From Nitrosospira sp. Nl5 (GTDB lineage Bacteria > Pseudomonadota > Gammaproteobacteria > Burkholderiales > Nitrosomonadaceae), in the NCBI RefSeq assembly GCF_900102495.1, contig NZ_FMVQ01000013.1, positions 1-64,000 of the forward strand: DNA of 64,000 nucleotides, written 5' to 3'. The position numbers and the translations under genes were made by a program. Below, piece after piece: positions 1 through 64,000 of this stretch (its first letter is position 1; the number at the start of each line of letters is the position of its first letter). The notes beneath the pieces are model-generated. The model was not told where the DNA came from. It searched no databases and saw only the letters and a list, made by a program, of their open reading frames with translations.

Positions 1-69
1 GTAGGACGTCGCCGCCATCAACGCCCCAAATGTGAGCACCATTAGCCTCAGCCCAAGCTTGACTACCAT
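1..69 (-). CDS. Truncated secreted-protein gene (5' end only)
   Basis: An ATG at 69 on the minus strand is preceded by a good ribosome site (AAAGGAGAAAC). The 23 visible codons read MVVKLGLRLMVLTFGALMAA followed by TSY, which is a basic start and a hydrophobic core typical of a signal peptide. The gene runs off the left edge, so its product is unknown. The stop codon of the short ORF at 63-137 overlaps its start, which suggests translational coupling. Confidence 0.55.
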   Translation of the reverse strand, partial: MVVKLGLRLMVLTFGALMAATSY

Positions 70-137
70 TTCGTTTCTCCTTTGTTTGCCGTAATTCCAG
101 ATGAAACCGCATGTACAGTTGTCATGGGATAACTCAT
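63..137 (-). CDS. Possible 24-codon leader ORF coupled to the edge gene
   Basis: An ATG at 137 on the minus strand has a strong ribosome site (GAGGAGAAACC just upstream). It opens 24 codons, beginning MSYPMTTVHAVSSG and ending GETKW. The TAG stop lies one base beyond the ATG of the following secreted-protein gene, in the arrangement ATGGTAG. I do not recognise the peptide. It may be a leader or coupling peptide, or a chance ORF containing the next gene's ribosome site. Confidence 0.3.
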   Translation of the reverse strand: MSYPMTTVHAVSSGITANKGETKW

Positions 138-465
138 GGTTTCTCCTCGGAGGCAAGTATCCGCTTCACGTTATAAAAATATGAACTCCACTACGGGCCA
201 TATTTTATTTCTGGTTTATGGAAACGGGTAGCACCAGTGCCGCGACTCTTTCTGGTACCACGAAAACTGCTTCAATCACGCGATAAATCAACCACTGGCG
301 ACAGGCGGAGGAGATTGTATAGGAAATTACGGGCCAGCATGGAACAGCCTTATGACCGGTACAAGACCCGGAAAGTACGTTTATTGCGCTGGAGGAAGTA
401 AGACCGCACCGAGCGATTGCTCGTGGGCGCCACACTCGCAGGAATAGGCATCGGGCCGGGGATTA
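138..465. other. Gene-free stretch
   Basis: I see no convincing gene here. One minus-strand frame is open for 76 codons but lacks a ribosome site and protein-like composition. It presumably holds the promoter of the leftmost minus-strand unit and the 3' end of the membrane-protein gene at 466-858. Confidence 0.4.
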
Positions 466-858
466 TTACTTGCTCATCATCAGCCAGAATACCAGGCCAG
501 CCAGCACGCTGACCAGTAAAATACAGGCAATAAGCAGAATCTTCACTCGAACTCGAAACACTTCAATGGCCTCAACGATCAGCGCATTCTGTTCAGCAAG
601 GGACTTGATTAGCTCGGTGGAGGATTTTTGCTCATCGCTCAATTCAACGATTCTTGTCTCTAACAGGCGGACGCGTTTATTCAGCTTATCCGCATTGGCG
701 AAACCATCACCGGCTGATGAATTTGGGGCTTCGGCAAAACCGCTTGCGTCGGTCTTGGTTGCGGAAAAGAGATGTTTTGCCGCCTTGACGATATGGGGTG
801 CCGATTCCAGTACATCTCCCCACGGAATGATCTTTAATGCTGTCATCCAGATTGCCAT
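466..858 (-). CDS. Small C-terminally anchored coiled-coil membrane protein
   Basis: This 130-residue protein has an N-terminal block with the pattern WMTALKIIPWGDVLESAPHI, then a polar Ala/Ser/Gly linker (about 35-55). A probable heptad-rich helix follows (about 56-100), then one hydrophobic segment at about 106-127 ending in a short lysine tail. The ATG at 858 has a GGAGG about eight bases upstream. The WMTALK...PWGD block feels like a conserved hypothetical of betaproteobacteria from memory, but no function is known to me. It lies downstream of mtkB on the same strand and could be its distal neighbour. Confidence 0.6.
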   Translation of the reverse strand: MAIWMTALKIIPWGDVLESAPHIVKAAKHLFSATKTDASGFAEAPNSSAGDGFANADKLNKRVRLLETRIVELSDEQKSSTELIKSLAEQNALIVEAIEVFRVRVKILLIACILLVSVLAGLVFWLMMSK

Positions 859-910
859 GTCCTAAGCCTCCACTGTCAAGCATACCCTGATAAAACCAGG
901 TGCATAAAAA

Positions 911-1798
911 CTACATCCTGGCCAGCACCTTGGCAACCGTTTCGCCCATCGCGGCGGGCGTTGGGCAAATTGTGACGCCCAACTCCTCAAGGGCAGCCAC
1001 TTTTTCCGCGGCACTTTCACCTGCCGACGAAATAATCGCCCCGGCGTGGCCCATGCGACGGCCCTCAGGCGCGGTTAAACCTGCAATATAAGCGATTAGC
1101 GGCTTACTTAAATGTTCTTTGGCAAAAACACCGGCTTCAACCTCCTGGGGCCCGCCGATTTCACCGATCATGACCACTACCTTGGTCTCGATATCTTCCT
1201 CAAATCTTTCCAGGATATCCCGATGCGAACTGCCGATAATCGGATCCCCGCCGATTCCCACCGAAGTCGATATGCCAATACCCAACGTTCTCATCTGATC
1301 AGCGGCTTCGTAGCCGAGTGTCCCCGAGCGACCGATAATTCCGACATGACCTTGAATATAAATATGCCCGGGCATAATTCCCAACATTGCCCGGCCGGGG
1401 CTAATCGTACCGGCACAGTTTGGTCCGGTGAGCACCATTCTTTTTTTGAGGGGAAAGCGACGCAAAAAGTTCTTTACCGTCATCATATCCTGAGTGGGGA
1501 TACCATCGGTAATCGCCACACAGTATTTAATACCGGCATCAGCGGCTTCCATAATTGAATCCGCCGCAAATGCCGGCGGAACAAATATGATGCTCGCCTC
1601 GGCTCCCACTTGTTGCACAGCTTCTTTTACCGTGTTGAAAACAGGCAGGCCCAAGTGTTGCTGACCGCCTTTGCCGGGAGTCACGCCGCCAACAACGCGG
1701 GACCCGTAGTTGATCATGTCCTGTGCGTGAAAGGTGCCGGTTTTACCGGTGAAGCCCTGAACAATAATACGCGTACTCTCGTTAATTAAGATTGCCAT
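911..1798 (-). CDS. mtkB: Malate-CoA ligase / succinyl-CoA synthetase, alpha subunit
   Basis: This 295-residue protein is the alpha subunit of a two-subunit acyl-CoA synthetase. The N-terminal CoA-binding Rossmann domain has the [11 protein letters not shown] signature (15-25). [10 protein letters not shown] lies at 181-190, and the phosphohistidine is His251 in MGHAGAI. The ATG at 1798 follows AAGGGAAAGTAT and overlaps the end of the beta-subunit gene by 13 bases, so the two are co-translated. SucCD and MtkAB share this fold. I favour malate thiokinase because a malyl-CoA lyase-like gene lies just upstream on the same strand. Substrate specificity cannot be read from the sequence, so sucD remains possible. 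Confidence 0.8.
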
Positions 1799-2991
1799 AT
1801 ACTTTCCCTTCTGCGTTCCTCCGCAATGACCTCGTTACGCGCATGGACAACCTTATCAGCCGCCTCCGCCAGCGTTCCCGCCGTGATAATAGGCAAGCCG
1901 CTCTCAGCAATGATCCGCCGGCCTTCCTCTACATTTGTACCGGATAAACGCACAACCAGCGGGACTTTCATGCCAATATTTTTTACCGCGTGCACGACAC
2001 CTTCGGCGATCCAGTCGCAACGATTAATTCCGGCAAATATATTAACCAGCATCGCTTTAACGCCTTCGTCAGCCAATACCAGGCGAAATGCCTTTTCGGT
2101 GCGCTCCGCTGACGCTCCACCCCCGACATCAAGGAAATTTGCCGGTTCTCCACCCGCCAGCTTGATCATATCCATAGTGGCCATCGCCAGACCCGCACCG
2201 TTAATCACGCAGCCGATGTCGCCGGTCAGGCCAACGTAACTCAAGCCGTGATCCCCCGCCGCCACCTCCCGAGGGTCACCTTGGGTTTTATCGCGCAATT
2301 CGGCAATTTCATGGCGGCGAAATAAAGCGTTATCATCAAAACTCATTTTTGAATCCAGTATGATCAGTTCGCCGCTACCTGTAATAATCAACGGGTTGAT
2401 TTCCAGCATATTCGCATCATGATCGCGCAAGGCGCGATAACAACCTTTTATGGTTTTAATGGCATGACTGAGTTGCGTTGCCTCCAATCCTAATGCAAAA
2501 GCCATCTCGCGCGCCTGAAAGTCTTGAAGACCGACAGCAGGCTCGACGTAAATTTTTTTGATTGCATCAGGATTTGTTTCAGCCAGTTCCTCAATTTCCA
2601 TCCCGCCTTGCGCGGAGCCTATCATGACAATACATTCGGAGCTCCGGTCAATCAGAAAGCAGAGATACAGCTCTCTCACAATATCTATCCCTGCTTCGAT
2701 ATACACTCTTGAACAAACTTTTCCTGCCGGGCCGGTCTGATGCGTAACCAGATTTTTTCCCAATAATTCTTCCGCTGCCGCTTTCACCTCGCTATGCGTG
2801 TTGCAGACTTTGATGCCGCCTGCCTTACCGCGTGCCCCTGAATGAATCTGTGCTTTTACCACCCAGATGTTTCCGTCGATCTCTCTGGCGCGCTGCACAC
2901 TTTCTTCGGGACTGTAAGCCAAGCCGCCCTCTGCGATCTTAACGCCATATTTAGTCAAAATCTCTTTCGCCTGATACTCGTGAATGTCCAA
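1786..2991 (-). CDS. mtkA: Malate-CoA ligase / succinyl-CoA synthetase, beta subunit
   Basis: This 401-residue ATP-grasp subunit binds nucleotide and forms the acyl phosphate. Visible signatures are the N-terminal [20 protein letters not shown] at 52-59, the metal-binding positions Asn199 (EINP) and Asp213 (LDSK), and GGGAS with [10 protein letters not shown] near 290-325. The only sensible start is a TTG at 2991, preceded by AAGGTGATAGA. Together with mtkB it would make malyl-CoA from malate, CoA and ATP, or succinyl-CoA if it is sucC. The length matches both families (about 390 residues). It probably has its own promoter, because a terminator follows the lyase gene upstream. Confidence 0.8.
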
Positions 2992-3093
2992 TCTATCACC
3001 TTATCTGTTTAAAGAATCATTCATCTGGATTTCCTATGAATCGTTGAGCCGGAAGCAGATCAAGTTAATGCGGTGGAAAATAACAGCAACTTT

Positions 3094-3145
3094 AAACCTG
3101 AACCGGCGATCGACCGCTCATTTTTCATTTAATTGCCATGAGTCA
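3094..3145. repeat. Dispersed intergenic motif, copy 1
   Basis: The core reads CGACCGCTCATTTTTCATTT at 3111-3130, flanked by ACCTGAACCGG on the left and GCCATGAGTC on the right. Related blocks occur at 12070-12118, 42493-42538 and 57361-57410. All are intergenic and all read in the same direction on the plus strand. Confidence 0.5.
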
Positions 3146-3310
3146 AAAAGGTTTTTTTGATGACTTTAACCTTTGTCTTTATATGCGTCCGCTCCAGGAT
3201 TTTAGGTTAGCTGACTGTCCTGGAACCTATGCATTCTGTGTCACTCGATTCTGGAGCTCACACCTCCGCGGTGCGCAACAACGCGCTTTAACCGATCCGA
3301 TAAGGCCGAA

Positions 3311-3334
3311 AAGAAAAAGCCGCTAAAGGCGGCT
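3311..3334 (-). terminator. Rho-independent terminator of the lyase gene
   Basis: AGCCGC (3318-3323) pairs with GCGGCT (3329-3334) around a five-base loop. On the minus strand the stem is followed by TTTTTCTT. It lies just past the lyase stop and separates that transcript from mtkA. Confidence 0.7.
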
Positions 3335-3344
3335 ATTGAATTGG

Positions 3345-4295
3345 CTATTCGCTTTTTGCGGCGATTGCTTCCGCCATCTTGACAACGTTATTGGCCATTC
3401 TTGCAGAAGCAGCGTCAATTAATCGACCATCCAGCGCAGCTGCACCTTTGCCTTGCGCTGCCGCTTCTTTTAAAGCAGCCAAAATGCGTTGCGCTTTTTC
3501 AATTTCCGCAGCAGGTGGTGTAAACACATCATTAGCGAGTGCAATTTGTGACGGATGGATTGCCCACTTTCCTTCACAGCCTAAAGCAGCGGCTCTTTTA
3601 GCCGCGAGTTTATAACCATCAGGGTCTTTAATATCGCCAAACGGACCGTCAATGGGACGCAAACCATATGCTCGGCAAGCCACTGTCATGCGGCTGATAG
3701 CAGCGTGCCATTGGTCGCCTGGATAATCCGGGTTAAGTCCGCCGATATTTGTTGTTCGGGCGCGATTACTGGCTGCGTAGTCGGCTACGCCGAAATGTAG
3801 TGCTTCGAGGCGGCCCAATGTGCCATTACGGGCGATATCCTCAACATTAGCCATGCCTAAAGCTGTCTCGATCAAGGCTTCGAGACCGATTCTATTCTTT
3901 AACCCTTGCTGCATTTCCAATTGGTTTAGCATGGCCTCAACCATGTATACATCGGCATACACCCCTACTTTGGGAACCAGGATGGTGTCCAGTTTGCCGC
4001 CCGCTTGTTCGACGAGATCAACAACATCGCGAACCATGAATTGCGTATCCAGCCCATTTATACGCACTGAAATTGTTACGCCATGTCCTTTCCAATCCAG
4101 GTCATTAAGCGCTTCGATAACATTTTTACGCGCCTTTAATTTGTCATCGGGAGCAACCGCATCTTCGAGATCAAGAAAAATGAAATCCGCGCCGCTTTTC
4201 ATCGCTTTCTCAAACATCCCGGGATTCGACCCCGGAACAGCTAACTCGCAGCGCTGCACGCGTAAAACAGAAGCCTCATATAATGTGTGACTCAT
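3345..4295 (-). CDS. mcl: L-malyl-CoA lyase-like HpcH/HpaI-CitE family enzyme
   Basis: This 316-residue TIM-barrel lyase would cleave malyl-CoA to glyoxylate and acetyl-CoA. The CitE-type signature LDLEDAVAPDD lies at 41-51 and the substrate arginine in VRING at 77-81. Mg ligands are Glu139 (GLEALIET) and Asp172 (FGVADYAAS), and GKWAIHPSQ is near 243-251. The protein resembles alphaproteobacterial malyl-CoA lyases more than citrate lyase beta subunits. The ATG at 4295 has AAGGAG just upstream. With mtkAB it would convert malate to acetyl-CoA plus glyoxylate. A citramalyl-CoA or beta-methylmalyl-CoA preference cannot be excluded. Confidence 0.8.
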   Translation of the reverse strand: MSHTLYEASVLRVQRCELAVPGSNPGMFEKAMKSGADFIFLDLEDAVAPDDKLKARKNVIEALNDLDWKGHGVTISVRINGLDTQFMVRDVVDLVEQAGGKLDTILVPKVGVYADVYMVEAMLNQLEMQQGLKNRIGLEALIETALGMANVEDIARNGTLGRLEALHFGVADYAASNRARTTNIGGLNPDYPGDQWHAAISRMTVACRAYGLRPIDGPFGDIKDPDGYKLAAKRAAALGCEGKWAIHPSQIALANDVFTPPAAEIEKAQRILAALKEAAAQGKGAAALDGRLIDAASARMANNVVKMAEAIAAKSE

Positions 4296-4680
4296 TTTCT
4301 CCTTCCTGGGTAATTTACAACGTCAAAATTTTATTTTCCGGGCCTGAATCAAGGAAAGCAACAACCCGACATTTTATTGAATAGCCCGCCATTCTACTTT
4401 TGAAGGAAGCAAAGTCAATTTTTACGTTCGGAAGCCGAGCAAATCCCAGTTGGATGTGCATTTCGGTATCCGCATTAATCCAATTTCCCGGCCCACCCGC
4501 AGCTTGCAGATACACGGGAACTTGGGCGCCGGATAGGATTTATTGAATTCATCAATGAAGCACATCCATGCCAAGGAAGAGATTAAAGATTGACTGCTCG
4601 CCTCTAATCCTTGAGGATAATCTCTAAAACAGAACAGGAATTTCTCTTGAGCTGTTTGAAACGGAGCCAGGGAGCAGTAG
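4296..4680. other. Divergent intergenic region lyase/gshA
   Basis: This 385-base gap lies between divergently transcribed genes. The frames open on the minus strand lack ribosome sites and protein character. It should hold both promoters, but I could not identify convincing -35/-10 pairs. Confidence 0.4.
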
Positions 4681-6288
4681 ATGCCATACAAATTGCCTGA
4701 TGGATACTTCAAAAGAATCGTCAACGAATCCCTTCAACCTTTATTAATCGACGGCTTAAAGGGTATCGAAAAAGAAAGCCTTCGCATTACCCGCGAAGGA
4801 TCAATATCCCAACTACCCCATCCGGTTCGTCTGGGGGCTGCCCTGACCCACCCGCACATAACGACTGATTATTCTGAAGCTTTGCTTGAGTTGATCACTC
4901 CAGCATTATCCGATGGACGTGAAACATTACGTTTCTTGACAGACCTGCATAAATACGTTTGCGCAAATATCGATGACGAGTTGTTGTTGGCGTCAAGCAT
5001 GCCTATCGGTGACCTGACGAATCCGGCAATTCCTATTGCCGAATATGGCTCATCCAATATCGGAATGATGAAGCATATATACCGGCGGGGCTTGGGCTAC
5101 CGCTATGGCCGCTGTATGCAGGTCATTTCCGGGATTCATTTTAACTACTCGATTCCTGAGCAATTCTGGCCTCCGTACCAGCAATTAACGAGACATGCCG
5201 GAAGCTTGCAATCATTCACGACGCATTCGTATATGGGAATGATCAGAAATTTACAGTGTTATGGCTGGCTTATTCTGTATTTATTCGGTTCTTCCCCGGC
5301 AGTCAGCAAAACTTTTATGGATAGCCGTCATTCTGCCCATTCTCATACATTAGAGAAGTTCGATGAAACGTCATATTATAAACCTTATGCTACTTCTCTG
5401 AGGATGAGCGAGATCGGCTATATCAATCCCGTTCAATCAATGTTTCATGTTTCCTTTAATAGTCTTGATGATTATATAAGGGACCTGGCCAGGGCCACCT
5501 CGGTACCTTATCCCGATTATGAGAGAATTGGATTAAAAGCAGGAGACCAATATCAGCAATTGAATACTCATTTCCTGCAAATTGAGAATGAATATTACAC
5601 CTCGGTACGGCCAAAACAACCTACCAGACCGAATGAGAGACCTCTCCAGGCATTAAGAAGCAGGGGTATTCAATATATTGAAATGCGATCTCTGGACGTC
5701 GATGTTTTTGAACCTGTCGGAATTTCGGTTGAAACAACACGATTTCTTGAAGCTTTTAGCCTTTTCTGTTTATTCCTGCAAAATCCGCCTTATGATTTGA
5801 AGCAGTATGAGGAGATTAATAGCAACGCATTGTCTGTAGCCAACAGAGGAAGGGATCCAGCACTGAAACTATTAAAAAAAGGACGGGAAACTTCACTGAA
5901 GCAGTGGGCGCTGATGCTATGCGAGCAAATGCAGGAAATTTGCGACGTTCTGGATAAAGGTAATAGCGATAAGCCCTATACCCAGGCATTGGACAAACAG
6001 ATGGAAGTTATTCGCCATCCCGAGTTAACGTCTTCAGCAAGAATGCTCTCGACAATGCGAGACCAGCGTCTGTCAATTACCGATCTGGTATTGCAAAAAT
6101 CACAGGAATATACACATTACTTTAAGAACTGCGCATTAGATGCTTCCGTGAAAATCAGTTTTGATTTTCAGGTTGAAACGTCGCTGGCGCAACAGAAGCA
6201 GTTGAATACAGCAACCGAAATTCCTTTCGATAAATACTTGAACAACTACTTTTTTCAAGATGCCGAAGCCAGCGGGGTTTATTCGTAA
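4681..6288 (+). CDS. gshA: Glutamate-cysteine ligase (GshA type 1)
   Basis: This 535-residue enzyme makes gamma-glutamylcysteine from glutamate, cysteine and ATP, the first step of glutathione synthesis. The family signature GIEKESLRITREG lies at 28-40, TDYSEALLELITP at 62-74 and the central FHVSFNS near 256-262. The length fits the E. coli-type class (about 518). GGGAG seven bases before the ATG sets the start. It is monocistronic, convergent with mltG, and the glutathione synthetase gene is not in this window. Confidence 0.93.
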   Translation: MPYKLPDGYFKRIVNESLQPLLIDGLKGIEKESLRITREGSISQLPHPVRLGAALTHPHITTDYSEALLELITPALSDGRETLRFLTDLHKYVCANIDDELLLASSMPIGDLTNPAIPIAEYGSSNIGMMKHIYRRGLGYRYGRCMQVISGIHFNYSIPEQFWPPYQQLTRHAGSLQSFTTHSYMGMIRNLQCYGWLILYLFGSSPAVSKTFMDSRHSAHSHTLEKFDETSYYKPYATSLRMSEIGYINPVQSMFHVSFNSLDDYIRDLARATSVPYPDYERIGLKAGDQYQQLNTHFLQIENEYYTSVRPKQPTRPNERPLQALRSRGIQYIEMRSLDVDVFEPVGISVETTRFLEAFSLFCLFLQNPPYDLKQYEEINSNALSVANRGRDPALKLLKKGRETSLKQWALMLCEQMQEICDVLDKGNSDKPYTQALDKQMEVIRHPELTSSARMLSTMRDQRLSITDLVLQKSQEYTHYFKNCALDASVKISFDFQVETSLAQQKQLNTATEIPFDKYLNNYFFQDAEASGVYS

Positions 6289-6344
6289 GGGCAATCCCGA
6301 AACCCATATTCATGATCCCGTAATATACCGTGGATCGTAAGGAA

Positions 6345-7343
6345 TTACGGTGTCCTCCTTTTCTGGTATTTCGTTACCGCACGATTGTGATCCGCTAAAT
6401 TACTTGAAAAATGCGATTCCCCGTTCCCTTTCGAGACAAAGTACAGCGCATCGGTTTTAGCAGGATTCAGCACCGCCTGGATCGAGGGCAGTCCCGGCAT
6501 GGCAATAGGGGTGGGCGGCAGGCCGCGGCGTGTATAAGTGTTGTACTCCTGATCGGCCAGAAGGTCTTTCTTACGCAGGTTGCCATCGAATTTTTTGCCG
6601 AGGCCATAAATAATAGTAGGATCGGTTTGCAACAGCATACTTAAACGCAACCGGTTGACGAATACGCCAGCCACCATTGTCCGGTCGCTTTCCTTGCCGG
6701 TTTCTTTTTCAACGATCGAGGCGAGAATCAATGCCTGATAAGGATCTCTCAGCGGCAAATTTACAGCGCGTATATCCCATTCCCTATTGAGATGATTTTG
6801 CATCGCGTGATAAGCGCGCCTCAATATTGCGACATCGCTACTGCCTCGCGCAAAGAAATAGGTATCTGGGAAGAATAGCCCTTCCGCTGCTGTTTCGCTT
6901 GCTCCGATCGACCGTAGAATTTCCTCGTCGCTCAGGTTGGTGGTATCGTGCCGAATGGCCGAATGCTCATCCAGGACTTGCCTAAGCTGCAAGAAAGTCC
7001 AGCCTTCTATAAATCTGATTTCACTTTGATTGACGTCACCTTTGGTGATGCGCTCCAGCAGCTCCAGGGGTGACGTACTCACGGCAATCTCATAGTCCCC
7101 GGCCTTGAGTGAGGACGCGAGTCCCATCACCCGCGATAGCAAGACAAACGACCAGACGTCACGCAAAACCCCCGCATCGGCTAATTGCTTGGCAACGCTT
7201 CTCAGACTGCTGCCGGGCTCAATGGAAAATTCGTAAGGAACAACAGGAAGTTGAACTGGCCTGTTGACCTGGTAAGCAAACCATGCGGTGAACAGGAATA
7301 TGCCAGCCAGTACGAGCAAACTGATGCGTTTTAGCGTGCGCAT
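6345..7343 (-). CDS. mltG: Endolytic murein transglycosylase MltG (YceG-like)
   Basis: This 332-residue inner-membrane protein cuts nascent glycan strands. It has one N-terminal membrane segment (about 7-25), a LysM-like subdomain (about 35-105) and the YceG domain. Motifs are EGLFFPDTY at 154-162, ASIVEKETG at 208-216 with catalytic Glu212, LQTDPTIIYG at 239-248, and a C-terminal RRGLPPTPI block. It ends the minus-strand fatty-acid block. In many proteobacteria pabC sits between fabF and mltG and tmk/holB follow; here neither is present. Confidence 0.93.
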   Translation of the reverse strand: MRTLKRISLLVLAGIFLFTAWFAYQVNRPVQLPVVPYEFSIEPGSSLRSVAKQLADAGVLRDVWSFVLLSRVMGLASSLKAGDYEIAVSTSPLELLERITKGDVNQSEIRFIEGWTFLQLRQVLDEHSAIRHDTTNLSDEEILRSIGASETAAEGLFFPDTYFFARGSSDVAILRRAYHAMQNHLNREWDIRAVNLPLRDPYQALILASIVEKETGKESDRTMVAGVFVNRLRLSMLLQTDPTIIYGLGKKFDGNLRKKDLLADQEYNTYTRRGLPPTPIAMPGLPSIQAVLNPAKTDALYFVSKGNGESHFSSNLADHNRAVTKYQKRRTP

Positions 7344-7478
7344 GCGCTACAACGAAAAATTAACCTGAAGTTGGAAGGGGGAATGTATGGTTAGAACTCA
7401 CCAAGAAGGTGCGGGGATCAAAAAGTGTTGTGGCGCATTACTAAAAGTGAAAAAGAGCGAGTCAGCTATCGATCTAGT

Positions 7479-8726
7479 TTAAGTCTTACGAAAGATCAGC
7501 GTGCCGTTGGTGCCGCCGAAGCCAAATGAATTCGACATCGCCACGCCAATTTTCATTCTTCGTGCGGTATTGGGAACGTAATCCAGATCGCACGCCGGAT
7601 CCTGCTCGAAAATATTAATAGTGGGTGGTGCAATCTGATGATGTACCGCGAGCGTGGAGAATATTGCTTCCACCCCACCCGCGGCACCCAGCAAATGTCC
7701 GGTCATGGACTTTGTGGAATTGACGACGAGTTTTTTCGCATGTTCGCCGAAGCAGCGCTTCACCGCAATGGTTTCCGTGAAGTCACCGAGCGGGGTGGAG
7801 GTACCGTGGGCATTGATATAGTCCACCTCAGCAGCATTCACCGCTGCATTTCTCAACGCGTTGGCCATGCATCGCGCGGCACCCTCCCCGTCTTCACAAG
7901 GTGCGGTCATATGATAGGCATCGGCGCTCATGCCGAAGCCAGCCAGTTCAGCATAAATTTTAGCCCCCCGGCGCTTGGCATGCTCCATCTCTTCCAGTAC
8001 CAGGATCCCCGCGCCTTCACCCAGCACAAAGCCGTCGCGGCCCTTGTCCCACGGCCGGCTGGCGGTAGCGGGATCATCGTTGCGAGTCGATAGTGCCCGC
8101 GCCGAGGCGAACCCGCCAATAGAAAGTGGAGTGACACAAGACTCCGCGCCACCCGCTACCATTACATCGACATCGCCGTATTCGATCAGCCGGGCCGAGT
8201 CGCCGATGCAATGGGTCGCGGTGGTACAGGCAGTGACAATGGCAAGATTCGGTCCCTTGAAGCCGAACATGATAGAGAGATTACCCGCGATCATGTTAAT
8301 AATGGTACTGGGAATAAAGAATGGCGAGATTTTGCGCGGACCCGCGGCAAGATACGCGTTATGCGTATCCTCGATCATTGATAAACCACCGATACCGGAA
8401 CCAATGTTGACGCCAACGCGCTCGGCGTCAACCTGGGTATTGGCTATGTCTTCAATACCGGCGTCCTTGACGGCCTGGATCGCCGCAGCCATGCCATAAT
8501 GAATGAAAATATCCATCCGGCGGGCGTCTTTGGCGGCAAGATAGTGTGTGGCATCGAAATCCTGGACCTCTCCGGCTATCTGAGAAGCAAATGCGGAAGC
8601 ATCGAAACGCGTAATCCGGGTAATGCCGGATTTTCCTGCGACGACATTGTTCCATGCATCCGGAACATTGTTGCCAATAGGCGAAATAATGCCCAGGCCG
8701 GTGATGGCTACCCTACGCTTGGACAA
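7479..8726 (-). CDS. fabF: Beta-ketoacyl-ACP synthase II
   Basis: This 415-residue condensing enzyme elongates acyl-ACP with malonyl-ACP. The catalytic triad is Cys167 (TACTTA), His307 (NAHGTST) and His344 (MTGHLLGA), and FGFGGTNG is present at the C terminus. It starts with TTG at 8726, set by CGGAG seven bases upstream; no in-frame ATG precedes the conserved GLGIISPIG block. It lies 39 bases downstream of acpP in the same operon. Confidence 0.96.
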   Translation of the reverse strand: MSKRRVAITGLGIISPIGNNVPDAWNNVVAGKSGITRITRFDASAFASQIAGEVQDFDATHYLAAKDARRMDIFIHYGMAAAIQAVKDAGIEDIANTQVDAERVGVNIGSGIGGLSMIEDTHNAYLAAGPRKISPFFIPSTIINMIAGNLSIMFGFKGPNLAIVTACTTATHCIGDSARLIEYGDVDVMVAGGAESCVTPLSIGGFASARALSTRNDDPATASRPWDKGRDGFVLGEGAGILVLEEMEHAKRRGAKIYAELAGFGMSADAYHMTAPCEDGEGAARCMANALRNAAVNAAEVDYINAHGTSTPLGDFTETIAVKRCFGEHAKKLVVNSTKSMTGHLLGAAGGVEAIFSTLAVHHQIAPPTINIFEQDPACDLDYVPNTARRMKIGVAMSNSFGFGGTNGTLIFRKT

Positions 8727-8765
8727 GATTGACTCCGATATGGGGATTGTGCTTGAAGCAAGAAA

Positions 8766-9002
8766 TCAGTTGGTGTGAGAATTTATGTAATCAATAGCCT
8801 GTTGAACGGTATTTATTTTCTCTGCCTGTTCGTCGGGAATTTCGCATTTGAATTCTTCTTCCAGTGCCATGACCAGCTCCACGGTATCGAGCGAATCCGC
8901 ACCCAAGTCATCCACAAAAGACGATTCGTTCTTCACATCAGCCTCATTCACTCCCAGTTGCTCGGCCACAATTTTTTTTATACGCTGTTCTACATTTTCC
9001 AT
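8766..9002 (-). CDS. acpP: Acyl carrier protein
   Basis: This 78-residue acidic protein carries growing acyl chains on a phosphopantetheine arm attached to Ser37 in GADSLD. Length and sequence are standard for AcpP. The ribosome site (AAGAGG) lies about eight bases before the ATG. A 212-base gap separates it from fabG upstream, room for its own promoter, as expected for a highly expressed gene. Confidence 0.97.
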
Positions 9003-9214
9003 CTAGGTACCTCTTCTCCAGTAAGAAAAACGCCGCCATTCTAGCAAGTTTTCAAGTATTAATAAAATCAGAACCAATCAAAGATGAAAAAGCATTACGG
9101 ATGCAACCGATACATAAAACACTATCCATGCCATTTGTCATTAATGATCACTACCTCAACCAAACGAGACAGGTAGATTATGAATGTTACTGCATTTAGC
9201 GGAATAACTTTTGA

Positions 9215-9955
9215 TTAATCCATATACATTCCACCATTCACATGCAGCGTCGCTCCAGTAATATACCCCGAAACTGGAGAGGCAATAAACGCGACCGCTG
9301 AAGCCACATCCTCCGGACGCCCCAATCTCCCCAGCGGTACTTGCCGCAGGAGGTTTTGCCGTTGATTGTCATTGAGCGAGCGGGTCATGTCGGTCTCCAC
9401 GAAACCCGGCGCAATGCAATTCACCGTGATGTTACGGCTGCCCACTTCGCGCGCCAAAGATTTGCTGAAGCCAAATATTCCTGCCTTGGCGGCGGCATAA
9501 TTGCTCTGTCCCATATTACCGGTAGCGCCCACCACCGAGGAAATATTGATGATCCGTCCATAGCGGGCTTTCATCATGGCTCGCAGGACCGCGCGGCTTA
9601 AACGAAAAACTGATTTGAGGTCAGTTTCCATGATTTCATCCCATTCCTCATCCTTCATTCGAATGAGCAAGTTGTCGCGGGTGATACCGGCGTTGTTCAC
9701 TAATATTCCGATATCCCCAAATCGCTCGTGTACCGCTTTTAGAACATTTTCAATCTGCGCAATGTCATTTACGTTCAAGATCACGCCAGCACCTTTGACG
9801 CTGGTCTCTTTCAGGTAACGGCTGATGATTTCCGCACCATCCTCGGTGGTGGCGGTACCCACAACAGTGGCTCCCTGCCGGCCTAGCTCAAGCGCAATAG
9901 CCTGGCCGATGCCCCGACTGGCGCCGGTAATGAGCGCTAATTGATTTTGCAGCAT
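9215..9955 (-). CDS. fabG: 3-oxoacyl-ACP reductase
   Basis: This 246-residue short-chain dehydrogenase reduces beta-ketoacyl-ACP with NADPH. It shows GASRGIG at 11-17 for cofactor binding, NNAG at 87-90, and the catalytic residues Ser140, Tyr153 and Lys157 (SNYAAAKAG). It follows fabD with a 26-base gap and belongs to the fab operon. Confidence 0.96.
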   Translation of the reverse strand: MLQNQLALITGASRGIGQAIALELGRQGATVVGTATTEDGAEIISRYLKETSVKGAGVILNVNDIAQIENVLKAVHERFGDIGILVNNAGITRDNLLIRMKDEEWDEIMETDLKSVFRLSRAVLRAMMKARYGRIINISSVVGATGNMGQSNYAAAKAGIFGFSKSLAREVGSRNITVNCIAPGFVETDMTRSLNDNQRQNLLRQVPLGRLGRPEDVASAVAFIASPVSGYITGATLHVNGGMYMD

Positions 9956-9981
9956 TATTGTCCAGTATGTTCGATCATGAA

Positions 9982-10977
9982 TTAACCTGGATAAACCCGC
10001 GCAACAGGCGTCGGACTTTCTCCACCCTGCATCAATATGCTGGCAGCATCCTGAAGCGCTGCGCCGTCCGGCAATGCCAAGCTCTGCAAATTTCGGTCGA
10101 CGTGCTTGTTAAGCCCCGACAGCACCTTGCCTGGACCGCATTCCATCACATGGCTGATGCCCGCGGCAGCAAAAGCGCGGATGGTTTCGGTCCACCGCAC
10201 CGGCCTGCATAATTGCTGCACCAGAATTTCTTTTATTGCGACGGGATTATCGTGTTGTTGCACATCCGCATTGTGCAACAAGGGGATTTTTGGCGACTTA
10301 AGGGTCACATCCTCCAACTGCTGTCGCATTTTGTCGGCCGCCCGACTCATCAAGGAGCAATGCGACGGCACGCTCACAGGCAACATCAGTACTCTTTTTG
10401 CGCCACGTGACTTGGCTAGTTCCATGCCGCGCAATACCGCATTTTTGTGCCCTGCGACCACTATCTGGCCAGGCGAGTTAAAATTCGCCGGTTCCAACAA
10501 TTCCCCGCTGGAAGAATCCGTGACTTCGTTGCACACTGCCCGGACCACTTCATCGTCAAGCCCCAGGATCGCCGCCATGCCCCCAATACCTTCCGGTACC
10601 GCCTGTTGCATCGCCTCTGCCCGAAAGCACACCAGTGGCAGCGCATCGGCAAGAAGCAATGCTTCCGAGGCTACCAAAGCCGTATATTCCCCTAGGCTAT
10701 GACCGGCCATAAAAACGGGTTTCGCGTCACCCAAACTTTCCCATGCACGAAATACCGCGATACCTGCCATAAGCATCAGCGGCTGGGTGTTGATCGTCAG
10801 ATTCAGCTTATCAGCCGGCCCCTCGTTGACCAGCGCCCAGAAATCCTGTCCAAGAATATCGGATGCCTCGGCAAAGGTTTCCCGGACAACGGGAAAATCG
10901 GCATATCCTTTCATCATGCCCAGCGACTGTGAGCCTTGACCAGGAAATACGCATGCAAATTTTAGGGGAAACTTCAT
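9982..10977 (-). CDS. fabD: Malonyl-CoA:ACP transacylase
   Basis: This enzyme loads malonyl groups onto ACP. It has FPGQGSQ near the N terminus, nucleophile Ser in GHSLGE and catalytic His in SVPSHCSLM. I choose the ATG at 10977 (MKFPLKFACVF) because GGGAA precedes it, whereas the ATG four codons upstream has no ribosome site. The product is 331 residues, about 20 longer than E. coli FabD owing to a C-terminal tail ending PVARVYPG. Confidence 0.94.
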   Translation of the reverse strand: MKFPLKFACVFPGQGSQSLGMMKGYADFPVVRETFAEASDILGQDFWALVNEGPADKLNLTINTQPLMLMAGIAVFRAWESLGDAKPVFMAGHSLGEYTALVASEALLLADALPLVCFRAEAMQQAVPEGIGGMAAILGLDDEVVRAVCNEVTDSSSGELLEPANFNSPGQIVVAGHKNAVLRGMELAKSRGAKRVLMLPVSVPSHCSLMSRAADKMRQQLEDVTLKSPKIPLLHNADVQQHDNPVAIKEILVQQLCRPVRWTETIRAFAAAGISHVMECGPGKVLSGLNKHVDRNLQSLALPDGAALQDAASILMQGGESPTPVARVYPG

Positions 10978-11108
10978 TGCTGTTCCCATGTTTGATCGAT
11001 TAGGCCCAACAATTGCCCATCATTGATGGGAACCAAAACTGAAAATTCCAATGCTCATCATCGAATGGTCGCAAACACGCCCGGCTATATGCCTTGTCAT
11101 CCCACGGT

Positions 11109-12068
11109 TTACCAACGAAGCAGCACCGCTCCCCAGGTAAAACCTCCGCCCACCCCCTCCAGCAGCACGTACTGGCCGGATTGAATACGTCCGTCGCGTA
11201 CGGCGGTATCCAGCGCCAGCGGGATAGAGGCAGCGGAGGTATTGCCGTGGCTATCCAACGTGGCAATTACTTTCTCCATTGGTATCCCTAATTTTTTTGC
11301 GGTGGAAAGAATAATGCGGATATTGGCCTGATGCGGAATCAACCAATCAATATCGGATACTTGCAATGCATTTTCAGCCACAGCCTCGTGGACAACCTCT
11401 TCCAGTACTTTTACCGCAAACTTGAAAACAGTATTACCTTCCATTGTAAGGAACGGCTTGCCTTGCACTTTGCCACCACAAATGCTGCCAGGTACGGCAA
11501 GGATTTTACTGTGGCTGCCGTCGGCATGCAGATGGCTTGAAAGTATTCCCGGTTGATCACTTGGGGTCAGTACCACCGCACCCGCGCCGTCTCCGAATAG
11601 CACACAGGTGGCGCGATCGGTCCAATCGAGGATGCGAGAATAAATTTCGGTACCAACCACCAACGCGGCACGATATTTGCCCGCGCGAATAAAAAGATCG
11701 GCGGTGGCAAGCGCATAGATAAAACCGCTACATACTGCCTGCACGTCGAATGCCGGGCAATCCTTGACACCAAGCTTATCCTGCAAAATGCAGGCAGTAC
11801 TGGGAAAAATCACGTCCGGCGTGGTAGTGGCGACAATGATCAGGCCGATATCTTCAGCGGTGACTCCCGCCGCGTCCATTGCCGCGCGACTGGCGTGGAG
11901 CGCCAAGTCACTGGCCATTTCACTGTCTGCCGCGATGTGTCGTTGTGTAATACCGGTGCGAGTGCGTATCCATTCGTCACTGGTATCCACCATGCGCTCA
12001 AGATCATGGTTGGTGAGAATTTTTTCGGGCAAATAACTGCCTGTCCCAGTGATTCTGGAGTACATCAT
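11109..12068 (-). CDS. fabH: Beta-ketoacyl-ACP synthase III
   Basis: This 319-residue enzyme starts fatty-acid synthesis by condensing acetyl-CoA with malonyl-ACP. The triad is Cys113 (AVCSGF), His246 (IPHQAN) and Asn276 (HGNTSAA), with the GVGGGFTWG end block. Two adjacent ATGs are possible starts. Copy 2 of the dispersed repeat abuts the start region. A gap of about 130 bases separates fabH from fabD downstream. Confidence 0.96.
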
Positions 12069-12069
12069 C

Positions 12070-12118
12070 TAAATCCGGCAGTTGGCCGCTCATTATTCAG
12101 TTTGGCGTAATGATCCAT
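12070..12118. repeat. Dispersed intergenic motif, copy 2
   Basis: The block reads TAAATCCGGCAGTTGGCCGC then TCATTATTCAGTTTGGCG and AATGATCC. It matches the arrangement of the copies at 3094, 42493 and 57361. It lies between plsX and fabH and touches the fabH leader. Confidence 0.45.
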
Positions 12119-12161
12119 AAAGACTTTTTTGCCCCCTGGGCTTCACCCTTCGGTTGGCTCC

Positions 12162-13226
12162 CTAAAGGGCGGGACGTTCTTCCGGCAAGGGAGGAGGATA
12201 CGATGTTGGACTTTTAGGTGAACGCGGCAACTCCGCTACACGCTCCCTTATATGACGCAACATCCCGCCACGAACCTCATCTACGGCGCGCGCGATTGCG
12301 AAACCAAACGCATAACTGTCTGCCGACCCGTGGCTCTTAATGACGATGCCACGCAACCCCAGCAGGCTCGCTCCATTGTATTGACGGTGGTCCACCCGGC
12401 GCTTGAATGCATTGATGACCGGCAAGGCAACGACTCCCGCCAACTTGGTGAGAAGATTGCGCCTGAATTCCTCGCGCAGGTATGTGGAAAGCATCTGCGC
12501 CACACCCTCCGAAGTTTTCAGGGCTACATTGCCAACGAAACCGTCACACACAACCACATCGGTCGTCCCTTTATAAATGTCATTACCCTCAATATTCCCG
12601 TAAAAATTCAATCCACTGACCCGAAGCATCTCCGCCGCCTGCTTCACCACTTCGTTGCCTTTGATCTCTTCCTCGCCGATGTTCAGCAGGCCGACGCTGG
12701 GCCTCTCCTTACCTTCTACAGAAGATACGAGGGTCGCTCCCATGACGCCGAATTGAAGCAGGTGTTCGGCATTACAATCCACATTGGCGCCCAAATCAAG
12801 CACGTAAGTGCGTCCCCTCATAGTGGGCAATACCACCGCGAGCGCTGGCCGATCAATGCCAGGGAGCGTTTTCAGGACAAACCGTGAGGTCGCTATCAAG
12901 GCTCCGGTGTTACCAGCGCTGACGCAGGCTTGGGCTTCACCGCTTTTGACCAGATTGATAGCAACTCGCATCGAAGAATTTTTCTTGCCGCGTAACGCCA
13001 GGGCGGGCGACTCATCCATGCCCACAACTTCGCTTGCAGCATGAATCCGTAACCGTGGGCTGGATGCAAACTTGATGGCACACAATTCTGCTTCAATAGC
13101 GTCGCGGAGTCCCACCAGAACAATGTCCGTCCCGGGATTGCGATGGAGGTAATCGACGACGGCGGGCACCGTCACATGAGGGCCGTGATCGCCACCCATG
13201 CAATCTATGGCTACGGTAATATCCAA
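12162..13226 (-). CDS. plsX: Phosphate acyltransferase PlsX
   Basis: This 354-residue peripheral membrane enzyme converts acyl-ACP to acyl-phosphate for phospholipid synthesis. It begins [15 protein letters not shown], the family hallmark, and contains SAGNTGAL near 103-110 and CDGFVGNV near 228-235. The start is TTG at 13226 with AGGGGG nine bases upstream; the first ATG lies inside the conserved DCMGGD motif and would truncate the fold. The rpmF-plsX-fabHDG order is a classic operon. Confidence 0.95.
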
Positions 13227-13305
13227 TCTTGGCGCCCCCTAAGCCCGAGATGCGGCCAGGATAAACTGAAAACTTCGGTACCCCCGCGAAACGATGGGGC
13301 GAAAT

Positions 13306-13485
13306 TCAATCTCCCTTTGCCTTGACGACCTTCTTTCCGCGGTAGTAACCGTTGGGGCTGATGTGATGACGTAAGTGTACTTCGCCGGTATTAGAATCCA
13401 CCGTCAGCGGCGAACTGGTCAAAAAATCATGCGAGCGGTGCATCCCGCGTTTTGACGGAGATTTTTTGTTTTGTTGGACTGCCAT
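13306..13485 (-). CDS. rpmF: Ribosomal protein bL32
   Basis: This 59-residue basic protein of the 50S subunit begins [20 protein letters not shown] and ends KKVVKAKGD. The zinc cysteines seen in some bL32 proteins are absent, as in many proteobacteria. AAAGGAGC about ten bases before the ATG supports the start. It lies between yceD and plsX, its usual place. Confidence 0.96.
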
Positions 13486-13510
13486 GGTCGTTTAGCTCCT
13501 TTAATGAATT

Positions 13511-14011
13511 TCAATGCAGCTTTTTCAGTTGCGTCAATGCGGTAAAGAGAGGCGTGGCGCCCGCCGTGTCATTATGGTTCAGCGTACCCAGCGAGCATTC
13601 ACTCTCCTCATGCCGGGGCGAAATCGGCAAGCCCAGAATTATTTCATCCTCAATCAGCCCTAGAATATCCATGTCAGGTTTCGCCAGGATGCCGTCAGCC
13701 GATTCATTTTCATCAAGACGAGAAAGTTCATCCTCATTTCTTGTCAGCAACAGCTCCGTTCGTAAATCCAGCATGTGCCGGAGTTCGCCAAGGCAACGCT
13801 GGCACTGCAGGCTTATCGTTCCCTGAACGGCGACTCGCAAAACAGGGTTGCCGTCCCTGTCCAGAGCGCCACTGACCATGTACTTAAGCTCGTCGCGATC
13901 GCCAACCAGATAATCCTGCAAACGCTCAAAGTCGGAAACAACAATTTTACCATGATGTTCCCCACCTTTATAGGCAAAATCAAGGGTATCTATGACAAGG
14001 CGTGCAGACAT
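13511..14011 (-). CDS. yceD: YceD/DUF177 family protein
   Basis: This 166-residue protein belongs to the DUF177 family, linked from established work to 23S rRNA or ribosome metabolism. The family CxxC is Cys70-Cys73 (LQCQRCLG), followed by an acidic central region. It is the first gene of the rpmF operon and is divergent from maf across 234 bases. Confidence 0.9.
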   Translation of the reverse strand: MSARLVIDTLDFAYKGGEHHGKIVVSDFERLQDYLVGDRDELKYMVSGALDRDGNPVLRVAVQGTISLQCQRCLGELRHMLDLRTELLLTRNEDELSRLDENESADGILAKPDMDILGLIEDEIILGLPISPRHEESECSLGTLNHNDTAGATPLFTALTQLKKLH

Positions 14012-14161
14012 AAAAGGGTTTTATAAAATCAAATTACGGGGCATTTGCTTCCCGGCTGGCCTTCAATTAACGGCAAATTATTTTTATCTGACAGACAGGC
14101 GACTTTGTAACTTCTTTCGCGCTCAATTGATAAATGAACACATTTGGTATTAGAATTTGGA

Positions 14162-14201
14162 AGGCACTCGTACGCCGTGCGAGGCACTCATACGGCGCGC
14201 A
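14162..14201. repeat. 20-bp imperfect tandem duplication upstream of maf
   Basis: AGGCACTCGTACGCCGTGCG at 14162-14181 is followed directly by AGGCACTCATACGGCGCGCA at 14182-14201. The pair lies in the yceD/maf divergent promoter region. Confidence 0.6.
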
Positions 14202-14245
14202 TAATATATTTTTTGCCTCCGAGTGTCAAAATCATCTAACAAACC

Positions 14246-14842
14246 TTGAAAACACAACAAATTGCGCAACAACTTGTATTGGGATCCAGCTCCATTTATC
14301 GTCGCGAACTACTCCTGCGCCTGCAAATTCCGTTTGAAGTCTTTAATCCGGAAATAGATGAAACTCCCCTGGCAGACGAGATTCCTGAAGCCACCGCCCT
14401 TCGCTTAGCCGCCGCAAAAACTCGTGCAGTTGCGGTGAATTATCCCGACGCCCTGATTATTGGCGCCGATCAAGTGGCGGTACTGGAAGGCATCCGGCTC
14501 GGCAAACCATTGAACCGTACAAACGCGGTCAAACAGTTACAGTTCGCTCGTGGAAGAGAGGTGGTATTCCATACAGCGCTGAGTCTTTTCAACGGCCGCA
14601 AGCACAACATACACACGCGGCTTATCCCTTCTCGTGTCAAGTTCCGCAATTTAAGCAATCGGCAAATCGAAAACTACCTCGACCAGGAGCAGCCGTATCA
14701 TTGCGCCGGAAGCGCCAAATCCGAAGGATTGGGTATTGCATTGATTGAACGCATGGTGAGCGACGATCCCACTGCGCTAATTGGCTTGCCGCTGATCGCA
14801 TTGGTGGATATGCTGGCATGCGAAGGGGTGGAGATCGTGTGA
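14246..14842 (+). CDS. yceF: Maf-family nucleotide pyrophosphatase, YceF type
   Basis: This 198-residue house-cleaning enzyme probably hydrolyses 7-methyl-GTP. It shows the Maf start [13 protein letters not shown], the catalytic Asp75 in IIGADQV, and the YceF-type block [13 protein letters not shown] with GLPLIAL. The only start upstream of the core is TTG at 14246, because an in-frame TAA lies two codons before it. No ribosome site is visible, so initiation may be weak or leaderless. The stop overlaps the next start (GTGTGA). Confidence 0.9.
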
Positions 14843-15546
14843 ATTCCGGTACGCTCTATCTCATTCCCACCCCGCTTGGCGAAGGTGATATCAACTGGAT
14901 GCTTCCTGTTGCCGTCAGACAATGCATAGCCGGACTCCGCCACTATATTGTCGAGCATCCAAAAACTGCCCGGCAATTTCTGAAACAGGTTGGCGGTATC
15001 CCGCCGTTGCAGAACATCAGAATGCAAGTGCTGAATGAGCACACCCAGCTCAAGGAATTTGCCAACCTGCTTGAACCATTGCTGACAGGAAACGATATCG
15101 GGCTATTATCTGAAGCCGGATGCCCCGCTGTAGCTGATCCCGGTGCAGGATTGGTGCGGCTTGCTCACCAGAAGAATCTTCGGGTAGTGCCACTGGTGGG
15201 TCCGTCTTCCATACTGCTGGCGCTGATGGCTTCCGGATTAAACGGGCAGCACTTCGTGTTCCACGGCTATCTTCCGATAGAAAAAAACAAACGTGCCGGG
15301 AAAATTATTGAACTGGAAAGAGACTCTATCGTCCGTGACCAGACACAGATATTCATTGAAACCCCCTATCGCAATCAGAGACTATTGGACGCCATTGCTC
15401 TTACCTGCGGAAATGACACCGCGCTTTGCATCGCTTGCAACCTTACGTTGGCCAGTGAATTTATTTCAACCAGAACAGTCAAGGAATGGAAGCGTGGGTT
15501 CCCTGATCTCAAGGATAAACCCGCCATTTTTTTGCTGCATGGGTAA
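14839..15546 (+). CDS. RsmI-like tetrapyrrole-fold SAM methyltransferase
   Basis: This protein of about 235 residues has the tetrapyrrole methylase fold. It shows the N-terminal [30 protein letters not shown] (the RsmI-type SAM loop), [14 protein letters not shown] and FIETPYRN. It is shorter than true RsmI (about 286 residues), so it is a paralogous stand-alone methylase whose target is unknown to me. I choose GTG at 14839, with GGAG five bases upstream and overlap with the maf stop. It is convergent with sppA eight bases away. Confidence 0.85.
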
Positions 15547-15554
15547 CTGGTTTG

Positions 15555-16505
15555 CTAACGTAATCCCCAGCTATTTCCTGCACTGATCAGCGTATCCGCC
15601 ACGACTGCCCCGAAACGTCTGGCGAAGCGCTCGGCAAACCCTTCCCGGGTCGTGTAATCCACGATATGCTCGGCCTTGATAATTTCGCGCGCCACATATT
15701 CGGCGCTGCCTATAGCGTCAGTGAGCCCCAGGTCTATGCTTTTCTGGCCGGTCCAGACAATGCCGCTGAATATTTCTGGCGCCTCTTTCAGGCGTTTCCC
15801 CCTACCTTGCTGCACCACCTGGATAAACTGCTGATGGACATCACCCAGTATCTCCTTGGCATGTTCCTCCTGTTCTGGATTAGGGGGTGAGAAAGGATCA
15901 AGGAAGCCCTTGTTTTTCCCCGCCGTAATTAATCGCCGATCAACGCCGAGTTTTTCCATTGCACCGGTAAAACCAAAACCATTCATCAGTACACCGATAG
16001 AACCCACGACACTTGCCTTGTCTACATAAATTTTGTCGGCAGCGACGGCAACGTAATAACCACCAGAAGCACAAATATCCTCGACCACGGCATAAAGGGG
16101 AATTTTTGGATATTCCGCGCGCAAACGGCGGATTTCGTCGTTGATATAACCTGCCTGCACTGGGCTGCCGCCGGGGCTGTTGATGCGCAGAATCACCCCT
16201 CGTGTTTTTTCATCCTTGAATGCATTCTGCAAGCCCGCATTAATATTATCAGCACTGCTGACGCTGTCAGGGGAGATTACGCCGCGCAACTCGACCAGGG
16301 CAGTATGTTTTCCGGCAATGGACATGTCATTACCCCCAAACCAACCCAGTCCATAAAACAGAAGAATAAACAGGTAGATAAAGGCGAGCGACTTGAAGAA
16401 TACGCTCCAGTGACGTGCCCTGCGTTGTTCCTGCAAAGAAGAAAGCATCAGTTTCTCAAGTACCTGCTTCTCCCAGCTTTCATTACGATTCTCTGAATCG
16501 GCCAT
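15555..16505 (-). CDS. sppA: Signal peptide peptidase SppA, short form
   Basis: This 316-residue S49-family inner-membrane protease degrades cleaved signal peptides. One membrane segment lies at about 37-55 and the catalytic domain follows outside the membrane. The probable catalytic pair is Ser147 (ICASGGYY) and Lys199 (AGKNKGFLD), matching the short Bacillus-type enzyme. It is downstream of rluC on the same strand, but 307 bases away. Confidence 0.92.
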   Translation of the reverse strand: MADSENRNESWEKQVLEKLMLSSLQEQRRARHWSVFFKSLAFIYLFILLFYGLGWFGGNDMSIAGKHTALVELRGVISPDSVSSADNINAGLQNAFKDEKTRGVILRINSPGGSPVQAGYINDEIRRLRAEYPKIPLYAVVEDICASGGYYVAVAADKIYVDKASVVGSIGVLMNGFGFTGAMEKLGVDRRLITAGKNKGFLDPFSPPNPEQEEHAKEILGDVHQQFIQVVQQGRGKRLKEAPEIFSGIVWTGQKSIDLGLTDAIGSAEYVAREIIKAEHIVDYTTREGFAERFARRFGAVVADTLISAGNSWGLR

Positions 16506-16812
16506 GATTTTTTCAGTCCTTCAAATAAGACAAGCAGCAAACCGCATTGGAGCGGCTGTTAATAAAATATTGCCATCTGTTTTCCTGGCACAGGCTCTCT
16601 CCAACTGCCTGCATTGCCGAAAACCGCTCGGACCTCAAGACATATAAATCAAATCACACCAATGGATCAAGTATAACTGGAATCACGGAATTCCCTTTCT
16701 ATCCAAACCAGCGGTTGCTACCCCGATTAATAACTTTTTCACCACTGCCAGCGGAAATTCCCTGACATAGGCTTCAATGATTCGATGACGGCTTGGACGA
16801 CACCAGTATTGT
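16506..16812. other. Gene-free gap between rluC and sppA
   Basis: Related bacteria often carry a HAD-family phosphatase here. I found no HAD motif (DxDGT) on either strand, and the frames present are short. It may be the scar of a lost gene, or the sppA promoter region. Confidence 0.4.
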
Positions 16813-17856
16813 TCACTCTGGCTCTGCCGATCCATCCATATTGATATCCAATATATCCAATCCATTTAAAAATTCCTGTAGATCTTTCGCTAGCGGCGCT
16901 TGCAGACGTAAGCTCTTGCCAGTCTCGGGATGTGTCACCGCGGCCAGGAAAGCATGCAGGAACATACGCTCCAATCCGGGTTTTCGGCCGCTTCTGGCCA
17001 ATTTCTTGTTCAGCGCGAAATCGCCGTACTTGTCATCACCGGCAACAGGGAAACCGAGATGAGCAAGATGTACCCGAATTTGATGAGTACGTCCCGTTTT
17101 TAGTTCCGCTTCCAGCAGGCTGAACCCGCGCCAGGCTTTCTTCAGGGTAAATATGGTATGAGCTGCCATTCCCGCTTTTTTGTCTCTCGCTTCCGAGGCC
17201 ACCGCCACGCGCCGTTCGCCGGCTGCCGTGACGTATTTGTTAAGGGACAGCTTGACGTTTTGCCTCGGATTATGCCATTTGCCTTTCACCAGCACCAGGT
17301 AACGTTTTTCCATCGACCCTGCGCGGATTTGGCGGTGTAATTCAACGAGCGCCGCCCGGTTTTTAGCGAGAAGTAGAATCCCCGAAGTTTCTCTGTCAAG
17401 ACGATGAACCAGTTCCAAGAATTTCCACTCGGGATGCTGGGTGCGCAATTGTTCGATAACTCCGAAGCTCACTCCGCTTCCGCCATGCACCGCGACGCCG
17501 GCAGGTTTGTTGATCACCAAAAGCGCTTCGTCTTGAAATAAGATTTCGAACCGGATCAACTGGGATTTGGTTATTTTCTTGTTGGCTGGCACATGACTTT
17601 CCGCGATTCTTACCGGCGGAATACGCACCATATCACCCAACCTGAGCTGGCGGGCCGCATCGACGCGTTTACTGTTAAGCCGCACCTGCCCGCTACGCAG
17701 CAGCTGGTAGATATGGCTTTTGGGCACGCCTTTAAGGCGCTTGATCAAAAAATTATCGATACGCTGGCCGTTGCTATCCTCCCCTACGATTTCACTGACT
17801 ACAGCGCTCGGAGGAAATTCTTTGCCTAAATCCTTAATTCTACTTATACTTGCCAA
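16813..17856 (-). CDS. rluC: 23S rRNA pseudouridine synthase RluC
   Basis: This 347-residue enzyme modifies uridines of 23S rRNA. An S4 RNA-binding domain spans about 30-90 (QRIDNFLIKRLKGVPKSHIY) and the RluA-type catalytic domain follows, with Asp154 in HRLDRETSG and GRTHQIRVH near 259-267. The start given is TTG at 17856, with only a weak GGAA upstream, so the first residues are uncertain. It is divergent from the RNase E gene, a common arrangement. Confidence 0.93.
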   Translation of the reverse strand: MASISRIKDLGKEFPPSAVVSEIVGEDSNGQRIDNFLIKRLKGVPKSHIYQLLRSGQVRLNSKRVDAARQLRLGDMVRIPPVRIAESHVPANKKITKSQLIRFEILFQDEALLVINKPAGVAVHGGSGVSFGVIEQLRTQHPEWKFLELVHRLDRETSGILLLAKNRAALVELHRQIRAGSMEKRYLVLVKGKWHNPRQNVKLSLNKYVTAAGERRVAVASEARDKKAGMAAHTIFTLKKAWRGFSLLEAELKTGRTHQIRVHLAHLGFPVAGDDKYGDFALNKKLARSGRKPGLERMFLHAFLAAVTHPETGKSLRLQAPLAKDLQEFLNGLDILDINMDGSAEPE

Positions 17857-18262
17857 TTCGGAGTTCCAGCTTATCCTTTATCCGGTGCGCGAAATGGCGC
17901 TGTTGATGAGATCTTGTCCGACAGAGACAGGAGTGAAAGCCAACCCGAAAATTTGATTATGGTTAATGTCGCTCACCAATAAAGTAGCGATGGTAATTGA
18001 TTTGCGCGCTCAAAGCACACGTAGATTTCAGTTTCGTAGCGTCCGCTTGCTGGGGCAGCCATAGTCGAAACCTGATTGAAACTTAATTTCCCGGTCCTGC
18101 TTGGAAGAAAGCAGGACCCCATGACAAGCCAGAGAAATAGTCATTAATAAGCAGCCCGACACTATGATGAAAGTTGCCTGACTAAGAAATTCTCGTATAC
18201 GTGCTCGGATATCCCGTAGCGCGTAGGCTGTCTGCCCGTGACTAGAGCGCGGGAGGCATAAA
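17857..18262 (+). other. rluC/rne divergent region and long RNase E leader
   Basis: There is no gene in these 406 bases. RNase E genes usually have a long structured 5' leader for autoregulation. A strong hairpin at 18093-18118 and the ribosome site GGGAGG before 18263 are the visible signals. Confidence 0.5.
18093..18118 (+). promoter_or_regulatory. Leader hairpin upstream of rne
   Basis: GGTCCTGCTT (18093-18102) pairs perfectly with AAGCAGGACC (18109-18118) around a six-base GGAAGA loop. No T tract follows, so it is not an intrinsic terminator. Its position about 145 bases before the start fits a feedback element like the stems that RNase E senses in E. coli rne mRNA; this role is inferred. 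Confidence 0.5.
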
Positions 18263-21070
18263 ATGAAACGCATGCTATTTAACGCGACACAGCCGGAAGA
18301 ACTCCGTGTCGCCATTGTTGATGGTCAAAAACTTATTGATCTCGACATTGAATCCGCCGGCAAGGAACAACGCAAGAGCAACATTTACAAAGCAGTCATT
18401 ACCCGTCTCGAGCCCAGTCTCGAGGCCGCTTTTGTCGAATACGGCGGCGAACGTCACGGTTTTCTTCCCTTCAAGGAAATTTCCCGCTCTTATTTCAAGG
18501 AAAGTGCCGATCCGACCCGGGTTCGCATTCAGGATGCGCTCCATGAGGGGCAGGAACTCATTGTTCAGGTAGATAAAGACGAACGTGGAACCAAGGGAGC
18601 GGCGCTTACCACCTATATTTCCCTGGCCGGCCGCCATCTGGTTCTCATGCCCAACAATCCCCGGGGCGGCGGTGTCTCGCGCCGCATTGAGGGTGAAGAC
18701 CGGGCGGAACTGCGTGATGTCATGTCACAACTGAACGTCCCGACGGGGATGAGCATTATCGCCCGCACCGCCGGGATAGGCCGCAGCGAGGAAGAATTGC
18801 AGTGGGATCTTAATTACCTGCTGCAGCTGTGGCGTGCAATTGAAGATGCTTCCAAAAATCAAAGTGGCGCTTTCCTGATTTATCAGGAAAGCAGTTTGGT
18901 AATACGTGCTATCCGCGATTATTTTCATCAGGAGATCGGCGAGATCCTGATTGATACCGAAAGCATTTACGAGCAGGCGTGCCAATTCATGAGTCACGTC
19001 ATGCCAGCGAATGTCGGTCGCGTCAAACTCTATCGCGACGATGTACCATTATTTTCGCGTTTTCAGATTGAGCATCAGATTGAGACCGCGTATTCACGTC
19101 AGGTGACATTGCCTTCGGGCGGCGCCATCGTTATTGATCACACCGAAGCGCTGGTATCGGTAGACGTAAACTCGGCACGCGCTACGCGTGGTTCCGATAT
19201 CGAGCAAACTGCGCTCAATACCAATCTGGAAGCCGCAGACGAGATCGCGCGGCAATTGCGGCTGCGTGACTTGGGAGGGCTGGTGGTAATCGACTTTATC
19301 GATATGGAAATCACCCGTAATCAGCGTGAAGTGGAGAATCGCCTGCACGATTCATTACGGTACGATCGGGCGCGTGTGCAGATGGGCAAGATCTCACGTT
19401 TCGGCTTGCTGGAATTGTCGCGCCAGCGCTTGCGTCCCTCGTTAGGCGAGAGCAGCTACATTTCTTGCCCGCGTTGTCATGGCACCGGTCACATTCGCGG
19501 CACGGATTCCTCAGCATTGCATATTCTGAGAATCATTCAGGAAGAAGCCATGAAAGAGAATACCGCGATACTTCACGCCCAAGTGCCGGTTGATGTTGCC
19601 ACTTATTTGCTGAACGAAAAACGTGCGGAAATTCATGCTATCGAAGCGCGCTTGAAGGTAAATGTCGTTTTGATCCCGAATATTTACCTGGAGACTCCAA
19701 ACTACGAGATCACACGTCTGCGTCATGACGACGTTAAGCTGGGTGAAGTTCAAGTCAGCTATCAGATGGTAGAAAAACCGGCACAGGAAATTGTTCTGCC
19801 CTCAACCGCGCAGGAAGCCAAGCCAACCCGGCAGCAAGCAGCTGTGCATGGCATCACGCCATTGCAACCGGCTCCGATACGTGAGCAAAAGCCGCAATAC
19901 GAACCCGAACAGCCCTCGTTTCTGGATAAGCTGTTCGGCTGGTTCAAACAGATGAGCGGCGAAGAAAAGAAAGTTCAGCCGAAACCAGTCTCAGTCAGTT
20001 CACAACGACCAGAGCGCGGACGCGCCCGGCGTGATCGCGCCCGGGAAGGACGCGATGGCGAATACAATGAGAAAGCCTCACGAAGTGGGCAACGCGGACG
20101 TGACGACCGTGGTGAGCGTGGCAGCGAAGCCAGCGGCGTCTTGAGCCAGATGAGTCAGAACCGGGAAACCCCGGCGCAACGTATCGATCATGCCGAATCG
20201 AAACTCCAGGGCGACAGACCTGCTCAAAAAAAGCAGCCGCGACCACCGCGTGAAGAAAAAATCCGGACTGAAGCCAAGCTGACGCCAGGAGAAGAACAGC
20301 CGGCTACCGACGCCTTCTCGCAGCAAGGCGAAGACGGTGGACGCCGTCGACGTCGTGGCGGAAGACAGCGTGATCGTGGTGAGCGCTCAGAACGTGCTTC
20401 GCGTGAAGGTAAACAGGCTGCTGTGCGAGACTCTCACCCGCAGCAAGCTAAGCCAACCCCCGTCGCGCATGAAGAAAGCGCCAAACCTGAGACCACGAGT
20501 CCGCTTCCGATACAGGAAGCACCGGCTCTCATTCTTACTTCTTCTTCCTTACAGGCATCAGAGATACTTTCAGAATCAGAGACCGCTTCTCATTCTGCAT
20601 CCTGGAATATAGAACAGGCGCCGGGAATCGTGGCGTCAGAAACACCGGTAGAGCGTTCGGACCCAGCCAAGGAGCCGGTATCAGAGGACGAGCTGGGCAA
20701 GCAGCAGCCCATTCAAAAGAATTTTGTGGAACCCGCTGCTAGCCCGCTTGCCTCTATCACAGCAACACGAGAACCTGTCCAGGCTGAAGTTTCCGAGCCA
20801 CGGAAGGGGGCTCCAACGGCAACGCTCGAATTAATAACCGGTTCTGAACCGCAAGAGTCCATGCAAATCCAGCCCCCCAGTGTAATCGAACCGCCGGATC
20901 TGGTCGAAAGCGGGCTAATCATGATCGAAACCGTTCCGGAAAAAATAAAACCGGTTGAAACCGATGCAGCAGGAGAGTCAATGCTACCGGAGCGGCGCCG
21001 AAAAAGACCGTCTCCTGCTCCAGTAGTGGAGCAGGATGAACCGCTGGTACAAGTTGAGACGCACAAATAA
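18263..21070 (+). CDS. rne: Ribonuclease E
   Basis: This 935-residue endoribonuclease starts mRNA decay and matures rRNA and tRNA. The catalytic half includes the S1 domain (about 38-120), the 5' sensor region, the DNase I-like site with Asp301 (SVDVNSAR) and Asp344 (VIDFIDM), and the zinc-link Cys402-Pro-Arg-Cys405. Residues from about 540 are low-complexity. They have Arg-rich stretches (RRRRGG near 690) for RNA binding and a long acidic/proline tail that probably scaffolds a degradosome. GGGAGG lies seven bases before the ATG. It ends at a bidirectional terminator. Confidence 0.96.
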
Positions 21071-21096
21071 AATAGGTTATTGCAGCACATCACAAT

Positions 21097-21126
21097 AAAA
21101 AAGGCGGGGAATCGCTCCCGCCTTTT
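21097..21126. terminator. Bidirectional terminator between rne and the phosphatase gene
   Basis: AAAAGGCGGG (21099-21108) pairs with CCCGCCTTTT (21117-21126) with an extra G-T pair. An A tract precedes it and a T tract follows, so it can end both convergent transcripts. Confidence 0.85.
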
Positions 21127-21144
21127 CATATGGCATCCCATGGC

Positions 21145-21660
21145 TCAGCCATATAAATTTCCGTTCTTTTCGTTACGGAGGCGATCAAGCAGCCCCTGCC
21201 CCGCCTCCTCTACCAAATTCAGCACCTGCTCAAAGCCCTGATGTCCACCAAAATAAGGATCTGGCACCTCTTTCACGCCTTCAGAGAACCTTGTACTGTA
21301 CTGCATTAACAGTCCGAGCTTGTGGCTGTATTGAGGCGGGCATTCCCGCTCAAGTATGGCGAGATTGGCTCTGTCCATTGCCAGAATGTAATGAAAAACC
21401 TCGAAATCCCTCTCATGTATCCGGCGGGCACGTAATTCTTTCGTGTCATAACCACGCCGCACTGCCGCTTTCTGAGCCCTTCCATCCGGTGGTTCACCGG
21501 CGTGATAATCATGTGTACCGGCGGAATCGATATAAACTTCTTTCTCAAAGCCGGCAGCTCTGACCTGATGCCTGAACACTGCCTCCGCAGTGGGCGAACG
21601 ACAGATATTACCCATGCAGACAAACAGAACTCCTATTCTCTTTTCTCCCAATTTCGTCAT
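21145..21660 (-). CDS. Low-molecular-weight protein tyrosine phosphatase
   Basis: This 171-residue phosphatase has the CX5R loop at Cys15-Arg21 (VCMGNICRSPTAE) and the general acid Asp134 in EVPDPYFGG. Bacterial members either regulate tyrosine kinases of polysaccharide export (Wzb-like) or act alone. No capsule genes are nearby, so the target is unknown. AGGA precedes the ATG. Confidence 0.93.
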   Translation of the reverse strand: MTKLGEKRIGVLFVCMGNICRSPTAEAVFRHQVRAAGFEKEVYIDSAGTHDYHAGEPPDGRAQKAAVRRGYDTKELRARRIHERDFEVFHYILAMDRANLAILERECPPQYSHKLGLLMQYSTRFSEGVKEVPDPYFGGHQGFEQVLNLVEEAGQGLLDRLRNEKNGNLYG

Positions 21661-21755
21661 GATGTCCTGATTACTCCGTTCTTACCAAGCTCAAAAGTCT
21701 TCAACGCTATCCGTAGCAGTAATATAAAACCGTAAACCAACTATCAGGGAAAAGT

Positions 21756-23132
21756 TCAGTACGGCAAAACCACTCCCGGTAATGCGTCCAGGATAACTCT
21801 GCGGAAGTCATTCTGTATACGCTTCAAGGCTGCGTCGTCGTCCGCCTCGAATCGTAGTACGATTACCGGCATGGTATTGGATGAACGGGCCAAGCCGAAG
21901 CCGTCCTTGTATTCCACCCTCAGTCCATCGGTGGTAATAACGCGCTCAGGATTATCGAAGCGTGCGGTTTTCTGTAATTGCGCGATAACTGCGTAGTTCT
22001 CGCCTTCTTTCAATCTGATTTGCAACTCCGGCGTGCTGATCGCATCGGGGATAGCGTGCAGGACAGCATCGATATCCGCTTGGTGACTGAGTAATTCCAG
22101 CAGGCGAGCGCCCGCATAAAGGCCATCGTCGAATCCGTACCAACGCTCCTTAAAAAAAATGTGTCCGCTCATCTCTCCTGCCAGCAGCGCACCGGTTTCC
22201 CTCAATTTGCCCTTGATGAATGAATGCCCGGTTTTCCACATGATGGGCTTGCCGCCATGTTGCTCGATCCATGGCGCCAGATTGCGGGTGCATTTCACAT
22301 CAAAAATGATCTGACTACCGGGATTTCTGGATAATACATCAGCAGCAAACAGCATTAATTGGCGATCAGGATAAATAATACTGCCATTCTTCGTGACCAC
22401 ACCCATCCGATCACCGTCTCCGTCGAACGCAAGCCCGATTTCCGCGCCGGTGGTTTTAAGGGCGTGGATCAGGTCGTGCAGATTTTCAGGTACGGATGGA
22501 TCAGGATGATGATTGGGAAATGTACCGTCCACTTCACAAAACAGCTCGGTTACCTCGCATCCCAGTCTGCGATACAGCGTTGGAGCATAGGCCCCCGGGA
22601 CCCCGTTGCCGCAATCCACAATGATTTTCATCGGACGCGTCAACTCGACATCGCTGGTTATCCGTTGAAGATACGTTTCGGCGATGTCATGCTCGCGATA
22701 ATGGCCATTGCCGTAAGTAAAGTCGTTGTTTTCCAGGCGCGAACGCAAGGCCTGAATGGATTCGGCAGCCAGAGTTTCACCACCCAGCACCATTTTTAAG
22801 CCATTATAGTCAGGCGGATTATGGCTGCCCGTGACCATTACTCCAGAATAATTGCATAGCGTATGTGCTGCAAAATAGAGCATAGGTGTGGCGATCATCC
22901 CCATATCCACCACGTTAATGCCGCTTTTTTGCAAGCCTCTTGCCAATGCCAGCGCCAGTTCCGGCCCTGACAATCGGCCGTCGCGGCCTATTGCGACCGA
23001 TGCGAGCCCCCGTGTCCGTGCCTCGGAACCAATCGCGTGGCCGATGGCTTCCACGATCTCAGCGGTTAGGGTTTTGCCGGCGATACCGCGAATATCGTAG
23101 GCTTTGAAAATTTCATATGGGATTGCATGCAT
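21756..23132 (-). CDS. Phosphomannomutase/phosphoglucomutase (AlgC-like)
   Basis: This 458-residue alpha-D-phosphohexomutase interconverts hexose 1- and 6-phosphates for nucleotide-sugar and LPS synthesis. Ser103 in TGSHNPP is the phosphoserine and Asp237/239/241 (FDGDGD) bind Mg. GEMSGH near 326-331 marks the sugar-binding loop, and RSSNTMPVI the C-terminal phosphate site. The sequence is of the dual-specificity AlgC type. A gap of about 230 bases separates it from the zinc-finger gene upstream. Confidence 0.93.
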   Translation of the reverse strand: MHAIPYEIFKAYDIRGIAGKTLTAEIVEAIGHAIGSEARTRGLASVAIGRDGRLSGPELALALARGLQKSGINVVDMGMIATPMLYFAAHTLCNYSGVMVTGSHNPPDYNGLKMVLGGETLAAESIQALRSRLENNDFTYGNGHYREHDIAETYLQRITSDVELTRPMKIIVDCGNGVPGAYAPTLYRRLGCEVTELFCEVDGTFPNHHPDPSVPENLHDLIHALKTTGAEIGLAFDGDGDRMGVVTKNGSIIYPDRQLMLFAADVLSRNPGSQIIFDVKCTRNLAPWIEQHGGKPIMWKTGHSFIKGKLRETGALLAGEMSGHIFFKERWYGFDDGLYAGARLLELLSHQADIDAVLHAIPDAISTPELQIRLKEGENYAVIAQLQKTARFDNPERVITTDGLRVEYKDGFGLARSSNTMPVIVLRFEADDDAALKRIQNDFRRVILDALPGVVLPY

Positions 23133-23365
23133 GAGATTTTATGAAGCGGCGGGTGGGATACTCAGGCTAATTCAAGTGAATGTGGACACGAAGATTGTAC
23201 AAAGCACAGGGGTGGAACGAAATAAGTATTCTCAGCAGAAGCGGGAGTATATGGGAACACTTGATCACCCCTTCATTGCCATGACGAGAGGGGGGAACAC
23301 ATCTGAATGGCTTGCCGAAGCACCGGCACCCTGTTGCGAGTTCAAATAACACGATTTCACTTCGG

Positions 23366-23572
23366 TCAATGATGCCCCGCCGTCGCCCCACCCTTGAGTG
23401 TATAGCGTGTCCCGCAGTATGGACATAATGCCTCGCCCGTGTCTTCTATCGGTAGAAACACGCGGGGATGCGAGTTCCATAACAGCATTGAGGGTGTTGG
23501 ACAATGCAGCGGCAGGTCGTCAGTCGTGATCTCGATGTCGCGCTGTTTGCTATCGTTGGCGTGATTCTGCAT
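23366..23572 (-). CDS. CHCC-type zinc-finger protein
   Basis: This 68-residue protein has the pattern C-x10-H-x14-C-x2-C (Cys24, His35, Cys50, Cys53). That is the zf-CHCC family related to the NDUFS6 subunit of complex I. I choose the ATG at 23572 because GGGGAAA lies eight bases upstream; the open frame continues further but overlaps ilvE. It follows ilvE with a 40-base gap, a frequent betaproteobacterial pairing. Its function is not established. Confidence 0.85.
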   Translation of the reverse strand: MQNHANDSKQRDIEITTDDLPLHCPTPSMLLWNSHPRVFLPIEDTGEALCPYCGTRYTLKGGATAGHH

Positions 23573-23612
23573 CAGCTGTTTCCCCGGTTTCATTAGATTT
23601 AATCGGATGTGA

Positions 23613-24533
23613 TCAGACATAAGTGAGCCAGTCGGCATGGGTGCTGCTCTTGCCGTTGACGCAGTCGAAAAACATGGTTTGCAGTCTGGCAGTGATCGGG
23701 CCGCGCTTGCCGTTACCGATACTGCGATGATCAAGTTCGCGAATCGGCGTAACTTCGGCTGCGGTACCGGTAAAAAACGCCTCATCCGCGCAATATACCT
23801 CGTCGCGTGTGATACGTTTCTCGATTACCGGAATTCCTATTTCCGCGGCGAGTTCTATGATGGAAGCGCGGGTGATGCCTTCCAGGCAGGAAGTCATGTC
23901 CGGCGTATAGAGTTTGCCGTGCTTGACAATGAATATATTCTCGCCCGATCCTTCCGCCACATAGCCATCCACATCCAGGAGCAAAGCCTCATCGTAGCCG
24001 TCGGTGGCAACTTCCTGATGGGCCAAGATTGAGTTAGCGTAGGTTGCGACCGACTTGGCGCGACACATATTGACGTTGACATGATGACGCGTAAATGACG
24101 AGGTTTTGACACGAATGCCTTTTTCCAGGCCATCCGCCCCCAAATAGGCACCCCACGGCCAAGCGGCGACTGCCACATGCACCGACAGTGTCTTGGCGGA
24201 AATGCCCATGGCCTCCGAGCCGTAAAAGGCGATCGGACGGATATAGCACGATTCCAGGTTGTTCTGCTTTACCATCTCGCGTTGCGCTTGCATCAGCGTT
24301 GCCTTGTCATAGGGCATTTTCATCATGAAAATATGCGCTGAATTGAACAGGCGGTCGGTATGTTCCTGGAGACGGAAAATTGCGGGCCCCTTGGGCGTCT
24401 GATATGCGCGCACGCCTTCGAATACCCCCAAACCGTAGTGCAGAGTATGGGTAAGCACATGGGTGGTAGCGTCGCGCCACGGAGTTATTTTTCCATCGCT
24501 CCAGATCACGCCGTCGCGGTCAGCCATTGACAT
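23613..24533 (-). CDS. ilvE: Branched-chain amino acid aminotransferase
   Basis: This 306-residue PLP enzyme (fold type IV) performs the last step of Val, Leu and Ile synthesis. The PLP lysine is Lys160 in MCRAKSVATYANS. HYGLGVFEGVRAY (32-44) and EGSGENIF near 195-202 are class signatures. CCGGAG precedes the ATG. Confidence 0.95.
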   Translation of the reverse strand: MSMADRDGVIWSDGKITPWRDATTHVLTHTLHYGLGVFEGVRAYQTPKGPAIFRLQEHTDRLFNSAHIFMMKMPYDKATLMQAQREMVKQNNLESCYIRPIAFYGSEAMGISAKTLSVHVAVAAWPWGAYLGADGLEKGIRVKTSSFTRHHVNVNMCRAKSVATYANSILAHQEVATDGYDEALLLDVDGYVAEGSGENIFIVKHGKLYTPDMTSCLEGITRASIIELAAEIGIPVIEKRITRDEVYCADEAFFTGTAAEVTPIRELDHRSIGNGKRGPITARLQTMFFDCVNGKSSTHADWLTYV

Positions 24534-24690
24534 TCAGAGACTCCGGGAGAGAATTCAGAGGTGAGTATTCTAACGTATTTTTCTGATGAAGAATGAAAAC
24601 CCCGGCCTTCGAACGGCACAGCTTGGCAGTGAAAACAACAGATCATCAAAGCTGATAAGTGATAAAACAAAAGTCTATATGAGCATTTGG

Positions 24691-27477
24691 TCAGAAATCG
24701 ACGGTGCCGAATACTTCTTCCCATAATCGCAATACCGCTGCAACTTCAACTCTCAAATAATCCGCCTCGACGCGTGCAAATTTCCGGGATTTGTTATCTA
24801 TTGACGGCGTGCCCCCCAAACCCGAGTCTCCGCTTAACCTGAGCCGGTGTTGCACACGCCGGAATTCCCGATAGGCGTTAAGCGCCTTTTCCGCTGCCTC
24901 CACGTGAATAAGTCCAAGCTCCCCGGCAAGCTTCAGCAAAGCAATATTGCCGATATTGTTAGTCAATTCCAAATAGTCGCAAGCATGGCCCAGAATCAGG
25001 TATTGCACGATGAATTCAACGTCAATGATGCCGCCGCGGTCATGCTTGATGTCAAACAATCCGGATGAATTGGGATGAGCATCCAGCATTTTTTGCCGCA
25101 TCTTCAAAACCTCGCGTTTCAGATTCGCCAAGTCACGCCGCTGGCGAAGAACTTCTTCGCGCGTACGCTCGAAAGCCTCTTTCAAATACATATCCCCCGC
25201 TACGAAACGCGCTCGGGTTAACGCCTGATGCTCCCACATCCAGGCCTGATTTTTCTGGTATTGATCGAAAGCGTCGATAGAACTTACCAGTAAACCGCTG
25301 GTACCGTTGGGACGCAAACGTAAATCGGTTTCATAGAGCAAACCTGCCGAGGTGTAGCTGGTAAGCCATGAGTTGATGCGCTGGCTCAGCCTGGCATATA
25401 TTTCCGGCGCATCGGGATGAGCGTCGTCATAAAGGAAAATAATGTCGAGGTCGGACGCATACCCCAACTCCTTCCCGCCCAGCTTGCCATAGCCGACGAT
25501 GGCAAAAACGGGCTCAGCCCGATGCTTCTTTCTCAACCCTGACCATGCAAGCCGTAACACCGTCGCAAGCACCAGGTCGGCCAGGTCTGTCAAGTGATCG
25601 CTCAAGGTTTCCAGCGGCAGCAAGCCTTCCACATCCTTGGCCAGCAATTGGAATACCTGGGCATGGTGAAAATGCCGCAGTACATCCATTTGTTGCTCGA
25701 CATCATCACCCCCAGGCCCGCCCGCGTCGTTTAATTGCTGCGTTAACCTCACTTTGGAGCGGGACCAATCGGGCACGCTTTGAACGTCGGCGGGATTAAG
25801 CAGCTCGTCCAGCAAAATCGGGTGCTGGCTCAGATATTCGCTGGCCCACTGGCTTGCGCTGACAAGTTTGGCTACCCGCTCCACGGCTTGCGGATATTCC
25901 CGCAATAGCGCCAGATAGGCAGCACGTCGGCTGATGCTTTCGAGCAATTGCAGTAACCGCTCGAAGGTGATGTCGGCGGATGAAAATCTGGCGGCTGCCT
26001 CAATCAACGCGGGTACAAGCGCATCCACTTTTGTTTTACTGGACTCGGGCAGCTGGCGATAACGAACACTCGTCCGGAATTCCTGCAAGCGGCCGAGAGT
26101 TTTTTCCGGACGGGAAAACCCCATTGCCAGTAATTGTGCTGCGGCAGCGTCTGCTCCAGCTCCCGCCTCATCCTGGTCCTGCCATAGTCGGGCGATGATA
26201 TCGAATGTTTGGGATTCCTGCGGAGCCGCAAATATTTGGCCAAATTGACGCGTTACATTGCCGCGATGGCTGTCAAGCTCCCGCAGAAAAGTGGCGCAAT
26301 CGGGGAAACCCATGGCAGTAGCGATCAGCATCTGATCTGCGGGATTTTCTGGCAGCGTCTGGGTTTGCTGATCATCCAGATACTGCAAACGGTGTTCAAG
26401 ATTGCGCAAAAAACAATAGGCATCCGAAAGTTCCGCAACTGCTTTATCGGATAATTGCCGCTTCTCCCGAAGACGTTGCAATACAGCAAGCGTGGAACGA
26501 ATACGCAAATCGGGGTCAGCCCCCCCCCGTATCAGTTGAAATACCTGGGCAATGAATTCAATCTCGCGGATGCCGCCTGGTCCAAGCTTGATATTTTCGT
26601 GCATTTCGCGGCGGCTGACCTCCTGGCGAATTTGCGAGTGCAGGCCGCGCATTGATTCATAGGCGCCGAAGTCCAGATATTTCCTGAATATAAACGGTTG
26701 CGCTATTTGCTCCATAAACGCCGAACCTTCCGCGAACGGCCCGGCAATTACCCGACTTTTGATCCAGGCATAGCGCTCCCATTCACGTCCCTGGGTCACA
26801 AAGTACTCCTCGAGCATGGCGAAACTCATTGCCAGCGGACCACTTTCGCCATAGGGGCGCAGCCGCATATCCACCCTGAAAACATAGCCATCGGGCGTGA
26901 GATCATTGAGGCTGGCGATCAGCCGCCGTCCCAGACGAGCAAAAAAATCATGATTGGAAATAGACCTGTGCCCGCTGGTTTCACCCTCTTCGGGATAAAT
27001 GAAAATCAAGTCCACATCCGACGACACATTAAGTTCACCACCGCCCAGCTTGCCCATCGCGATTACCAGCATTTCCTGGATTGTCCCGTTCCCGGCACTT
27101 TGGGGCTGGCCATAACCGTCGGGGGCAGTTAGCCAGGCACAATGGCGTTCGAGTGCAAAACCGATAGTAGTTTCCGCCAGCTCGGTCATGCTTGCCATGA
27201 CTTCGTCAAGATTGGCCAGTCCGCCTAGATCACGCGTTGCGACGCGCAACATTACCCGCTTACGCAAGCCCCGCAACACAACTTTCAGGCCTGTCTCATC
27301 GTTTGCAGCCTCGGAGTTTGCATTCAGAAAAGCCTGCATTTCATCTTGAAAAAAAGCGTGCAACAAGTTTTGCTTGAGCTCCATCAGCAATTCGGGCTCG
27401 CTCTCAAGCAAGCGCCGTACATAGCGGCTGAATGGCAGGACAGCGTCGACTATTTCAGCAGGGCGATCGTCATGCAT
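24691..27477 (-). CDS. glnE: Glutamine synthetase adenylyltransferase/deadenylase
   Basis: This protein of about 928 residues adds and removes AMP on glutamine synthetase in response to PII. Two nucleotidyltransferase halves are visible. The N-terminal one has GKLGGGELNVSSDVDLIF split around the DxD pair; the C-terminal one has GKLGGKELGYASDLDIIF. A helical linker lies between. I take the ATG at 27477 (MHDDRPAEIVDAVLPFSR) rather than an upstream TTG, because homologous sequence begins there. It is divergent from yhdP across a MITE-like insertion. Confidence 0.94.
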   Translation of the reverse strand: MHDDRPAEIVDAVLPFSRYVRRLLESEPELLMELKQNLLHAFFQDEMQAFLNANSEAANDETGLKVVLRGLRKRVMLRVATRDLGGLANLDEVMASMTELAETTIGFALERHCAWLTAPDGYGQPQSAGNGTIQEMLVIAMGKLGGGELNVSSDVDLIFIYPEEGETSGHRSISNHDFFARLGRRLIASLNDLTPDGYVFRVDMRLRPYGESGPLAMSFAMLEEYFVTQGREWERYAWIKSRVIAGPFAEGSAFMEQIAQPFIFRKYLDFGAYESMRGLHSQIRQEVSRREMHENIKLGPGGIREIEFIAQVFQLIRGGADPDLRIRSTLAVLQRLREKRQLSDKAVAELSDAYCFLRNLEHRLQYLDDQQTQTLPENPADQMLIATAMGFPDCATFLRELDSHRGNVTRQFGQIFAAPQESQTFDIIARLWQDQDEAGAGADAAAAQLLAMGFSRPEKTLGRLQEFRTSVRYRQLPESSKTKVDALVPALIEAAARFSSADITFERLLQLLESISRRAAYLALLREYPQAVERVAKLVSASQWASEYLSQHPILLDELLNPADVQSVPDWSRSKVRLTQQLNDAGGPGGDDVEQQMDVLRHFHHAQVFQLLAKDVEGLLPLETLSDHLTDLADLVLATVLRLAWSGLRKKHRAEPVFAIVGYGKLGGKELGYASDLDIIFLYDDAHPDAPEIYARLSQRINSWLTSYTSAGLLYETDLRLRPNGTSGLLVSSIDAFDQYQKNQAWMWEHQALTRARFVAGDMYLKEAFERTREEVLRQRRDLANLKREVLKMRQKMLDAHPNSSGLFDIKHDRGGIIDVEFIVQYLILGHACDYLELTNNIGNIALLKLAGELGLIHVEAAEKALNAYREFRRVQHRLRLSGDSGLGGTPSIDNKSRKFARVEADYLRVEVAAVLRLWEEVFGTVDF

Positions 27478-27630
27478 GATTGAGAATTCAGAGTTACAAT
27501 AAATCGCGGAAGAATTGATATTCCAACGGCATGGAGCATCATTTACTGTGAAATGGAACAAAGAGAGGCTTGGCAATATCTAATTCTTTTGGCACTGTAC
27601 CTTATTATCTGGATAGGCGCTGATGCTTTC

Positions 27631-27782
27631 CTGGGTGTAGTGAGTCAGAGATTTCGGTGCATAATTAACGTCAGACAAGGCGCGAGGAGGCACATAGTTA
27701 TTCCTATGCAACGACGAGCAACGTAGTATGGCGGCAATCCAGTCATTTCTAAGTAGCGATATCTCTGATTCACTACACCAAG
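27631..27782. mobile_element. MITE-like inverted-repeat element
   Basis: This 152-bp block is bounded by 30-bp terminal inverted repeats with 25 matches (27631-27660 and 27753-27782; shared core GGTGTAGTGA then TCAGAGAT). Inside are GCGAGGAGGCA and CAACGACGAGC, recurring at 55007-55041 in the same order. There is no coding capacity and no clear target duplication. It ends 42 bases before the yhdP start. Confidence 0.6.
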
Positions 27783-27824
27783 ATAAAGAAGACATCATCC
27801 CGAGTATAAAACCGGAATTATTTA

Positions 27825-30800
27825 TTGAACTTATCGGAAATTTTACCTCTTGCAGGACGAAACTGCGTTCTGTGCCGGCTGTTGACGTGGGTCCTGCTTG
27901 TCGTCGCGCTATGTTTTTCCATCCTGCTGTTGTCATTACGCTACTGGCTGCTACCTGACGTTGAGCAGTACCGTGAAAATATCGCTTCCGCCATCAGCCG
28001 CACTTCGGGGCAACACGTAACCATCGGCGAAGTCAGGGCGGAGTGGGATGGGTTTCGTCCCCATATGATGCTGCGTACGATAAAGATCCACGATAAAGAG
28101 GACAACCTCACATTGCTGCTGGATCGATTAGAGGGCACGCTTTCGTGGCTTTCCTTGGTACACGGCGAATTGCGCTTTCGCGACATCGAGATCGAACAAC
28201 CCGACCTGATCGTGCGTCGTGACAGCTCCGGCGTGATTCATGTAGCCGGCTTTGCGCTCAATGGAGAGCTGACTGGAAGTGGAAACGGCTTTTTTGATTG
28301 GCTGTTGAGTCAACGGCAAGTTATCATCAATAACGCCAGCATCCTCTGGCAGGATGATCAGCGCCGCGCGCCAGAACTCGAATTACTCGTGGATCTGCGG
28401 CTTGAGAATCGCGGGAATCGCCATCGCTTCGGCATTCGCGCCACGCCTCCCGTCGAGCTTGCCGCACAACTGGACATGCGTGGAGATTTTATCGGCGAGT
28501 CGCTGGATAGCCTCGAACAATGGCGAGGACAACTGTTCGCGCAAATCGATCAGGCCGACCTTGCCGCCTGGGGAGCCTGGCTGCCCTTCTCGCAGCAAAT
28601 ACAGCTCCATCGGGGCAGTGGAGCGCTTCGTGTATGGGTCGGCATGAATGGAGCGGACATAACGAAATTAACGGCGGATATGCGCTTGCATAATGTCAAG
28701 ACACAGCTTGCGCGAGATTTACCGGAATTGAGCCTCCACCGTCTACAAGGAAGAGTGGGATGGCAAAAAATACATGATGGAACCAAGGCGGGTATCGAAA
28801 TGTTCGCCCATAACCTTGATGCTTCTGTTCCTGGCAAACGAAAATTACAACCGGTAAATTTTTTTCTCAGGATGATGCCCGCTCAGGGAAAATCCAGTAG
28901 CGGAAAATTGAATGTCAGTAAGCTAAATCTGGAAATCCTTGGGCATCTCGCGCCCTATCTGCCAATTAGCATGGCGTTACGCGAGCAATTTAATCAGACG
29001 TCGCCCCGGGGGGAAATTCATCATATGCGGGCAAAGTGGGACGGTGAATGGCCAACGCCCACCTACTTCAGCGCGAAAGGGGGGTTTACCGACCTGAGCA
29101 TGAAAAAGAACAAAAGCCTGCCGGCATTCAGTGGCATGACCGGAAATATCGATGTTAACGAGCGTGGCGGGACGCTGAATCTCAATTCTCAGCAGGTCAG
29201 GTTGGAATTGCCTGACTTTTTCAATGGACCGTTGGCGCTGGATGCGTTTACCGGCCAGGCAAGCTGGAATTTTTTACCCGGGAGCTCCATCGCCTTTAAA
29301 TTCAACAATGTCTCGTTCTCTAATGCCCATACTTCCGGGTTAGTTCACGGGAGTTATCGTTTCGTGCCTGACGGGCCGGGAGTGATCGATCTGGTCGGTC
29401 AACTGACGCGTGGAGATACCCGCTATTTGGGGCATTACATACCAACCAAGGCAAACCATTACTTTCACGATTTGTTTGATAAATCGAATATTGAGGGAGA
29501 ATTAGTGGATGCGCGGTTGCATCTTAAGGGTAATCTGGCCGAATTCCCTTTCGACAGCACTGACACCGGCATTTTTCGATTCCACGCAAAAGCCTCTAGG
29601 ATAGCATTGGATATCCCAGGATGGCCACGAATAGAGGATATCTCAGGACATCTGCAATTTCATGACGGCCTGATGAAATTTGACGCTTCGCAGGCAACTA
29701 TTTCCGGCACGAGATTGAGTAAGGCGAAGGTGCGCATTGCAGATATGACTGCATTCGATGCAATGCTGGAGAGTGAAGGTGAAATAAGCGGACCCACTGG
29801 GGAATTCCTGAGGTTTGCAGCGAAATATACAGGCGATACCCTTATCAGCAACATTGTCGAAGATATCCGCATCACCGGTACCGGAAAACTGCTCTTCACG
29901 CTGGATATTCCCCTCCACCATACGGGCGATAGCAAACTGGCTGGAAGCTATCAGTTTATCGATAATCAGGTTAATCCAGGCCCGCGCATACCCAATTTGG
30001 ATAAAATCAACGGCATGCTTATCTTTACCGGTTCCGGGATGAGGATAGAGAATGTAACCGCCCAGTTCCTGGGCGGGCCGGTGATCATCAACTCCGCGCC
30101 TACACCGGACGGAAGTACACGCCTATCTGCGACCGGCAAGGCCAACCTCGATAACCTGCACGAAGCCGGCCGGAGGGTTTCGGGTACGAAGGTGTGGGAG
30201 CGCCATTTGCAAGGCAGCACCGATTGGAGAGCAGCAATCCATATACACGACAAACTGGTGGATGTATCTGTTGAATCATCATTGCAGGGCCTCGCCTCAG
30301 ATTTACCTGCGCCTTTTTCCAAGGCTGCTACTGATATCGCGCCACTACGTTTTGAAAGAAAAGCCACAGGCTTGGATAAGGATGTCCTGAATTTGAACTA
30401 TGCCGGATTGGTAACGGCAAGAATCAACCGTTCGCGGGATGATGCGGGTAATTATCATGCGGAGCGTGGCATCGTCAATTTCGGCATGACAACCGGTATA
30501 GCGGGTATATTGCCCGATAAACCGGGGATATCGGTAAACGGCACACTGCCCCTGCTTGATCTGGATCAATGGCGCGGCTTACTTCAGCAGTTCGATGACA
30601 AGCCGGGACCTTCGCTGAACCTGACAGACATCGACCTTCACATAGGGACCCTCGACTTGCTGGGCAGACGTCTCAACGATATCGCGTTTAATGCGAGCAA
30701 GGATGAAGGATTATGGCACTCCACGGTGACAAGCAGGGAAATCAAGGGTGGTGTCAGCTGGAAACTGGATGGCAATGGCAAAGTCGTGGCACGATTGAGG

Positions 30801-31655
30801 ACGTTGGTCATGCCTGCCGCGTCTCCAGCCAACCCAGGTTTTGTAATGCAAACACGGCAGGAAGAAAAGAACCTGCCTGCGCTCGATGTAATCGCGGATA
30901 GCTTTACCGTCGGGGAGAAACAATTAGGCAGACTTGAGCTGATAGCCAGTCCACAGGAACAGAGTTGGCTAGTGGAAAAACTGCATATCACCAATTCTGA
31001 CAGTTCCCTGATTGCGAACGGAATATGGCAAAGTCGCGCTACGCCACCTCGCATACAGGCCTCTATTAAACTGGAGGCCAGCGACATTGGCGAGTTTCTG
31101 ACGCATCTCGGTTATCCTGATCGCGTGAAGCGTGGAAGCGGCGAGCTTGAAGGCGTATTGAGCTGGTATGGCAGTCTACGATCGGTAGACTATCCGACGC
31201 TGTCCGGCAGCTTTAAGATGAAAGCCAGGCGAGGGCAGTTTCCCAAGTTTGAGCCCGGGATCGGCAGACTATTCGGGATGTTCGACTTGCGAGCACTGCC
31301 AAGACGGATAACATTGGATTTTCGGGACGTATTCAGCGAGGGTTTTGGTTTCGACGACATTTCCGGCGATGTGAAAGTCGTCCATGGTGTGGCGATCACC
31401 GATGATTTCAGGATCCAGGGGCCCGCAGCCAGGATAGTCATGAAAGGGGAATTGAATCTGGAAGCGGAAACCCAAAAGCTGCATGTCACAGTGACTCCTT
31501 CACTTGGATTGGCCACTCCAGTGGTGGGCATTGTCAGCAAGGCGTTGCAAAATCCTTCCCGCTCCAATGAATACAATGTTACCGGCACCTGGGCGGATCC
31601 AAGTATTATCAGAATACCCCGCCACACGCAGGAATCCAGGGAGCATGAACAGTAG
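27825..31655 (+). CDS. yhdP: YhdP-family AsmA-like inter-membrane protein
   Basis: This 1276-residue protein has one N-terminal membrane segment (about 19-43) and a very long beta-rich periplasmic domain of the AsmA/TamB-like bridge family (TIGR02099). E. coli YhdP moves phospholipid between inner and outer membranes. Its place beside glnE and before a nitrilase and tldD is typical of betaproteobacteria. The start is TTG at 27825, limited by an in-frame TAA at 27807, with no obvious ribosome site. The MITE-like element lies directly upstream, so its promoter may have been altered. Confidence 0.9.
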   Translation: MNLSEILPLAGRNCVLCRLLTWVLLVVALCFSILLLSLRYWLLPDVEQYRENIASAISRTSGQHVTIGEVRAEWDGFRPHMMLRTIKIHDKEDNLTLLLDRLEGTLSWLSLVHGELRFRDIEIEQPDLIVRRDSSGVIHVAGFALNGELTGSGNGFFDWLLSQRQVIINNASILWQDDQRRAPELELLVDLRLENRGNRHRFGIRATPPVELAAQLDMRGDFIGESLDSLEQWRGQLFAQIDQADLAAWGAWLPFSQQIQLHRGSGALRVWVGMNGADITKLTADMRLHNVKTQLARDLPELSLHRLQGRVGWQKIHDGTKAGIEMFAHNLDASVPGKRKLQPVNFFLRMMPAQGKSSSGKLNVSKLNLEILGHLAPYLPISMALREQFNQTSPRGEIHHMRAKWDGEWPTPTYFSAKGGFTDLSMKKNKSLPAFSGMTGNIDVNERGGTLNLNSQQVRLELPDFFNGPLALDAFTGQASWNFLPGSSIAFKFNNVSFSNAHTSGLVHGSYRFVPDGPGVIDLVGQLTRGDTRYLGHYIPTKANHYFHDLFDKSNIEGELVDARLHLKGNLAEFPFDSTDTGIFRFHAKASRIALDIPGWPRIEDISGHLQFHDGLMKFDASQATISGTRLSKAKVRIADMTAFDAMLESEGEISGPTGEFLRFAAKYTGDTLISNIVEDIRITGTGKLLFTLDIPLHHTGDSKLAGSYQFIDNQVNPGPRIPNLDKINGMLIFTGSGMRIENVTAQFLGGPVIINSAPTPDGSTRLSATGKANLDNLHEAGRRVSGTKVWERHLQGSTDWRAAIHIHDKLVDVSVESSLQGLASDLPAPFSKAATDIAPLRFERKATGLDKDVLNLNYAGLVTARINRSRDDAGNYHAERGIVNFGMTTGIAGILPDKPGISVNGTLPLLDLDQWRGLLQQFDDKPGPSLNLTDIDLHIGTLDLLGRRLNDIAFNASKDEGLWHSTVTSREIKGGVSWKLDGNGKVVARLRTLVMPAASPANPGFVMQTRQEEKNLPALDVIADSFTVGEKQLGRLELIASPQEQSWLVEKLHITNSDSSLIANGIWQSRATPPRIQASIKLEASDIGEFLTHLGYPDRVKRGSGELEGVLSWYGSLRSVDYPTLSGSFKMKARRGQFPKFEPGIGRLFGMFDLRALPRRITLDFRDVFSEGFGFDDISGDVKVVHGVAITDDFRIQGPAARIVMKGELNLEAETQKLHVTVTPSLGLATPVVGIVSKALQNPSRSNEYNVTGTWADPSIIRIPRHTQESREHEQ

Positions 31656-31907
31656 TCTAAGGGTTTATAAAACCATTCTTTTGGGTTACCCTGTTTCTGC
31701 CGATCAGTCAAACTTTACAGACAAACTTTATACTTGCTGTTGCTGGATTGTCCAGCCAATCCGGTATGCCGTGGTAGCGATGAATCCCGGATCACCTGCG
31801 ATAACAGAGAGTCTTTTGCCAGCACGTCGACGCGTATCTGAGATTGCCATATTAATGTACGATTGGACTTTTACTGTTTCTGTCCGTAAAAATTAAGGCG
31901 TTAAATA

Positions 31908-32768
31908 ATGCTTGATAATTTAACCACACGCACTGTGCCGGCAACTGGAAAAACGGCCGGTTCCATTCGTATCGCCGCGATTCAGATGGCTGCGGGACCC
32001 AATGTGTCCGGCAACTTGGAAGAGGCGGCGCGGCTGCTTGACATGGCAGCTTCCCAGGGGGCAAAGCTGGCGGCGCTGCCCGAGTACTTTTGCATCATGG
32101 GAATGAAAGATGCCGATAAGGTAGCGGCACGCGAGCAGGATAACTGTGGGCCGATACAGGAATTCTTGAGCAAAACCGCAAAACGCCTCGGTATCTGGCT
32201 GGTAGGCGGATCTGTTCCACTGGTATCGTCCAGGCCCGACAAGGTGCGAAACAGTTGCCTGGTTTATAACGATATGGGCGATCAGGTTGCGCGTTACGAC
32301 AAAATACACCTATTCGGCCTGGAGCTTGGCAACGAGCGATATGCCGAAGAAAAAACCATTGAAGCGGGCTGTGGGGTGGTTGTCCTGGAATCACCATTTG
32401 GCCGCATCGGTCTTTCCATTTGCTATGACCTGCGCTTTCCCGAGCTTTATCGCTCAATGGGGAAGGTGGATATCATCTTTGCCCCGGCCGCTTTTACCGC
32501 GACTACCGGGAGGGCGCATTGGGAAACGTTGATCCGCGCCCGCGCCATCGAAAATCTCGCATACGTCGTTGCGCCGGCCCAGGGGGGGTATCATGTCAAT
32601 GGGCGGGAAACGCACGGCGACAGCATGATCGTTGATCCGTGGGGGGTGGTGCTCGATCGCCTCCCACGCGGATCGGGAGTCGTGATTGCGAATATAAACC
32701 CAGAATATCAGGCTAGCTTGCGCAATAGCTTGCCCGCACTGAATCATCGCACGTTGTATCACTGTTGA
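31908..32768 (+). CDS. Carbon-nitrogen hydrolase (Nit1/Nit2-like amidase)
   Basis: This 286-residue nitrilase-superfamily protein has the triad Glu59 (LPEYF), Lys132 (YDKIHLF) and Cys172 (SICYDLRFPEL). The closest known activity for this subgroup is deaminated-glutathione amidase or omega-amidase, a metabolite-repair role. An N-terminal extension of about 18 residues precedes the fold. It lies 39 bases upstream of tldD and is probably cotranscribed. Confidence 0.9.
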   Translation: MLDNLTTRTVPATGKTAGSIRIAAIQMAAGPNVSGNLEEAARLLDMAASQGAKLAALPEYFCIMGMKDADKVAAREQDNCGPIQEFLSKTAKRLGIWLVGGSVPLVSSRPDKVRNSCLVYNDMGDQVARYDKIHLFGLELGNERYAEEKTIEAGCGVVVLESPFGRIGLSICYDLRFPELYRSMGKVDIIFAPAAFTATTGRAHWETLIRARAIENLAYVVAPAQGGYHVNGRETHGDSMIVDPWGVVLDRLPRGSGVVIANINPEYQASLRNSLPALNHRTLYHC

Positions 32769-32807
32769 GCCTCTCTTCGAATACTTTTTCTTGACCTGGA
32801 TATCACC

Positions 32808-34268
32808 ATGATTACAGAATCTGTCACCCAACCCAACGATCTCTTCGCTACCGCCAATCGTTGCCTGCTAGCGCCCCATGAGATAGATACGGCCGGCTTA
32901 CAGCAAGTGTTTGGGCAAATGCTTGCGCATCATGTTGAATATGCCGATCTGTATTTTCAGTATAACCGTGCCGAGGGCTGGGCTCTGGAAGAAGGCATCG
33001 TTAAATCCGGTAGCTTTAATATCGACCAGGGAGTGGGCGTACGCGCGGTAAGCGGCGACAAAACCGCGTTCGCCTATTCTGACGACATCAGCATGCCCGC
33101 TCTTGCTTCCGCAGCGCAGGCCACCCGTGCCATTGCGCGCCAAGGAGTGACGCAATCGGTGCAGGCGGTCAGGCGCAGCAAAGGACGTGAACTTTACCTG
33201 CCCCAGGATCCCATTGCGAGCCTTAAAGATGCGGATAAAGTGGCGTTGCTGGAAAGACTTGAGGGATATGCCCGTGCCATTGATAAACGTGTTATTCAGG
33301 TCATGGCATCTCTCGCCGGAGAATACGAGGTGGTGCTGGTGGCCCGTAGTGATGGCCTCGTGGCAGCGGATGTGCGGCCTCTGGTACGGCTCTCATTGCA
33401 AGTCATTGCCGAGGAAAACGGCAACCGCGAACAAGGTGTGGCGGGTGGAGGCGGACGCTTCGATTACGCTTATTTCACTGACGACGTGCTGCGCGATTAT
33501 GCGGCAAAAGCAGTGCATCAAGCCCTCGTCAATCTCGCCGCAAAACCTGCCCCGGCAGGAACCATGACAGTGGTGCTTGGTGCCGGCTGGCCGGGAATAT
33601 TATTACATGAGGCCATCGGCCACGGGCTGGAAGGGGATTTCAACCGCAAGGGCAGCTCGGCATTCTCCGGGCGCATTGGCGAACGTGTTGCCGCGACAGG
33701 CATAACCGTGGTGGACGACGGCACAATCGCTCGACGGCGTGGGTCGCTGAATATAGATGACGAGGGGAATCCCACCCAATGCACGGTACTAATCGAAAAC
33801 GGCATACTCAAAGGCTATTTGCAGGACAGCCTGAATGCACGGCTGATGAATGTACCCGTCACAGGCAACGGCCGACGTGAGTCGTTTGCTCACATTCCCA
33901 TGCCACGGATGACGAATACTTATATGCTGAACGGCGACAAAAGCCCTGACGAGATCATCGCCTCCGTGAAACATGGTCTGTATGCGGTAAATTTCGGCGG
34001 CGGCCAAGTCGACATCACCAGTGGAAAATTCGTCTTTTCCGCGGCGGAAGCCTACATGATCGAAGATGGAAAAATTTCTTACCCTGTAAAAGGCGCGACT
34101 TTGATCGGCAACGGTCCGGACGTGCTGACCCGGGTATCAATGATAGGCAACGACATGACTCTCGATCCTGGAGTCGGTACATGCGGGAAGGAAGGTCAGA
34201 GCGTACCGGTAGGAGTAGGTCAGCCGACGCTCCGTATAGATGGGCTGACGGTAGGTGGAACTGCTTAA
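32808..34268 (+). CDS. tldD: Metalloprotease TldD
   Basis: This 486-residue protein forms the TldD/TldE protease, which works with PmbA/TldE on unfolded peptides such as RiPP precursors and antitoxins. The metal motif is HEAIGH with His267, Glu268 and His272. The downstream [14 protein letters not shown] and [15 protein letters not shown] blocks are family signatures. Its partner pmbA is not in this window. Confidence 0.95.
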
Positions 34269-34365
34269 ACCCAGCCTGGCATTTTGTACAAGATACCTGC
34301 CGGCGCAATCGCAGGGTGCGGATAAAGACTCTTGCGTTTCCGAGGTTTTCCTCATCATCTTGGAT

Positions 34366-34788
34366 TCATCCCTTGTCCGCTAATTTCACGATGCGTGTGC
34401 CCGCCAGCCTGTCATGCAGAAATTGGCGGTCACGGTCGAATAACGCCCAGATCACGCCACAACCAAAACAAAAAATGCCGATCACTGCAAACAGGTAGCG
34501 CGCAACTGCCTGTTTTAGAGTAAGTCGATTCCCATCAGCACTGATCACGCGGAACTTCCAGGTCTGCATTGGCAGCGTTTGTCCGCCGTGGGTCCAGAAC
34601 CAGGTAAAGTAGGTCCCTGCTACCAGCAGCAGATATAGCTGGAAAGCCGGCCTGAAAAAAAGAGAGCTGGTGTCGCGGAATATAAGATGGAAGACGAAGC
34701 TGGCGATAAATAACACCGCAACCAGGAGCAGCGACTCATAAATCATGCTCACCAGCCGCCGCCAGAATCCGGGTGCGGAGATTTTCAT
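34366..34788 (-). CDS. RDD family membrane protein
   Basis: This 140-residue protein has the RDD start (GFWRRLVSMIYESLLL) and three hydrophobic segments at about 13-35, 47-62 and 95-115. RDD proteins are poorly characterised; some are ion antiporters. It follows DUF3106 on the same strand after about 80 bases and may end the sigma-factor operon. Confidence 0.85.
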   Translation of the reverse strand: MKISAPGFWRRLVSMIYESLLLVAVLFIASFVFHLIFRDTSSLFFRPAFQLYLLLVAGTYFTWFWTHGGQTLPMQTWKFRVISADGNRLTLKQAVARYLFAVIGIFCFGCGVIWALFDRDRQFLHDRLAGTRIVKLADKG

Positions 34789-34870
34789 TTTTTGACAGGA
34801 ACACGCGCTGTCGTTACGTCAGATGTTTTGACGAAACGCGAACAACATGACAAGGTAAACCGGTAGAGCG

Positions 34871-35263
34871 CTATCTTTGGCCTCTCTGGCTTTCGGGAAT
34901 CTGCTCATATTCGCGCCATTTCTGCTTGATTTCATGACGCTTGTCCGGTGGTAGCTTTTTTATCGCCTTATACTTCTCGCGCACCAGTTCGCGCTGCTCA
35001 GGAGTAAGCGAATACCAATCGCGCATTTGCAATTGCGTGCGTTGCTGCTCCGAAGGCGTCATTCCCGGATAGCGTTTAGCAATGCCCAGCCATTTCTTTT
35101 TTTTAACCGGATCCATCTTGTCCCATTCTTGCGCCAGTGGAGCCAGGACCTCCCTTTGCTGAGGTTTCAATTCCTCCCAGGAAGGCTTGCTGGATTCAGA
35201 CAGGGAATGGGTGGGAAATGAAAAACATAGCCAAAATACTATTGCTAGGAGGGATCTAGCCAT
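34871..35263 (-). CDS. DUF3106 secreted protein
   Basis: This 130-residue protein has a signal peptide (about 1-22). A helical body then carries repeated blocks like WDKMDPVKKKKWLGIAKRYP and WYSLTPEQRELVREKYKAIK. This is the DUF3106 pattern, resembling periplasmic LTxxQ stress sensors. Its start overlaps the end of DUF3619. Function unknown; a role with the adjacent sigma factor is inferred. Confidence 0.85.
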   Translation of the reverse strand: MARSLLAIVFWLCFSFPTHSLSESSKPSWEELKPQQREVLAPLAQEWDKMDPVKKKKWLGIAKRYPGMTPSEQQRTQLQMRDWYSLTPEQRELVREKYKAIKKLPPDKRHEIKQKWREYEQIPESQRGQR

Positions 35264-35613
35264 GCATCGAACTCGTTGTCGAGGTAAGCGTTGATTGGCA
35301 GGTCATCGACAAGCAGCATGATATCAATTTCCTCATTTTCGTCGCTCAGGTGAAGAGCCTGCCAATAGACGATGCTTGCAAGAACGAACAGCAAAGTTAT
35401 CAGAGATAGCAGTTTTCCCGTTTTTTGGTACCACTCGTGCCCGCTCCGGGCAGAAGCACCGCGACCGACGGTTACTATTCCTTTGGCCATATAATAATTT
35501 TCGAGCGAAGCCCCACGGACTGATTGCAGCTGATTCAGTGTGCTCTGCTTCATATCATCCACGCCACGATCCAGCAGTTGCGCAACTTTCCTTCCTATTT
35601 CCGACTCATTCAT
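35245..35613 (-). CDS. DUF3619 membrane protein, probable anti-sigma partner
   Basis: This 122-residue protein has a cytoplasmic helical N terminus, one membrane segment at about 70-90 (LLSLITLLFVLASIVYW) and a short acidic periplasmic tail. Its ATG overlaps the sigma-factor stop (ATGA) and follows GAAGGA. The topology and coupling suggest an anti-sigma factor, but this is inference. Confidence 0.8.
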   Translation of the reverse strand: MNESEIGRKVAQLLDRGVDDMKQSTLNQLQSVRGASLENYYMAKGIVTVGRGASARSGHEWYQKTGKLLSLITLLFVLASIVYWQALHLSDENEEIDIMLLVDDLPINAYLDNEFDAWLDPS

Positions 35614-36239
35614 AGCTTAATTCCTTCTTTTTTCAGTATGATAGCAAGGGAATGCGTTGCACGCGAGCAATGAGTTTTCACGCTTCCTTCGGAACACCCC
35701 ATTATTGTCGCGGTCTCCGTGACATCCATTTCCTCCCAGTAACGCAACAGAAAGGCCTCCCGTTGACGCGGGGGAAGGGTTTCAATTGCTTTCTCAATTA
35801 GACCAACCAGTTGTGTCTGCTCCAATTGTTTATGAGGATCATCAAAATTCGACTTTGCCCTTATCTGCAAAGTTTCCAGCAGGTCGTAGTCTTCATTTTC
35901 CTTCTCCCGATGATTGGGCGTGAAAGATGAAAACAATGTCGTCCATAAGGAACGCGTTTTCTGCCGCCGGTAAAAATCCCGTATGGTATTTTGCAGGATA
36001 CGCTGGAATAGGAGGGGCAATTCTCCTGGTGGCTTGGCGGCATACTTCTCGATAAGCTTCGTCATCGACTCCTGAACGATATCCATCGCCACATGCTCGT
36101 CGCGTACCGCGAACAACGCTTGTTTATAGGCACGCCGTTCGGCTTCAGCCAGAAAAGTAGAAAATTCCTGTTGGGTAGCCAGGGCAATTTGCCTACGGAG
36201 ATTATGAGTAAATGAGCCAGGCGGCAGTAGATTACGCAT
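35610..36239 (-). CDS. ECF-type RNA polymerase sigma factor
   Basis: This 209-residue protein has a sigma-70 region 2 at about 30-95 (AVRDEHVAMDIVQESMTKLI, ending FYRRQKTR) and region 4 at about 150-205 (LPPRQREAFLLRYWEEMDV and MGCSEGSVKTHCSRA). The regulon is unknown. The ATG at 36239 lacks a ribosome site, and family members tend to begin near residue 22, so the true start may be internal. It heads the sigma/DUF3619/DUF3106/RDD group. Confidence 0.88.
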   Translation of the reverse strand: MRNLLPPGSFTHNLRRQIALATQQEFSTFLAEAERRAYKQALFAVRDEHVAMDIVQESMTKLIEKYAAKPPGELPLLFQRILQNTIRDFYRRQKTRSLWTTLFSSFTPNHREKENEDYDLLETLQIRAKSNFDDPHKQLEQTQLVGLIEKAIETLPPRQREAFLLRYWEEMDVTETATIMGCSEGSVKTHCSRATHSLAIILKKEGIKL

Positions 36240-36479
36240 GGCGCAGGCAATGTTAGCAAACTTTTTACGATTTGCCCGAGCAGTTGCTGGAAAAGGACGC
36301 GTAACAAGCCATTAAGAGGCTGAAATACTTGCAAGGATTGAAGATAGTAAGGCCTGACAACTCAGCTTCGGTTGGTGCATGGTCTTATCAGTCTCGATAA
36401 GTCAAGGTCGGCTGACCGGGGAAGTAGCAGTATTATCGGCTTTGTTCCGCCATTGCAGTCATTGCCAAAGGGAAACGAA

Positions 36480-36725
36480 ATGAGCTTTGTGGTGTTACAG
36501 GCGCTTCGGAGTAAATATTATTTGCGAACCAAGCGCAGGAATTTCAGTCATAAGTTTCCCTATCTCGGCAGGCTCATTTCTATCCTGCGACAATTTGTCG
36601 CATTGTGGTATCGGCTTCTCGCGCCTACCATGCTCTCTCACCAGCTTAATAGAGAGCGCCTAAGGGGAATACAACAAGAAATAGCTGAAATGCGCTTATG
36701 TGCTATGTGTGAATGTACGAATTAA
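36480..36725 (+). CDS. Possible small basic protein
   Basis: This 81-codon frame starts at ATG with GGGAAACGAA upstream. It encodes a basic helical protein beginning MSFVVLQALRSKYYLRTKRR and ending in MRLCAMCECTN, with a Cys-x-x-Cys-x-Cys tail. I do not recognise it. The surrounding 542 bases (36240-36781) between the sigma factor and the thioredoxin-like gene otherwise hold only promoters. It could be real or chance. Confidence 0.35.
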   Translation: MSFVVLQALRSKYYLRTKRRNFSHKFPYLGRLISILRQFVALWYRLLAPTMLSHQLNRERLRGIQQEIAEMRLCAMCECTN

Positions 36726-36781
36726 GTGGTAAAATTTCGACGTTGAACTGCGACTGATTCTTAATTAGATTTACATTCCTT

Positions 36782-37351
36782 ATGTTCAATACTTCCAAAC
36801 CCTTGGCAGGCGGGTGCGAGACTGTCCGTGACATGTTTCACTACCGCCGTCATCCGGCCCTCTGCGGTTTACTCCTCGTATTGATGCTAACTGTCATGAG
36901 CGCCCCCAGAGCCGCTGAAGATGTTCATCCGTTCAAGCTGGGAAGTCTATCGCAAGTTCTCGGAGCCCGGGAAGGACAGCCTTTCGTTCTCGTCTTGTGG
37001 TCCCTTGACTGCCAATATTGCCCCACGGAATTGAAAATGCTGAGCGAACTCAAACGTAATCATCCCAAGCTGGATGTCGTTCTGATCGCCACCGATACAG
37101 TAAATGATACGCCACAACTTATTTCCCGGGCAGAGAGCTATGGAATGAGCAAGGTTGAGCAATGGGTCTTTGCGGAGGATATGCCGGAACGATTGCGTTT
37201 CGAAATTGATCGTCGCTGGTATGGCGAAGTGCCGCGTACGTATTTCTATGACCCAAAGCATCAGCGTGAGGCCAAGACTGGCCTGGTCAGCAAGAAATTT
37301 GTTGAAGACTGGCTGGCCCGCAATAGCGTGCCTGACGTGGGGCGGCATTAA
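36782..37351 (+). CDS. Secreted thioredoxin-like (TlpA/redoxin) protein
   Basis: This 189-residue protein has an N-terminal membrane/signal segment (about 25-44) and a thioredoxin fold. The redox pair is Cys77-Gln-Tyr-Cys80 in WSLDCQYCPTEL, and the cis-Pro region is VPRTYFYD. It is probably a periplasmic thiol reductase. The ATG at 36782 has no ribosome site; Met18 is an alternative. It is contiguous with tonB, so the redox protein and the TonB system are likely coexpressed. Confidence 0.85.
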   Translation: MFNTSKPLAGGCETVRDMFHYRRHPALCGLLLVLMLTVMSAPRAAEDVHPFKLGSLSQVLGAREGQPFVLVLWSLDCQYCPTELKMLSELKRNHPKLDVVLIATDTVNDTPQLISRAESYGMSKVEQWVFAEDMPERLRFEIDRRWYGEVPRTYFYDPKHQREAKTGLVSKKFVEDWLARNSVPDVGRH

Positions 37352-37360
37352 GTGCATGGA

Positions 37361-38014
37361 ATGAAGCGCAATTCTGTCTCTTTGCCCGGCCTGATGTTTG
37401 TTCTTGGGATTCATGGCGCACTACTTTATTTCCTGTTTAAGCAGGAATTGATTCCACCGCCTGAACAATTAGCGACACTACTTGTCAATTTTATCCCCTC
37501 ACCCAAGCCAAAAGAAGAGGCCAAGCCTGAGCCGCCCCCGCCGGCACCCAAGCCCCAACCGGTAAAAAAACCGCAGTCGCGCCAATTAGTGGCGGAAGCA
37601 CCGGTGATATCCAAAAGCGAACCAGTCGCCCCACCGCCGCCGCCGCTGCCGCAACCGGAGGCAGAACCGGAACCAAAACCAGCGCCGATAGCGGAAGCGC
37701 CACCGCAGATGTCGCCAGGCCCAGTTACGCTTTCTGCAGAGCTATCTGTCGCGTGCCCTGAATTGAACGCTCCTGCTTACCCGGCCCTTTCGCGACGGCT
37801 GGGAGAAGAAGGCAAGCTGGTGCTACGAGTAGAGCTGGATGAGAGCGGCCGTGTTAAGGTCGCACAGGTGGTTGACAGCAGCGGATTTAAACGTCTCGAC
37901 GAAGCCGCAATGGTTGCGGTAAAAACCTGGCGTTGCAATCCACCTCAGCGTAATGGCCAGCCGGTTCGAGCCATTGCGCTGCAACCCTTCAACTTTGTAT
38001 TGCAAGGAGATTGA
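37361..38014 (+). CDS. tonB: TonB family protein
   Basis: This protein of about 217 residues has one N-terminal membrane anchor, a long Pro/Glu/Lys-rich periplasmic spacer (about 45-120) and a C-terminal TonB domain (YPALSRRLGEEGKLVLRVEL through FNFVLQGD). It transmits the proton-motive force from ExbB/ExbD to outer-membrane receptors. I take the ATG at 37361; a GTG three codons upstream is also open. It is followed five bases later by exbB. Confidence 0.93.
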   Translation: MKRNSVSLPGLMFVLGIHGALLYFLFKQELIPPPEQLATLLVNFIPSPKPKEEAKPEPPPPAPKPQPVKKPQSRQLVAEAPVISKSEPVAPPPPPLPQPEAEPEPKPAPIAEAPPQMSPGPVTLSAELSVACPELNAPAYPALSRRLGEEGKLVLRVELDESGRVKVAQVVDSSGFKRLDEAAMVAVKTWRCNPPQRNGQPVRAIALQPFNFVLQGD

Positions 38015-38018
38015 TTTA

Positions 38019-38759
38019 ATGGAAAAAGGACTCGGATTCTCAAATTTTCTCGCCCAGATCGACGGCGTTGGTATCTGCGTGCTGGCGCTGCTGCTGGGAC
38101 TTTCGGTAGCGAGCTGGTACCTTATACTTACCAAGGGTATTTCCAACTATCTGGCGGGCCGCCGCGCGGAAGTTTTTCTGAAACGTTTCTGGAGCGCCAA
38201 TTCTCTGCAAGAGGTCAACTCGACGCTAAAAGAAGGCACAAGCGATAACGCGTTTGCACACCTTGCACAACTTGCGACGGATGCCGCGGTTGATTCGGAA
38301 AAACACGGCTTGCAGAAACTTGCCGCTGCAGGCGGAGCCAGCGAGTTCATCACGCGCGTATTGCGCAATGGCATCGACCAGGAGGCGACCCGGGTTGAGA
38401 ACGGTCTCACGGTGATAGCCTCGGCCGGCTCAGCTGCGCCTTACATTGGCTTATTCGGCACAGTGTGGGGCATCTACCACGCGCTGGTACAAATCGGTCT
38501 CTCCGGTCAGGGCACCTTGGATAAAGTCGCTGGGCCGGTGGGTGAAGCGCTCATCATGACGGCATTGGGGCTGGCCGTAGCAATACCGGCGGTGTTGGCC
38601 TACAACACTTTTGTGCGGCGCAATCGCATATGGCTGGGGCGGCTTGATGCCTTCGCGCATGACCTGTTTGTATTGATCGCCGTTGGCGCCAAAACCAATA
38701 GTTCTGCGGGTGACGAGCGCCAACTTCGGGTAGTGGCCCCTAACGAAAGGAGGTCGTGA
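38019..38759 (+). CDS. exbB: ExbB proton-channel protein
   Basis: This 246-residue MotA/TolQ/ExbB-family protein has three membrane segments (about 15-37, 130-152 and 175-197) and the channel block GLFGTVWGIYHAL. AAGGAG lies about nine bases before the ATG. With ExbD it forms the motor that drives TonB. Its stop overlaps the exbD start (TGATG). Confidence 0.93.
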   Translation: MEKGLGFSNFLAQIDGVGICVLALLLGLSVASWYLILTKGISNYLAGRRAEVFLKRFWSANSLQEVNSTLKEGTSDNAFAHLAQLATDAAVDSEKHGLQKLAAAGGASEFITRVLRNGIDQEATRVENGLTVIASAGSAAPYIGLFGTVWGIYHALVQIGLSGQGTLDKVAGPVGEALIMTALGLAVAIPAVLAYNTFVRRNRIWLGRLDAFAHDLFVLIAVGAKTNSSAGDERQLRVVAPNERRS

Positions 38760-39181
38760 TGGCGTTTGGCAGCATGAACAGTGGCAGCAGTCGCCAGACC
38801 CCTATGACGGAGATAAATGTTGTGCCGCTCGTGGACGTCATGCTGGTACTGCTGGTAATCTTTATCATTACCGCACCGTTGCTCACGCATTCGGTTAAAG
38901 TTGACTTGCCCAAGGCATCAAGCAGTCCGAATATCACCAAGCCGGAACATATTGAATTTGGTCTTCGCGACGATGCCAGCCTCTACTGGAACGGTGAGCC
39001 GGTTACCCTGGAGCAATTGGCGCCGCGCTTCGCCGCCACAGTAAAACAAGATCCCAATGTGGAGCTGCATATTCGTGCCGACAGACTTGTTCATTACGAG
39101 CATGTAGCGCGGGTGATGTCAATTGCCGCCAAAGCCGGGCTCATCCGCATAGGATTCGTTACCGATCCCTCACAACAATAG
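38759..39181 (+). CDS. exbD: ExbD proton-channel protein
   Basis: This 140-residue ExbD/TolR protein has one membrane segment (about 21-43) with the proton-carrying Asp in VVPLVDVMLVLLVIF and a periplasmic domain. A near-perfect ribosome site (AAAGGAGGT) lies inside the exbB end, so expression is coupled and probably strong. Confidence 0.93.
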   Translation: MAFGSMNSGSSRQTPMTEINVVPLVDVMLVLLVIFIITAPLLTHSVKVDLPKASSSPNITKPEHIEFGLRDDASLYWNGEPVTLEQLAPRFAATVKQDPNVELHIRADRLVHYEHVARVMSIAAKAGLIRIGFVTDPSQQ

Positions 39182-39283
39182 TTGTGTACCGAACATGGTT
39201 AAAATCAAGACCTCGATCGCCAGGCGTCCGGAAAGCTGCATACTGTCCGGCAAACACAGTATGGTCCGTGCCGCTACAGCTAT

Positions 39284-39805
39284 ATGTCCGCCATAGCGCG
39301 CCCCCGCAGTTGGCGGCGCATCGTGCTGCACTGTATCATTGCGTCCACGGGGCTGGGTCTAGGTCTCGTATCATGGTATATTGCCACACCCACCGCAACC
39401 CGGATTCACGAAACCGTACCGGGACAACGCCTGACGATCACGGCTACGCCAGATATCGACATCAGTCTGGATGCGGACAGTATGGTCACCATCACCAACA
39501 CTCTGCCTCCCCGGATCGAATTGTTGCGAGGCAACGCTTATTTCGACGTGAAAGGCAACGAGTCCGGCAAGCTGCAGATAAAGGTGGGTACGGCGTACAT
39601 CAGGGATATCGGTACTCGCTTTAGTGTCAGCATGCACACGAATGGCGGTACTGTTGCCGTTGCGAGCGGACAGGTCGAAATCCAGGTAGAGGCGGGAAAG
39701 TACTTGGTAGGCGCGCATGAAAGGGCGGATTTCAGCAACACGAATGTCATCGGACAGAGAGTTATCGCTGAAGCGGACGTCGCCCCTTGGCGGCTCGGTC
39801 GATAG
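39284..39805 (+). CDS. FecR-domain protein without sigma partner
   Basis: This 173-residue protein has one membrane segment (about 13-33) and a FecR-like beta domain (GQRLTITATPDIDISLDADS, RIELLRGNAYFDV, VAVASGQVEIQ). The usual N-terminal anti-sigma part and C-terminal STN-contact region of true FecR are absent. No FecI-type gene is adjacent. It lies 102 bases after exbD and may be a periplasmic accessory of the TonB system. Confidence 0.75.
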   Translation: MSAIARPRSWRRIVLHCIIASTGLGLGLVSWYIATPTATRIHETVPGQRLTITATPDIDISLDADSMVTITNTLPPRIELLRGNAYFDVKGNESGKLQIKVGTAYIRDIGTRFSVSMHTNGGTVAVASGQVEIQVEAGKYLVGAHERADFSNTNVIGQRVIAEADVAPWRLGR

Positions 39806-39967
39806 CAATTTGCAGCTACGTTGCCGTGAGAAAACCCGATAGCTGCGACGCTCGCAACCATTCGTGACCATATTCAGCCGTCACCTGTCACCCCAATCCC
39901 GCAGACTGGAACAGGATCGGGTGTTTTGCGCTGCTAATCAACCCGCATAAACCAGGACCTCATTCCC

Positions 39968-40669
39968 ATGAAACCCGTCGCAATCTTCAGGCATTTTCCT
40001 ACCGAAGGTCCGGGTTATCTCGCCACATTCCTTGATTTTCATTCCATTCCATGGCGACTCGTCAAGGTCGATGCCAGTGAGGCGCTTCCTTCCAGCGCCG
40101 ACCATTTCAGTGGGCTGGTATTCATGGGCGGACCTATGAGCGTTAATGATAACCTGCCATGGATTGAACCGGCACTTGCGTTAATTCGGCAAGCGATAGC
40201 TAACGATATTCCAGTGCTGGGTCACTGCCTTGGCGGACAATTAATGGCAAAGGCACTTGGCGGCGTGGTGAGAAAAAGCCCAATCAAGGAAATCGGCTGG
40301 GGCGAAGTCAGCGTCGCAGTTAACGCTGTCGCCTGCGAGTGGTTTGGCGAATTATCAGTTTTTGAGGCATTTCACTGGCACGGCGAAACCTTCAGTGTGC
40401 CAAGGCACGCCACCCGCTTGCTTTCCAGTCCCTACTGCGAAAATCAGGCGTTCGCGCTGGATAGGCACTTGGCCCTCCAGTGCCATGTGGAAATGACTGA
40501 AAAAATGGTTAAAACCTGGTGCAAAATAGGCGTTGAGGAAATCACTGGGAGCGCTGAACCAGCGGTGCAATCCATAGAGGCAATGCAAACGGATTTGGCA
40601 AAACGGGTGCCGGCGTTAAATCAGGTTGCTGGCCGTTTGTATGCGAAATGGATTTCCGGTCTGGGGTGA
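39968..40669 (+). CDS. Class I glutamine amidotransferase
   Basis: This 233-residue protein is a stand-alone GATase with nucleophile Cys87 (GHCLGGQL) and His173/Glu175 in QCHVEMT. FHWHGETF at 135-142 is typical of the GuaA-like YfeJ subgroup. These may hydrolyse gamma-glutamyl compounds; the substrate is unknown. It is convergent with yajQ. Confidence 0.88.
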   Translation: MKPVAIFRHFPTEGPGYLATFLDFHSIPWRLVKVDASEALPSSADHFSGLVFMGGPMSVNDNLPWIEPALALIRQAIANDIPVLGHCLGGQLMAKALGGVVRKSPIKEIGWGEVSVAVNAVACEWFGELSVFEAFHWHGETFSVPRHATRLLSSPYCENQAFALDRHLALQCHVEMTEKMVKTWCKIGVEEITGSAEPAVQSIEAMQTDLAKRVPALNQVAGRLYAKWISGLG

Positions 40670-40694
40670 CGAAATTGTGCTGGAAGTATATGCG

Positions 40695-41180
40695 TTAATC
40701 GCGGAAATTCTGGAATTGCAGTGGAAATTCGGTAATAGACTCCTTTACCAGCTGTATCGCTTCTTGCAGCGTATCACGCTTCGCGCCTGAAATACGTACG
40801 GCCTCACCCTGAATGCTGCCTTGCACTTTGAGTTTGCTGTCCTTGATCAGCCTGATGATTTTTTTCGCCAACTCGCTTTCCACTCCGGTCTTGACCGTGA
40901 CTTGCTGTTTGACCTTATTGCCGCTGATTTTCTCTGCTTCTCCCTTGTCCAGGCAGCGCACATCGACGCTACGCTTGGCGAGTTTGGCCATCAGAATATC
41001 CAGAACCTGGCCCAGTTTGAATTCATCATCAGCATAAATGGTAAGTGTATAGTCTGCCTGTTCCACCCGCGCATCCGACCCCTTGAAATCGAAGCGGGTG
41101 CCGACCTCCTTGTTTACCTGATCGATCGCGTTTCTGACCTCCTGCTTATCAACTTCAGAAACAATATCGAATGATGGCAT
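40695..41180 (-). CDS. yajQ: YajQ family nucleotide-binding protein
   Basis: This 161-residue UPF0234 protein starts [20 protein letters not shown] and has two RNA-binding-like subdomains. Homologues bind nucleotides, and some bind cyclic di-GMP. It lies 54 bases after argG on the same strand. Confidence 0.95.
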
Positions 41181-41234
41181 GACAATCCCCTGTTAAATGC
41201 CTAACCACGACCGACGAACTGATTCGTGATCCGA

Positions 41235-42467
41235 TCATTTTCTATTTTTCAAATTTGCCGCAATGCGCATCCGTAGCGCATTGAGCTTGATGAATCCGAC
41301 CGCATCAGCCTGGTTGTACGCACCCTTGTCTTCCTCGAAGGTGGCGATGTGGGGGTCAAACAGCGAATCCGCTACGGAACTCCGTCCGACCACAATCACA
41401 TTGCCTTTATAAAGCTTGACCCTTACCGATCCGTTTACATGGCTTTGGGATGCATCAATCATGGTTTGCATCATTCTGCGCTCGGGGCTCCACCAGTACC
41501 CATTGTAAATCAGCGTGGCATAGCGCGGCATCAACTCATCTTTCAGGTGCGCCACTTCCCGGTCAAGAGTGATGGATTCAATGGCTCGATGAGAACGTAG
41601 CATAATGGTGCCGCCAGGAGTTTCGTAACAACCGCGGGATTTCATGCCCACATAGCGGTTCTCGACCAGATCCAGCCGCCCGATCCCATGCTTGCCCCCC
41701 AGCTGATTAAGTTTGGCAAGTATATCGGCGGGTGAAAGTTTTTTACCATTTAAGGCGATGATGTCACCGCGGCTGAATTCCAGATCGAGGTATTCCGCCT
41801 CGTCGGGTGCTTTTTCCGGCGACACGCTCCAACGCCACATGGACTCTTCCGGCTCCTGCGCGGGATCTTCGAGGGTACGGCCCTCGTAGGAAATATGCAG
41901 CAGGTTGGCATCCATGCTGTAAGGAGAACCGCCCTTTTTCTTCATTTCCACCGGGATTCCATGCTGTTCCGCATATTTCAGCAGCTTTTCCCGGGACGTA
42001 AGATCCCATTCACGCCATGGCGCGATCACCCGAATATCGGGCTGGAGCGCATAGTAGCCGAGTTCGAAGCGCACCTGGTCGTTGCCTTTGCCTGTTGCTC
42101 CGTGCGAGACCGAGTCCGCTCCGGTTTCTCGCGCGATTTCAATTTGTCGCTTGGCAATCAACGGACGGGCAATACTGGTACCGAGCAGGTATTCGCCTTC
42201 ATAAACGGTATTGGCGCGAAACATGGGAAAAACGAAATCACGCACAAATTCTTCGCGCAGATCTTCGACGAAAATTTCTTTCACCCCAAGTTGTTTAGCC
42301 TTGGCGCGTGCGGGCTCTACCTCCTCCCCCTGGCCAATGTCCGCGGTGAAAGTGACGATTTCGCACTGGTAAGTATCCTGCAGCCATTTCAAGATCACCG
42401 AGGTATCCAGCCCGCCAGAGAAGGCTAAAACGACTTTGTTAACTTTGGATGCACCAGCTTTGTTCAT
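41235..42467 (-). CDS. argG: Argininosuccinate synthase
   Basis: This 410-residue enzyme joins citrulline and aspartate using ATP. The PP-loop is AFSGGLDTS (15-23), and [13 protein letters not shown] near 122-134 is the citrulline/Asp site block. AGGAG five bases before the ATG sets the start. It is the last of argD-argF-argG on this strand, separated from argF by an inverted-repeat element. Confidence 0.97.
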
Positions 42468-42492
42468 TTTTCTCCTGCTTGACGTATTGAAT

Positions 42493-42608
42493 CTAAATCC
42501 AGTAGTCGACCGCTCATTTATTAGATCAGTATTATGATTAATAACAATATTTCGTATTATTTGACGCTCAACCTTCCCGGTGAGGCCGCAACTAACTACC
42601 GGATTTAG
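42493..42608. repeat. Inverted-repeat element with dispersed motif, copy 3
   Basis: CTAAATCCAGTAGT (42493-42506) is mirrored by ACTACCGGATTTAG (42595-42608) with one mismatch. The left arm continues as CGACCGCTCATTTATTAG, the dispersed motif. The 116-bp unit fills most of the argF-argG gap and has no coding capacity. Confidence 0.55.
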
Positions 42609-42615
42609 GCTGAAC

Positions 42616-43557
42616 TTAAAATTTTGAATTATCAGGGGCGCCTTTTAATCTCCCCAGCAACAAATACTCCATGAGCGCTTTTTGCGTATGCAGCCGGTTC
42701 TCAGCTTCCTCCCATACGACTGATTGCGGGCCGTCAATGACTTCCGCCGCCACTTCTTCACCACGATGAGCAGGAAGACAGTGCATGAACAGCGTATCCT
42801 TCTTGGCGCAGGACATCATTTCAACATCGACGCGAAAGTTGGCAAAGTCTTTTTTTCGCTCCTCCGTTTCCGCCTCAAAACCCATACTGGTCCAAACATC
42901 GGTGGTAACGAGGTCGGCATCTTTGACAGCATCATGCGGGTCGGCAAATTCCTCGTAATGGCCGGTGCCATAAAGACCGGCCCGTTCCGGCTCGACTTCG
43001 TAACCGGCTGGAGTCGAGACGTGCACGTTGAAGTCGAATACTTCCGCCGCCTGGAGCCAGGTGTTACAGACGTTGTTGGAATCTCCTATCCATGCCACCG
43101 TCTTGCCCGAGATACTTCCATTTTGCTCAATGAAAGTAAAAATATCCCCCATGATTTGACAGGGGTGGTACTCGTCAGTCAGTCCATTGATCACCGGCAC
43201 TCGCGAATGCGCGGCGAAACGCTTGATGATGTCATGCTCATAGGTTCGGATCATGACGATATCCACCATGCGTGAAATGACACGCGCCGCATCTTCTACC
43301 GGCTCGCCTCGCCCCAGCTGGGTATCCCGGGTGGAAAGATAGATTGCTGCGCCGCCTAGCTGATGCATGCCCGCCTCAAAGGACAACCGTGTGCGAGTCG
43401 AGTGCTTGTCGAAAATCATCGCCATGGTACGGTCTTCCAATGGCCAATAGCGGCGGTATTGTTTGAATTCGTGCTTGATCCAGCGTGTGCGTTCGAACAG
43501 GTATTCGAATTCCTCCCGGGAAAAATCGTTGAATTGTAAAAAATGATTAATCTGCAT
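42616..43557 (-). CDS. argF: Ornithine carbamoyltransferase
   Basis: This 313-residue enzyme makes citrulline from ornithine and carbamoyl phosphate. STRTRLSFE near 53-61 binds carbamoyl phosphate. HCLPAHRG near 269-276 is the ornithine-site loop, although many OTCases read FMHCLP in the same place. The start lacks a clear ribosome site. It lies 185 bases after argD. Confidence 0.96.
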
Positions 43558-43742
43558 AATTATTCTTGAATCATGAGTTGCGCACCTGCAGCCCGTCGGA
43601 TTTGAAGAAGCGGGAAGGCGTAAAATTGGATACCTTGCCGCGTTGCACCCGATTTCCTTTAAGTAAGTCCGCTAGACTGGCAGAGCTTGAAAACGTGAAA
43701 CTGAAGATTCCATGTTTCACTTTTTCCACTTAACAATCCTCG

Positions 43743-44915
43743 TCAAACCATCAAGAATTCCTTCACTATCGCAGACAAGATATTTACCACTTGTTCCGCC
43801 TCGTTTCGCTGCATCACCAGCGGCGGCAACAGGCGCACCACGTTATCGGAAGTCACATTGATCAGCAGTCCCCGTTTCAATGCTTCTTTCACAAGGTCGC
43901 CGCAGGGTTTGGAAAGTTCGATGCCAATCATCAATCCTTGGCCGCGAATTTGCCTGACATCAGGCAGGCCGGCCAACTGCGCTTTAAACATGCTGCGCAT
44001 GAAATCGCCCAGTTCCATCGAATTTCTCAGCAAATCATCTTCTTCGATTACCTCCAGCGTGGTAAGCGCGGCAGTACATGCCAGCGGGTTGCCGCCGAAA
44101 GTGGAGGCGTGATTACCGGGCTTGAATACGTCCGCCGCCATTCCTTTGGCAAGGCAAGCGCCGATGGCCACACCTGAACCCAAGCCTTTCGCCAGCGTTA
44201 TCACGTCAGGAACGATGCCGCTATGTTGAAAGGCGAACCATTTGCCGCTACGGCCGATCCCGCACTGCACCTCATCCAGCATCAGCAGCCAGCCATTCTG
44301 ATCACATAAATGGCGTAGACCCTGTAAATAACTCGCTTGGGGCACATTAACGCCACCTTCACCCTGATAAGGTTCCACCAATATGGCGACAACATTCTTA
44401 TTGTGTATCCCGACTTGCGCCACCGCTTCCAGATCATTGTACGGAACCCGCGCAAAACCGGTGAGCAGTGGCTCGAAACCGGCCTGCACCTTGCGGTTAC
44501 CGCTCGCGGTCAGGGTCGCCATGGTGCGTCCGTGAAAGGATTTTTCCATCACGATAATAGTGGGAAGATCGATATTCCGGCCATGACCATACAGCCGTGC
44601 CAGCTTGATCGCGGCTTCGTTGGCCTCCGCGCCCGAATTGCAGAAAAATGCGTTATCCATGCCCGACAGTACGGCCAGCTTGCCGGCCAGCTGTTCCTGT
44701 CTACCAATATGATAAAGATTAGAGGTATGGATAAGCGTCCCCGCCTGCTTGCAAATTGCCTTCACAAGCTTTGGATGACAATGCCCCAGACCGCATACCG
44801 CAACGCCGGCTAGCGCATCGAGATAACGTTTACCCGCTTCATCCCATAACCACACGCCTTCCCCATTGGCAAAAGTAACGGGAAGCTGCATGTAGGTATT
44901 CATTAAATTCGACAT
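43743..44915 (-). CDS. argD: Acetylornithine aminotransferase
   Basis: This 390-residue class III PLP aminotransferase makes N-acetylornithine and may also act in lysine synthesis. The PLP lysine is Lys243 (TLAKGLGSG), with LDEVQCGIGRSG near 213-224. It heads the argD-argF-argG group. An ornithine-type aminotransferase is less likely given its neighbours. Confidence 0.94.
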   Translation of the reverse strand: MSNLMNTYMQLPVTFANGEGVWLWDEAGKRYLDALAGVAVCGLGHCHPKLVKAICKQAGTLIHTSNLYHIGRQEQLAGKLAVLSGMDNAFFCNSGAEANEAAIKLARLYGHGRNIDLPTIIVMEKSFHGRTMATLTASGNRKVQAGFEPLLTGFARVPYNDLEAVAQVGIHNKNVVAILVEPYQGEGGVNVPQASYLQGLRHLCDQNGWLLMLDEVQCGIGRSGKWFAFQHSGIVPDVITLAKGLGSGVAIGACLAKGMAADVFKPGNHASTFGGNPLACTAALTTLEVIEEDDLLRNSMELGDFMRSMFKAQLAGLPDVRQIRGQGLMIGIELSKPCGDLVKEALKRGLLINVTSDNVVRLLPPLVMQRNEAEQVVNILSAIVKEFLMV

Positions 44916-45241
44916 AAGAGCGTCTCTAGATCCAGGTTTGCAAACATCGTTTCGCGTATAGCCCGCTTTACGTCGTTTCGTCGTGATACTGCTTTACCAG
45001 AAATTCTATCGCTTGCGTATCAAGGCATGCTGAATGAAGAATTTTCGAAGTATCCATAGCCGGCAGTCAATTGCCAAATAAGCTGAGCTGGCAACCTGCC
45101 GGAACATCAATTTCAAAAAGGGGCATATATAAATAGTCATATCTGCGCCAAATCTTTTTTCCAGGGCCACAATGCACCACGGCGGCATATGCCGCCGTGG
45201 TGCATTGTTTGCTCATTGTTGCTGCTCATCCGTATCTTTAC
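44916..45241. other. Intergenic region with 38-bp palindrome
   Basis: No supported gene is present. The gap follows the decarboxylase gene and precedes argD on the minus strand. Its main feature is the perfect palindrome at 45170-45207; it should also hold the argD promoter. Confidence 0.45.
45170..45207. repeat. 38-bp perfect palindrome
   Basis: CAATGCACCACGGCGGCAT (45170-45188) is followed at once by its exact reverse complement (45189-45207), with no spacer. As RNA it would be a very stable stem 35 bases after the decarboxylase stop. No long T tract follows on the minus strand; TTTGCTC follows on the plus strand. It may act as a 3'-end stem or a protein site. Confidence 0.7.
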
Positions 45242-47227
45242 CTATTTGACCAGCTTTTTCAAGCCTTTTTCCTCAAGGGTGGTGAGCAGCCGCAGACACG
45301 GCAGATAGCCATCGTAAACGATTCCGTGCAGTTCAACACGCTTCTGCGAGCGCAGCATGCTAATCAGATAATGCATGACCTCGAGCGTGATAGTTTGTCC
45401 CGGCACCAGTACCGGAATACCGGGCGGATATGGAGTAATTTGATCCGCGCATACTCGGCCGTCCAGGCCGGTGTTGACTCTCTCCTGCTCATCCAGCAGC
45501 GGCATCAGTTCACCTCCACAGTAGAACGCGTCGCGCGGCAGATACTTCAGATCAGTAAAACCTGGAATCTCCGGAATCTGGTAAAGCCGGCGAGGCGCCC
45601 GGCCCTCGCGCGCAATGCGCATCAGTGCGTCATAGAGCCGCGAAACTTTGCTGCGGGTAGTGCCGATGGTGAGCAGTAGAGTAAGGGTATTGAAAGTGGA
45701 TTTCTCCACTTGAATATTATATCGCTCGAATAATTCACGAATTAACTCCTCAACGGTAAAGCCACAGCGGGATATATCCACTGTCACCTTGGTGGAATCG
45801 AGCTGGATATCGTCATGTTTTACTTCTTCAGGTAATAGATCAGCAAGTTCCAGCACTCGGAACACCCCGGTGGAATTAATTTGCATGCGTACCTCCTTCG
45901 CCAGCTCCAGCGTGCGCGAAAGCAGTTTGTACCCTTCCAGTGTCGCCTGCTTGCGCGCCACGTCGAGGCTTGCGATCATGCTGTACTGCGGACTGGTGGA
46001 AGTATGCATGTTGAAATTTTCACGAAACAGATGGGCATTAAAGTCAGGATCGTTGACGTGAATCATGCTGGACTGAGAAAAAGCCGATAGCACTTTATGC
46101 GTGCTCTGCGTAGCGTAATCCGCGCCCGCTTCCATCGCAGTGGGACGGAAAGCCGGATGAAAGCGGGCAAAGCCATACCAGGCTTCGTCGATGATAACCT
46201 TAATGCCTTTAGCATGCGCCGCCTCAATGATGGGAGGCAAGTCATAACGCAGACCATCGTAAGTACAACTTGTGAGTATGAGCGCCTGTGCATCCGGATG
46301 GCTTTCAATGGCATTGAACAGGGTCTGTTTGGGTACAGGTCCGTAAACGCTGAATTTCTTATTGACGGAGGAGTCGAGATAAATCGGATAGGCGCCGGAT
46401 AGAACAACACCATGATGCACGGATTTATGGCAGTTTCGATCCAGCAGCAGCTTTTCGCCGGGAGCGAGCAGCGTCTGAAATATCACCTTATTCGCAGTGG
46501 AGGTGCCGTTAGTTGCAAAAAAAGTGCGTCGTGCGCCGAATGCCTTGGCTGCAATCTTCTGCGATTCGGCGATGACTCCGGAGGGTTCCATCAATGAGTC
46601 GAGCATCGGTACCGACACCGATAGATCGGCGCGAAAAATATGCTCCCCGATGAATTGGTAAAAATCACTCGCCCATGGGCTGTCGCGAAGCGAATCGCCG
46701 GATGAATGGCCAGGCGTATGCCATGCATCTTTCGCCATTAGTACATAATTTTTGAGCTGGTCATAAAATGGGGTGCGTGCTTTTTCCTGAAGCTGGGCAT
46801 TGAGAATGCGATACATACCTCGATAATCCCGCTCTTCACGATAAAAATAGCCGTCCACCGTTTCCGAAAAGAGCGCATCTACCACTTCATCCACTTTTTC
46901 CTGCGCGATCAGGATATAAATATCCAGTTCAGGGCGGAAACGGGTGATTTCCTGCACCAGCCTTAGCGCTGTCATCTGCAAGTTGCGCGCGCCCTTTTCG
47001 CCGTTTTTCAGGGTGTAGAGCGTATCGTCCACCACGACCGACTGAATATCGCCATCCTGTTCGATTGCCTGCAGCGCTTCGCGCGCGGTGGTAACGCCTG
47101 TAAAACTGATACCCAAGGGATTCTCAAGGGATTTTGCCGCGGCATTCAATCCCTTGATAAGTTCCTTCAGTACCAGCTTCTCGTCGTTAATGACAAGAAT
47201 TCGGCTAATTGGTCTCTTCATGAACAC
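45242..47227 (-). CDS. Orn/Lys/Arg decarboxylase with N-terminal receiver-like domain
   Basis: This protein of about 660 residues is a fold-type I PLP decarboxylase. An N-terminal receiver-like wing domain spans about 8-125 (RILVINDEKLVL, SVVVDDT). The catalytic domain has DEAWYGF at 347-353 and PLP Lys378 in STHKVLSAF. It is shorter than AdiA (755) and CadA (715). The substrate is not decidable by eye, but nearby argD/F/G favours arginine or ornithine, hence polyamine synthesis. Met3 is an alternative start. It lies 240 bases after rpsT. Confidence 0.87.
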   Translation of the reverse strand: MFMKRPISRILVINDEKLVLKELIKGLNAAAKSLENPLGISFTGVTTAREALQAIEQDGDIQSVVVDDTLYTLKNGEKGARNLQMTALRLVQEITRFRPELDIYILIAQEKVDEVVDALFSETVDGYFYREERDYRGMYRILNAQLQEKARTPFYDQLKNYVLMAKDAWHTPGHSSGDSLRDSPWASDFYQFIGEHIFRADLSVSVPMLDSLMEPSGVIAESQKIAAKAFGARRTFFATNGTSTANKVIFQTLLAPGEKLLLDRNCHKSVHHGVVLSGAYPIYLDSSVNKKFSVYGPVPKQTLFNAIESHPDAQALILTSCTYDGLRYDLPPIIEAAHAKGIKVIIDEAWYGFARFHPAFRPTAMEAGADYATQSTHKVLSAFSQSSMIHVNDPDFNAHLFRENFNMHTSTSPQYSMIASLDVARKQATLEGYKLLSRTLELAKEVRMQINSTGVFRVLELADLLPEEVKHDDIQLDSTKVTVDISRCGFTVEELIRELFERYNIQVEKSTFNTLTLLLTIGTTRSKVSRLYDALMRIAREGRAPRRLYQIPEIPGFTDLKYLPRDAFYCGGELMPLLDEQERVNTGLDGRVCADQITPYPPGIPVLVPGQTITLEVMHYLISMLRSQKRVELHGIVYDGYLPCLRLLTTLEEKGLKKLVK

Positions 47228-47423
47228 TTACTTCTGATTATCTGAAATCACTTTATGCGCCAAAATAACATTGATTACAAGCGCAGGCTCCCGGAACAAT
47301 AGCATCGACATGGTCCATGAGCATGGAAACGGACACAAAAACCGCGGCGACATTCGTCGCAGGCGGGCAATTAGCCAGAAAATATCAGGAATTAATCAGA
47401 AAACGTCAGGCAAAATCAAGAAA

Positions 47424-47453
47424 ATAAAAAACCCGGGGAGGCCGGGTTTTTTT
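47424..47453 (-). terminator. rpsT terminator
   Basis: AAACCCGG pairs with CCGGGTTT around GGAGG. On the minus strand the stem is followed by TTTTTTATTTT, a classic intrinsic terminator just past the rpsT stop. The T run on the plus strand would let it work in both directions. Confidence 0.85.
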
Positions 47454-47467
47454 ATACGATTCGCTGA

Positions 47468-47731
47468 TCAGGCCATCGCCTTGATGGCGGCCGATAGGCG
47501 GCTCTTGTGGCGGCTAGCTTTATTCTTGTGGATGATTCCCTTGTCCGCAATCGAATCTATCGTGCCAATGGATGCCTTGAACGCCGCTTGTGCGACGGTT
47601 TTGTCGGCGGTTTCAACAGCCTTCCTCACGTGCTTGATCGCGGTGCGCAATTGGGAGCGCTGACTGGTGTTATGCTCACGTTGCTTGACGTTTTGTCTCG
47701 CACGCTTTCTCGCTTGTGCACTATTGGCCAT
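47468..47731 (-). CDS. rpsT: Ribosomal protein bS20
   Basis: This 87-residue, Lys/Arg/Ala-rich 30S protein begins [20 protein letters not shown], the bS20 signature. GAGGA precedes the ATG. It is divergent from murJ, the standard arrangement in proteobacteria. Confidence 0.97.
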
Positions 47732-47768
47732 AAAAATTCCTCAATTGACTACTACTGAAAATCTTCGA

Positions 47769-47797
47769 ATGTTACGGATATTTTTGCCATATTGCAA
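47769..47797 (-). promoter_or_regulatory. rpsT promoter
   Basis: On the minus strand, -35 TTGCAA (47797-47792) and -10 TAACAT (47774-47769) are separated by exactly 17 bases. The predicted transcript would start about 30 bases before the rpsT ATG. Confidence 0.7.
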
Positions 47798-47939
47798 GGG
47801 GAAACAGGAGCTGAGAAGCTGATTCCCCGAGTTCAGTTGACCTGTAGTCAAGCCACGTGCGGCAGGAACCAGGGTATCTCGCCGGATTTTCTTCTGCCGA
47901 CATAAATCAACTGGGATATTCAGGTTAAGATACTCGTCC

Positions 47940-49478
47940 ATGAATCTCCTCAAAGCCCTCGCCACCATCAGCGGGATGACCCTGATATCCCGCATACTGG
48001 GATTCATACGCGACGTGCTGATGGCCCGTATTTTTGGCGCCGGCATTGAAACCGATGCATTCTTCGTAGCCTTTCGCATTCCCAATCTCCTGCGCCGTCT
48101 ATTTGCCGAGGGCGCATTTTCACAGGCATTTGTGCCAATACTCGCGGAATATAAAAACCGCCGCTCATCCGAGGAAACACGTGAACTGATCAATCATGTC
48201 GCAACGCTGCTGTCGATTGCACTGTTCGTGGTTACGCTGATAGGGGTAATCGCGGCGCCCGTGGTAATTTACGTAAGCGCGCCGGGGTTTGCCGCCAGCT
48301 CGGAGAAATTCCAGCTGACGGTTGAATTGCTGCGAATTACGTTTCCTTACATCCTATTTATCTCATTGGTCTCCCTGGCGGGAGCCATACTGAATACCCA
48401 CGGTAAATTTTCCGTGCCGGCGTTAACGCCGGCGCTGTTGAACCTGTCGTTCATCGGTTGCGCCTTGTGGCTCGCGCCACTCATGAACCCGCCGGTGCTC
48501 GCGCTCGCCTGGGCAGTATTCATTGGCGGCGTATTGCAGCTCGCCTTCCAGGCGCCGTTTTTGATGCGCATCAAATTGATGCCGCGTTTACGGCTGAAAT
48601 CGCCGGATAAGGGCGCATGGCGCGTGCTTAAGCAAATGGGACCTGCAGTCTTTGGCGTCTCTATCGGCCAGATAAGCTTGCTCATCAATACGATATTTGC
48701 CTCATTCCTCATTACAGGCAGCGTATCGTGGCTTTACTACGCGGATCGACTGATGGAATTCCCCGCTGGTCTGTTAGGCGTGGCATTGGGAACGATATTG
48801 CTGCCGTCCTTGTCGCGCCATTATGCCGACAACAGCACCGAAGAATATTCCCGCCTGCTGGATTGGGGCTTGCGCCTGACTGTGCTGCTAACGTTGCCCG
48901 CTGCGCTGGCGCTGGCACTGCTTGCCACCCCGCTTATCGCCACACTGTTTTATCACGGCGAATTTTCGGCTAACGATGTGTGGATGACCCGTAACGCGTT
49001 AGTGGCCTACAGTGTGGGGCTGTTTGGTCTGATTCTGGTAAAAGTACTAGCTCCCGGGTTCTATGCGCGTCAGAATATCAGGACACCCGTTAAAATCGCT
49101 GTCATCACCCTTGTCGCCACCCAACTGATGAATCTCGCCTTCATCATCCCGCTGCGCCACGCCGGGTTGGCACTGGCTATTGGTCTAGGCGCATGCCTCA
49201 ATGCCGGATTGCTCTACTACAAACTGCGCAGCCATCAAATCTACCAGCCTCAGCCGGGTTGGGCGGTTTTTATGGTCAAGATATTGGTGGCGCTAATTAC
49301 AATGGGCAGCATGCTATGGTTTGCCTCGGGCAGCGATACATCGTGGCTGGCGGGCTCCAGTTTCGAGCGCGCGACACGGCTGACATGGGTGGTTGCAATC
49401 GGCGCAACAAGCTACTTTACGATGCTATGGCTGCTCGGTTTCCGTCTCAGGAATTTCGCCAGGAGGGGCGCGCCATGA
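47940..49478 (+). CDS. murJ: Lipid II flippase MurJ
   Basis: This 512-residue inner-membrane protein of the MOP superfamily moves lipid II across the membrane. It starts [20 protein letters not shown] and has about 14 hydrophobic segments. Conserved features are [33 protein letters not shown] (in pieces) and [11 protein letters not shown]. The ribosome site is weak. Confidence 0.96.
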
Positions 49479-49648
49479 ATCCAAATCAGCGGCTGAAAAA
49501 ACCGGAGATCACCCCTCACCGCACTACTGCTGATGCCATCACCGGGCGTCATCTTCCCCTCTGCAGCACTCCACTGATTCGCGAGCTCTTTGTCTTTGTA
49601 TTACTTTGTCCTCACTCTTATGGTGCGTTCGCTACAGGACGGATTTAG
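49475..49648 (+). CDS. Possible 57-residue protein coupled to murJ
   Basis: An ATG overlaps the murJ stop (ATGA) and has a very strong AGGAGGGG seven bases upstream inside murJ. It opens 57 codons beginning [16 protein letters not shown], with a short hydrophobic stretch (ELFVFVLLC). I do not recognise it. The coupling signals are good, but the protein character is weak; it may be the remains of a gene. The following 230 bases hold a tandem repeat and the mlaA promoter. Confidence 0.3.
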
Positions 49649-49679
49649 CTGATGCCTTTATCGAACAGATTCGGAATTG

Positions 49680-49720
49680 GAGATGATGTCCTTCTAAATC
49701 TGAGATAACGTCCTTCTAAA
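49680..49720. repeat. 22-bp-period direct repeat
   Basis: GAGATGATGTCCTTCTAAA (49680-49698) and GAGATAACGTCCTTCTAAA (49702-49720) match at 17 of 19 positions. They lie in the murJ-mlaA gap and could be paired regulator sites or a degenerate transposon end. Confidence 0.5.
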
Positions 49721-49803
49721 GAAATAATAACGGGCAAAAGCAAGCATCAAGCGCCCTTGGCGCGCAAATCAGGAGAAACCCCGCTTCGCGTTAGAAAAAA
49801 ACT

Positions 49804-49833
49804 TGCATTTTAAATTTGAATTCGCCATATAAT
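49804..49833 (+). promoter_or_regulatory. mlaA promoter
   Basis: TTGCAT (49804-49809) and a perfect TATAAT (49828-49833) are separated by 18 bases. Transcription would start about 40 bases before the mlaA ATG at 49880. Confidence 0.65.
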
Positions 49834-49879
49834 GGCGACGTTTTGCCCTGCCAACAGCCAAAAATTAAATACCTTGAAT

Positions 49880-50881
49880 ATGAACCGCTCCCCCCTTATC
49901 AAGTTTCCCGTCCTGGCAATGCTACTGTTGGGATTTTTTCTTAACGGTTGTGCCACGACTAATAAGAGCAAGAGCGCTAAAGAGAACCCAGCCACCAACA
50001 CGAACGCCGCAACTGACCCGAGCACGCCGACGGATCCGGGCACCACAGTTAATACAAGCGCTCCGGTTAATACAAACGGCACGGTTAATACAAGTGCTCC
50101 AACCAACGTAACCGCTTCGGCTAATACGGCCGCCCCATCCGGTAGCAGCGATACAATCAATAATCAAAAAGGTCCACAGGAATCATTTAGTGGTCCCGTA
50201 TTCAAGAATGCCGCTCCGACCGCTTATCCACCCTATAATAAAAAAGACCCGTGGGAGCCGATGAATCGCGCGGTATTCAAGTTTAACGAATCGGTTGACG
50301 ATTACGTATTCAGGCCGGTGGCCACGGGCTATAAAACAGTGATGCCCGTTCCCATCCAAATGATAATCGGCAACGTTTATTCCAACGTCAATGATATTCC
50401 CGTGACACTCAATAATCTGCTGCAATTCAAATTCCACGAAGCACTGCGGAGCAGCATGCGGGTGGTCGTCAACACCTCCTTTGGTCTGGGAGGCATAATC
50501 GATCTGGCCAGCGACATTGGCCTGGAAAAGCGCGATGAAGATTTCGGACAAACCTTGGGGTATCACGGTGTCGCGAGCGGACCGTATGTTGTGCTGCCCT
50601 TTCTCGGGCCCAGCTCGACTCGCGATGCCGGTGGCCGTGTATTGGACATTGCCGCCGACCCTGTTTTTGTGGGTAGCTTCTTTGTAGCCCCCTTTATAGG
50701 CCCCATCGTCGGGGGAACCAGAGCCATCGATACACGCGCCGGATTGCTGAAATCCGAAAAAACGCTGGATGAGGCCGCGCTGGATAAATATGAATTCGTG
50801 CGGGATGCATATCTCCAAAGGCGGCGTAGTCTGGTACATGACGGCAACCCGCCCAAGAGCAAGGATGATGACGCCGATTGA
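49880..50881 (+). CDS. mlaA: Outer-membrane lipoprotein MlaA (VacJ)
   Basis: This 333-residue lipoprotein removes mislocalised phospholipid from the outer leaflet with the Mla pathway. The lipobox is LNGC with lipidated Cys24. A long Asn/Thr/Ser/Pro-rich linker (about 30-100) precedes the VacJ domain, which shows DPWEPMNRAVFKFNESVDDY, FHEALRSSMRVVVNTSFG and YVVLPFLGPSSTRDAGG. I use the ATG at 49880 because the signal peptide starts there. The linker is unusually long and repetitive at DNA level. mlaBCDEF are not in this window. Confidence 0.94.
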   Translation: MNRSPLIKFPVLAMLLLGFFLNGCATTNKSKSAKENPATNTNAATDPSTPTDPGTTVNTSAPVNTNGTVNTSAPTNVTASANTAAPSGSSDTINNQKGPQESFSGPVFKNAAPTAYPPYNKKDPWEPMNRAVFKFNESVDDYVFRPVATGYKTVMPVPIQMIIGNVYSNVNDIPVTLNNLLQFKFHEALRSSMRVVVNTSFGLGGIIDLASDIGLEKRDEDFGQTLGYHGVASGPYVVLPFLGPSSTRDAGGRVLDIAADPVFVGSFFVAPFIGPIVGGTRAIDTRAGLLKSEKTLDEAALDKYEFVRDAYLQRRRSLVHDGNPPKSKDDDAD

Positions 50882-51060
50882 GGGACGGCATATTACAAGA
50901 AATCGCCGGACTTCTTCTCTTAGATAATCCCGGGAGTGTTCGGTTACTGCCTCCGACTTTCATTCGATAAACATCGCAAATTAACTCACGGGGGAGAAGT
51001 ATACCCGTGATTGCCCCAGCTCTTCAAAATCCGAATCAAGCTCCTTCCCTCTGAACAATA

Positions 51061-51096
51061 TCCAAAAGAAAGCAGGGGCGGTACTCCGCTCCTGCT
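51061..51096 (-). terminator. htpX terminator
   Basis: An 11-bp stem with one G-T pair (AGCAGGGGCGG 51071-51081 with CCGCTCCTGCT 51086-51096) has a four-base loop. On the minus strand it is followed by TTCTTTT. It lies 31 bases past the htpX stop. Confidence 0.75.
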
Positions 51097-51126
51097 AGTC
51101 AGGTACCGGGAACGAACTGCAACGCA

Positions 51127-52008
51127 TCAGGGCATTGCACGTAGTGCCGCGATACGCACCTCAAGCGGCGGATGTGACATGAACAAGCCCTTGAGGCTGC
51201 CGCCGCCTCCGGAAATCCCGAATGCCTCCATGCGATCCGGCAACTGCGACGGTTGATGCTGTTGTTTCAGGCGTTCCAGCGCGGCGATCATTTTGTTGCG
51301 GCCCGCCAACTGAGCTCCGCCCGCATCGGCGCGGAATTCACGCTGGCGGCTGAACCACATGACTATCATGCTGGCAAGTATTCCCAACACCATTTGTGCC
51401 ACCAGGGTAGTGATCAGAAAAGCCGGGCCATGTTCCCGTTCGGTTTTGAATACAACCCTGTCCACAAAATGTCCGATGACTCTCGACAGAAAAATCACGA
51501 ACGTGTTGACCACGCCCTGAATCAGTGCAAGAGTCACCATGTCGCCGTTAGCGACGTGACTCATTTCGTGCGCCAGCACCCCTTCGATTTCATCTTTTTG
51601 CATGTTACGAAGCAGTCCAGTGCTTACAGCCACCAACGCCTCGTTGCGGTTCATACCAGTGGCGAAGGCATTCACGTCGGGCGCATCGTAAATCGCCACT
51701 TCCGGCATGCCAACCCCGACAAGATCGGCCTGGCGGCGGACAGTCTCTACCAGCCAGCGCTCGGTTGGATCGGACGGCTGCTCGATGACCACCGCGCCTG
51801 TCATGCGCTTTGCGGTCCACTTGGACATGGCAAGGGAAATCAGCGAACCGCCAAAACCGATCACACCGGCCAGGATAAGCAGTGAATTAAAGTCTATGCC
51901 GATACCCTCGGCATCCAGCATCCGATCTACGCCCAGCAGGCGCAGCGTAATGCTCAGCACCAGCAAAATTGCCAGATTTGTGATGATAAAGAGGAAGATT
52001 CGTTTCAT
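51127..52008 (-). CDS. htpX: Membrane zinc protease HtpX
   Basis: This 293-residue M48 protease degrades damaged membrane proteins. It has two N-terminal membrane segments (about 4-22 and 40-60), the zinc motif HEMSH (His147, Glu148, His151), two more hydrophobic segments and EFRADAGG with the third ligand. I use the ATG at 52008 ([12 protein letters not shown]), which gives the same length as E. coli HtpX and has GGGAA upstream. Confidence 0.95.
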
Positions 52009-52190
52009 AGGTGTGTTCCCGTCGCCTCGAAAAAAGTAGATTGTAGATAAGGCCGCAAGTTCAGATTTCAAGAGCGACAGATCGTTTGCCTGCAAAAATA
52101 GCGCTGTGTTTTTTCATTCGTGCCCGGAGTACTCAGACGATTTCACCCGGATGGTTTACTTATTTCTAAAAGGGAAGGCAACACACATAG

Positions 52191-52697
52191 TTACGGGCGT
52201 CGTTGGGGCCGATGGCGCTTGGCAAGCAAAGCGTAAACGCCACAACCGGCAAAAACGATAAAAAAAATTGCCGACCAATCGGGAAGAGTGAGTAACGCAA
52301 ACTTCCAGGTTACATCGGCGCAATCTCCATTTGCTTCAAACATGCTGGGCCACCATCTGGCGAGCGGCAAGGCATTCAAGAACTTCTCTTCCGGACTGAT
52401 ACCGCATTCGAATGCTTCGGGATAGCGCACGAGCCAGGCTTGACGCAACGCAACGGCCGCGCCGAGGAATGCGGAGACGGTTATCAGGCCGCCGTAAATC
52501 CGGCGGCCTGATACCCCTGGAGCGTGAAGAAACGCCAATAGCGCAGCAAACCCCGTCAGCCAGTATGCGATACGCTGCACGACACAAAGTGGGCAGGGCA
52601 GCAAATTTTTTACCAACTGGAGGTAGAGCGCGTAGCTGACCAGGCTGGCGCAACCTAGAAATATCAACAGAAAAATCGCTCTGATTCCCGGCTTCAT
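52191..52697 (-). CDS. dsbB: Disulfide bond formation protein B
   Basis: This 168-residue inner-membrane quinone reductase reoxidises DsbA. Four hydrophobic segments are visible. The first redox pair is Cys35-Cys38 (LPCPLC) and the second is Cys98 and Cys126. The ribosome site (GGGAT) lies within or next to the end of the 338-bp inverted-repeat element starting at 52708, so that element supplies the dsbB leader. Confidence 0.94.
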   Translation of the reverse strand: MKPGIRAIFLLIFLGCASLVSYALYLQLVKNLLPCPLCVVQRIAYWLTGFAALLAFLHAPGVSGRRIYGGLITVSAFLGAAVALRQAWLVRYPEAFECGISPEEKFLNALPLARWWPSMFEANGDCADVTWKFALLTLPDWSAIFFIVFAGCGVYALLAKRHRPQRRP

Positions 52698-52707
52698 CGA
52701 GTGATTA

Positions 52708-53045
52708 TCCCAGATAATCCATTAGGACACGAGATGACGGTGAGGCAGGTTGCGAGTCAGTTTTGTCGGTTGGGAGAAAAGTCCATAGCTGGTCTGTGGA
52801 CGTGGGCAAGCGGCGAAAATGGCCGCAAACAGACCGCCAATGATATGCTTCGCAATTGGTTGGATTAATAAAAGCAATGGATTTTTGTGTCAGGCTAGGC
52901 GCAAACCACAGCGATAGCCGAACCTATCGCGAGGATTTGCAACGACGCATGACGCGAAAAGCCGCGCTTTTAGGTTCAATCAATTGCGAAGCACACCACT
53001 AGCACCCGGGTAGGCTCGCAGAGCCGCCTGATGGATTATCTGGGA
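52708..53045. mobile_element. Composite inverted-repeat element (outer)
   Basis: Terminal repeats TCCCAGATAATCCATTAGG (52708-52726) and its near-exact complement (53027-53045) match at 18 of 19 positions. They bracket 338 bp filling almost the whole rlmL-dsbB gap (52698-53057). There is no coding capacity. A second inverted-repeat element lies inside. Confidence 0.6.
52842..52997. mobile_element. Nested MITE-like element (inner)
   Basis: Its ends share GCTTCGCAATTG in inverted orientation; over 21 bp, 18 positions match (GATATGC... against GGTGTGC...). The interior has a further stem, CAGCGATAG with CTATCGC, and GCAACGACGCATGACG. The GCAACGACG block also occurs in the element at 27631. Confidence 0.55.
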
Positions 53046-53057
53046 TTTAAATGGCTA

Positions 53058-54239
53058 TCAGGATTTGGTCGGCTGAGGAACGTTGCCTTGCCTCACCCTC
53101 CTCATCCCGCCCGCCACCATTTTGTATTCCAGTAAACGGCATTCCAGCGCACCGTTGAACAAGGGAGTACGACGCGATGCATTTAAACGTATCAACTTTG
53201 GCAGAAGCGGATCAGCCGTAAAAATGTAAGCTTCCCAGCCACTGAATCTTTTCTTCAGAACGTCCCCCAATTTGGGATAGAACTCCGTAAGCGCTTGCTG
53301 CTCACCTATACGTACCCCGTAGGGAGGATTGGTGACAAGGAAGCCGAAGGGAGCAGGGGCGGAAATTTCCAGTACATTCGCCTGCTTCAGTGTGAGGATT
53401 TCAGAAAATCCAGCGGCAGATAAATTTGCACGTGCGGCGGCCAAAACATCCCCGTACAGATCGCTCCCGAATATAGGTTGCGGCGTTTTTGGTTTTTGCC
53501 GCGCTATCGCAGTTTTCCGCAGCTGATCCCATAACGCTTTATCAAATTTCGTCAGTTTCTCAAAGGCGAAACCGCGCTCCAATCCGGGTGCGATATTTAA
53601 CGAGATTTGCGCCGCTTCAAGCAGGAATGTGCCACTGCCGCACATGGGGTCAAGTAGCGGAATACCCGGTTGCCAGCCGGTCAAGCGTAAAATTCCGGCT
53701 GCCAGGTTTTCCCGTATTGGAGCTTCTCCAGCCCTTTCTCTTAAACCGCGTTTGAACAACGCCTCACCAGAGGTGTCCAGATACAAGGAAAATTTCCAGG
53801 CGTCGAGAAAACCGTGGATGCGGATATCCGGCCGCGCCGTATCCACACTCGGGCGGCGGGCGGTAATCTCGCGGAATTTGTCGCAGACCGCATCCTTGAT
53901 TTTGAGTGTGACAAAATCGAGACTGCGTAGTGGACACTTGATAGCGGCCACGTTAACTCGAATCGTGAGGGCCGGGGTAAACCACTCGTTCCATGGCAAC
54001 GCGCGAGCGATATTATATACATCGGCCTCACTTGCGTAGGGCTGGGTTGCAACCTGCCAAAGAATGCGACTGGCAATACGGCTTTCCAGATTAGCTCGAT
54101 AGCAAACGCGCCAATCGCCCTGAAATTGCACTCCGCCATCGCGCCCCTGCACGGAGGACGCGCCGAGTTGCTCCAGTTCAGCAGCCAATATAGGCTCCAG
54201 TCCACGCGGGCAAGGAGCAAAAAAACAATGACGCGTCAC
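53058..54239 (-). CDS. rlmL: 23S rRNA guanine-N2 methyltransferase (RlmL N-half)
   Basis: This 393-residue protein has an N-terminal THUMP domain (about 45-155) and a Rossmann methyltransferase with LDPMCGSGTFLLEAA and the catalytic NPPYG. It matches the m2G2445 half of E. coli RlmKL; the RlmK half is absent, as in many betaproteobacteria. The start is GTG at 54239 without a clear ribosome site. Confidence 0.9.
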   Translation of the reverse strand: MTRHCFFAPCPRGLEPILAAELEQLGASSVQGRDGGVQFQGDWRVCYRANLESRIASRILWQVATQPYASEADVYNIARALPWNEWFTPALTIRVNVAAIKCPLRSLDFVTLKIKDAVCDKFREITARRPSVDTARPDIRIHGFLDAWKFSLYLDTSGEALFKRGLRERAGEAPIRENLAAGILRLTGWQPGIPLLDPMCGSGTFLLEAAQISLNIAPGLERGFAFEKLTKFDKALWDQLRKTAIARQKPKTPQPIFGSDLYGDVLAAARANLSAAGFSEILTLKQANVLEISAPAPFGFLVTNPPYGVRIGEQQALTEFYPKLGDVLKKRFSGWEAYIFTADPLLPKLIRLNASRRTPLFNGALECRLLEYKMVAGGMRRVRQGNVPQPTKS

Positions 54240-54291
54240 CGATGCAATGAAACGGAGGCTACAACAATGGTCATGGCGATACTGTGCCGGC

Positions 54292-54666
54292 TTACTTTAC
54301 GGACCATGCCGCATAGGCAAGTATCGCCCATGCGGTCAGAAATGCAACGCCTCCGAGGGGCGTAATCGCACCAAGCCCACGTATTCCCGTCAGGCTCAGC
54401 GCGTACAGGCTAACGGAAAACAGGATAATTCCTGCGAGCATCAACCAGCCCGACACCGCCACCAATCTCGACTTAGGGAAGTACAGCAACACCAGGCCGA
54501 CAGCGACGAGACCCAGCGCGTGATAGAAATGATATTGCACGCCGGTCTGGTATACGGCAAGCATATCGGTAGTAAGCCTTTGCTTCAGGCCATGCGCACC
54601 GAAAGCGCCAAGCGCAACGCACAGAAAGGCGTTGACAGCACCGAGCATGAGGAAGGTTCTTGGCAT
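54292..54666 (-). CDS. DUF423 membrane protein
   Basis: This 124-residue protein has four hydrophobic segments and the DUF423 pattern (LGAFGAHGLK near the N terminus). The family is conserved in bacteria but functionally unknown. It lies 52 bases upstream of rlmL. Confidence 0.88.
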   Translation of the reverse strand: MPRTFLMLGAVNAFLCVALGAFGAHGLKQRLTTDMLAVYQTGVQYHFYHALGLVAVGLVLLYFPKSRLVAVSGWLMLAGIILFSVSLYALSLTGIRGLGAITPLGGVAFLTAWAILAYAAWSVK

Positions 54667-55073
54667 TGAGGATAGTTTTCCTGACGAAGAGGACTAAATA
54701 AGACGCGATAGCTTCGGGAACCACGTCGGGTTTACGCCGAAAAATCGCAATGGGTATAGCGCGTTGACATCGGCGTACGCCACCATCCCAAGTCTGCATC
54801 ACCCCCACCCAAATGTCCACAATGATTGCGAACTTTTTACAGCCGCGCCGATACAACGCTATTTGTCCAGCAAGAAAACTGTGAACTTCGCCATTCCGGC
54901 TTGACCCGGAATCCAGTCAAAACCGCTAGCTGCGTAGCTGCTCGGATACGGCGAGATATCGGTTTCAGAAAACATCAGATTTGTACCGTTGCCAGTCCGA
55001 TCAATGGCGAGGAGGCATCGTTACGCATATCAACGACGAGCGTCTGGTAGCGACGATAGGATAGGCATTTTAA
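54667..55073. other. Gene-free gap with MITE-like remnant
   Basis: No supported gene occurs in these 407 bases. GCGAGGAGGCA (55007-55017) and CAACGACGAGC (55031-55041) repeat the interior of the element at 27631 in the same order and nearly the same spacing, but terminal repeats are not recognisable. A short stem (TTCCGG/CCCGGAA) lies near 54895-54912. The ends GAGGATAGTT (54667) and AACTATCCTC (about 55072) are inverted copies, possibly by chance. Confidence 0.4.
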
Positions 55074-56417
55074 CTATCCTCCCTTCTCGGTGACGCTCGC
55101 CCTGCTCCATCCGTTGGCAAATGTCACGCGAATCGTATCGCCAATGCCAATCTGATCGCTATTCCTCAGTATGGCGCCATCAGCGGTATGGGCGATACTG
55201 TAGCCGCGCTCCAATACTGCCGCGGGGTTAAGATGGACAAGATTTGCTTGCTGGCGCTGCAAGCCTGTTACAAGCGTCTGAATGGAGCCGGCAAAGGCGC
55301 GGCGCAGGCGCAAATCCAGCTCATGCTGGCGTTCGATCAACCGGGAAATATCGGGACTGGCAACCGTTACGCGCTGCTTCAGTTCGCGCAAACGCCAATA
55401 CCTGCTTTCGGAATTCCGCTGCCAGGAACCAGCCAGCCGTTCGCGTAAACGCTGAAGGTGTGCTAGCTGTTCATCAATCCGTGCGTGAGGATGTATCAAA
55501 CGACATGCAAGCATATCGGTATTTTGCATGCGGGTTTCATTACTTTGCCGCATGGCGCGCTGGATGCGGCCGTGCAGAGCTTTCGCGCGATGCAATAATT
55601 CTTCGCTATCCGGACAGACGAATTGGGATGCGCCGGTTGGCGTGGGCGCGCGAATATCAGCGACAAAATCAGCGATGGTGAAATCGGTTTCATGACCTAT
55701 GCCACTGATTAGAGGAATAGAGCAGGCGGCAATCGCCCGCGCCACAACCTCTTCGTTAAATGCCCACAGATCCTCGATACTGCCACCGCCGCGACACAGA
55801 ATCAGCACATCGCACTCGGCGCGGCTTACAGCCTTTTGAATGGCAGCCGCTATTTTTACTGCTGCACCGGTACCTTGAACCGCTGTAGGATAAATGACCA
55901 CCGGCAGAGAAGGCATGCGCCGCTGCAATGTGGACAGGACGTCATGCAATGCGGCCGCGGCCGGGGAAGTGATAATACCGATCTGTTTTGGAAACGACGG
56001 CAACGGCTTTTTGCGGTCAGTATCAAACAGTCCTTCCTTCCCCAGTCTGGCCCTGAGTTGCTCGAAAGCCTCGAACAATGTGCCCAGTCCGACCCGGCGA
56101 ATAGTCTCAACGCTCAGTTGAAAGTCTCCACGGGTTTGGTACAACGTTACCAGCGCGCGAACCTCCACCTGCATACCATCCCTGGGCTGCCAATCCAGAT
56201 ATTGGTTCTTATCCCGGAACATGACGCAGCGAACCTGAGCGTTTGCGTCTTTGAGAGAAAAATACCAGTGGCCTGACCCGTAGCACTTGATGTTTGAAAT
56301 TTCCCCGCTCACCCATAACAGTGGGAAGGCCTGCTCCAGCAAGTCTTTGGCGCTACGGTTTAATTCGCTCACGCTCAAGACCGCGCGAACGATTTCCATT
56401 TCCATGAGAAAATTCAT
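55074..56417 (-). CDS. xseA: Exodeoxyribonuclease VII large subunit
   Basis: This 447-residue nuclease subunit degrades single-stranded DNA with XseB. It has an N-terminal OB fold (about 12-105), a catalytic domain with GTGAAVKIAAAI, RGGGSIEDLWAFN and GHETDFTIADFVADIRAPTP (in pieces), and a coiled-coil C terminus. Met5 and Met7 are alternative starts. xseB is not adjacent. Confidence 0.95.
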   Translation of the reverse strand: MNFLMEMEIVRAVLSVSELNRSAKDLLEQAFPLLWVSGEISNIKCYGSGHWYFSLKDANAQVRCVMFRDKNQYLDWQPRDGMQVEVRALVTLYQTRGDFQLSVETIRRVGLGTLFEAFEQLRARLGKEGLFDTDRKKPLPSFPKQIGIITSPAAAALHDVLSTLQRRMPSLPVVIYPTAVQGTGAAVKIAAAIQKAVSRAECDVLILCRGGGSIEDLWAFNEEVVARAIAACSIPLISGIGHETDFTIADFVADIRAPTPTGASQFVCPDSEELLHRAKALHGRIQRAMRQSNETRMQNTDMLACRLIHPHARIDEQLAHLQRLRERLAGSWQRNSESRYWRLRELKQRVTVASPDISRLIERQHELDLRLRRAFAGSIQTLVTGLQRQQANLVHLNPAAVLERGYSIAHTADGAILRNSDQIGIGDTIRVTFANGWSRASVTEKGG

Positions 56418-56735
56418 CTTGACATTCTACAGTAATCCACACTTGTCACAAAAATCGCATAATCGAATCCCGCAAACCCGCATGTATCCTAGATATGCAC
56501 ATAACCTGCTGTTTTTAAGCGGATCTTTTGAAAGTGCAAAAATTAGTCTAATCAGAAAATACTGTTATGGGAGGACGACTTAATGCCTCTATCTGCAAAC
56601 TGCCCACAAACTTATCCACAGCAACTGTGGACAAGAAAATACTTCCCTTATAACGCCTTATCCTTGCTGAAAATATGTGGGCAAGATACATTACGGCTCT
56701 AGTCCGTATCAAAAAATTACTAGGGAGAACGTAAT
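56418..56735. other. Divergent xseA/exbB2 region with DnaA boxes
   Basis: There is no gene here. TTATCCACA (56612-56620) and TGTGGACAA (56626-56634) form an inverted DnaA-box pair, and TAATCCACA (56433-56441) is one mismatch from consensus. The region is AT-rich. GGGAGAAC before 56736 is the exbB2 ribosome site. Confidence 0.5.
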
Positions 56736-57350
56736 GTGTTCGCTTTGATTCAGGCTGCCGGCTGGCCCATCTGGCCGATTATTTTAGCCTCCATCGTCGC
56801 CGCAGGCATTATTGGGGAGCGTATGTGGGCGCTGCGCCTGAGTATGGTAGCACCGAGAGATCTTCTGCCTAAAGTGGTGCAGGAGTACCGGGAAAACGGC
56901 GTTAGCGAAGATATGCTTGCACAGCTTCAGAAAAATTCTCCCTTGGGCCAAATTTTCGCAGCTGGCTTGAGAAATGACAAGAGCACGCGGGAAGTCATGA
57001 AAGAATCCATTGAAGAAGCGGGCCGTGCTGTCGCGCATAACCTTGAACATTATCTCACCACTTTGGGAACCATTGCTTCCTTGAGTCCGCTCATGGGACT
57101 GTTCGGAACCCTCGTCGGCATGATCGAAATTTTCGGCGCAGGCTCTCCTTCCACAGGGGCCGGCAATCCGGCACAACTCGCCCACGGTATTTCCGTGGCG
57201 CTCTATAATGCCGCGTTCGGCATTCTGGTCGCCATTCCAAGCATGATTTTTTATCGTCATTTCCGCGCCAAGGTGGACGCCCTGGTGGTGGAAATGGAAT
57301 TGCAAGCGCTGAGGCTGGTGGAAATCATTCATGGCGAGCGGCGGGACTGA
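56736..57350 (+). CDS. Second ExbB/MotA/TolQ-family proton channel
   Basis: This 204-residue protein has three membrane segments (about 9-32, 110-132 and 155-180) and the motif PLMGLFGTLVGMIEIF. The start is GTG at 56736 with GGGAGAAC upstream. It pairs with the ExbD-like gene downstream. In relatives this pair precedes lpxK, so it may serve envelope biogenesis rather than iron uptake. Confidence 0.92.
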   Translation: MFALIQAAGWPIWPIILASIVAAGIIGERMWALRLSMVAPRDLLPKVVQEYRENGVSEDMLAQLQKNSPLGQIFAAGLRNDKSTREVMKESIEEAGRAVAHNLEHYLTTLGTIASLSPLMGLFGTLVGMIEIFGAGSPSTGAGNPAQLAHGISVALYNAAFGILVAIPSMIFYRHFRAKVDALVVEMELQALRLVEIIHGERRD

Positions 57351-57360
57351 CTTATAGATG

Positions 57361-57410
57361 AACCTGATTCGGTGTTGACCACTCATTTTTAATTTGCCCC
57401 ATGATTGATG
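57361..57410. repeat. Dispersed intergenic motif, copy 4
   Basis: ACCTGATTCGGTGTTGACC is followed by ACTCATTTTTAATTTGCCCC and ATGATTGATG. It closely matches copy 1 at 3094. It lies in the 163-base gap between the second exbB and exbD, splitting an otherwise tight pair. Confidence 0.5.
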
Positions 57411-57513
57411 ATAGTTTTTCACGCTCACCTTTTACTGGGCTCGCTCCAGATGGCGGATATCAGTAAATTCTTCACATCCCCTGCGCATTTCTTACCAAAC
57501 AGCAAATTACTCC

Positions 57514-57930
57514 ATGAATTTTCAGCGAGGCAGACAAAAGGAAGAGCCGGAAATTAATCTCGTGCCAATGATCGACGTATTGCTCGTCATCCTTATTTTC
57601 CTGATGATTACCACGACTTACTCGCGATTCTCCGAACTTGAAATCAGTTTGCCCCAAGCGGCGTCCGACAAGCCCGCTGACCGGCCTAATGTCATAGATG
57701 TTTCGGTAAGCGCCGTCGGGAGCTATACGGTAAATCGGACTTCCATCAACTCCTCCAGCGCTGAAGGACTTAGCAATGAATTACGCGCCGCAGCGGGGGA
57801 CCGGCCTGATCCGGTAATCGTCATCAATGCGGATGCGGCGGCTACGCATCAGTCCGTTATCACGATTATGGAAGCCGCGCGTATGGCGGGATACAATCAC
57901 ATTACTTTCATGGCCAAGAATCCGGAATAA
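57514..57930 (+). CDS. Second ExbD/TolR-family protein
   Basis: This 138-residue protein has a membrane segment at about 18-38 with the proton-carrying Asp (NLVPMIDVLLVILIFLMI) and a periplasmic domain. No clear ribosome site precedes the ATG. It acts with the ExbB-like protein at 56736. Confidence 0.92.
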   Translation: MNFQRGRQKEEPEINLVPMIDVLLVILIFLMITTTYSRFSELEISLPQAASDKPADRPNVIDVSVSAVGSYTVNRTSINSSSAEGLSNELRAAAGDRPDPVIVINADAAATHQSVITIMEAARMAGYNHITFMAKNPE

Positions 57931-58068
57931 GCACGCCTCTGGCGGGGTAGCACGTCGGCTGGGCGGAGGAATACGGTAAAATGGAGTTGCTGATAAAGTA
58001 TGGCCAATGTGTGCAAAATTTGATCTCCAACGAGTTGAAGCGACTATTAAATTTGAGGTAACAAATCC

Positions 58069-58248
58069 ATGGACGCAAAACTGCTCGATATTCTGGTATG
58101 CCCGCTGTGCAAGGGGCCGCTGCTTTACAGAAAATCTGAAAATGAACTGATTTGCAAGGGAGATCGCTTGGTTTTCCCTATCAGGGACGGGATTCCGGTA
58201 ATGCTGGAAGACGAGGCACGAAGGCTTTCCCCCGAAGAAGAAGTTTAA
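58069..58248 (+). CDS. ycaR: Trm112-like small zinc protein (YcaR)
   Basis: This 59-residue protein starts [18 protein letters not shown] and has Cys11, Cys14 and Cys29, though the fourth cysteine of some members is missing. GAGGT lies nine bases before the ATG. The family activates methyltransferases in eukaryotes; its bacterial role is unclear. It usually sits between lpxK and kdsB, neither of which is here. Confidence 0.88.
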
Positions 58249-58404
58249 TTAAGGAAGGTGCGTAGCCAGGGAATGTAAAAAACGGATATCTTGCGATGTT
58301 CTGCCAACAACGGGTATTGAATACCGGACCGGATACCGCACCCGCTTCGGGCCTTTGGAAATCATGCGGTCTTCAGTCATGTCCGCCACACATGGCCCGA
58401 TCAC

Positions 58405-58632
58405 TTATTTCTTTTTCATGTAAAACATGAACTCCCCAGCTGTTTCTGATGAGGATAGCAATTCGTTACCCGTCTGATCAGCAAAGACCTCGAAATCAAT
58501 CACTGCCCCGGGGTCTGTGGCGATGATTCTCAATATCTGGCCGGTAGTCATATCTACCAGAGATTTTTTAGTGCGCAGGATAGGTAGCGGACAGTTCAAG
58601 CCACGCACATCCAGTTCTTTATCACAGTGCAT
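58405..58632 (-). CDS. tusA: Sulfurtransferase TusA
   Basis: This 75-residue sulfur carrier has the active Cys14 in GLNCPLPILRTKK. It takes part in tRNA thiolation or cytoplasmic sulfur transfer. The ATG at 58632 has AAGGAG eight bases upstream; a longer frame lacks this signal. Confidence 0.92.
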   Translation of the reverse strand: MHCDKELDVRGLNCPLPILRTKKSLVDMTTGQILRIIATDPGAVIDFEVFADQTGNELLSSSETAGEFMFYMKKK

Positions 58633-58888
58633 GCGTATACTCCTTGATCGCGGATTTAACAATTATCATGTCAAATATAGCAAGGTGCTTTTTTGAGGGT
58701 TACGCCACACTTTACCTATTCCACATAAACACGGAAATACATAAATATAGAACCGGCATGGGGAGCAAGATTTAAGACCGGTTAGCATGACGTATTCCCT
58801 TCGAAACAAAAATAACGACTGAAATCCTTGCGATGATGCCGCTGGGCCGAGAATCAAACCACGCTTTATTCATTACCGTCAAATCACC

Positions 58889-60121
58889 ATGCCCGTCAAC
58901 TTAACGCCTCCACTACCCGAACAACTGATTACCATACAAGGCGTATCCCTCGGCATCGCAGAAGCCGGAATCAAGAAACCCGGCCGCAAGGATTTGCTCT
59001 TAATTGTGCTGGACGAAGGCGCAAAGGTTGCCGCTGTGTTTACGCAAAACGATTTTTGCGCGGCGCCGGTATTAGTCGCTAAAGAACATCTTTCAAATCC
59101 GGACTCTCCGATCCGCGCATTAATCATCAATACCGGCAACGCGAATGCTGGCACAGGTGAGGAAGGGATTGCGCGCACCCGCGCTACCTGTATCGAGCTG
59201 GCCCAACTGCTCGGTTGTAGCAGCAGCCAGGTATTGCCGTTTTCTACCGGTGTGATTATGGAGCTGCTGCCACTGGAAAAAATTGTCGCAGCCTTGCCCC
59301 TAGCGGTAGCCGACCTACAGCCTGACAACTGGTTTGCTGCCTCTCAGGCAATCATGACGACGGATATTGTACCGAAGGCCGTATCGAAGCGCATCACACT
59401 CGACGGCACAACCGTCACCATTACAGGCATTGCCAAGGGCTCCGGAATGATTCGTCCAGACATGGCGACAATGTTGAGTTACATCGCAACCGATGCGGCT
59501 TTGAGCCAGCCGTTACTGGAGGAAATCGTGCGGCACGCGGCGGAAAATTCGTTCAACCGCATCACGGTGGATGGCGATACTTCAACCAACGACGCTTTCA
59601 TTCTGATTGCCACGGGCCGTGCCGGCAATTCGACTATCATTGATAAAGCAAGTACTGGATTTGTGGCATTGCAAGATTCAATAACGGAGGTTGCGGCGCA
59701 GCTTGCGCAAGCGATTGTGCGCGATGGGGAAGGCGCGACCAAATTCATCACCATTCGAATTGAGGGCGGCAAGACATTGGGCGAATGCGCCAAGGTGGGA
59801 TATGCCATTGCACATTCACCCCTGGTTAAGACCGCTTTTTTCGCATCCGATCCAAATCTGGGGCGGATACTTGCGGCCATTGGTAACGCTGGCCTGGACG
59901 AACTTGATGTAAACAGGCTGCAACTCTATCTGGATGACGTGCTGGTTGCGGAAAATGGCGGCAGAGCGCACGCCTACCGCGAACAGGACGGCCAGCGGGT
60001 GATGAGGCAATCTGAAATCACTGTACGCGTTGCGCTTAACAGGGGAGAAACGTCCACCACAATATGGACGTGTGATCTGTCATATGATTACGTGAAGATC
60101 AATGCGGATTATCGAAGCTGA
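58889..60121 (+). CDS. argJ: Ornithine acetyltransferase/N-acetylglutamate synthase
   Basis: This 410-residue enzyme recycles acetyl groups in arginine synthesis and cleaves itself into two chains. The nucleophile after cleavage is Thr194 in PDMATMLS, with GSGMIRP just before it. NTGNANAG (81-88) is a conserved block. Bifunctional activity cannot be told from sequence. argJ lies 16 kb from the other arg genes here. Confidence 0.95.
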
Positions 60122-60176
60122 CAATTAACGAATCCATAAATTGGCCAACGAACAGGGCAAACATCAAAAACAAGTA

Positions 60177-60259
60177 GCGGTTGCATCGTGCACAACTAGC
60201 CCCGTCCACTTCGACCAGTGGCCCATTCGAGGCTAGTGCGAGCAGGCTGACACAACCGC
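60177..60259. terminator. Nested triple-stem structure between convergent genes
   Basis: Three stems are nested: GCGGTTG with CAACCGC (60177-60183/60253-60259), ACTAGCC with GGCTAGT (60195-60201/60231-60237) and CCACT with AGTGG (60206-60210/60217-60221). It lies between argJ and the EF-hand gene. No T tract follows, so a terminator or processing role is only plausible. Confidence 0.4.
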
Positions 60260-60273
60260 CAACGAAAACTCCC

Positions 60274-60807
60274 TTATTGACCCATCGGCCTCATATGGGG
60301 GAAATCACGGTCGACCTCCTCGCCCGCGCCGTATTCACGCTCGCGTTTTACTGTTAATCCTTCCTCATCCCTTAAATTACGGTCATCGGATCCGTAGGAG
60401 CTACGTTTCTGGCCATGCCCATAACCGTGCTTCTTTCTCATTTTGTTGGCTTCATCTTTATCGATGTACCCATCTCCGTTGGCGTCCATTTTTTCGAACA
60501 TGATTTGGCCATGGCGCGCGTGTTCTTCCTTGCTCACTCGACCATCATTGTCGGTGTCAGCCATGGACATTCCACATCGGCCCTCACCGTACTTCTTGTC
60601 TTGACCCTTTTCACCATATGCGTCTTTCTTGTCACCATACTTGTCACCGTGGTCGTGGTGCCCGGCCACCATGTAGCCTTTACCCAGAGATTGTGTGGTA
60701 AAAGGGCTTTCGTTCGCGGACGCAATCGGTGCGGTGCCTAGCGTAGCGGCGAAGGCAGATCCGATTGCGAGAGAAATCATCGATTTTTTGCTGGGCATAT
60801 TGTTCAT
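60274..60807 (-). CDS. Secreted EF-hand protein with single EGRCG motif
   Basis: This 177-residue protein has a signal peptide (about 1-32) and a His/Asp/Lys/Gly-rich stretch (49-75). Its only cysteine is Cys78 in YGEGRCGM. Two EF-hand loops follow, at 84-95 (DTDNDGRVSKEE) and 108-119 (DANGDGYIDKDE). The signal peptide plus ESPF...SLGKGYMVA plus EGxCG pattern resembles HvfA-type copper-binding precursors modified by MNIO (DUF692) enzymes. AAGGAG lies eight bases before the ATG. It interrupts the common argJ-ATPase-MutT order and no MNIO gene is nearby. It could simply be a calcium-binding protein. Confidence 0.75.
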   Translation of the reverse strand: MNNMPSKKSMISLAIGSAFAATLGTAPIASANESPFTTQSLGKGYMVAGHHDHGDKYGDKKDAYGEKGQDKKYGEGRCGMSMADTDNDGRVSKEEHARHGQIMFEKMDANGDGYIDKDEANKMRKKHGYGHGQKRSSYGSDDRNLRDEEGLTVKREREYGAGEEVDRDFPHMRPMGQ

Positions 60808-61157
60808 AATATCTTCTCCTTAATGTTTTACTTGGTTTTTGGTAATAAACCTGAGAAAAAGCGCTTGCCGAGTTGTTACGCCGAGGAAAAATAGATACCC
60901 TTGCCGGACGCTGACGTAACATACCAAATCATCCCTTTTCGGGCTCAGCAGTTCCGTACGATAGCGCACATAAAGAAGACGCGGTGCAGTTTAATCCGTG
61001 ATTTCCCTGTAAAGAAGCGAAATGTCAAAGTACACGGATTGAACGATTATGCCGAACAAGATTATGTTGTTAACAATATCACGTAATGCGCGACAGACCG
61101 GCAAAATGATGGCCGTCAATCCGTTACACATGTTTTTTAGTAGCCGCTATTGATGCT

Positions 61158-62036
61158 ATGAACGACTGGCCCACACTCTACATTCGCGCCGAGACGTTGC
61201 TTTCCCGGCTGGAGGGAATACTGTCCGCCGAACAGCCGACCCCCGACTGGAATGCCGCTGTTGCATTCCGCTGGCGAAAACACGGTCCTGCAGGATCTAT
61301 ACAGCCCATCATCCACCCACATCGGATCACGCTCGATGTATTGCGAGGCATTGAGGACCAAAAAGAGCTCATAGACCGGAATACCCATCAATTCGTGCAG
61401 GGTTATCCAGCCAATAATGTACTGCTTACGGGTGCGCGTGGTACGGGCAAGTCATCGCTGGTAAAAGCAATGCTTAACAAGTATGCGGCTTCGGGATTAC
61501 GTTTAATCGAAGTGGAAAAGCATAATCTCACCGATCTGCACGATATTGTTGAGCAGATCCATCAACGGCCGGAACGCTTCATCCTGTACTGTGATGATTT
61601 ATCGTTCGAATCCGATGAGCCTGGCTATAAGGCGTTGAAGGTGGTACTGGATGGTTCCATTGCCACGGCCTCCGAGAACGTGCTGGTTTACGCCACTTCC
61701 AATCGCCGCCACCTGATGCCTGAGTTTATGCAGGATAACCTGGATACCAGACACGCCGGTGGCGAAATCCATCCGAGTGAGTCGGCGGAAGAAAGAATTT
61801 CGTTATCCGAACGTTTCGGTCTATGGCTGTCATTCTACCCCTTCGATCAAGATCAATACCTGGATGTCGTCAGCCAATGGCTCACCTATTTCGGTGTCAA
61901 GGAAATAACTCTCCCGGTACGCCAGGCGGCGCTGCAGTGGGCGCTGGGGCGTGGTTTCCGGAGCGGACGCGTCGCGTGGCAGTTTGCGCGTGACTGGGCG
62001 GGAAAACAGAAAGCAGACGCCGGCGGAGAGCGGTAA
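61158..62036 (+). CDS. DUF815-family AAA ATPase
   Basis: This 292-residue P-loop ATPase has Walker A GARGTGKSS at 92-100 and a Walker B-like ILYCDDLSFE near 133-142. Family members are conserved beside argJ and mutT in betaproteobacteria; their role is unknown to me. No clear ribosome site precedes the ATG. It is followed 15 bases later by the Nudix gene. Confidence 0.88.
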   Translation: MNDWPTLYIRAETLLSRLEGILSAEQPTPDWNAAVAFRWRKHGPAGSIQPIIHPHRITLDVLRGIEDQKELIDRNTHQFVQGYPANNVLLTGARGTGKSSLVKAMLNKYAASGLRLIEVEKHNLTDLHDIVEQIHQRPERFILYCDDLSFESDEPGYKALKVVLDGSIATASENVLVYATSNRRHLMPEFMQDNLDTRHAGGEIHPSESAEERISLSERFGLWLSFYPFDQDQYLDVVSQWLTYFGVKEITLPVRQAALQWALGRGFRSGRVAWQFARDWAGKQKADAGGER

Positions 62037-62051
62037 GAAATTCCTTTCGCC

Positions 62052-63008
62052 ATGCTTCCTCCCTCTGATACCGTTGAAGTCGCCGTCGCGGTCATTACCC
62101 GGCCTGATGGCGCCTTCCTCCTGGCGCGCCGGCCCGAAGGCAAACCTTATGCCGGGTACTGGGAGTTTCCCGGCGGCAAGGTGAAACCGGGTGAATCGCT
62201 GCTGCAAGCGCTCAGGCGCGAGTTGCTGGAAGAACTGGGCGTATCTGTTGAGCATGCCTATCCATGGATCACCCGAACGTTTACCTATCCTCACGCTACC
62301 GTACGGCTTTGTTTTTATCGTGTCCTGGAATGGCATGGGGAGCCATACCCTCGTGAAAATCAAGAGTTGTCGTGGCAATTTGCAGACAATGTCGAGGCTC
62401 AACCGATGCTGCCGGCAAATGCGCCAGTGCTGCGGGCGGCTGGTCTCTCGCCGGTTTATGCAATCACAAATGCCACGGAATTGGGAACGAAAGCTTCATT
62501 AATGCAGATGGAACATGCGTTGCGCAAGGGATTACGGCTGATTCAGGTACGGGAAAAAGATATGGCGAAGACGGCGTTGCATGGCTTTGCAAGTGAAATG
62601 GTTACAGTTGCCCACCATTATGGCGCCAAAGTAATGGTAAGCGGGAATGTCGACTTGTCCCGTGAAATCGGAGCGGATGGCGTTCATTTTCCGTCAGCAC
62701 AGCTGTTCAATCTTGTGAAGCGCCCGGATATCGAATTGTGTGGCGCATCCTGTCACAATGCGGAGGAGCTTTTCCGAGCCGAGCAACTGGGGATGAGTTT
62801 TGCTGTTCTTGCGCCGGTGCTGCCGACACTGAGCCACCCTCAATCTTCAACGTTAGGGTGGCGGAAATTTGCCGCGCTCATCCGCAATTGCTCGATCCCG
62901 GTCTATGCGCTCGGCGGATTGCACCCCGAAGATCTCATCACGGCCTGGAAACATGGTGGCCATGGCATCGCCATGATGCGAGGTATTGCGCAGGTTGCCG
63001 ATGCATGA
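62052..63008 (+). CDS. mutT: Nudix (MutT-type) hydrolase fused to ThiE-like domain
   Basis: This 318-residue protein has an N-terminal Nudix domain with the full box from Gly42 (Glu48, Arg56-Glu57, Glu60-Glu61), as in 8-oxo-dGTP pyrophosphatase. A C-terminal thiamine-phosphate-synthase-like barrel spans about 134-318. The ThiE part keeps IQVREKD but has SGN in place of the usual INDR-type loop and GVHFPS where GVHLGQ is usual, so thiamine synthesis is doubtful. Such fusions are common in proteobacteria. Confidence 0.9.
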   Translation: MLPPSDTVEVAVAVITRPDGAFLLARRPEGKPYAGYWEFPGGKVKPGESLLQALRRELLEELGVSVEHAYPWITRTFTYPHATVRLCFYRVLEWHGEPYPRENQELSWQFADNVEAQPMLPANAPVLRAAGLSPVYAITNATELGTKASLMQMEHALRKGLRLIQVREKDMAKTALHGFASEMVTVAHHYGAKVMVSGNVDLSREIGADGVHFPSAQLFNLVKRPDIELCGASCHNAEELFRAEQLGMSFAVLAPVLPTLSHPQSSTLGWRKFAALIRNCSIPVYALGGLHPEDLITAWKHGGHGIAMMRGIAQVADA

Positions 63009-63084
63009 AAACGATCTTGCCAGGATTACCAGGATGACGTTTGGCGATAGCCGGTCTTAATAGCCTTAACGCTGATAACCACCC

Positions 63085-63282
63085 CTACTTCTCGTCTTGT
63101 GACGTTCCATCTTCCTGGCTTTCCGGATCGTTTTTCGTATCCGGGATACGGTAAGATTCTGTCGCCCACTGTCCCAGATCGATCATTTTGCAGCGCTCCG
63201 AACAAAATGGGCGCCAAGGATTTGCGGTGTTCCAGACAACGATCTTGCCGCACTGGGGACAATTTACAATAGGCTGTTTCAT
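63085..63282 (-). CDS. yacG: DNA gyrase inhibitor YacG
   Basis: This 65-residue zinc protein has four cysteines in NCPQCGK and FCSERCK, followed by an acidic tail. YacG binds GyrB and inhibits gyrase in E. coli. I choose the ATG at 63282 rather than a TTG five codons upstream. It is convergent with the Nudix gene. Confidence 0.92.
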
Positions 63283-63644
63283 AGGCTGCAAATCCAAACC
63301 CTTGAGGTGCTCCTGCTATTTATGACATGGCGCACAAGTTTCCCAACTGACTTTGTTATCGCTCATGATACACACATGGCCGGTATACCAGCGCGTTGCA
63401 AAAAATCCTACAGGCCAGGATAAAAAATTTGCGTGCGATGCCTGTATGAATAAACCAGCCGATCCGGAAAACGGATCGTGTATCATGCGTCGCTGATTCC
63501 ATAGCTGTACCCAGAGGAAATTCCAGCGCCCAATCAACGTGTTTTGTCATGGATGTTTATTTTCTAATACATATTATGATAAAATGGTTAAGTTTTTGTA
63601 CAAGTTTTTTACAACTTTCGGTTTGAAAAACGGCACTGCAAAAT
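63283..63644. other. Intergenic region yacG/petA
   Basis: No supported gene is visible in 362 bases. A hairpin CGATCCG-GAAAA-CGGATCG lies near 63461-63479 without a T tract. The AT-rich stretch 63550-63600 probably holds the petA promoter. A minus-strand frame ends in CAPCHK, resembling a haem motif, but it is too short to call. Confidence 0.4.
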
Positions 63645-64000
63645 ATGGCATATATGGATAAAAAAAAAGAAATGAATAGCAGGAGGCGGTTTCTTATCAC
63701 CGCAACTTCCATTGCGGGCGGGATCGCAAGCGCAGCGGTGGCCACTCCCTTTGTACTGAGCATGATGCCCAGCGAGCGAGCCAAAGCCGCAGGAGCCCCG
63801 GTAGAGGTTGATATCAGCAAGCTTGAGCCCGGCATGCTGCTACTGGTGGAGTGGCGCGGCAAGGTAGTATGGATATTGGATCGTACTCCCGAGATGCTGG
63901 CAAACCTGAAGAAGCTTGAGGAACAACTGGCGGATCCAAAATCGGAGAAAGACCAGCAACCTCAATATGCGCAGAACGAAACACGCTCGATCAAACCGGA
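63645..64000 (+). CDS. petA: Ubiquinol-cytochrome c reductase Rieske subunit (5' part)
   Basis: The first 118 codons are present; the gene runs off the right edge. A twin-arginine signal (SRRRFLITATS) precedes a membrane helix (IAGGIASAAVATPFVLSMM), then the VEVDISKLEPGMLLLVEWRG strand typical of proteobacterial Rieske proteins. The iron-sulfur cysteines lie beyond the window. Met1, Met4 and Met10 are possible starts. It encodes the bc1 complex Fe-S protein, with petB/petC expected downstream. Confidence 0.93.
   Translation, partial: MAYMDKKKEMNSRRRFLITATSIAGGIASAAVATPFVLSMMPSERAKAAGAPVEVDISKLEPGMLLLVEWRGKVVWILDRTPEMLANLKKLEEQLADPKSEKDQQPQYAQNETRSIKP

Follow-up and report, generated by a model that had tools for sequence, protein, structure and literature searches.

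The gene analysed here encodes a protein of Nitrosospira sp. Nl5 with one EGRCG motif and two EF hands. The gene is paralogous to the one for the precursor beside the only MNIO gene of the genome, it has a single origin in the Nitrosospira lineage, and the EGRCG cysteine has been kept. Judged by its sequence, it is close to certain that the protein belongs to the class of EGKCG/EF-hand chimaeras (HvfA-like; Buf_EGKCG|EF-hand_5, and captophorins more broadly). We consider it probable on balance that it is a stand-alone precursor that would be modified by the enzyme encoded on another contig (C18), exported, and bind copper and calcium, under upstream control of its own. To the known chimaera class we add the single-origin insertion in Nitrosospira, the constraint on the cysteine, the loss of that cysteine in the related genus g4, and a palindrome upstream of the gene. 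The term window denotes the whole stretch of DNA analysed, 64,000 nucleotides in length.

The window gene and its protein

The features of the gene and its surroundings are summarized in Table 1. The signal peptide was predicted from a KK pair, a hydrophobic core and a cleavage site between TAPIASA and NESPF, and it aligns with those of MNIO-linked precursors. Modification was much reduced in HvfA lacking its signal sequence, and the signal aids recognition by HvfBC, according to the HvfA passage in PMC13419390. By analogy with this, the signal peptide of the window protein is probably also the leader recognised by the MNIO and its partner. The translation also includes a His-containing linker, GHHDHGDKYGDKKD. 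Pfam matches EF-hand_5 (PF13202, E=7e-11) and EF-hand_1 (E=1e-10) in two stretches each, with both EF-hand_5 domains C-terminal to EGRCG. The signal peptide, His segment, single cysteine in EGRCG and two EF hands of the original prediction are thus confirmed by the translation and, for the EF hands, by Pfam.

Table 1. Positions of the features discussed. Plain numbers are positions in the window; those with a locus name refer to loci of genus g4.
Feature	Position	Strand	Remarks
Stand-alone EGRCG/EF-hand precursor gene	60274..60807	(-)	ORF, ATG start, 177 aa, stop codon included
Signal peptide, residues 1-31	60715..60807	(-)	Read by eye; cleavage expected after ASA
EGRCG motif, residues 75-79, lone cysteine C78	60571..60585	(-)	Sequence
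EF-hand loop 1, DTDNDGRVSKEE, residues 84-95	60523..60558	(-)	Pfam EF-hand matches
EF-hand loop 2, DANGDGYIDKDE, residues 108-119	60451..60486	(-)	Pfam EF-hand matches
C-terminal tail, FPHMRPMGQ	60277..60303	(-)	Kept across the stand-alone lineage
Palindromic operator-like element, GTGCGCTATCGTACGGAA, 18 bases	60952..60969	(-)	Upstream of the stand-alone gene
Debris of DUF2063 and of MNIO, genus g4	L087:1896-2122 and L105:2529-2655		Downstream of cysteine-less EF-hand genes

The NCBIfam HvfA model (KCGExKCG_twice) does not match the window protein, and this counts against our reading. NCBIfam also gave XopAW and lanmodulin at 23 bits each (cut-offs 120 and 135); we reject both identities, as the EF hands alone match. 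An AlphaFold2 model built from nine sequences has a mean pLDDT of 54; block means rise to 72-84 over residues 81-120 and nowhere else. It fits a folded pair of EF hands with loose flanks, and nothing finer. A scan of positions 60000-61300 against Rfam up to E=1 gave no match.

An MNIO, its partner and a paralogous precursor in the same genome

The genome, assembled in 34 contigs with a total of 3.03 Mb and 99.07% complete, has a single MNIO gene (PF05114, 351 bits). It lies on contig C18; the window gene is on contig C30 and does not adjoin it. NCBIfam places the enzyme in the HvfB family (432 bits, cut-off 360) and its partner, a DUF2063 protein, in the HvfC family (277, cut-off 142). Directly upstream of the MNIO gene is a gene for a 136-aa paralogue with a signal peptide, EGRCG, EF hands and exactly one cysteine, to which the window protein is 56% identical over residues 2-123 (E=1.7e-35). 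Since this neighbour has one cysteine, a single-cysteine protein appears to be the cognate substrate of the C18 enzyme. The lone motif of the window protein, which had been considered odd, is therefore shared with the MNIO-adjacent paralogue.

The gene had been termed an orphan, and no MNIO had been seen in the window. That holds for the window and for this locus, but not for the genome, where enzyme, partner and paralogue are all found on C18. A genome lacking MNIO had been named as evidence against the proposal; one HvfB-type gene was found. Two options had been offered, an HvfA-like precursor with its enzyme acting in trans or a calcium protein sharing the signal region. The first is the better supported, because the genome contains an HvfB-type MNIO, an HvfC-type partner and, next to them, an EGRCG/EF-hand paralogue. 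From these sequences modification in trans seems rather likely, and a copper role is plausible, with chances of about even.

All 23 Nitrosospira genomes have an MNIO, and at each of the 23 loci fetched its match adjoins one to DUF2063. At some of these loci there is an extra precursor in which EGKCG occurs several times, and EF hands may be present or absent. A 74-aa multi-motif peptide at a related MNIO locus (L080) matches the NCBIfam HvfA model. The filter used to find precursors at MNIO loci gave no EF-hand precursor at L070; the homology search has one there (G022:C11:486498-486830). One Nitrosospira genome has a second, partial MNIO match within a 497-aa open frame (L104, G022:C10:513159-513794). 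Among the MNIO loci of other members of the family, 30 were inspected (L035-L064): the upstream precursor at 16 of them is an EGKCG peptide that lacks EF hands, the filter gave none at 13, and at the remaining one it gave an unrelated frame.

Insertion beside argJ and the DUF815 ATPase gene

In all 23 sampled Nitrosospira genomes the stand-alone gene is adjoined by argJ, the DUF815 ATPase gene or, in 21 of them, both. At L009 (G060) the ATPase gene is missing and the stand-alone gene lies between MutT and argJ, while at L022 (G056) no argJ was found in the 430 bases remaining before the contig end. The ATPase gene was found in 11 of 14 genomes searched from other genera. At ten of these 11 loci the end of argJ is within ~35 bases of the ATPase gene with no gene between them, the exception being an ATPase locus without argJ (L241). 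These ten uninterrupted pairs bear out the proposal that the gene was inserted into a normally contiguous argJ-ATPase-MutT group.

The 23 stand-alone proteins have one origin (support 100/99) in a tree of 72 proteins that includes all of them but 15 of the MNIO-linked proteins of the genus. An odd copy from G116, of the Nitrosomonas group g3, is nested among them. The simplest reading of the sequences is one insertion in the Nitrosospira lineage. In two genomes a second partial match to the window protein adjoins the stand-alone gene (G002:C61:9705-9923 and G060:C94:2558-2842); these are perhaps tandem copies.

Sequence constraint in the stand-alone orthologues

The reading frame is intact in all 23 Nitrosospira genomes. 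E75, G76, C78 and G79 are invariant in the 23 orthologues from this one genus, so the EGRCG/EF-hand layout is beyond chance. The third residue of the motif is R in 22 and K in one. EGRCGMSMA (residues 75-83) has pN/pS = 0.04, the lowest of nine segments compared. The EF loops have 0.12 and 0.11, the linker has 0.39 and residues 120-160 have 0.47; the value for the whole protein is 0.30. Five positions were checked in each EF loop, and nine of the ten are invariant; D86 of loop 1 is N in one protein of 23, and loop 2 is invariant throughout. Two orthologues have more than one motif, that of G056 with two EGRCG and that of G038 with a duplicated motif-plus-EF module. The protein and upstream alignments have 19 rows, leaving out L013, L014, L016 and L021; other counts cover all 23.

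These data bear on three other explanations of the gene. The first is a secreted calcium protein. Its cysteine would be a free thiol or would take part in a disulfide or a simple metal site of the Cys/His kind; leader and motif, both HvfA-like, would have come from a cluster-encoded ancestor and would no longer be used by the MNIO. We consider this unlikely, though not negligible. The near-invariance of the EF positions speaks for such a protein. Yet the EGRCG segment is both invariant and the slowest to change, and that fits recognition by an enzyme better than it fits a free thiol.

In the second, the protein is a periplasmic metal buffer acting through His, Met and acidic residues of the linker and the HM..M tail, with modification incidental. 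The tail is well kept, H171 and M175 in 23 of 23 orthologues and M172 in 22, and it is absent from the MNIO-linked paralogues inspected. There are five to 10 His residues per protein in the 19 orthologues counted. However, the linker is variable and its His residues are not fixed in position, and we regard this explanation as quite improbable. The third is that the gene is a decaying paralogue without function. It does lie outside the cluster, and the G116 copy looks degenerate. Against this stand the intact frames, the overall pN/pS and the conservation of the upstream element; decay is disfavoured by these counts, and we give it very little weight.

Genus g4 and other genomes without MNIO

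The family sample comprises 120 genomes, with a precursor-like match (E 1e-5) in 103 and MNIO in 93. Nineteen of the 27 MNIO-less genomes have a precursor-like match, and 17 of these were examined, G049 and G090 being left out. Genus g4 is represented by eight genomes, 72 to 99% complete. An EF-hand homologue was found in seven, grouping with the MNIO-linked lineage in the tree. The motif cysteine is gone from all seven, which have SEDKYG, GGGKYG, SGGGYG or GGGGYG. They retain the acidic ligands in both loops; the glycine of loop 1 is replaced in five of the seven, which may mean that EF hand 1 is changing as well.

No HvfB-type MNIO was found in any of the eight g4 genomes, and in six neither MNIO nor DUF2063 was found. 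The other two, G008 and G020 (L106 and L107), have a BufB-type MNIO (329 and 340 bits, cut-off 310) that falls below the HvfB cut-off; a DUF2282 precursor and a DUF2063 partner accompany it. Despite this BufB-type cluster, the motif cysteine is missing from the EF-hand homologue of G008. A gene for an ECF sigma factor is oriented divergently to the BufB-type MNIO gene at L106. Debris of a DUF2063 or MNIO gene lies downstream of the EF-hand gene in two g4 genomes (Table 1). In G004 there are DUF2063 fragments in two frames (best E ~1e-9). In G008 there are fragments matching MNIO residues 3-46, with internal stops. Of 1000 dinucleotide shuffles, 6, 1 and 0 scored at least as high as the best of these fragments with the three MNIO queries used.

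The original prediction held that homologues keeping the EF hands without the cysteine motif would speak against it. Taken literally the seven g4 proteins are such homologues, but they occur where no HvfB-type MNIO is found, with debris in two of the genomes, and we therefore read the loss as support for a link between cysteine and enzyme. The pattern suggests that the cysteine depends on the HvfB-type enzyme and is lost along with it, and that the EF half has a value of its own and persists without the enzyme. The persistence of cysteine-less relatives would also suit a calcium protein, whereas the absence of the cysteine where the HvfB-type enzyme is absent would not. Some weight is lost to our reading here, since the g4 proteins are one clade and so represent one event, the completeness of the assemblies varies as given above, and EF hand 1 is possibly changing.

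Two further genomes keep the motif cysteine with no MNIO found, and this also counts against modification in trans. G063, a 99% complete genome of the Nitrosomonas group, retains SGEGKCG, and neither MNIO nor DUF2063 was found in it; this again favors the calcium protein. G116 (80% complete) has the stand-alone-type copy with EAPCG, and its DUF2063 match is only below the cut-off. The other nine MNIO-less g3 genomes examined were excluded from the comparison of cysteine with MNIO; six have His-rich EF proteins with cysteines in another context, and three a protein with a similar leader and no EF hands. Outside the family, chimaeras at L181, L183 and L255 adjoin MNIO and DUF2063 genes.

Two other kinds of protein were seen at these loci. 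Beside the EGKCG/EF-hand gene of G063 is a gene for a small cysteine-rich protein (L095:2290-2604) that by eye resembles a copper storage protein; it has no Pfam or NCBIfam match. Proteins at L097-L099, L107:4627-5274, L113, L116 and L119 combine a similar leader-like N-terminus with a different domain, rich in Met and His and lacking EGxCG; they may be a second type of fusion that shares the leader.

A palindrome upstream of the stand-alone gene

The upstream palindrome is exact in 22 of 23 loci and has one mismatch in the last, although its pattern was drawn from those 23 loci and its presence there is thus no independent test. The 23 Nitrosospira MNIO loci gave no match to it. The element thus gives no sign of co-expression with the cluster, which counts against our reading, and the separate element, like the separate locus, would suit the calcium protein. 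Allowing up to three mismatches the first pattern is not enriched genome-wide, with 124 matches compared with 140 for the control. A stricter palindrome, GTNCGNTANCGNACDGAA, with up to one mismatch has 41 matches in the genome compared with nine for its reversed control; this pattern was written after the matches of the first scan had been seen, and its counts include five places taken on both strands. Some of the sites fall inside genes. Pfam gave matches for five of ten proteins near such sites (L125-L156), namely a Crp-like regulator, two BON-domain proteins, DUF308 and DUF4142.

Could the element belong to the divergent ATPase gene? We disfavour this, as no match with up to three mismatches lies beside argJ or the ATPase gene in the 11 loci without the stand-alone gene. 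The single three-mismatch match among them, at L251, is >1.4 kb past the ATPase gene. The sequences are consistent with separate control of the stand-alone gene, perhaps linked to envelope stress.

A proposed pathway

We envisage that the HvfB-type MNIO and HvfC-type partner encoded on C18 would recognise the signal peptide of the window protein while it is still in the cytoplasm and would convert C78 by oxidation to a 5-thiooxazole, after which Sec would export the modified precursor. Once periplasmic, the modified cysteine would bind copper, perhaps together with His residues close by and the HM..M tail, and the two EF hands would bind calcium. The upstream element would lead to the stand-alone copy being made under conditions other than those for the cluster copy.

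A more elaborate version of this pathway can be drawn. C78 is six residues ahead of D84, the first ligand of EF loop 1, where the entering helix of the EF hand is expected. Calcium loading could therefore order or bury the thiooxazole and so shift its affinity for copper, with the HM..M tail as a second set of ligands, a promoter of its own that possibly belongs to an envelope-stress regulon, and an enzyme borrowed from the other locus. Such a calcium-tuned copper chelator seems to us improbable.

Ammonia oxidisers depend on the copper enzyme ammonia monooxygenase, and copper handling therefore matters to them. For the purpose of EF hands in MNIO substrates, and for the modification of precursors encoded far from an MNIO, Nitrosospira provides a clean test: the genome of the window has one MNIO, an adjoining EF-hand precursor with a single cysteine, and a second such precursor at a distance that is probably under separate control. 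The related genus g4 is a natural control, having homologues without the cysteine and no HvfB-type enzyme.

Comparison with known systems

Our literature searches found nothing joining Nitrosospira to EF-hand proteins or DUF692, and no mention of Nitrosomonas in connection with bufferin, metallophore or MNIO. The sections of Antoine et al. 2025 (PMC12452194) covered here do not mention the Nitrosospira insertion or its upstream element, and 'nitroso' appears nowhere in the main text.

Those sections describe EGKCG proteins of a second type that carry two EF-hand_5 domains. Precursor genes that stand alone are described too, as are genomes in which a single MNIO/partner pair goes with several precursors; MNIO was absent from 67 of 2583 genomes with Buf_EGKCG genes. 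The authors propose that precursors distant from MNIO are either modified by an MNIO encoded elsewhere or unmodified. They leave open whether such precursors get modified, and why some MNIO substrates have EF hands. The Buf_EGKCG|EF-hand_5 chimaeras resemble the window protein in having a signal sequence, a short EGKCG-type domain without 17-residue repeats, and two EF-hand_5 domains. The window protein differs in its lone EGRCG, its long variable linker and its conserved HM..M tail. The same authors draw a comparison with EfhP of Pseudomonas aeruginosa, likewise an EF-hand protein.

The passages of PMC13097082 consulted assign 5-thiooxazole to the EGKCG cysteines of captophorins. They also report that FonBC in vitro modified a two-repeat peptide and left a one-repeat peptide unmodified. 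By analogy this is a caution for our reading, though FonBC is another enzyme, and it is in keeping with a calcium protein.

The Buf1 bufferins (DUF2282) share with the proposed system an MNIO with its DUF2063 partner, and also an exported precursor whose cysteines give rise to copper ligands. The precursor belongs to another family, and a cluster of that kind is present in G008 and G020. The likeness to HvfA (oxazolin) of Haemophilus influenzae lies in the secretion signal and the EGKCG cysteines, with HvfB- and HvfC-type genes in the genome of the window, and FonA (fontiphorin, a captophorin) similarly has EGKCG repeats. From the accounts covered, the repeats of HvfA contain six modified cysteines and those of FonA seven, whereas the window protein has one cysteine and two EF hands, and its gene lies outside the operon.
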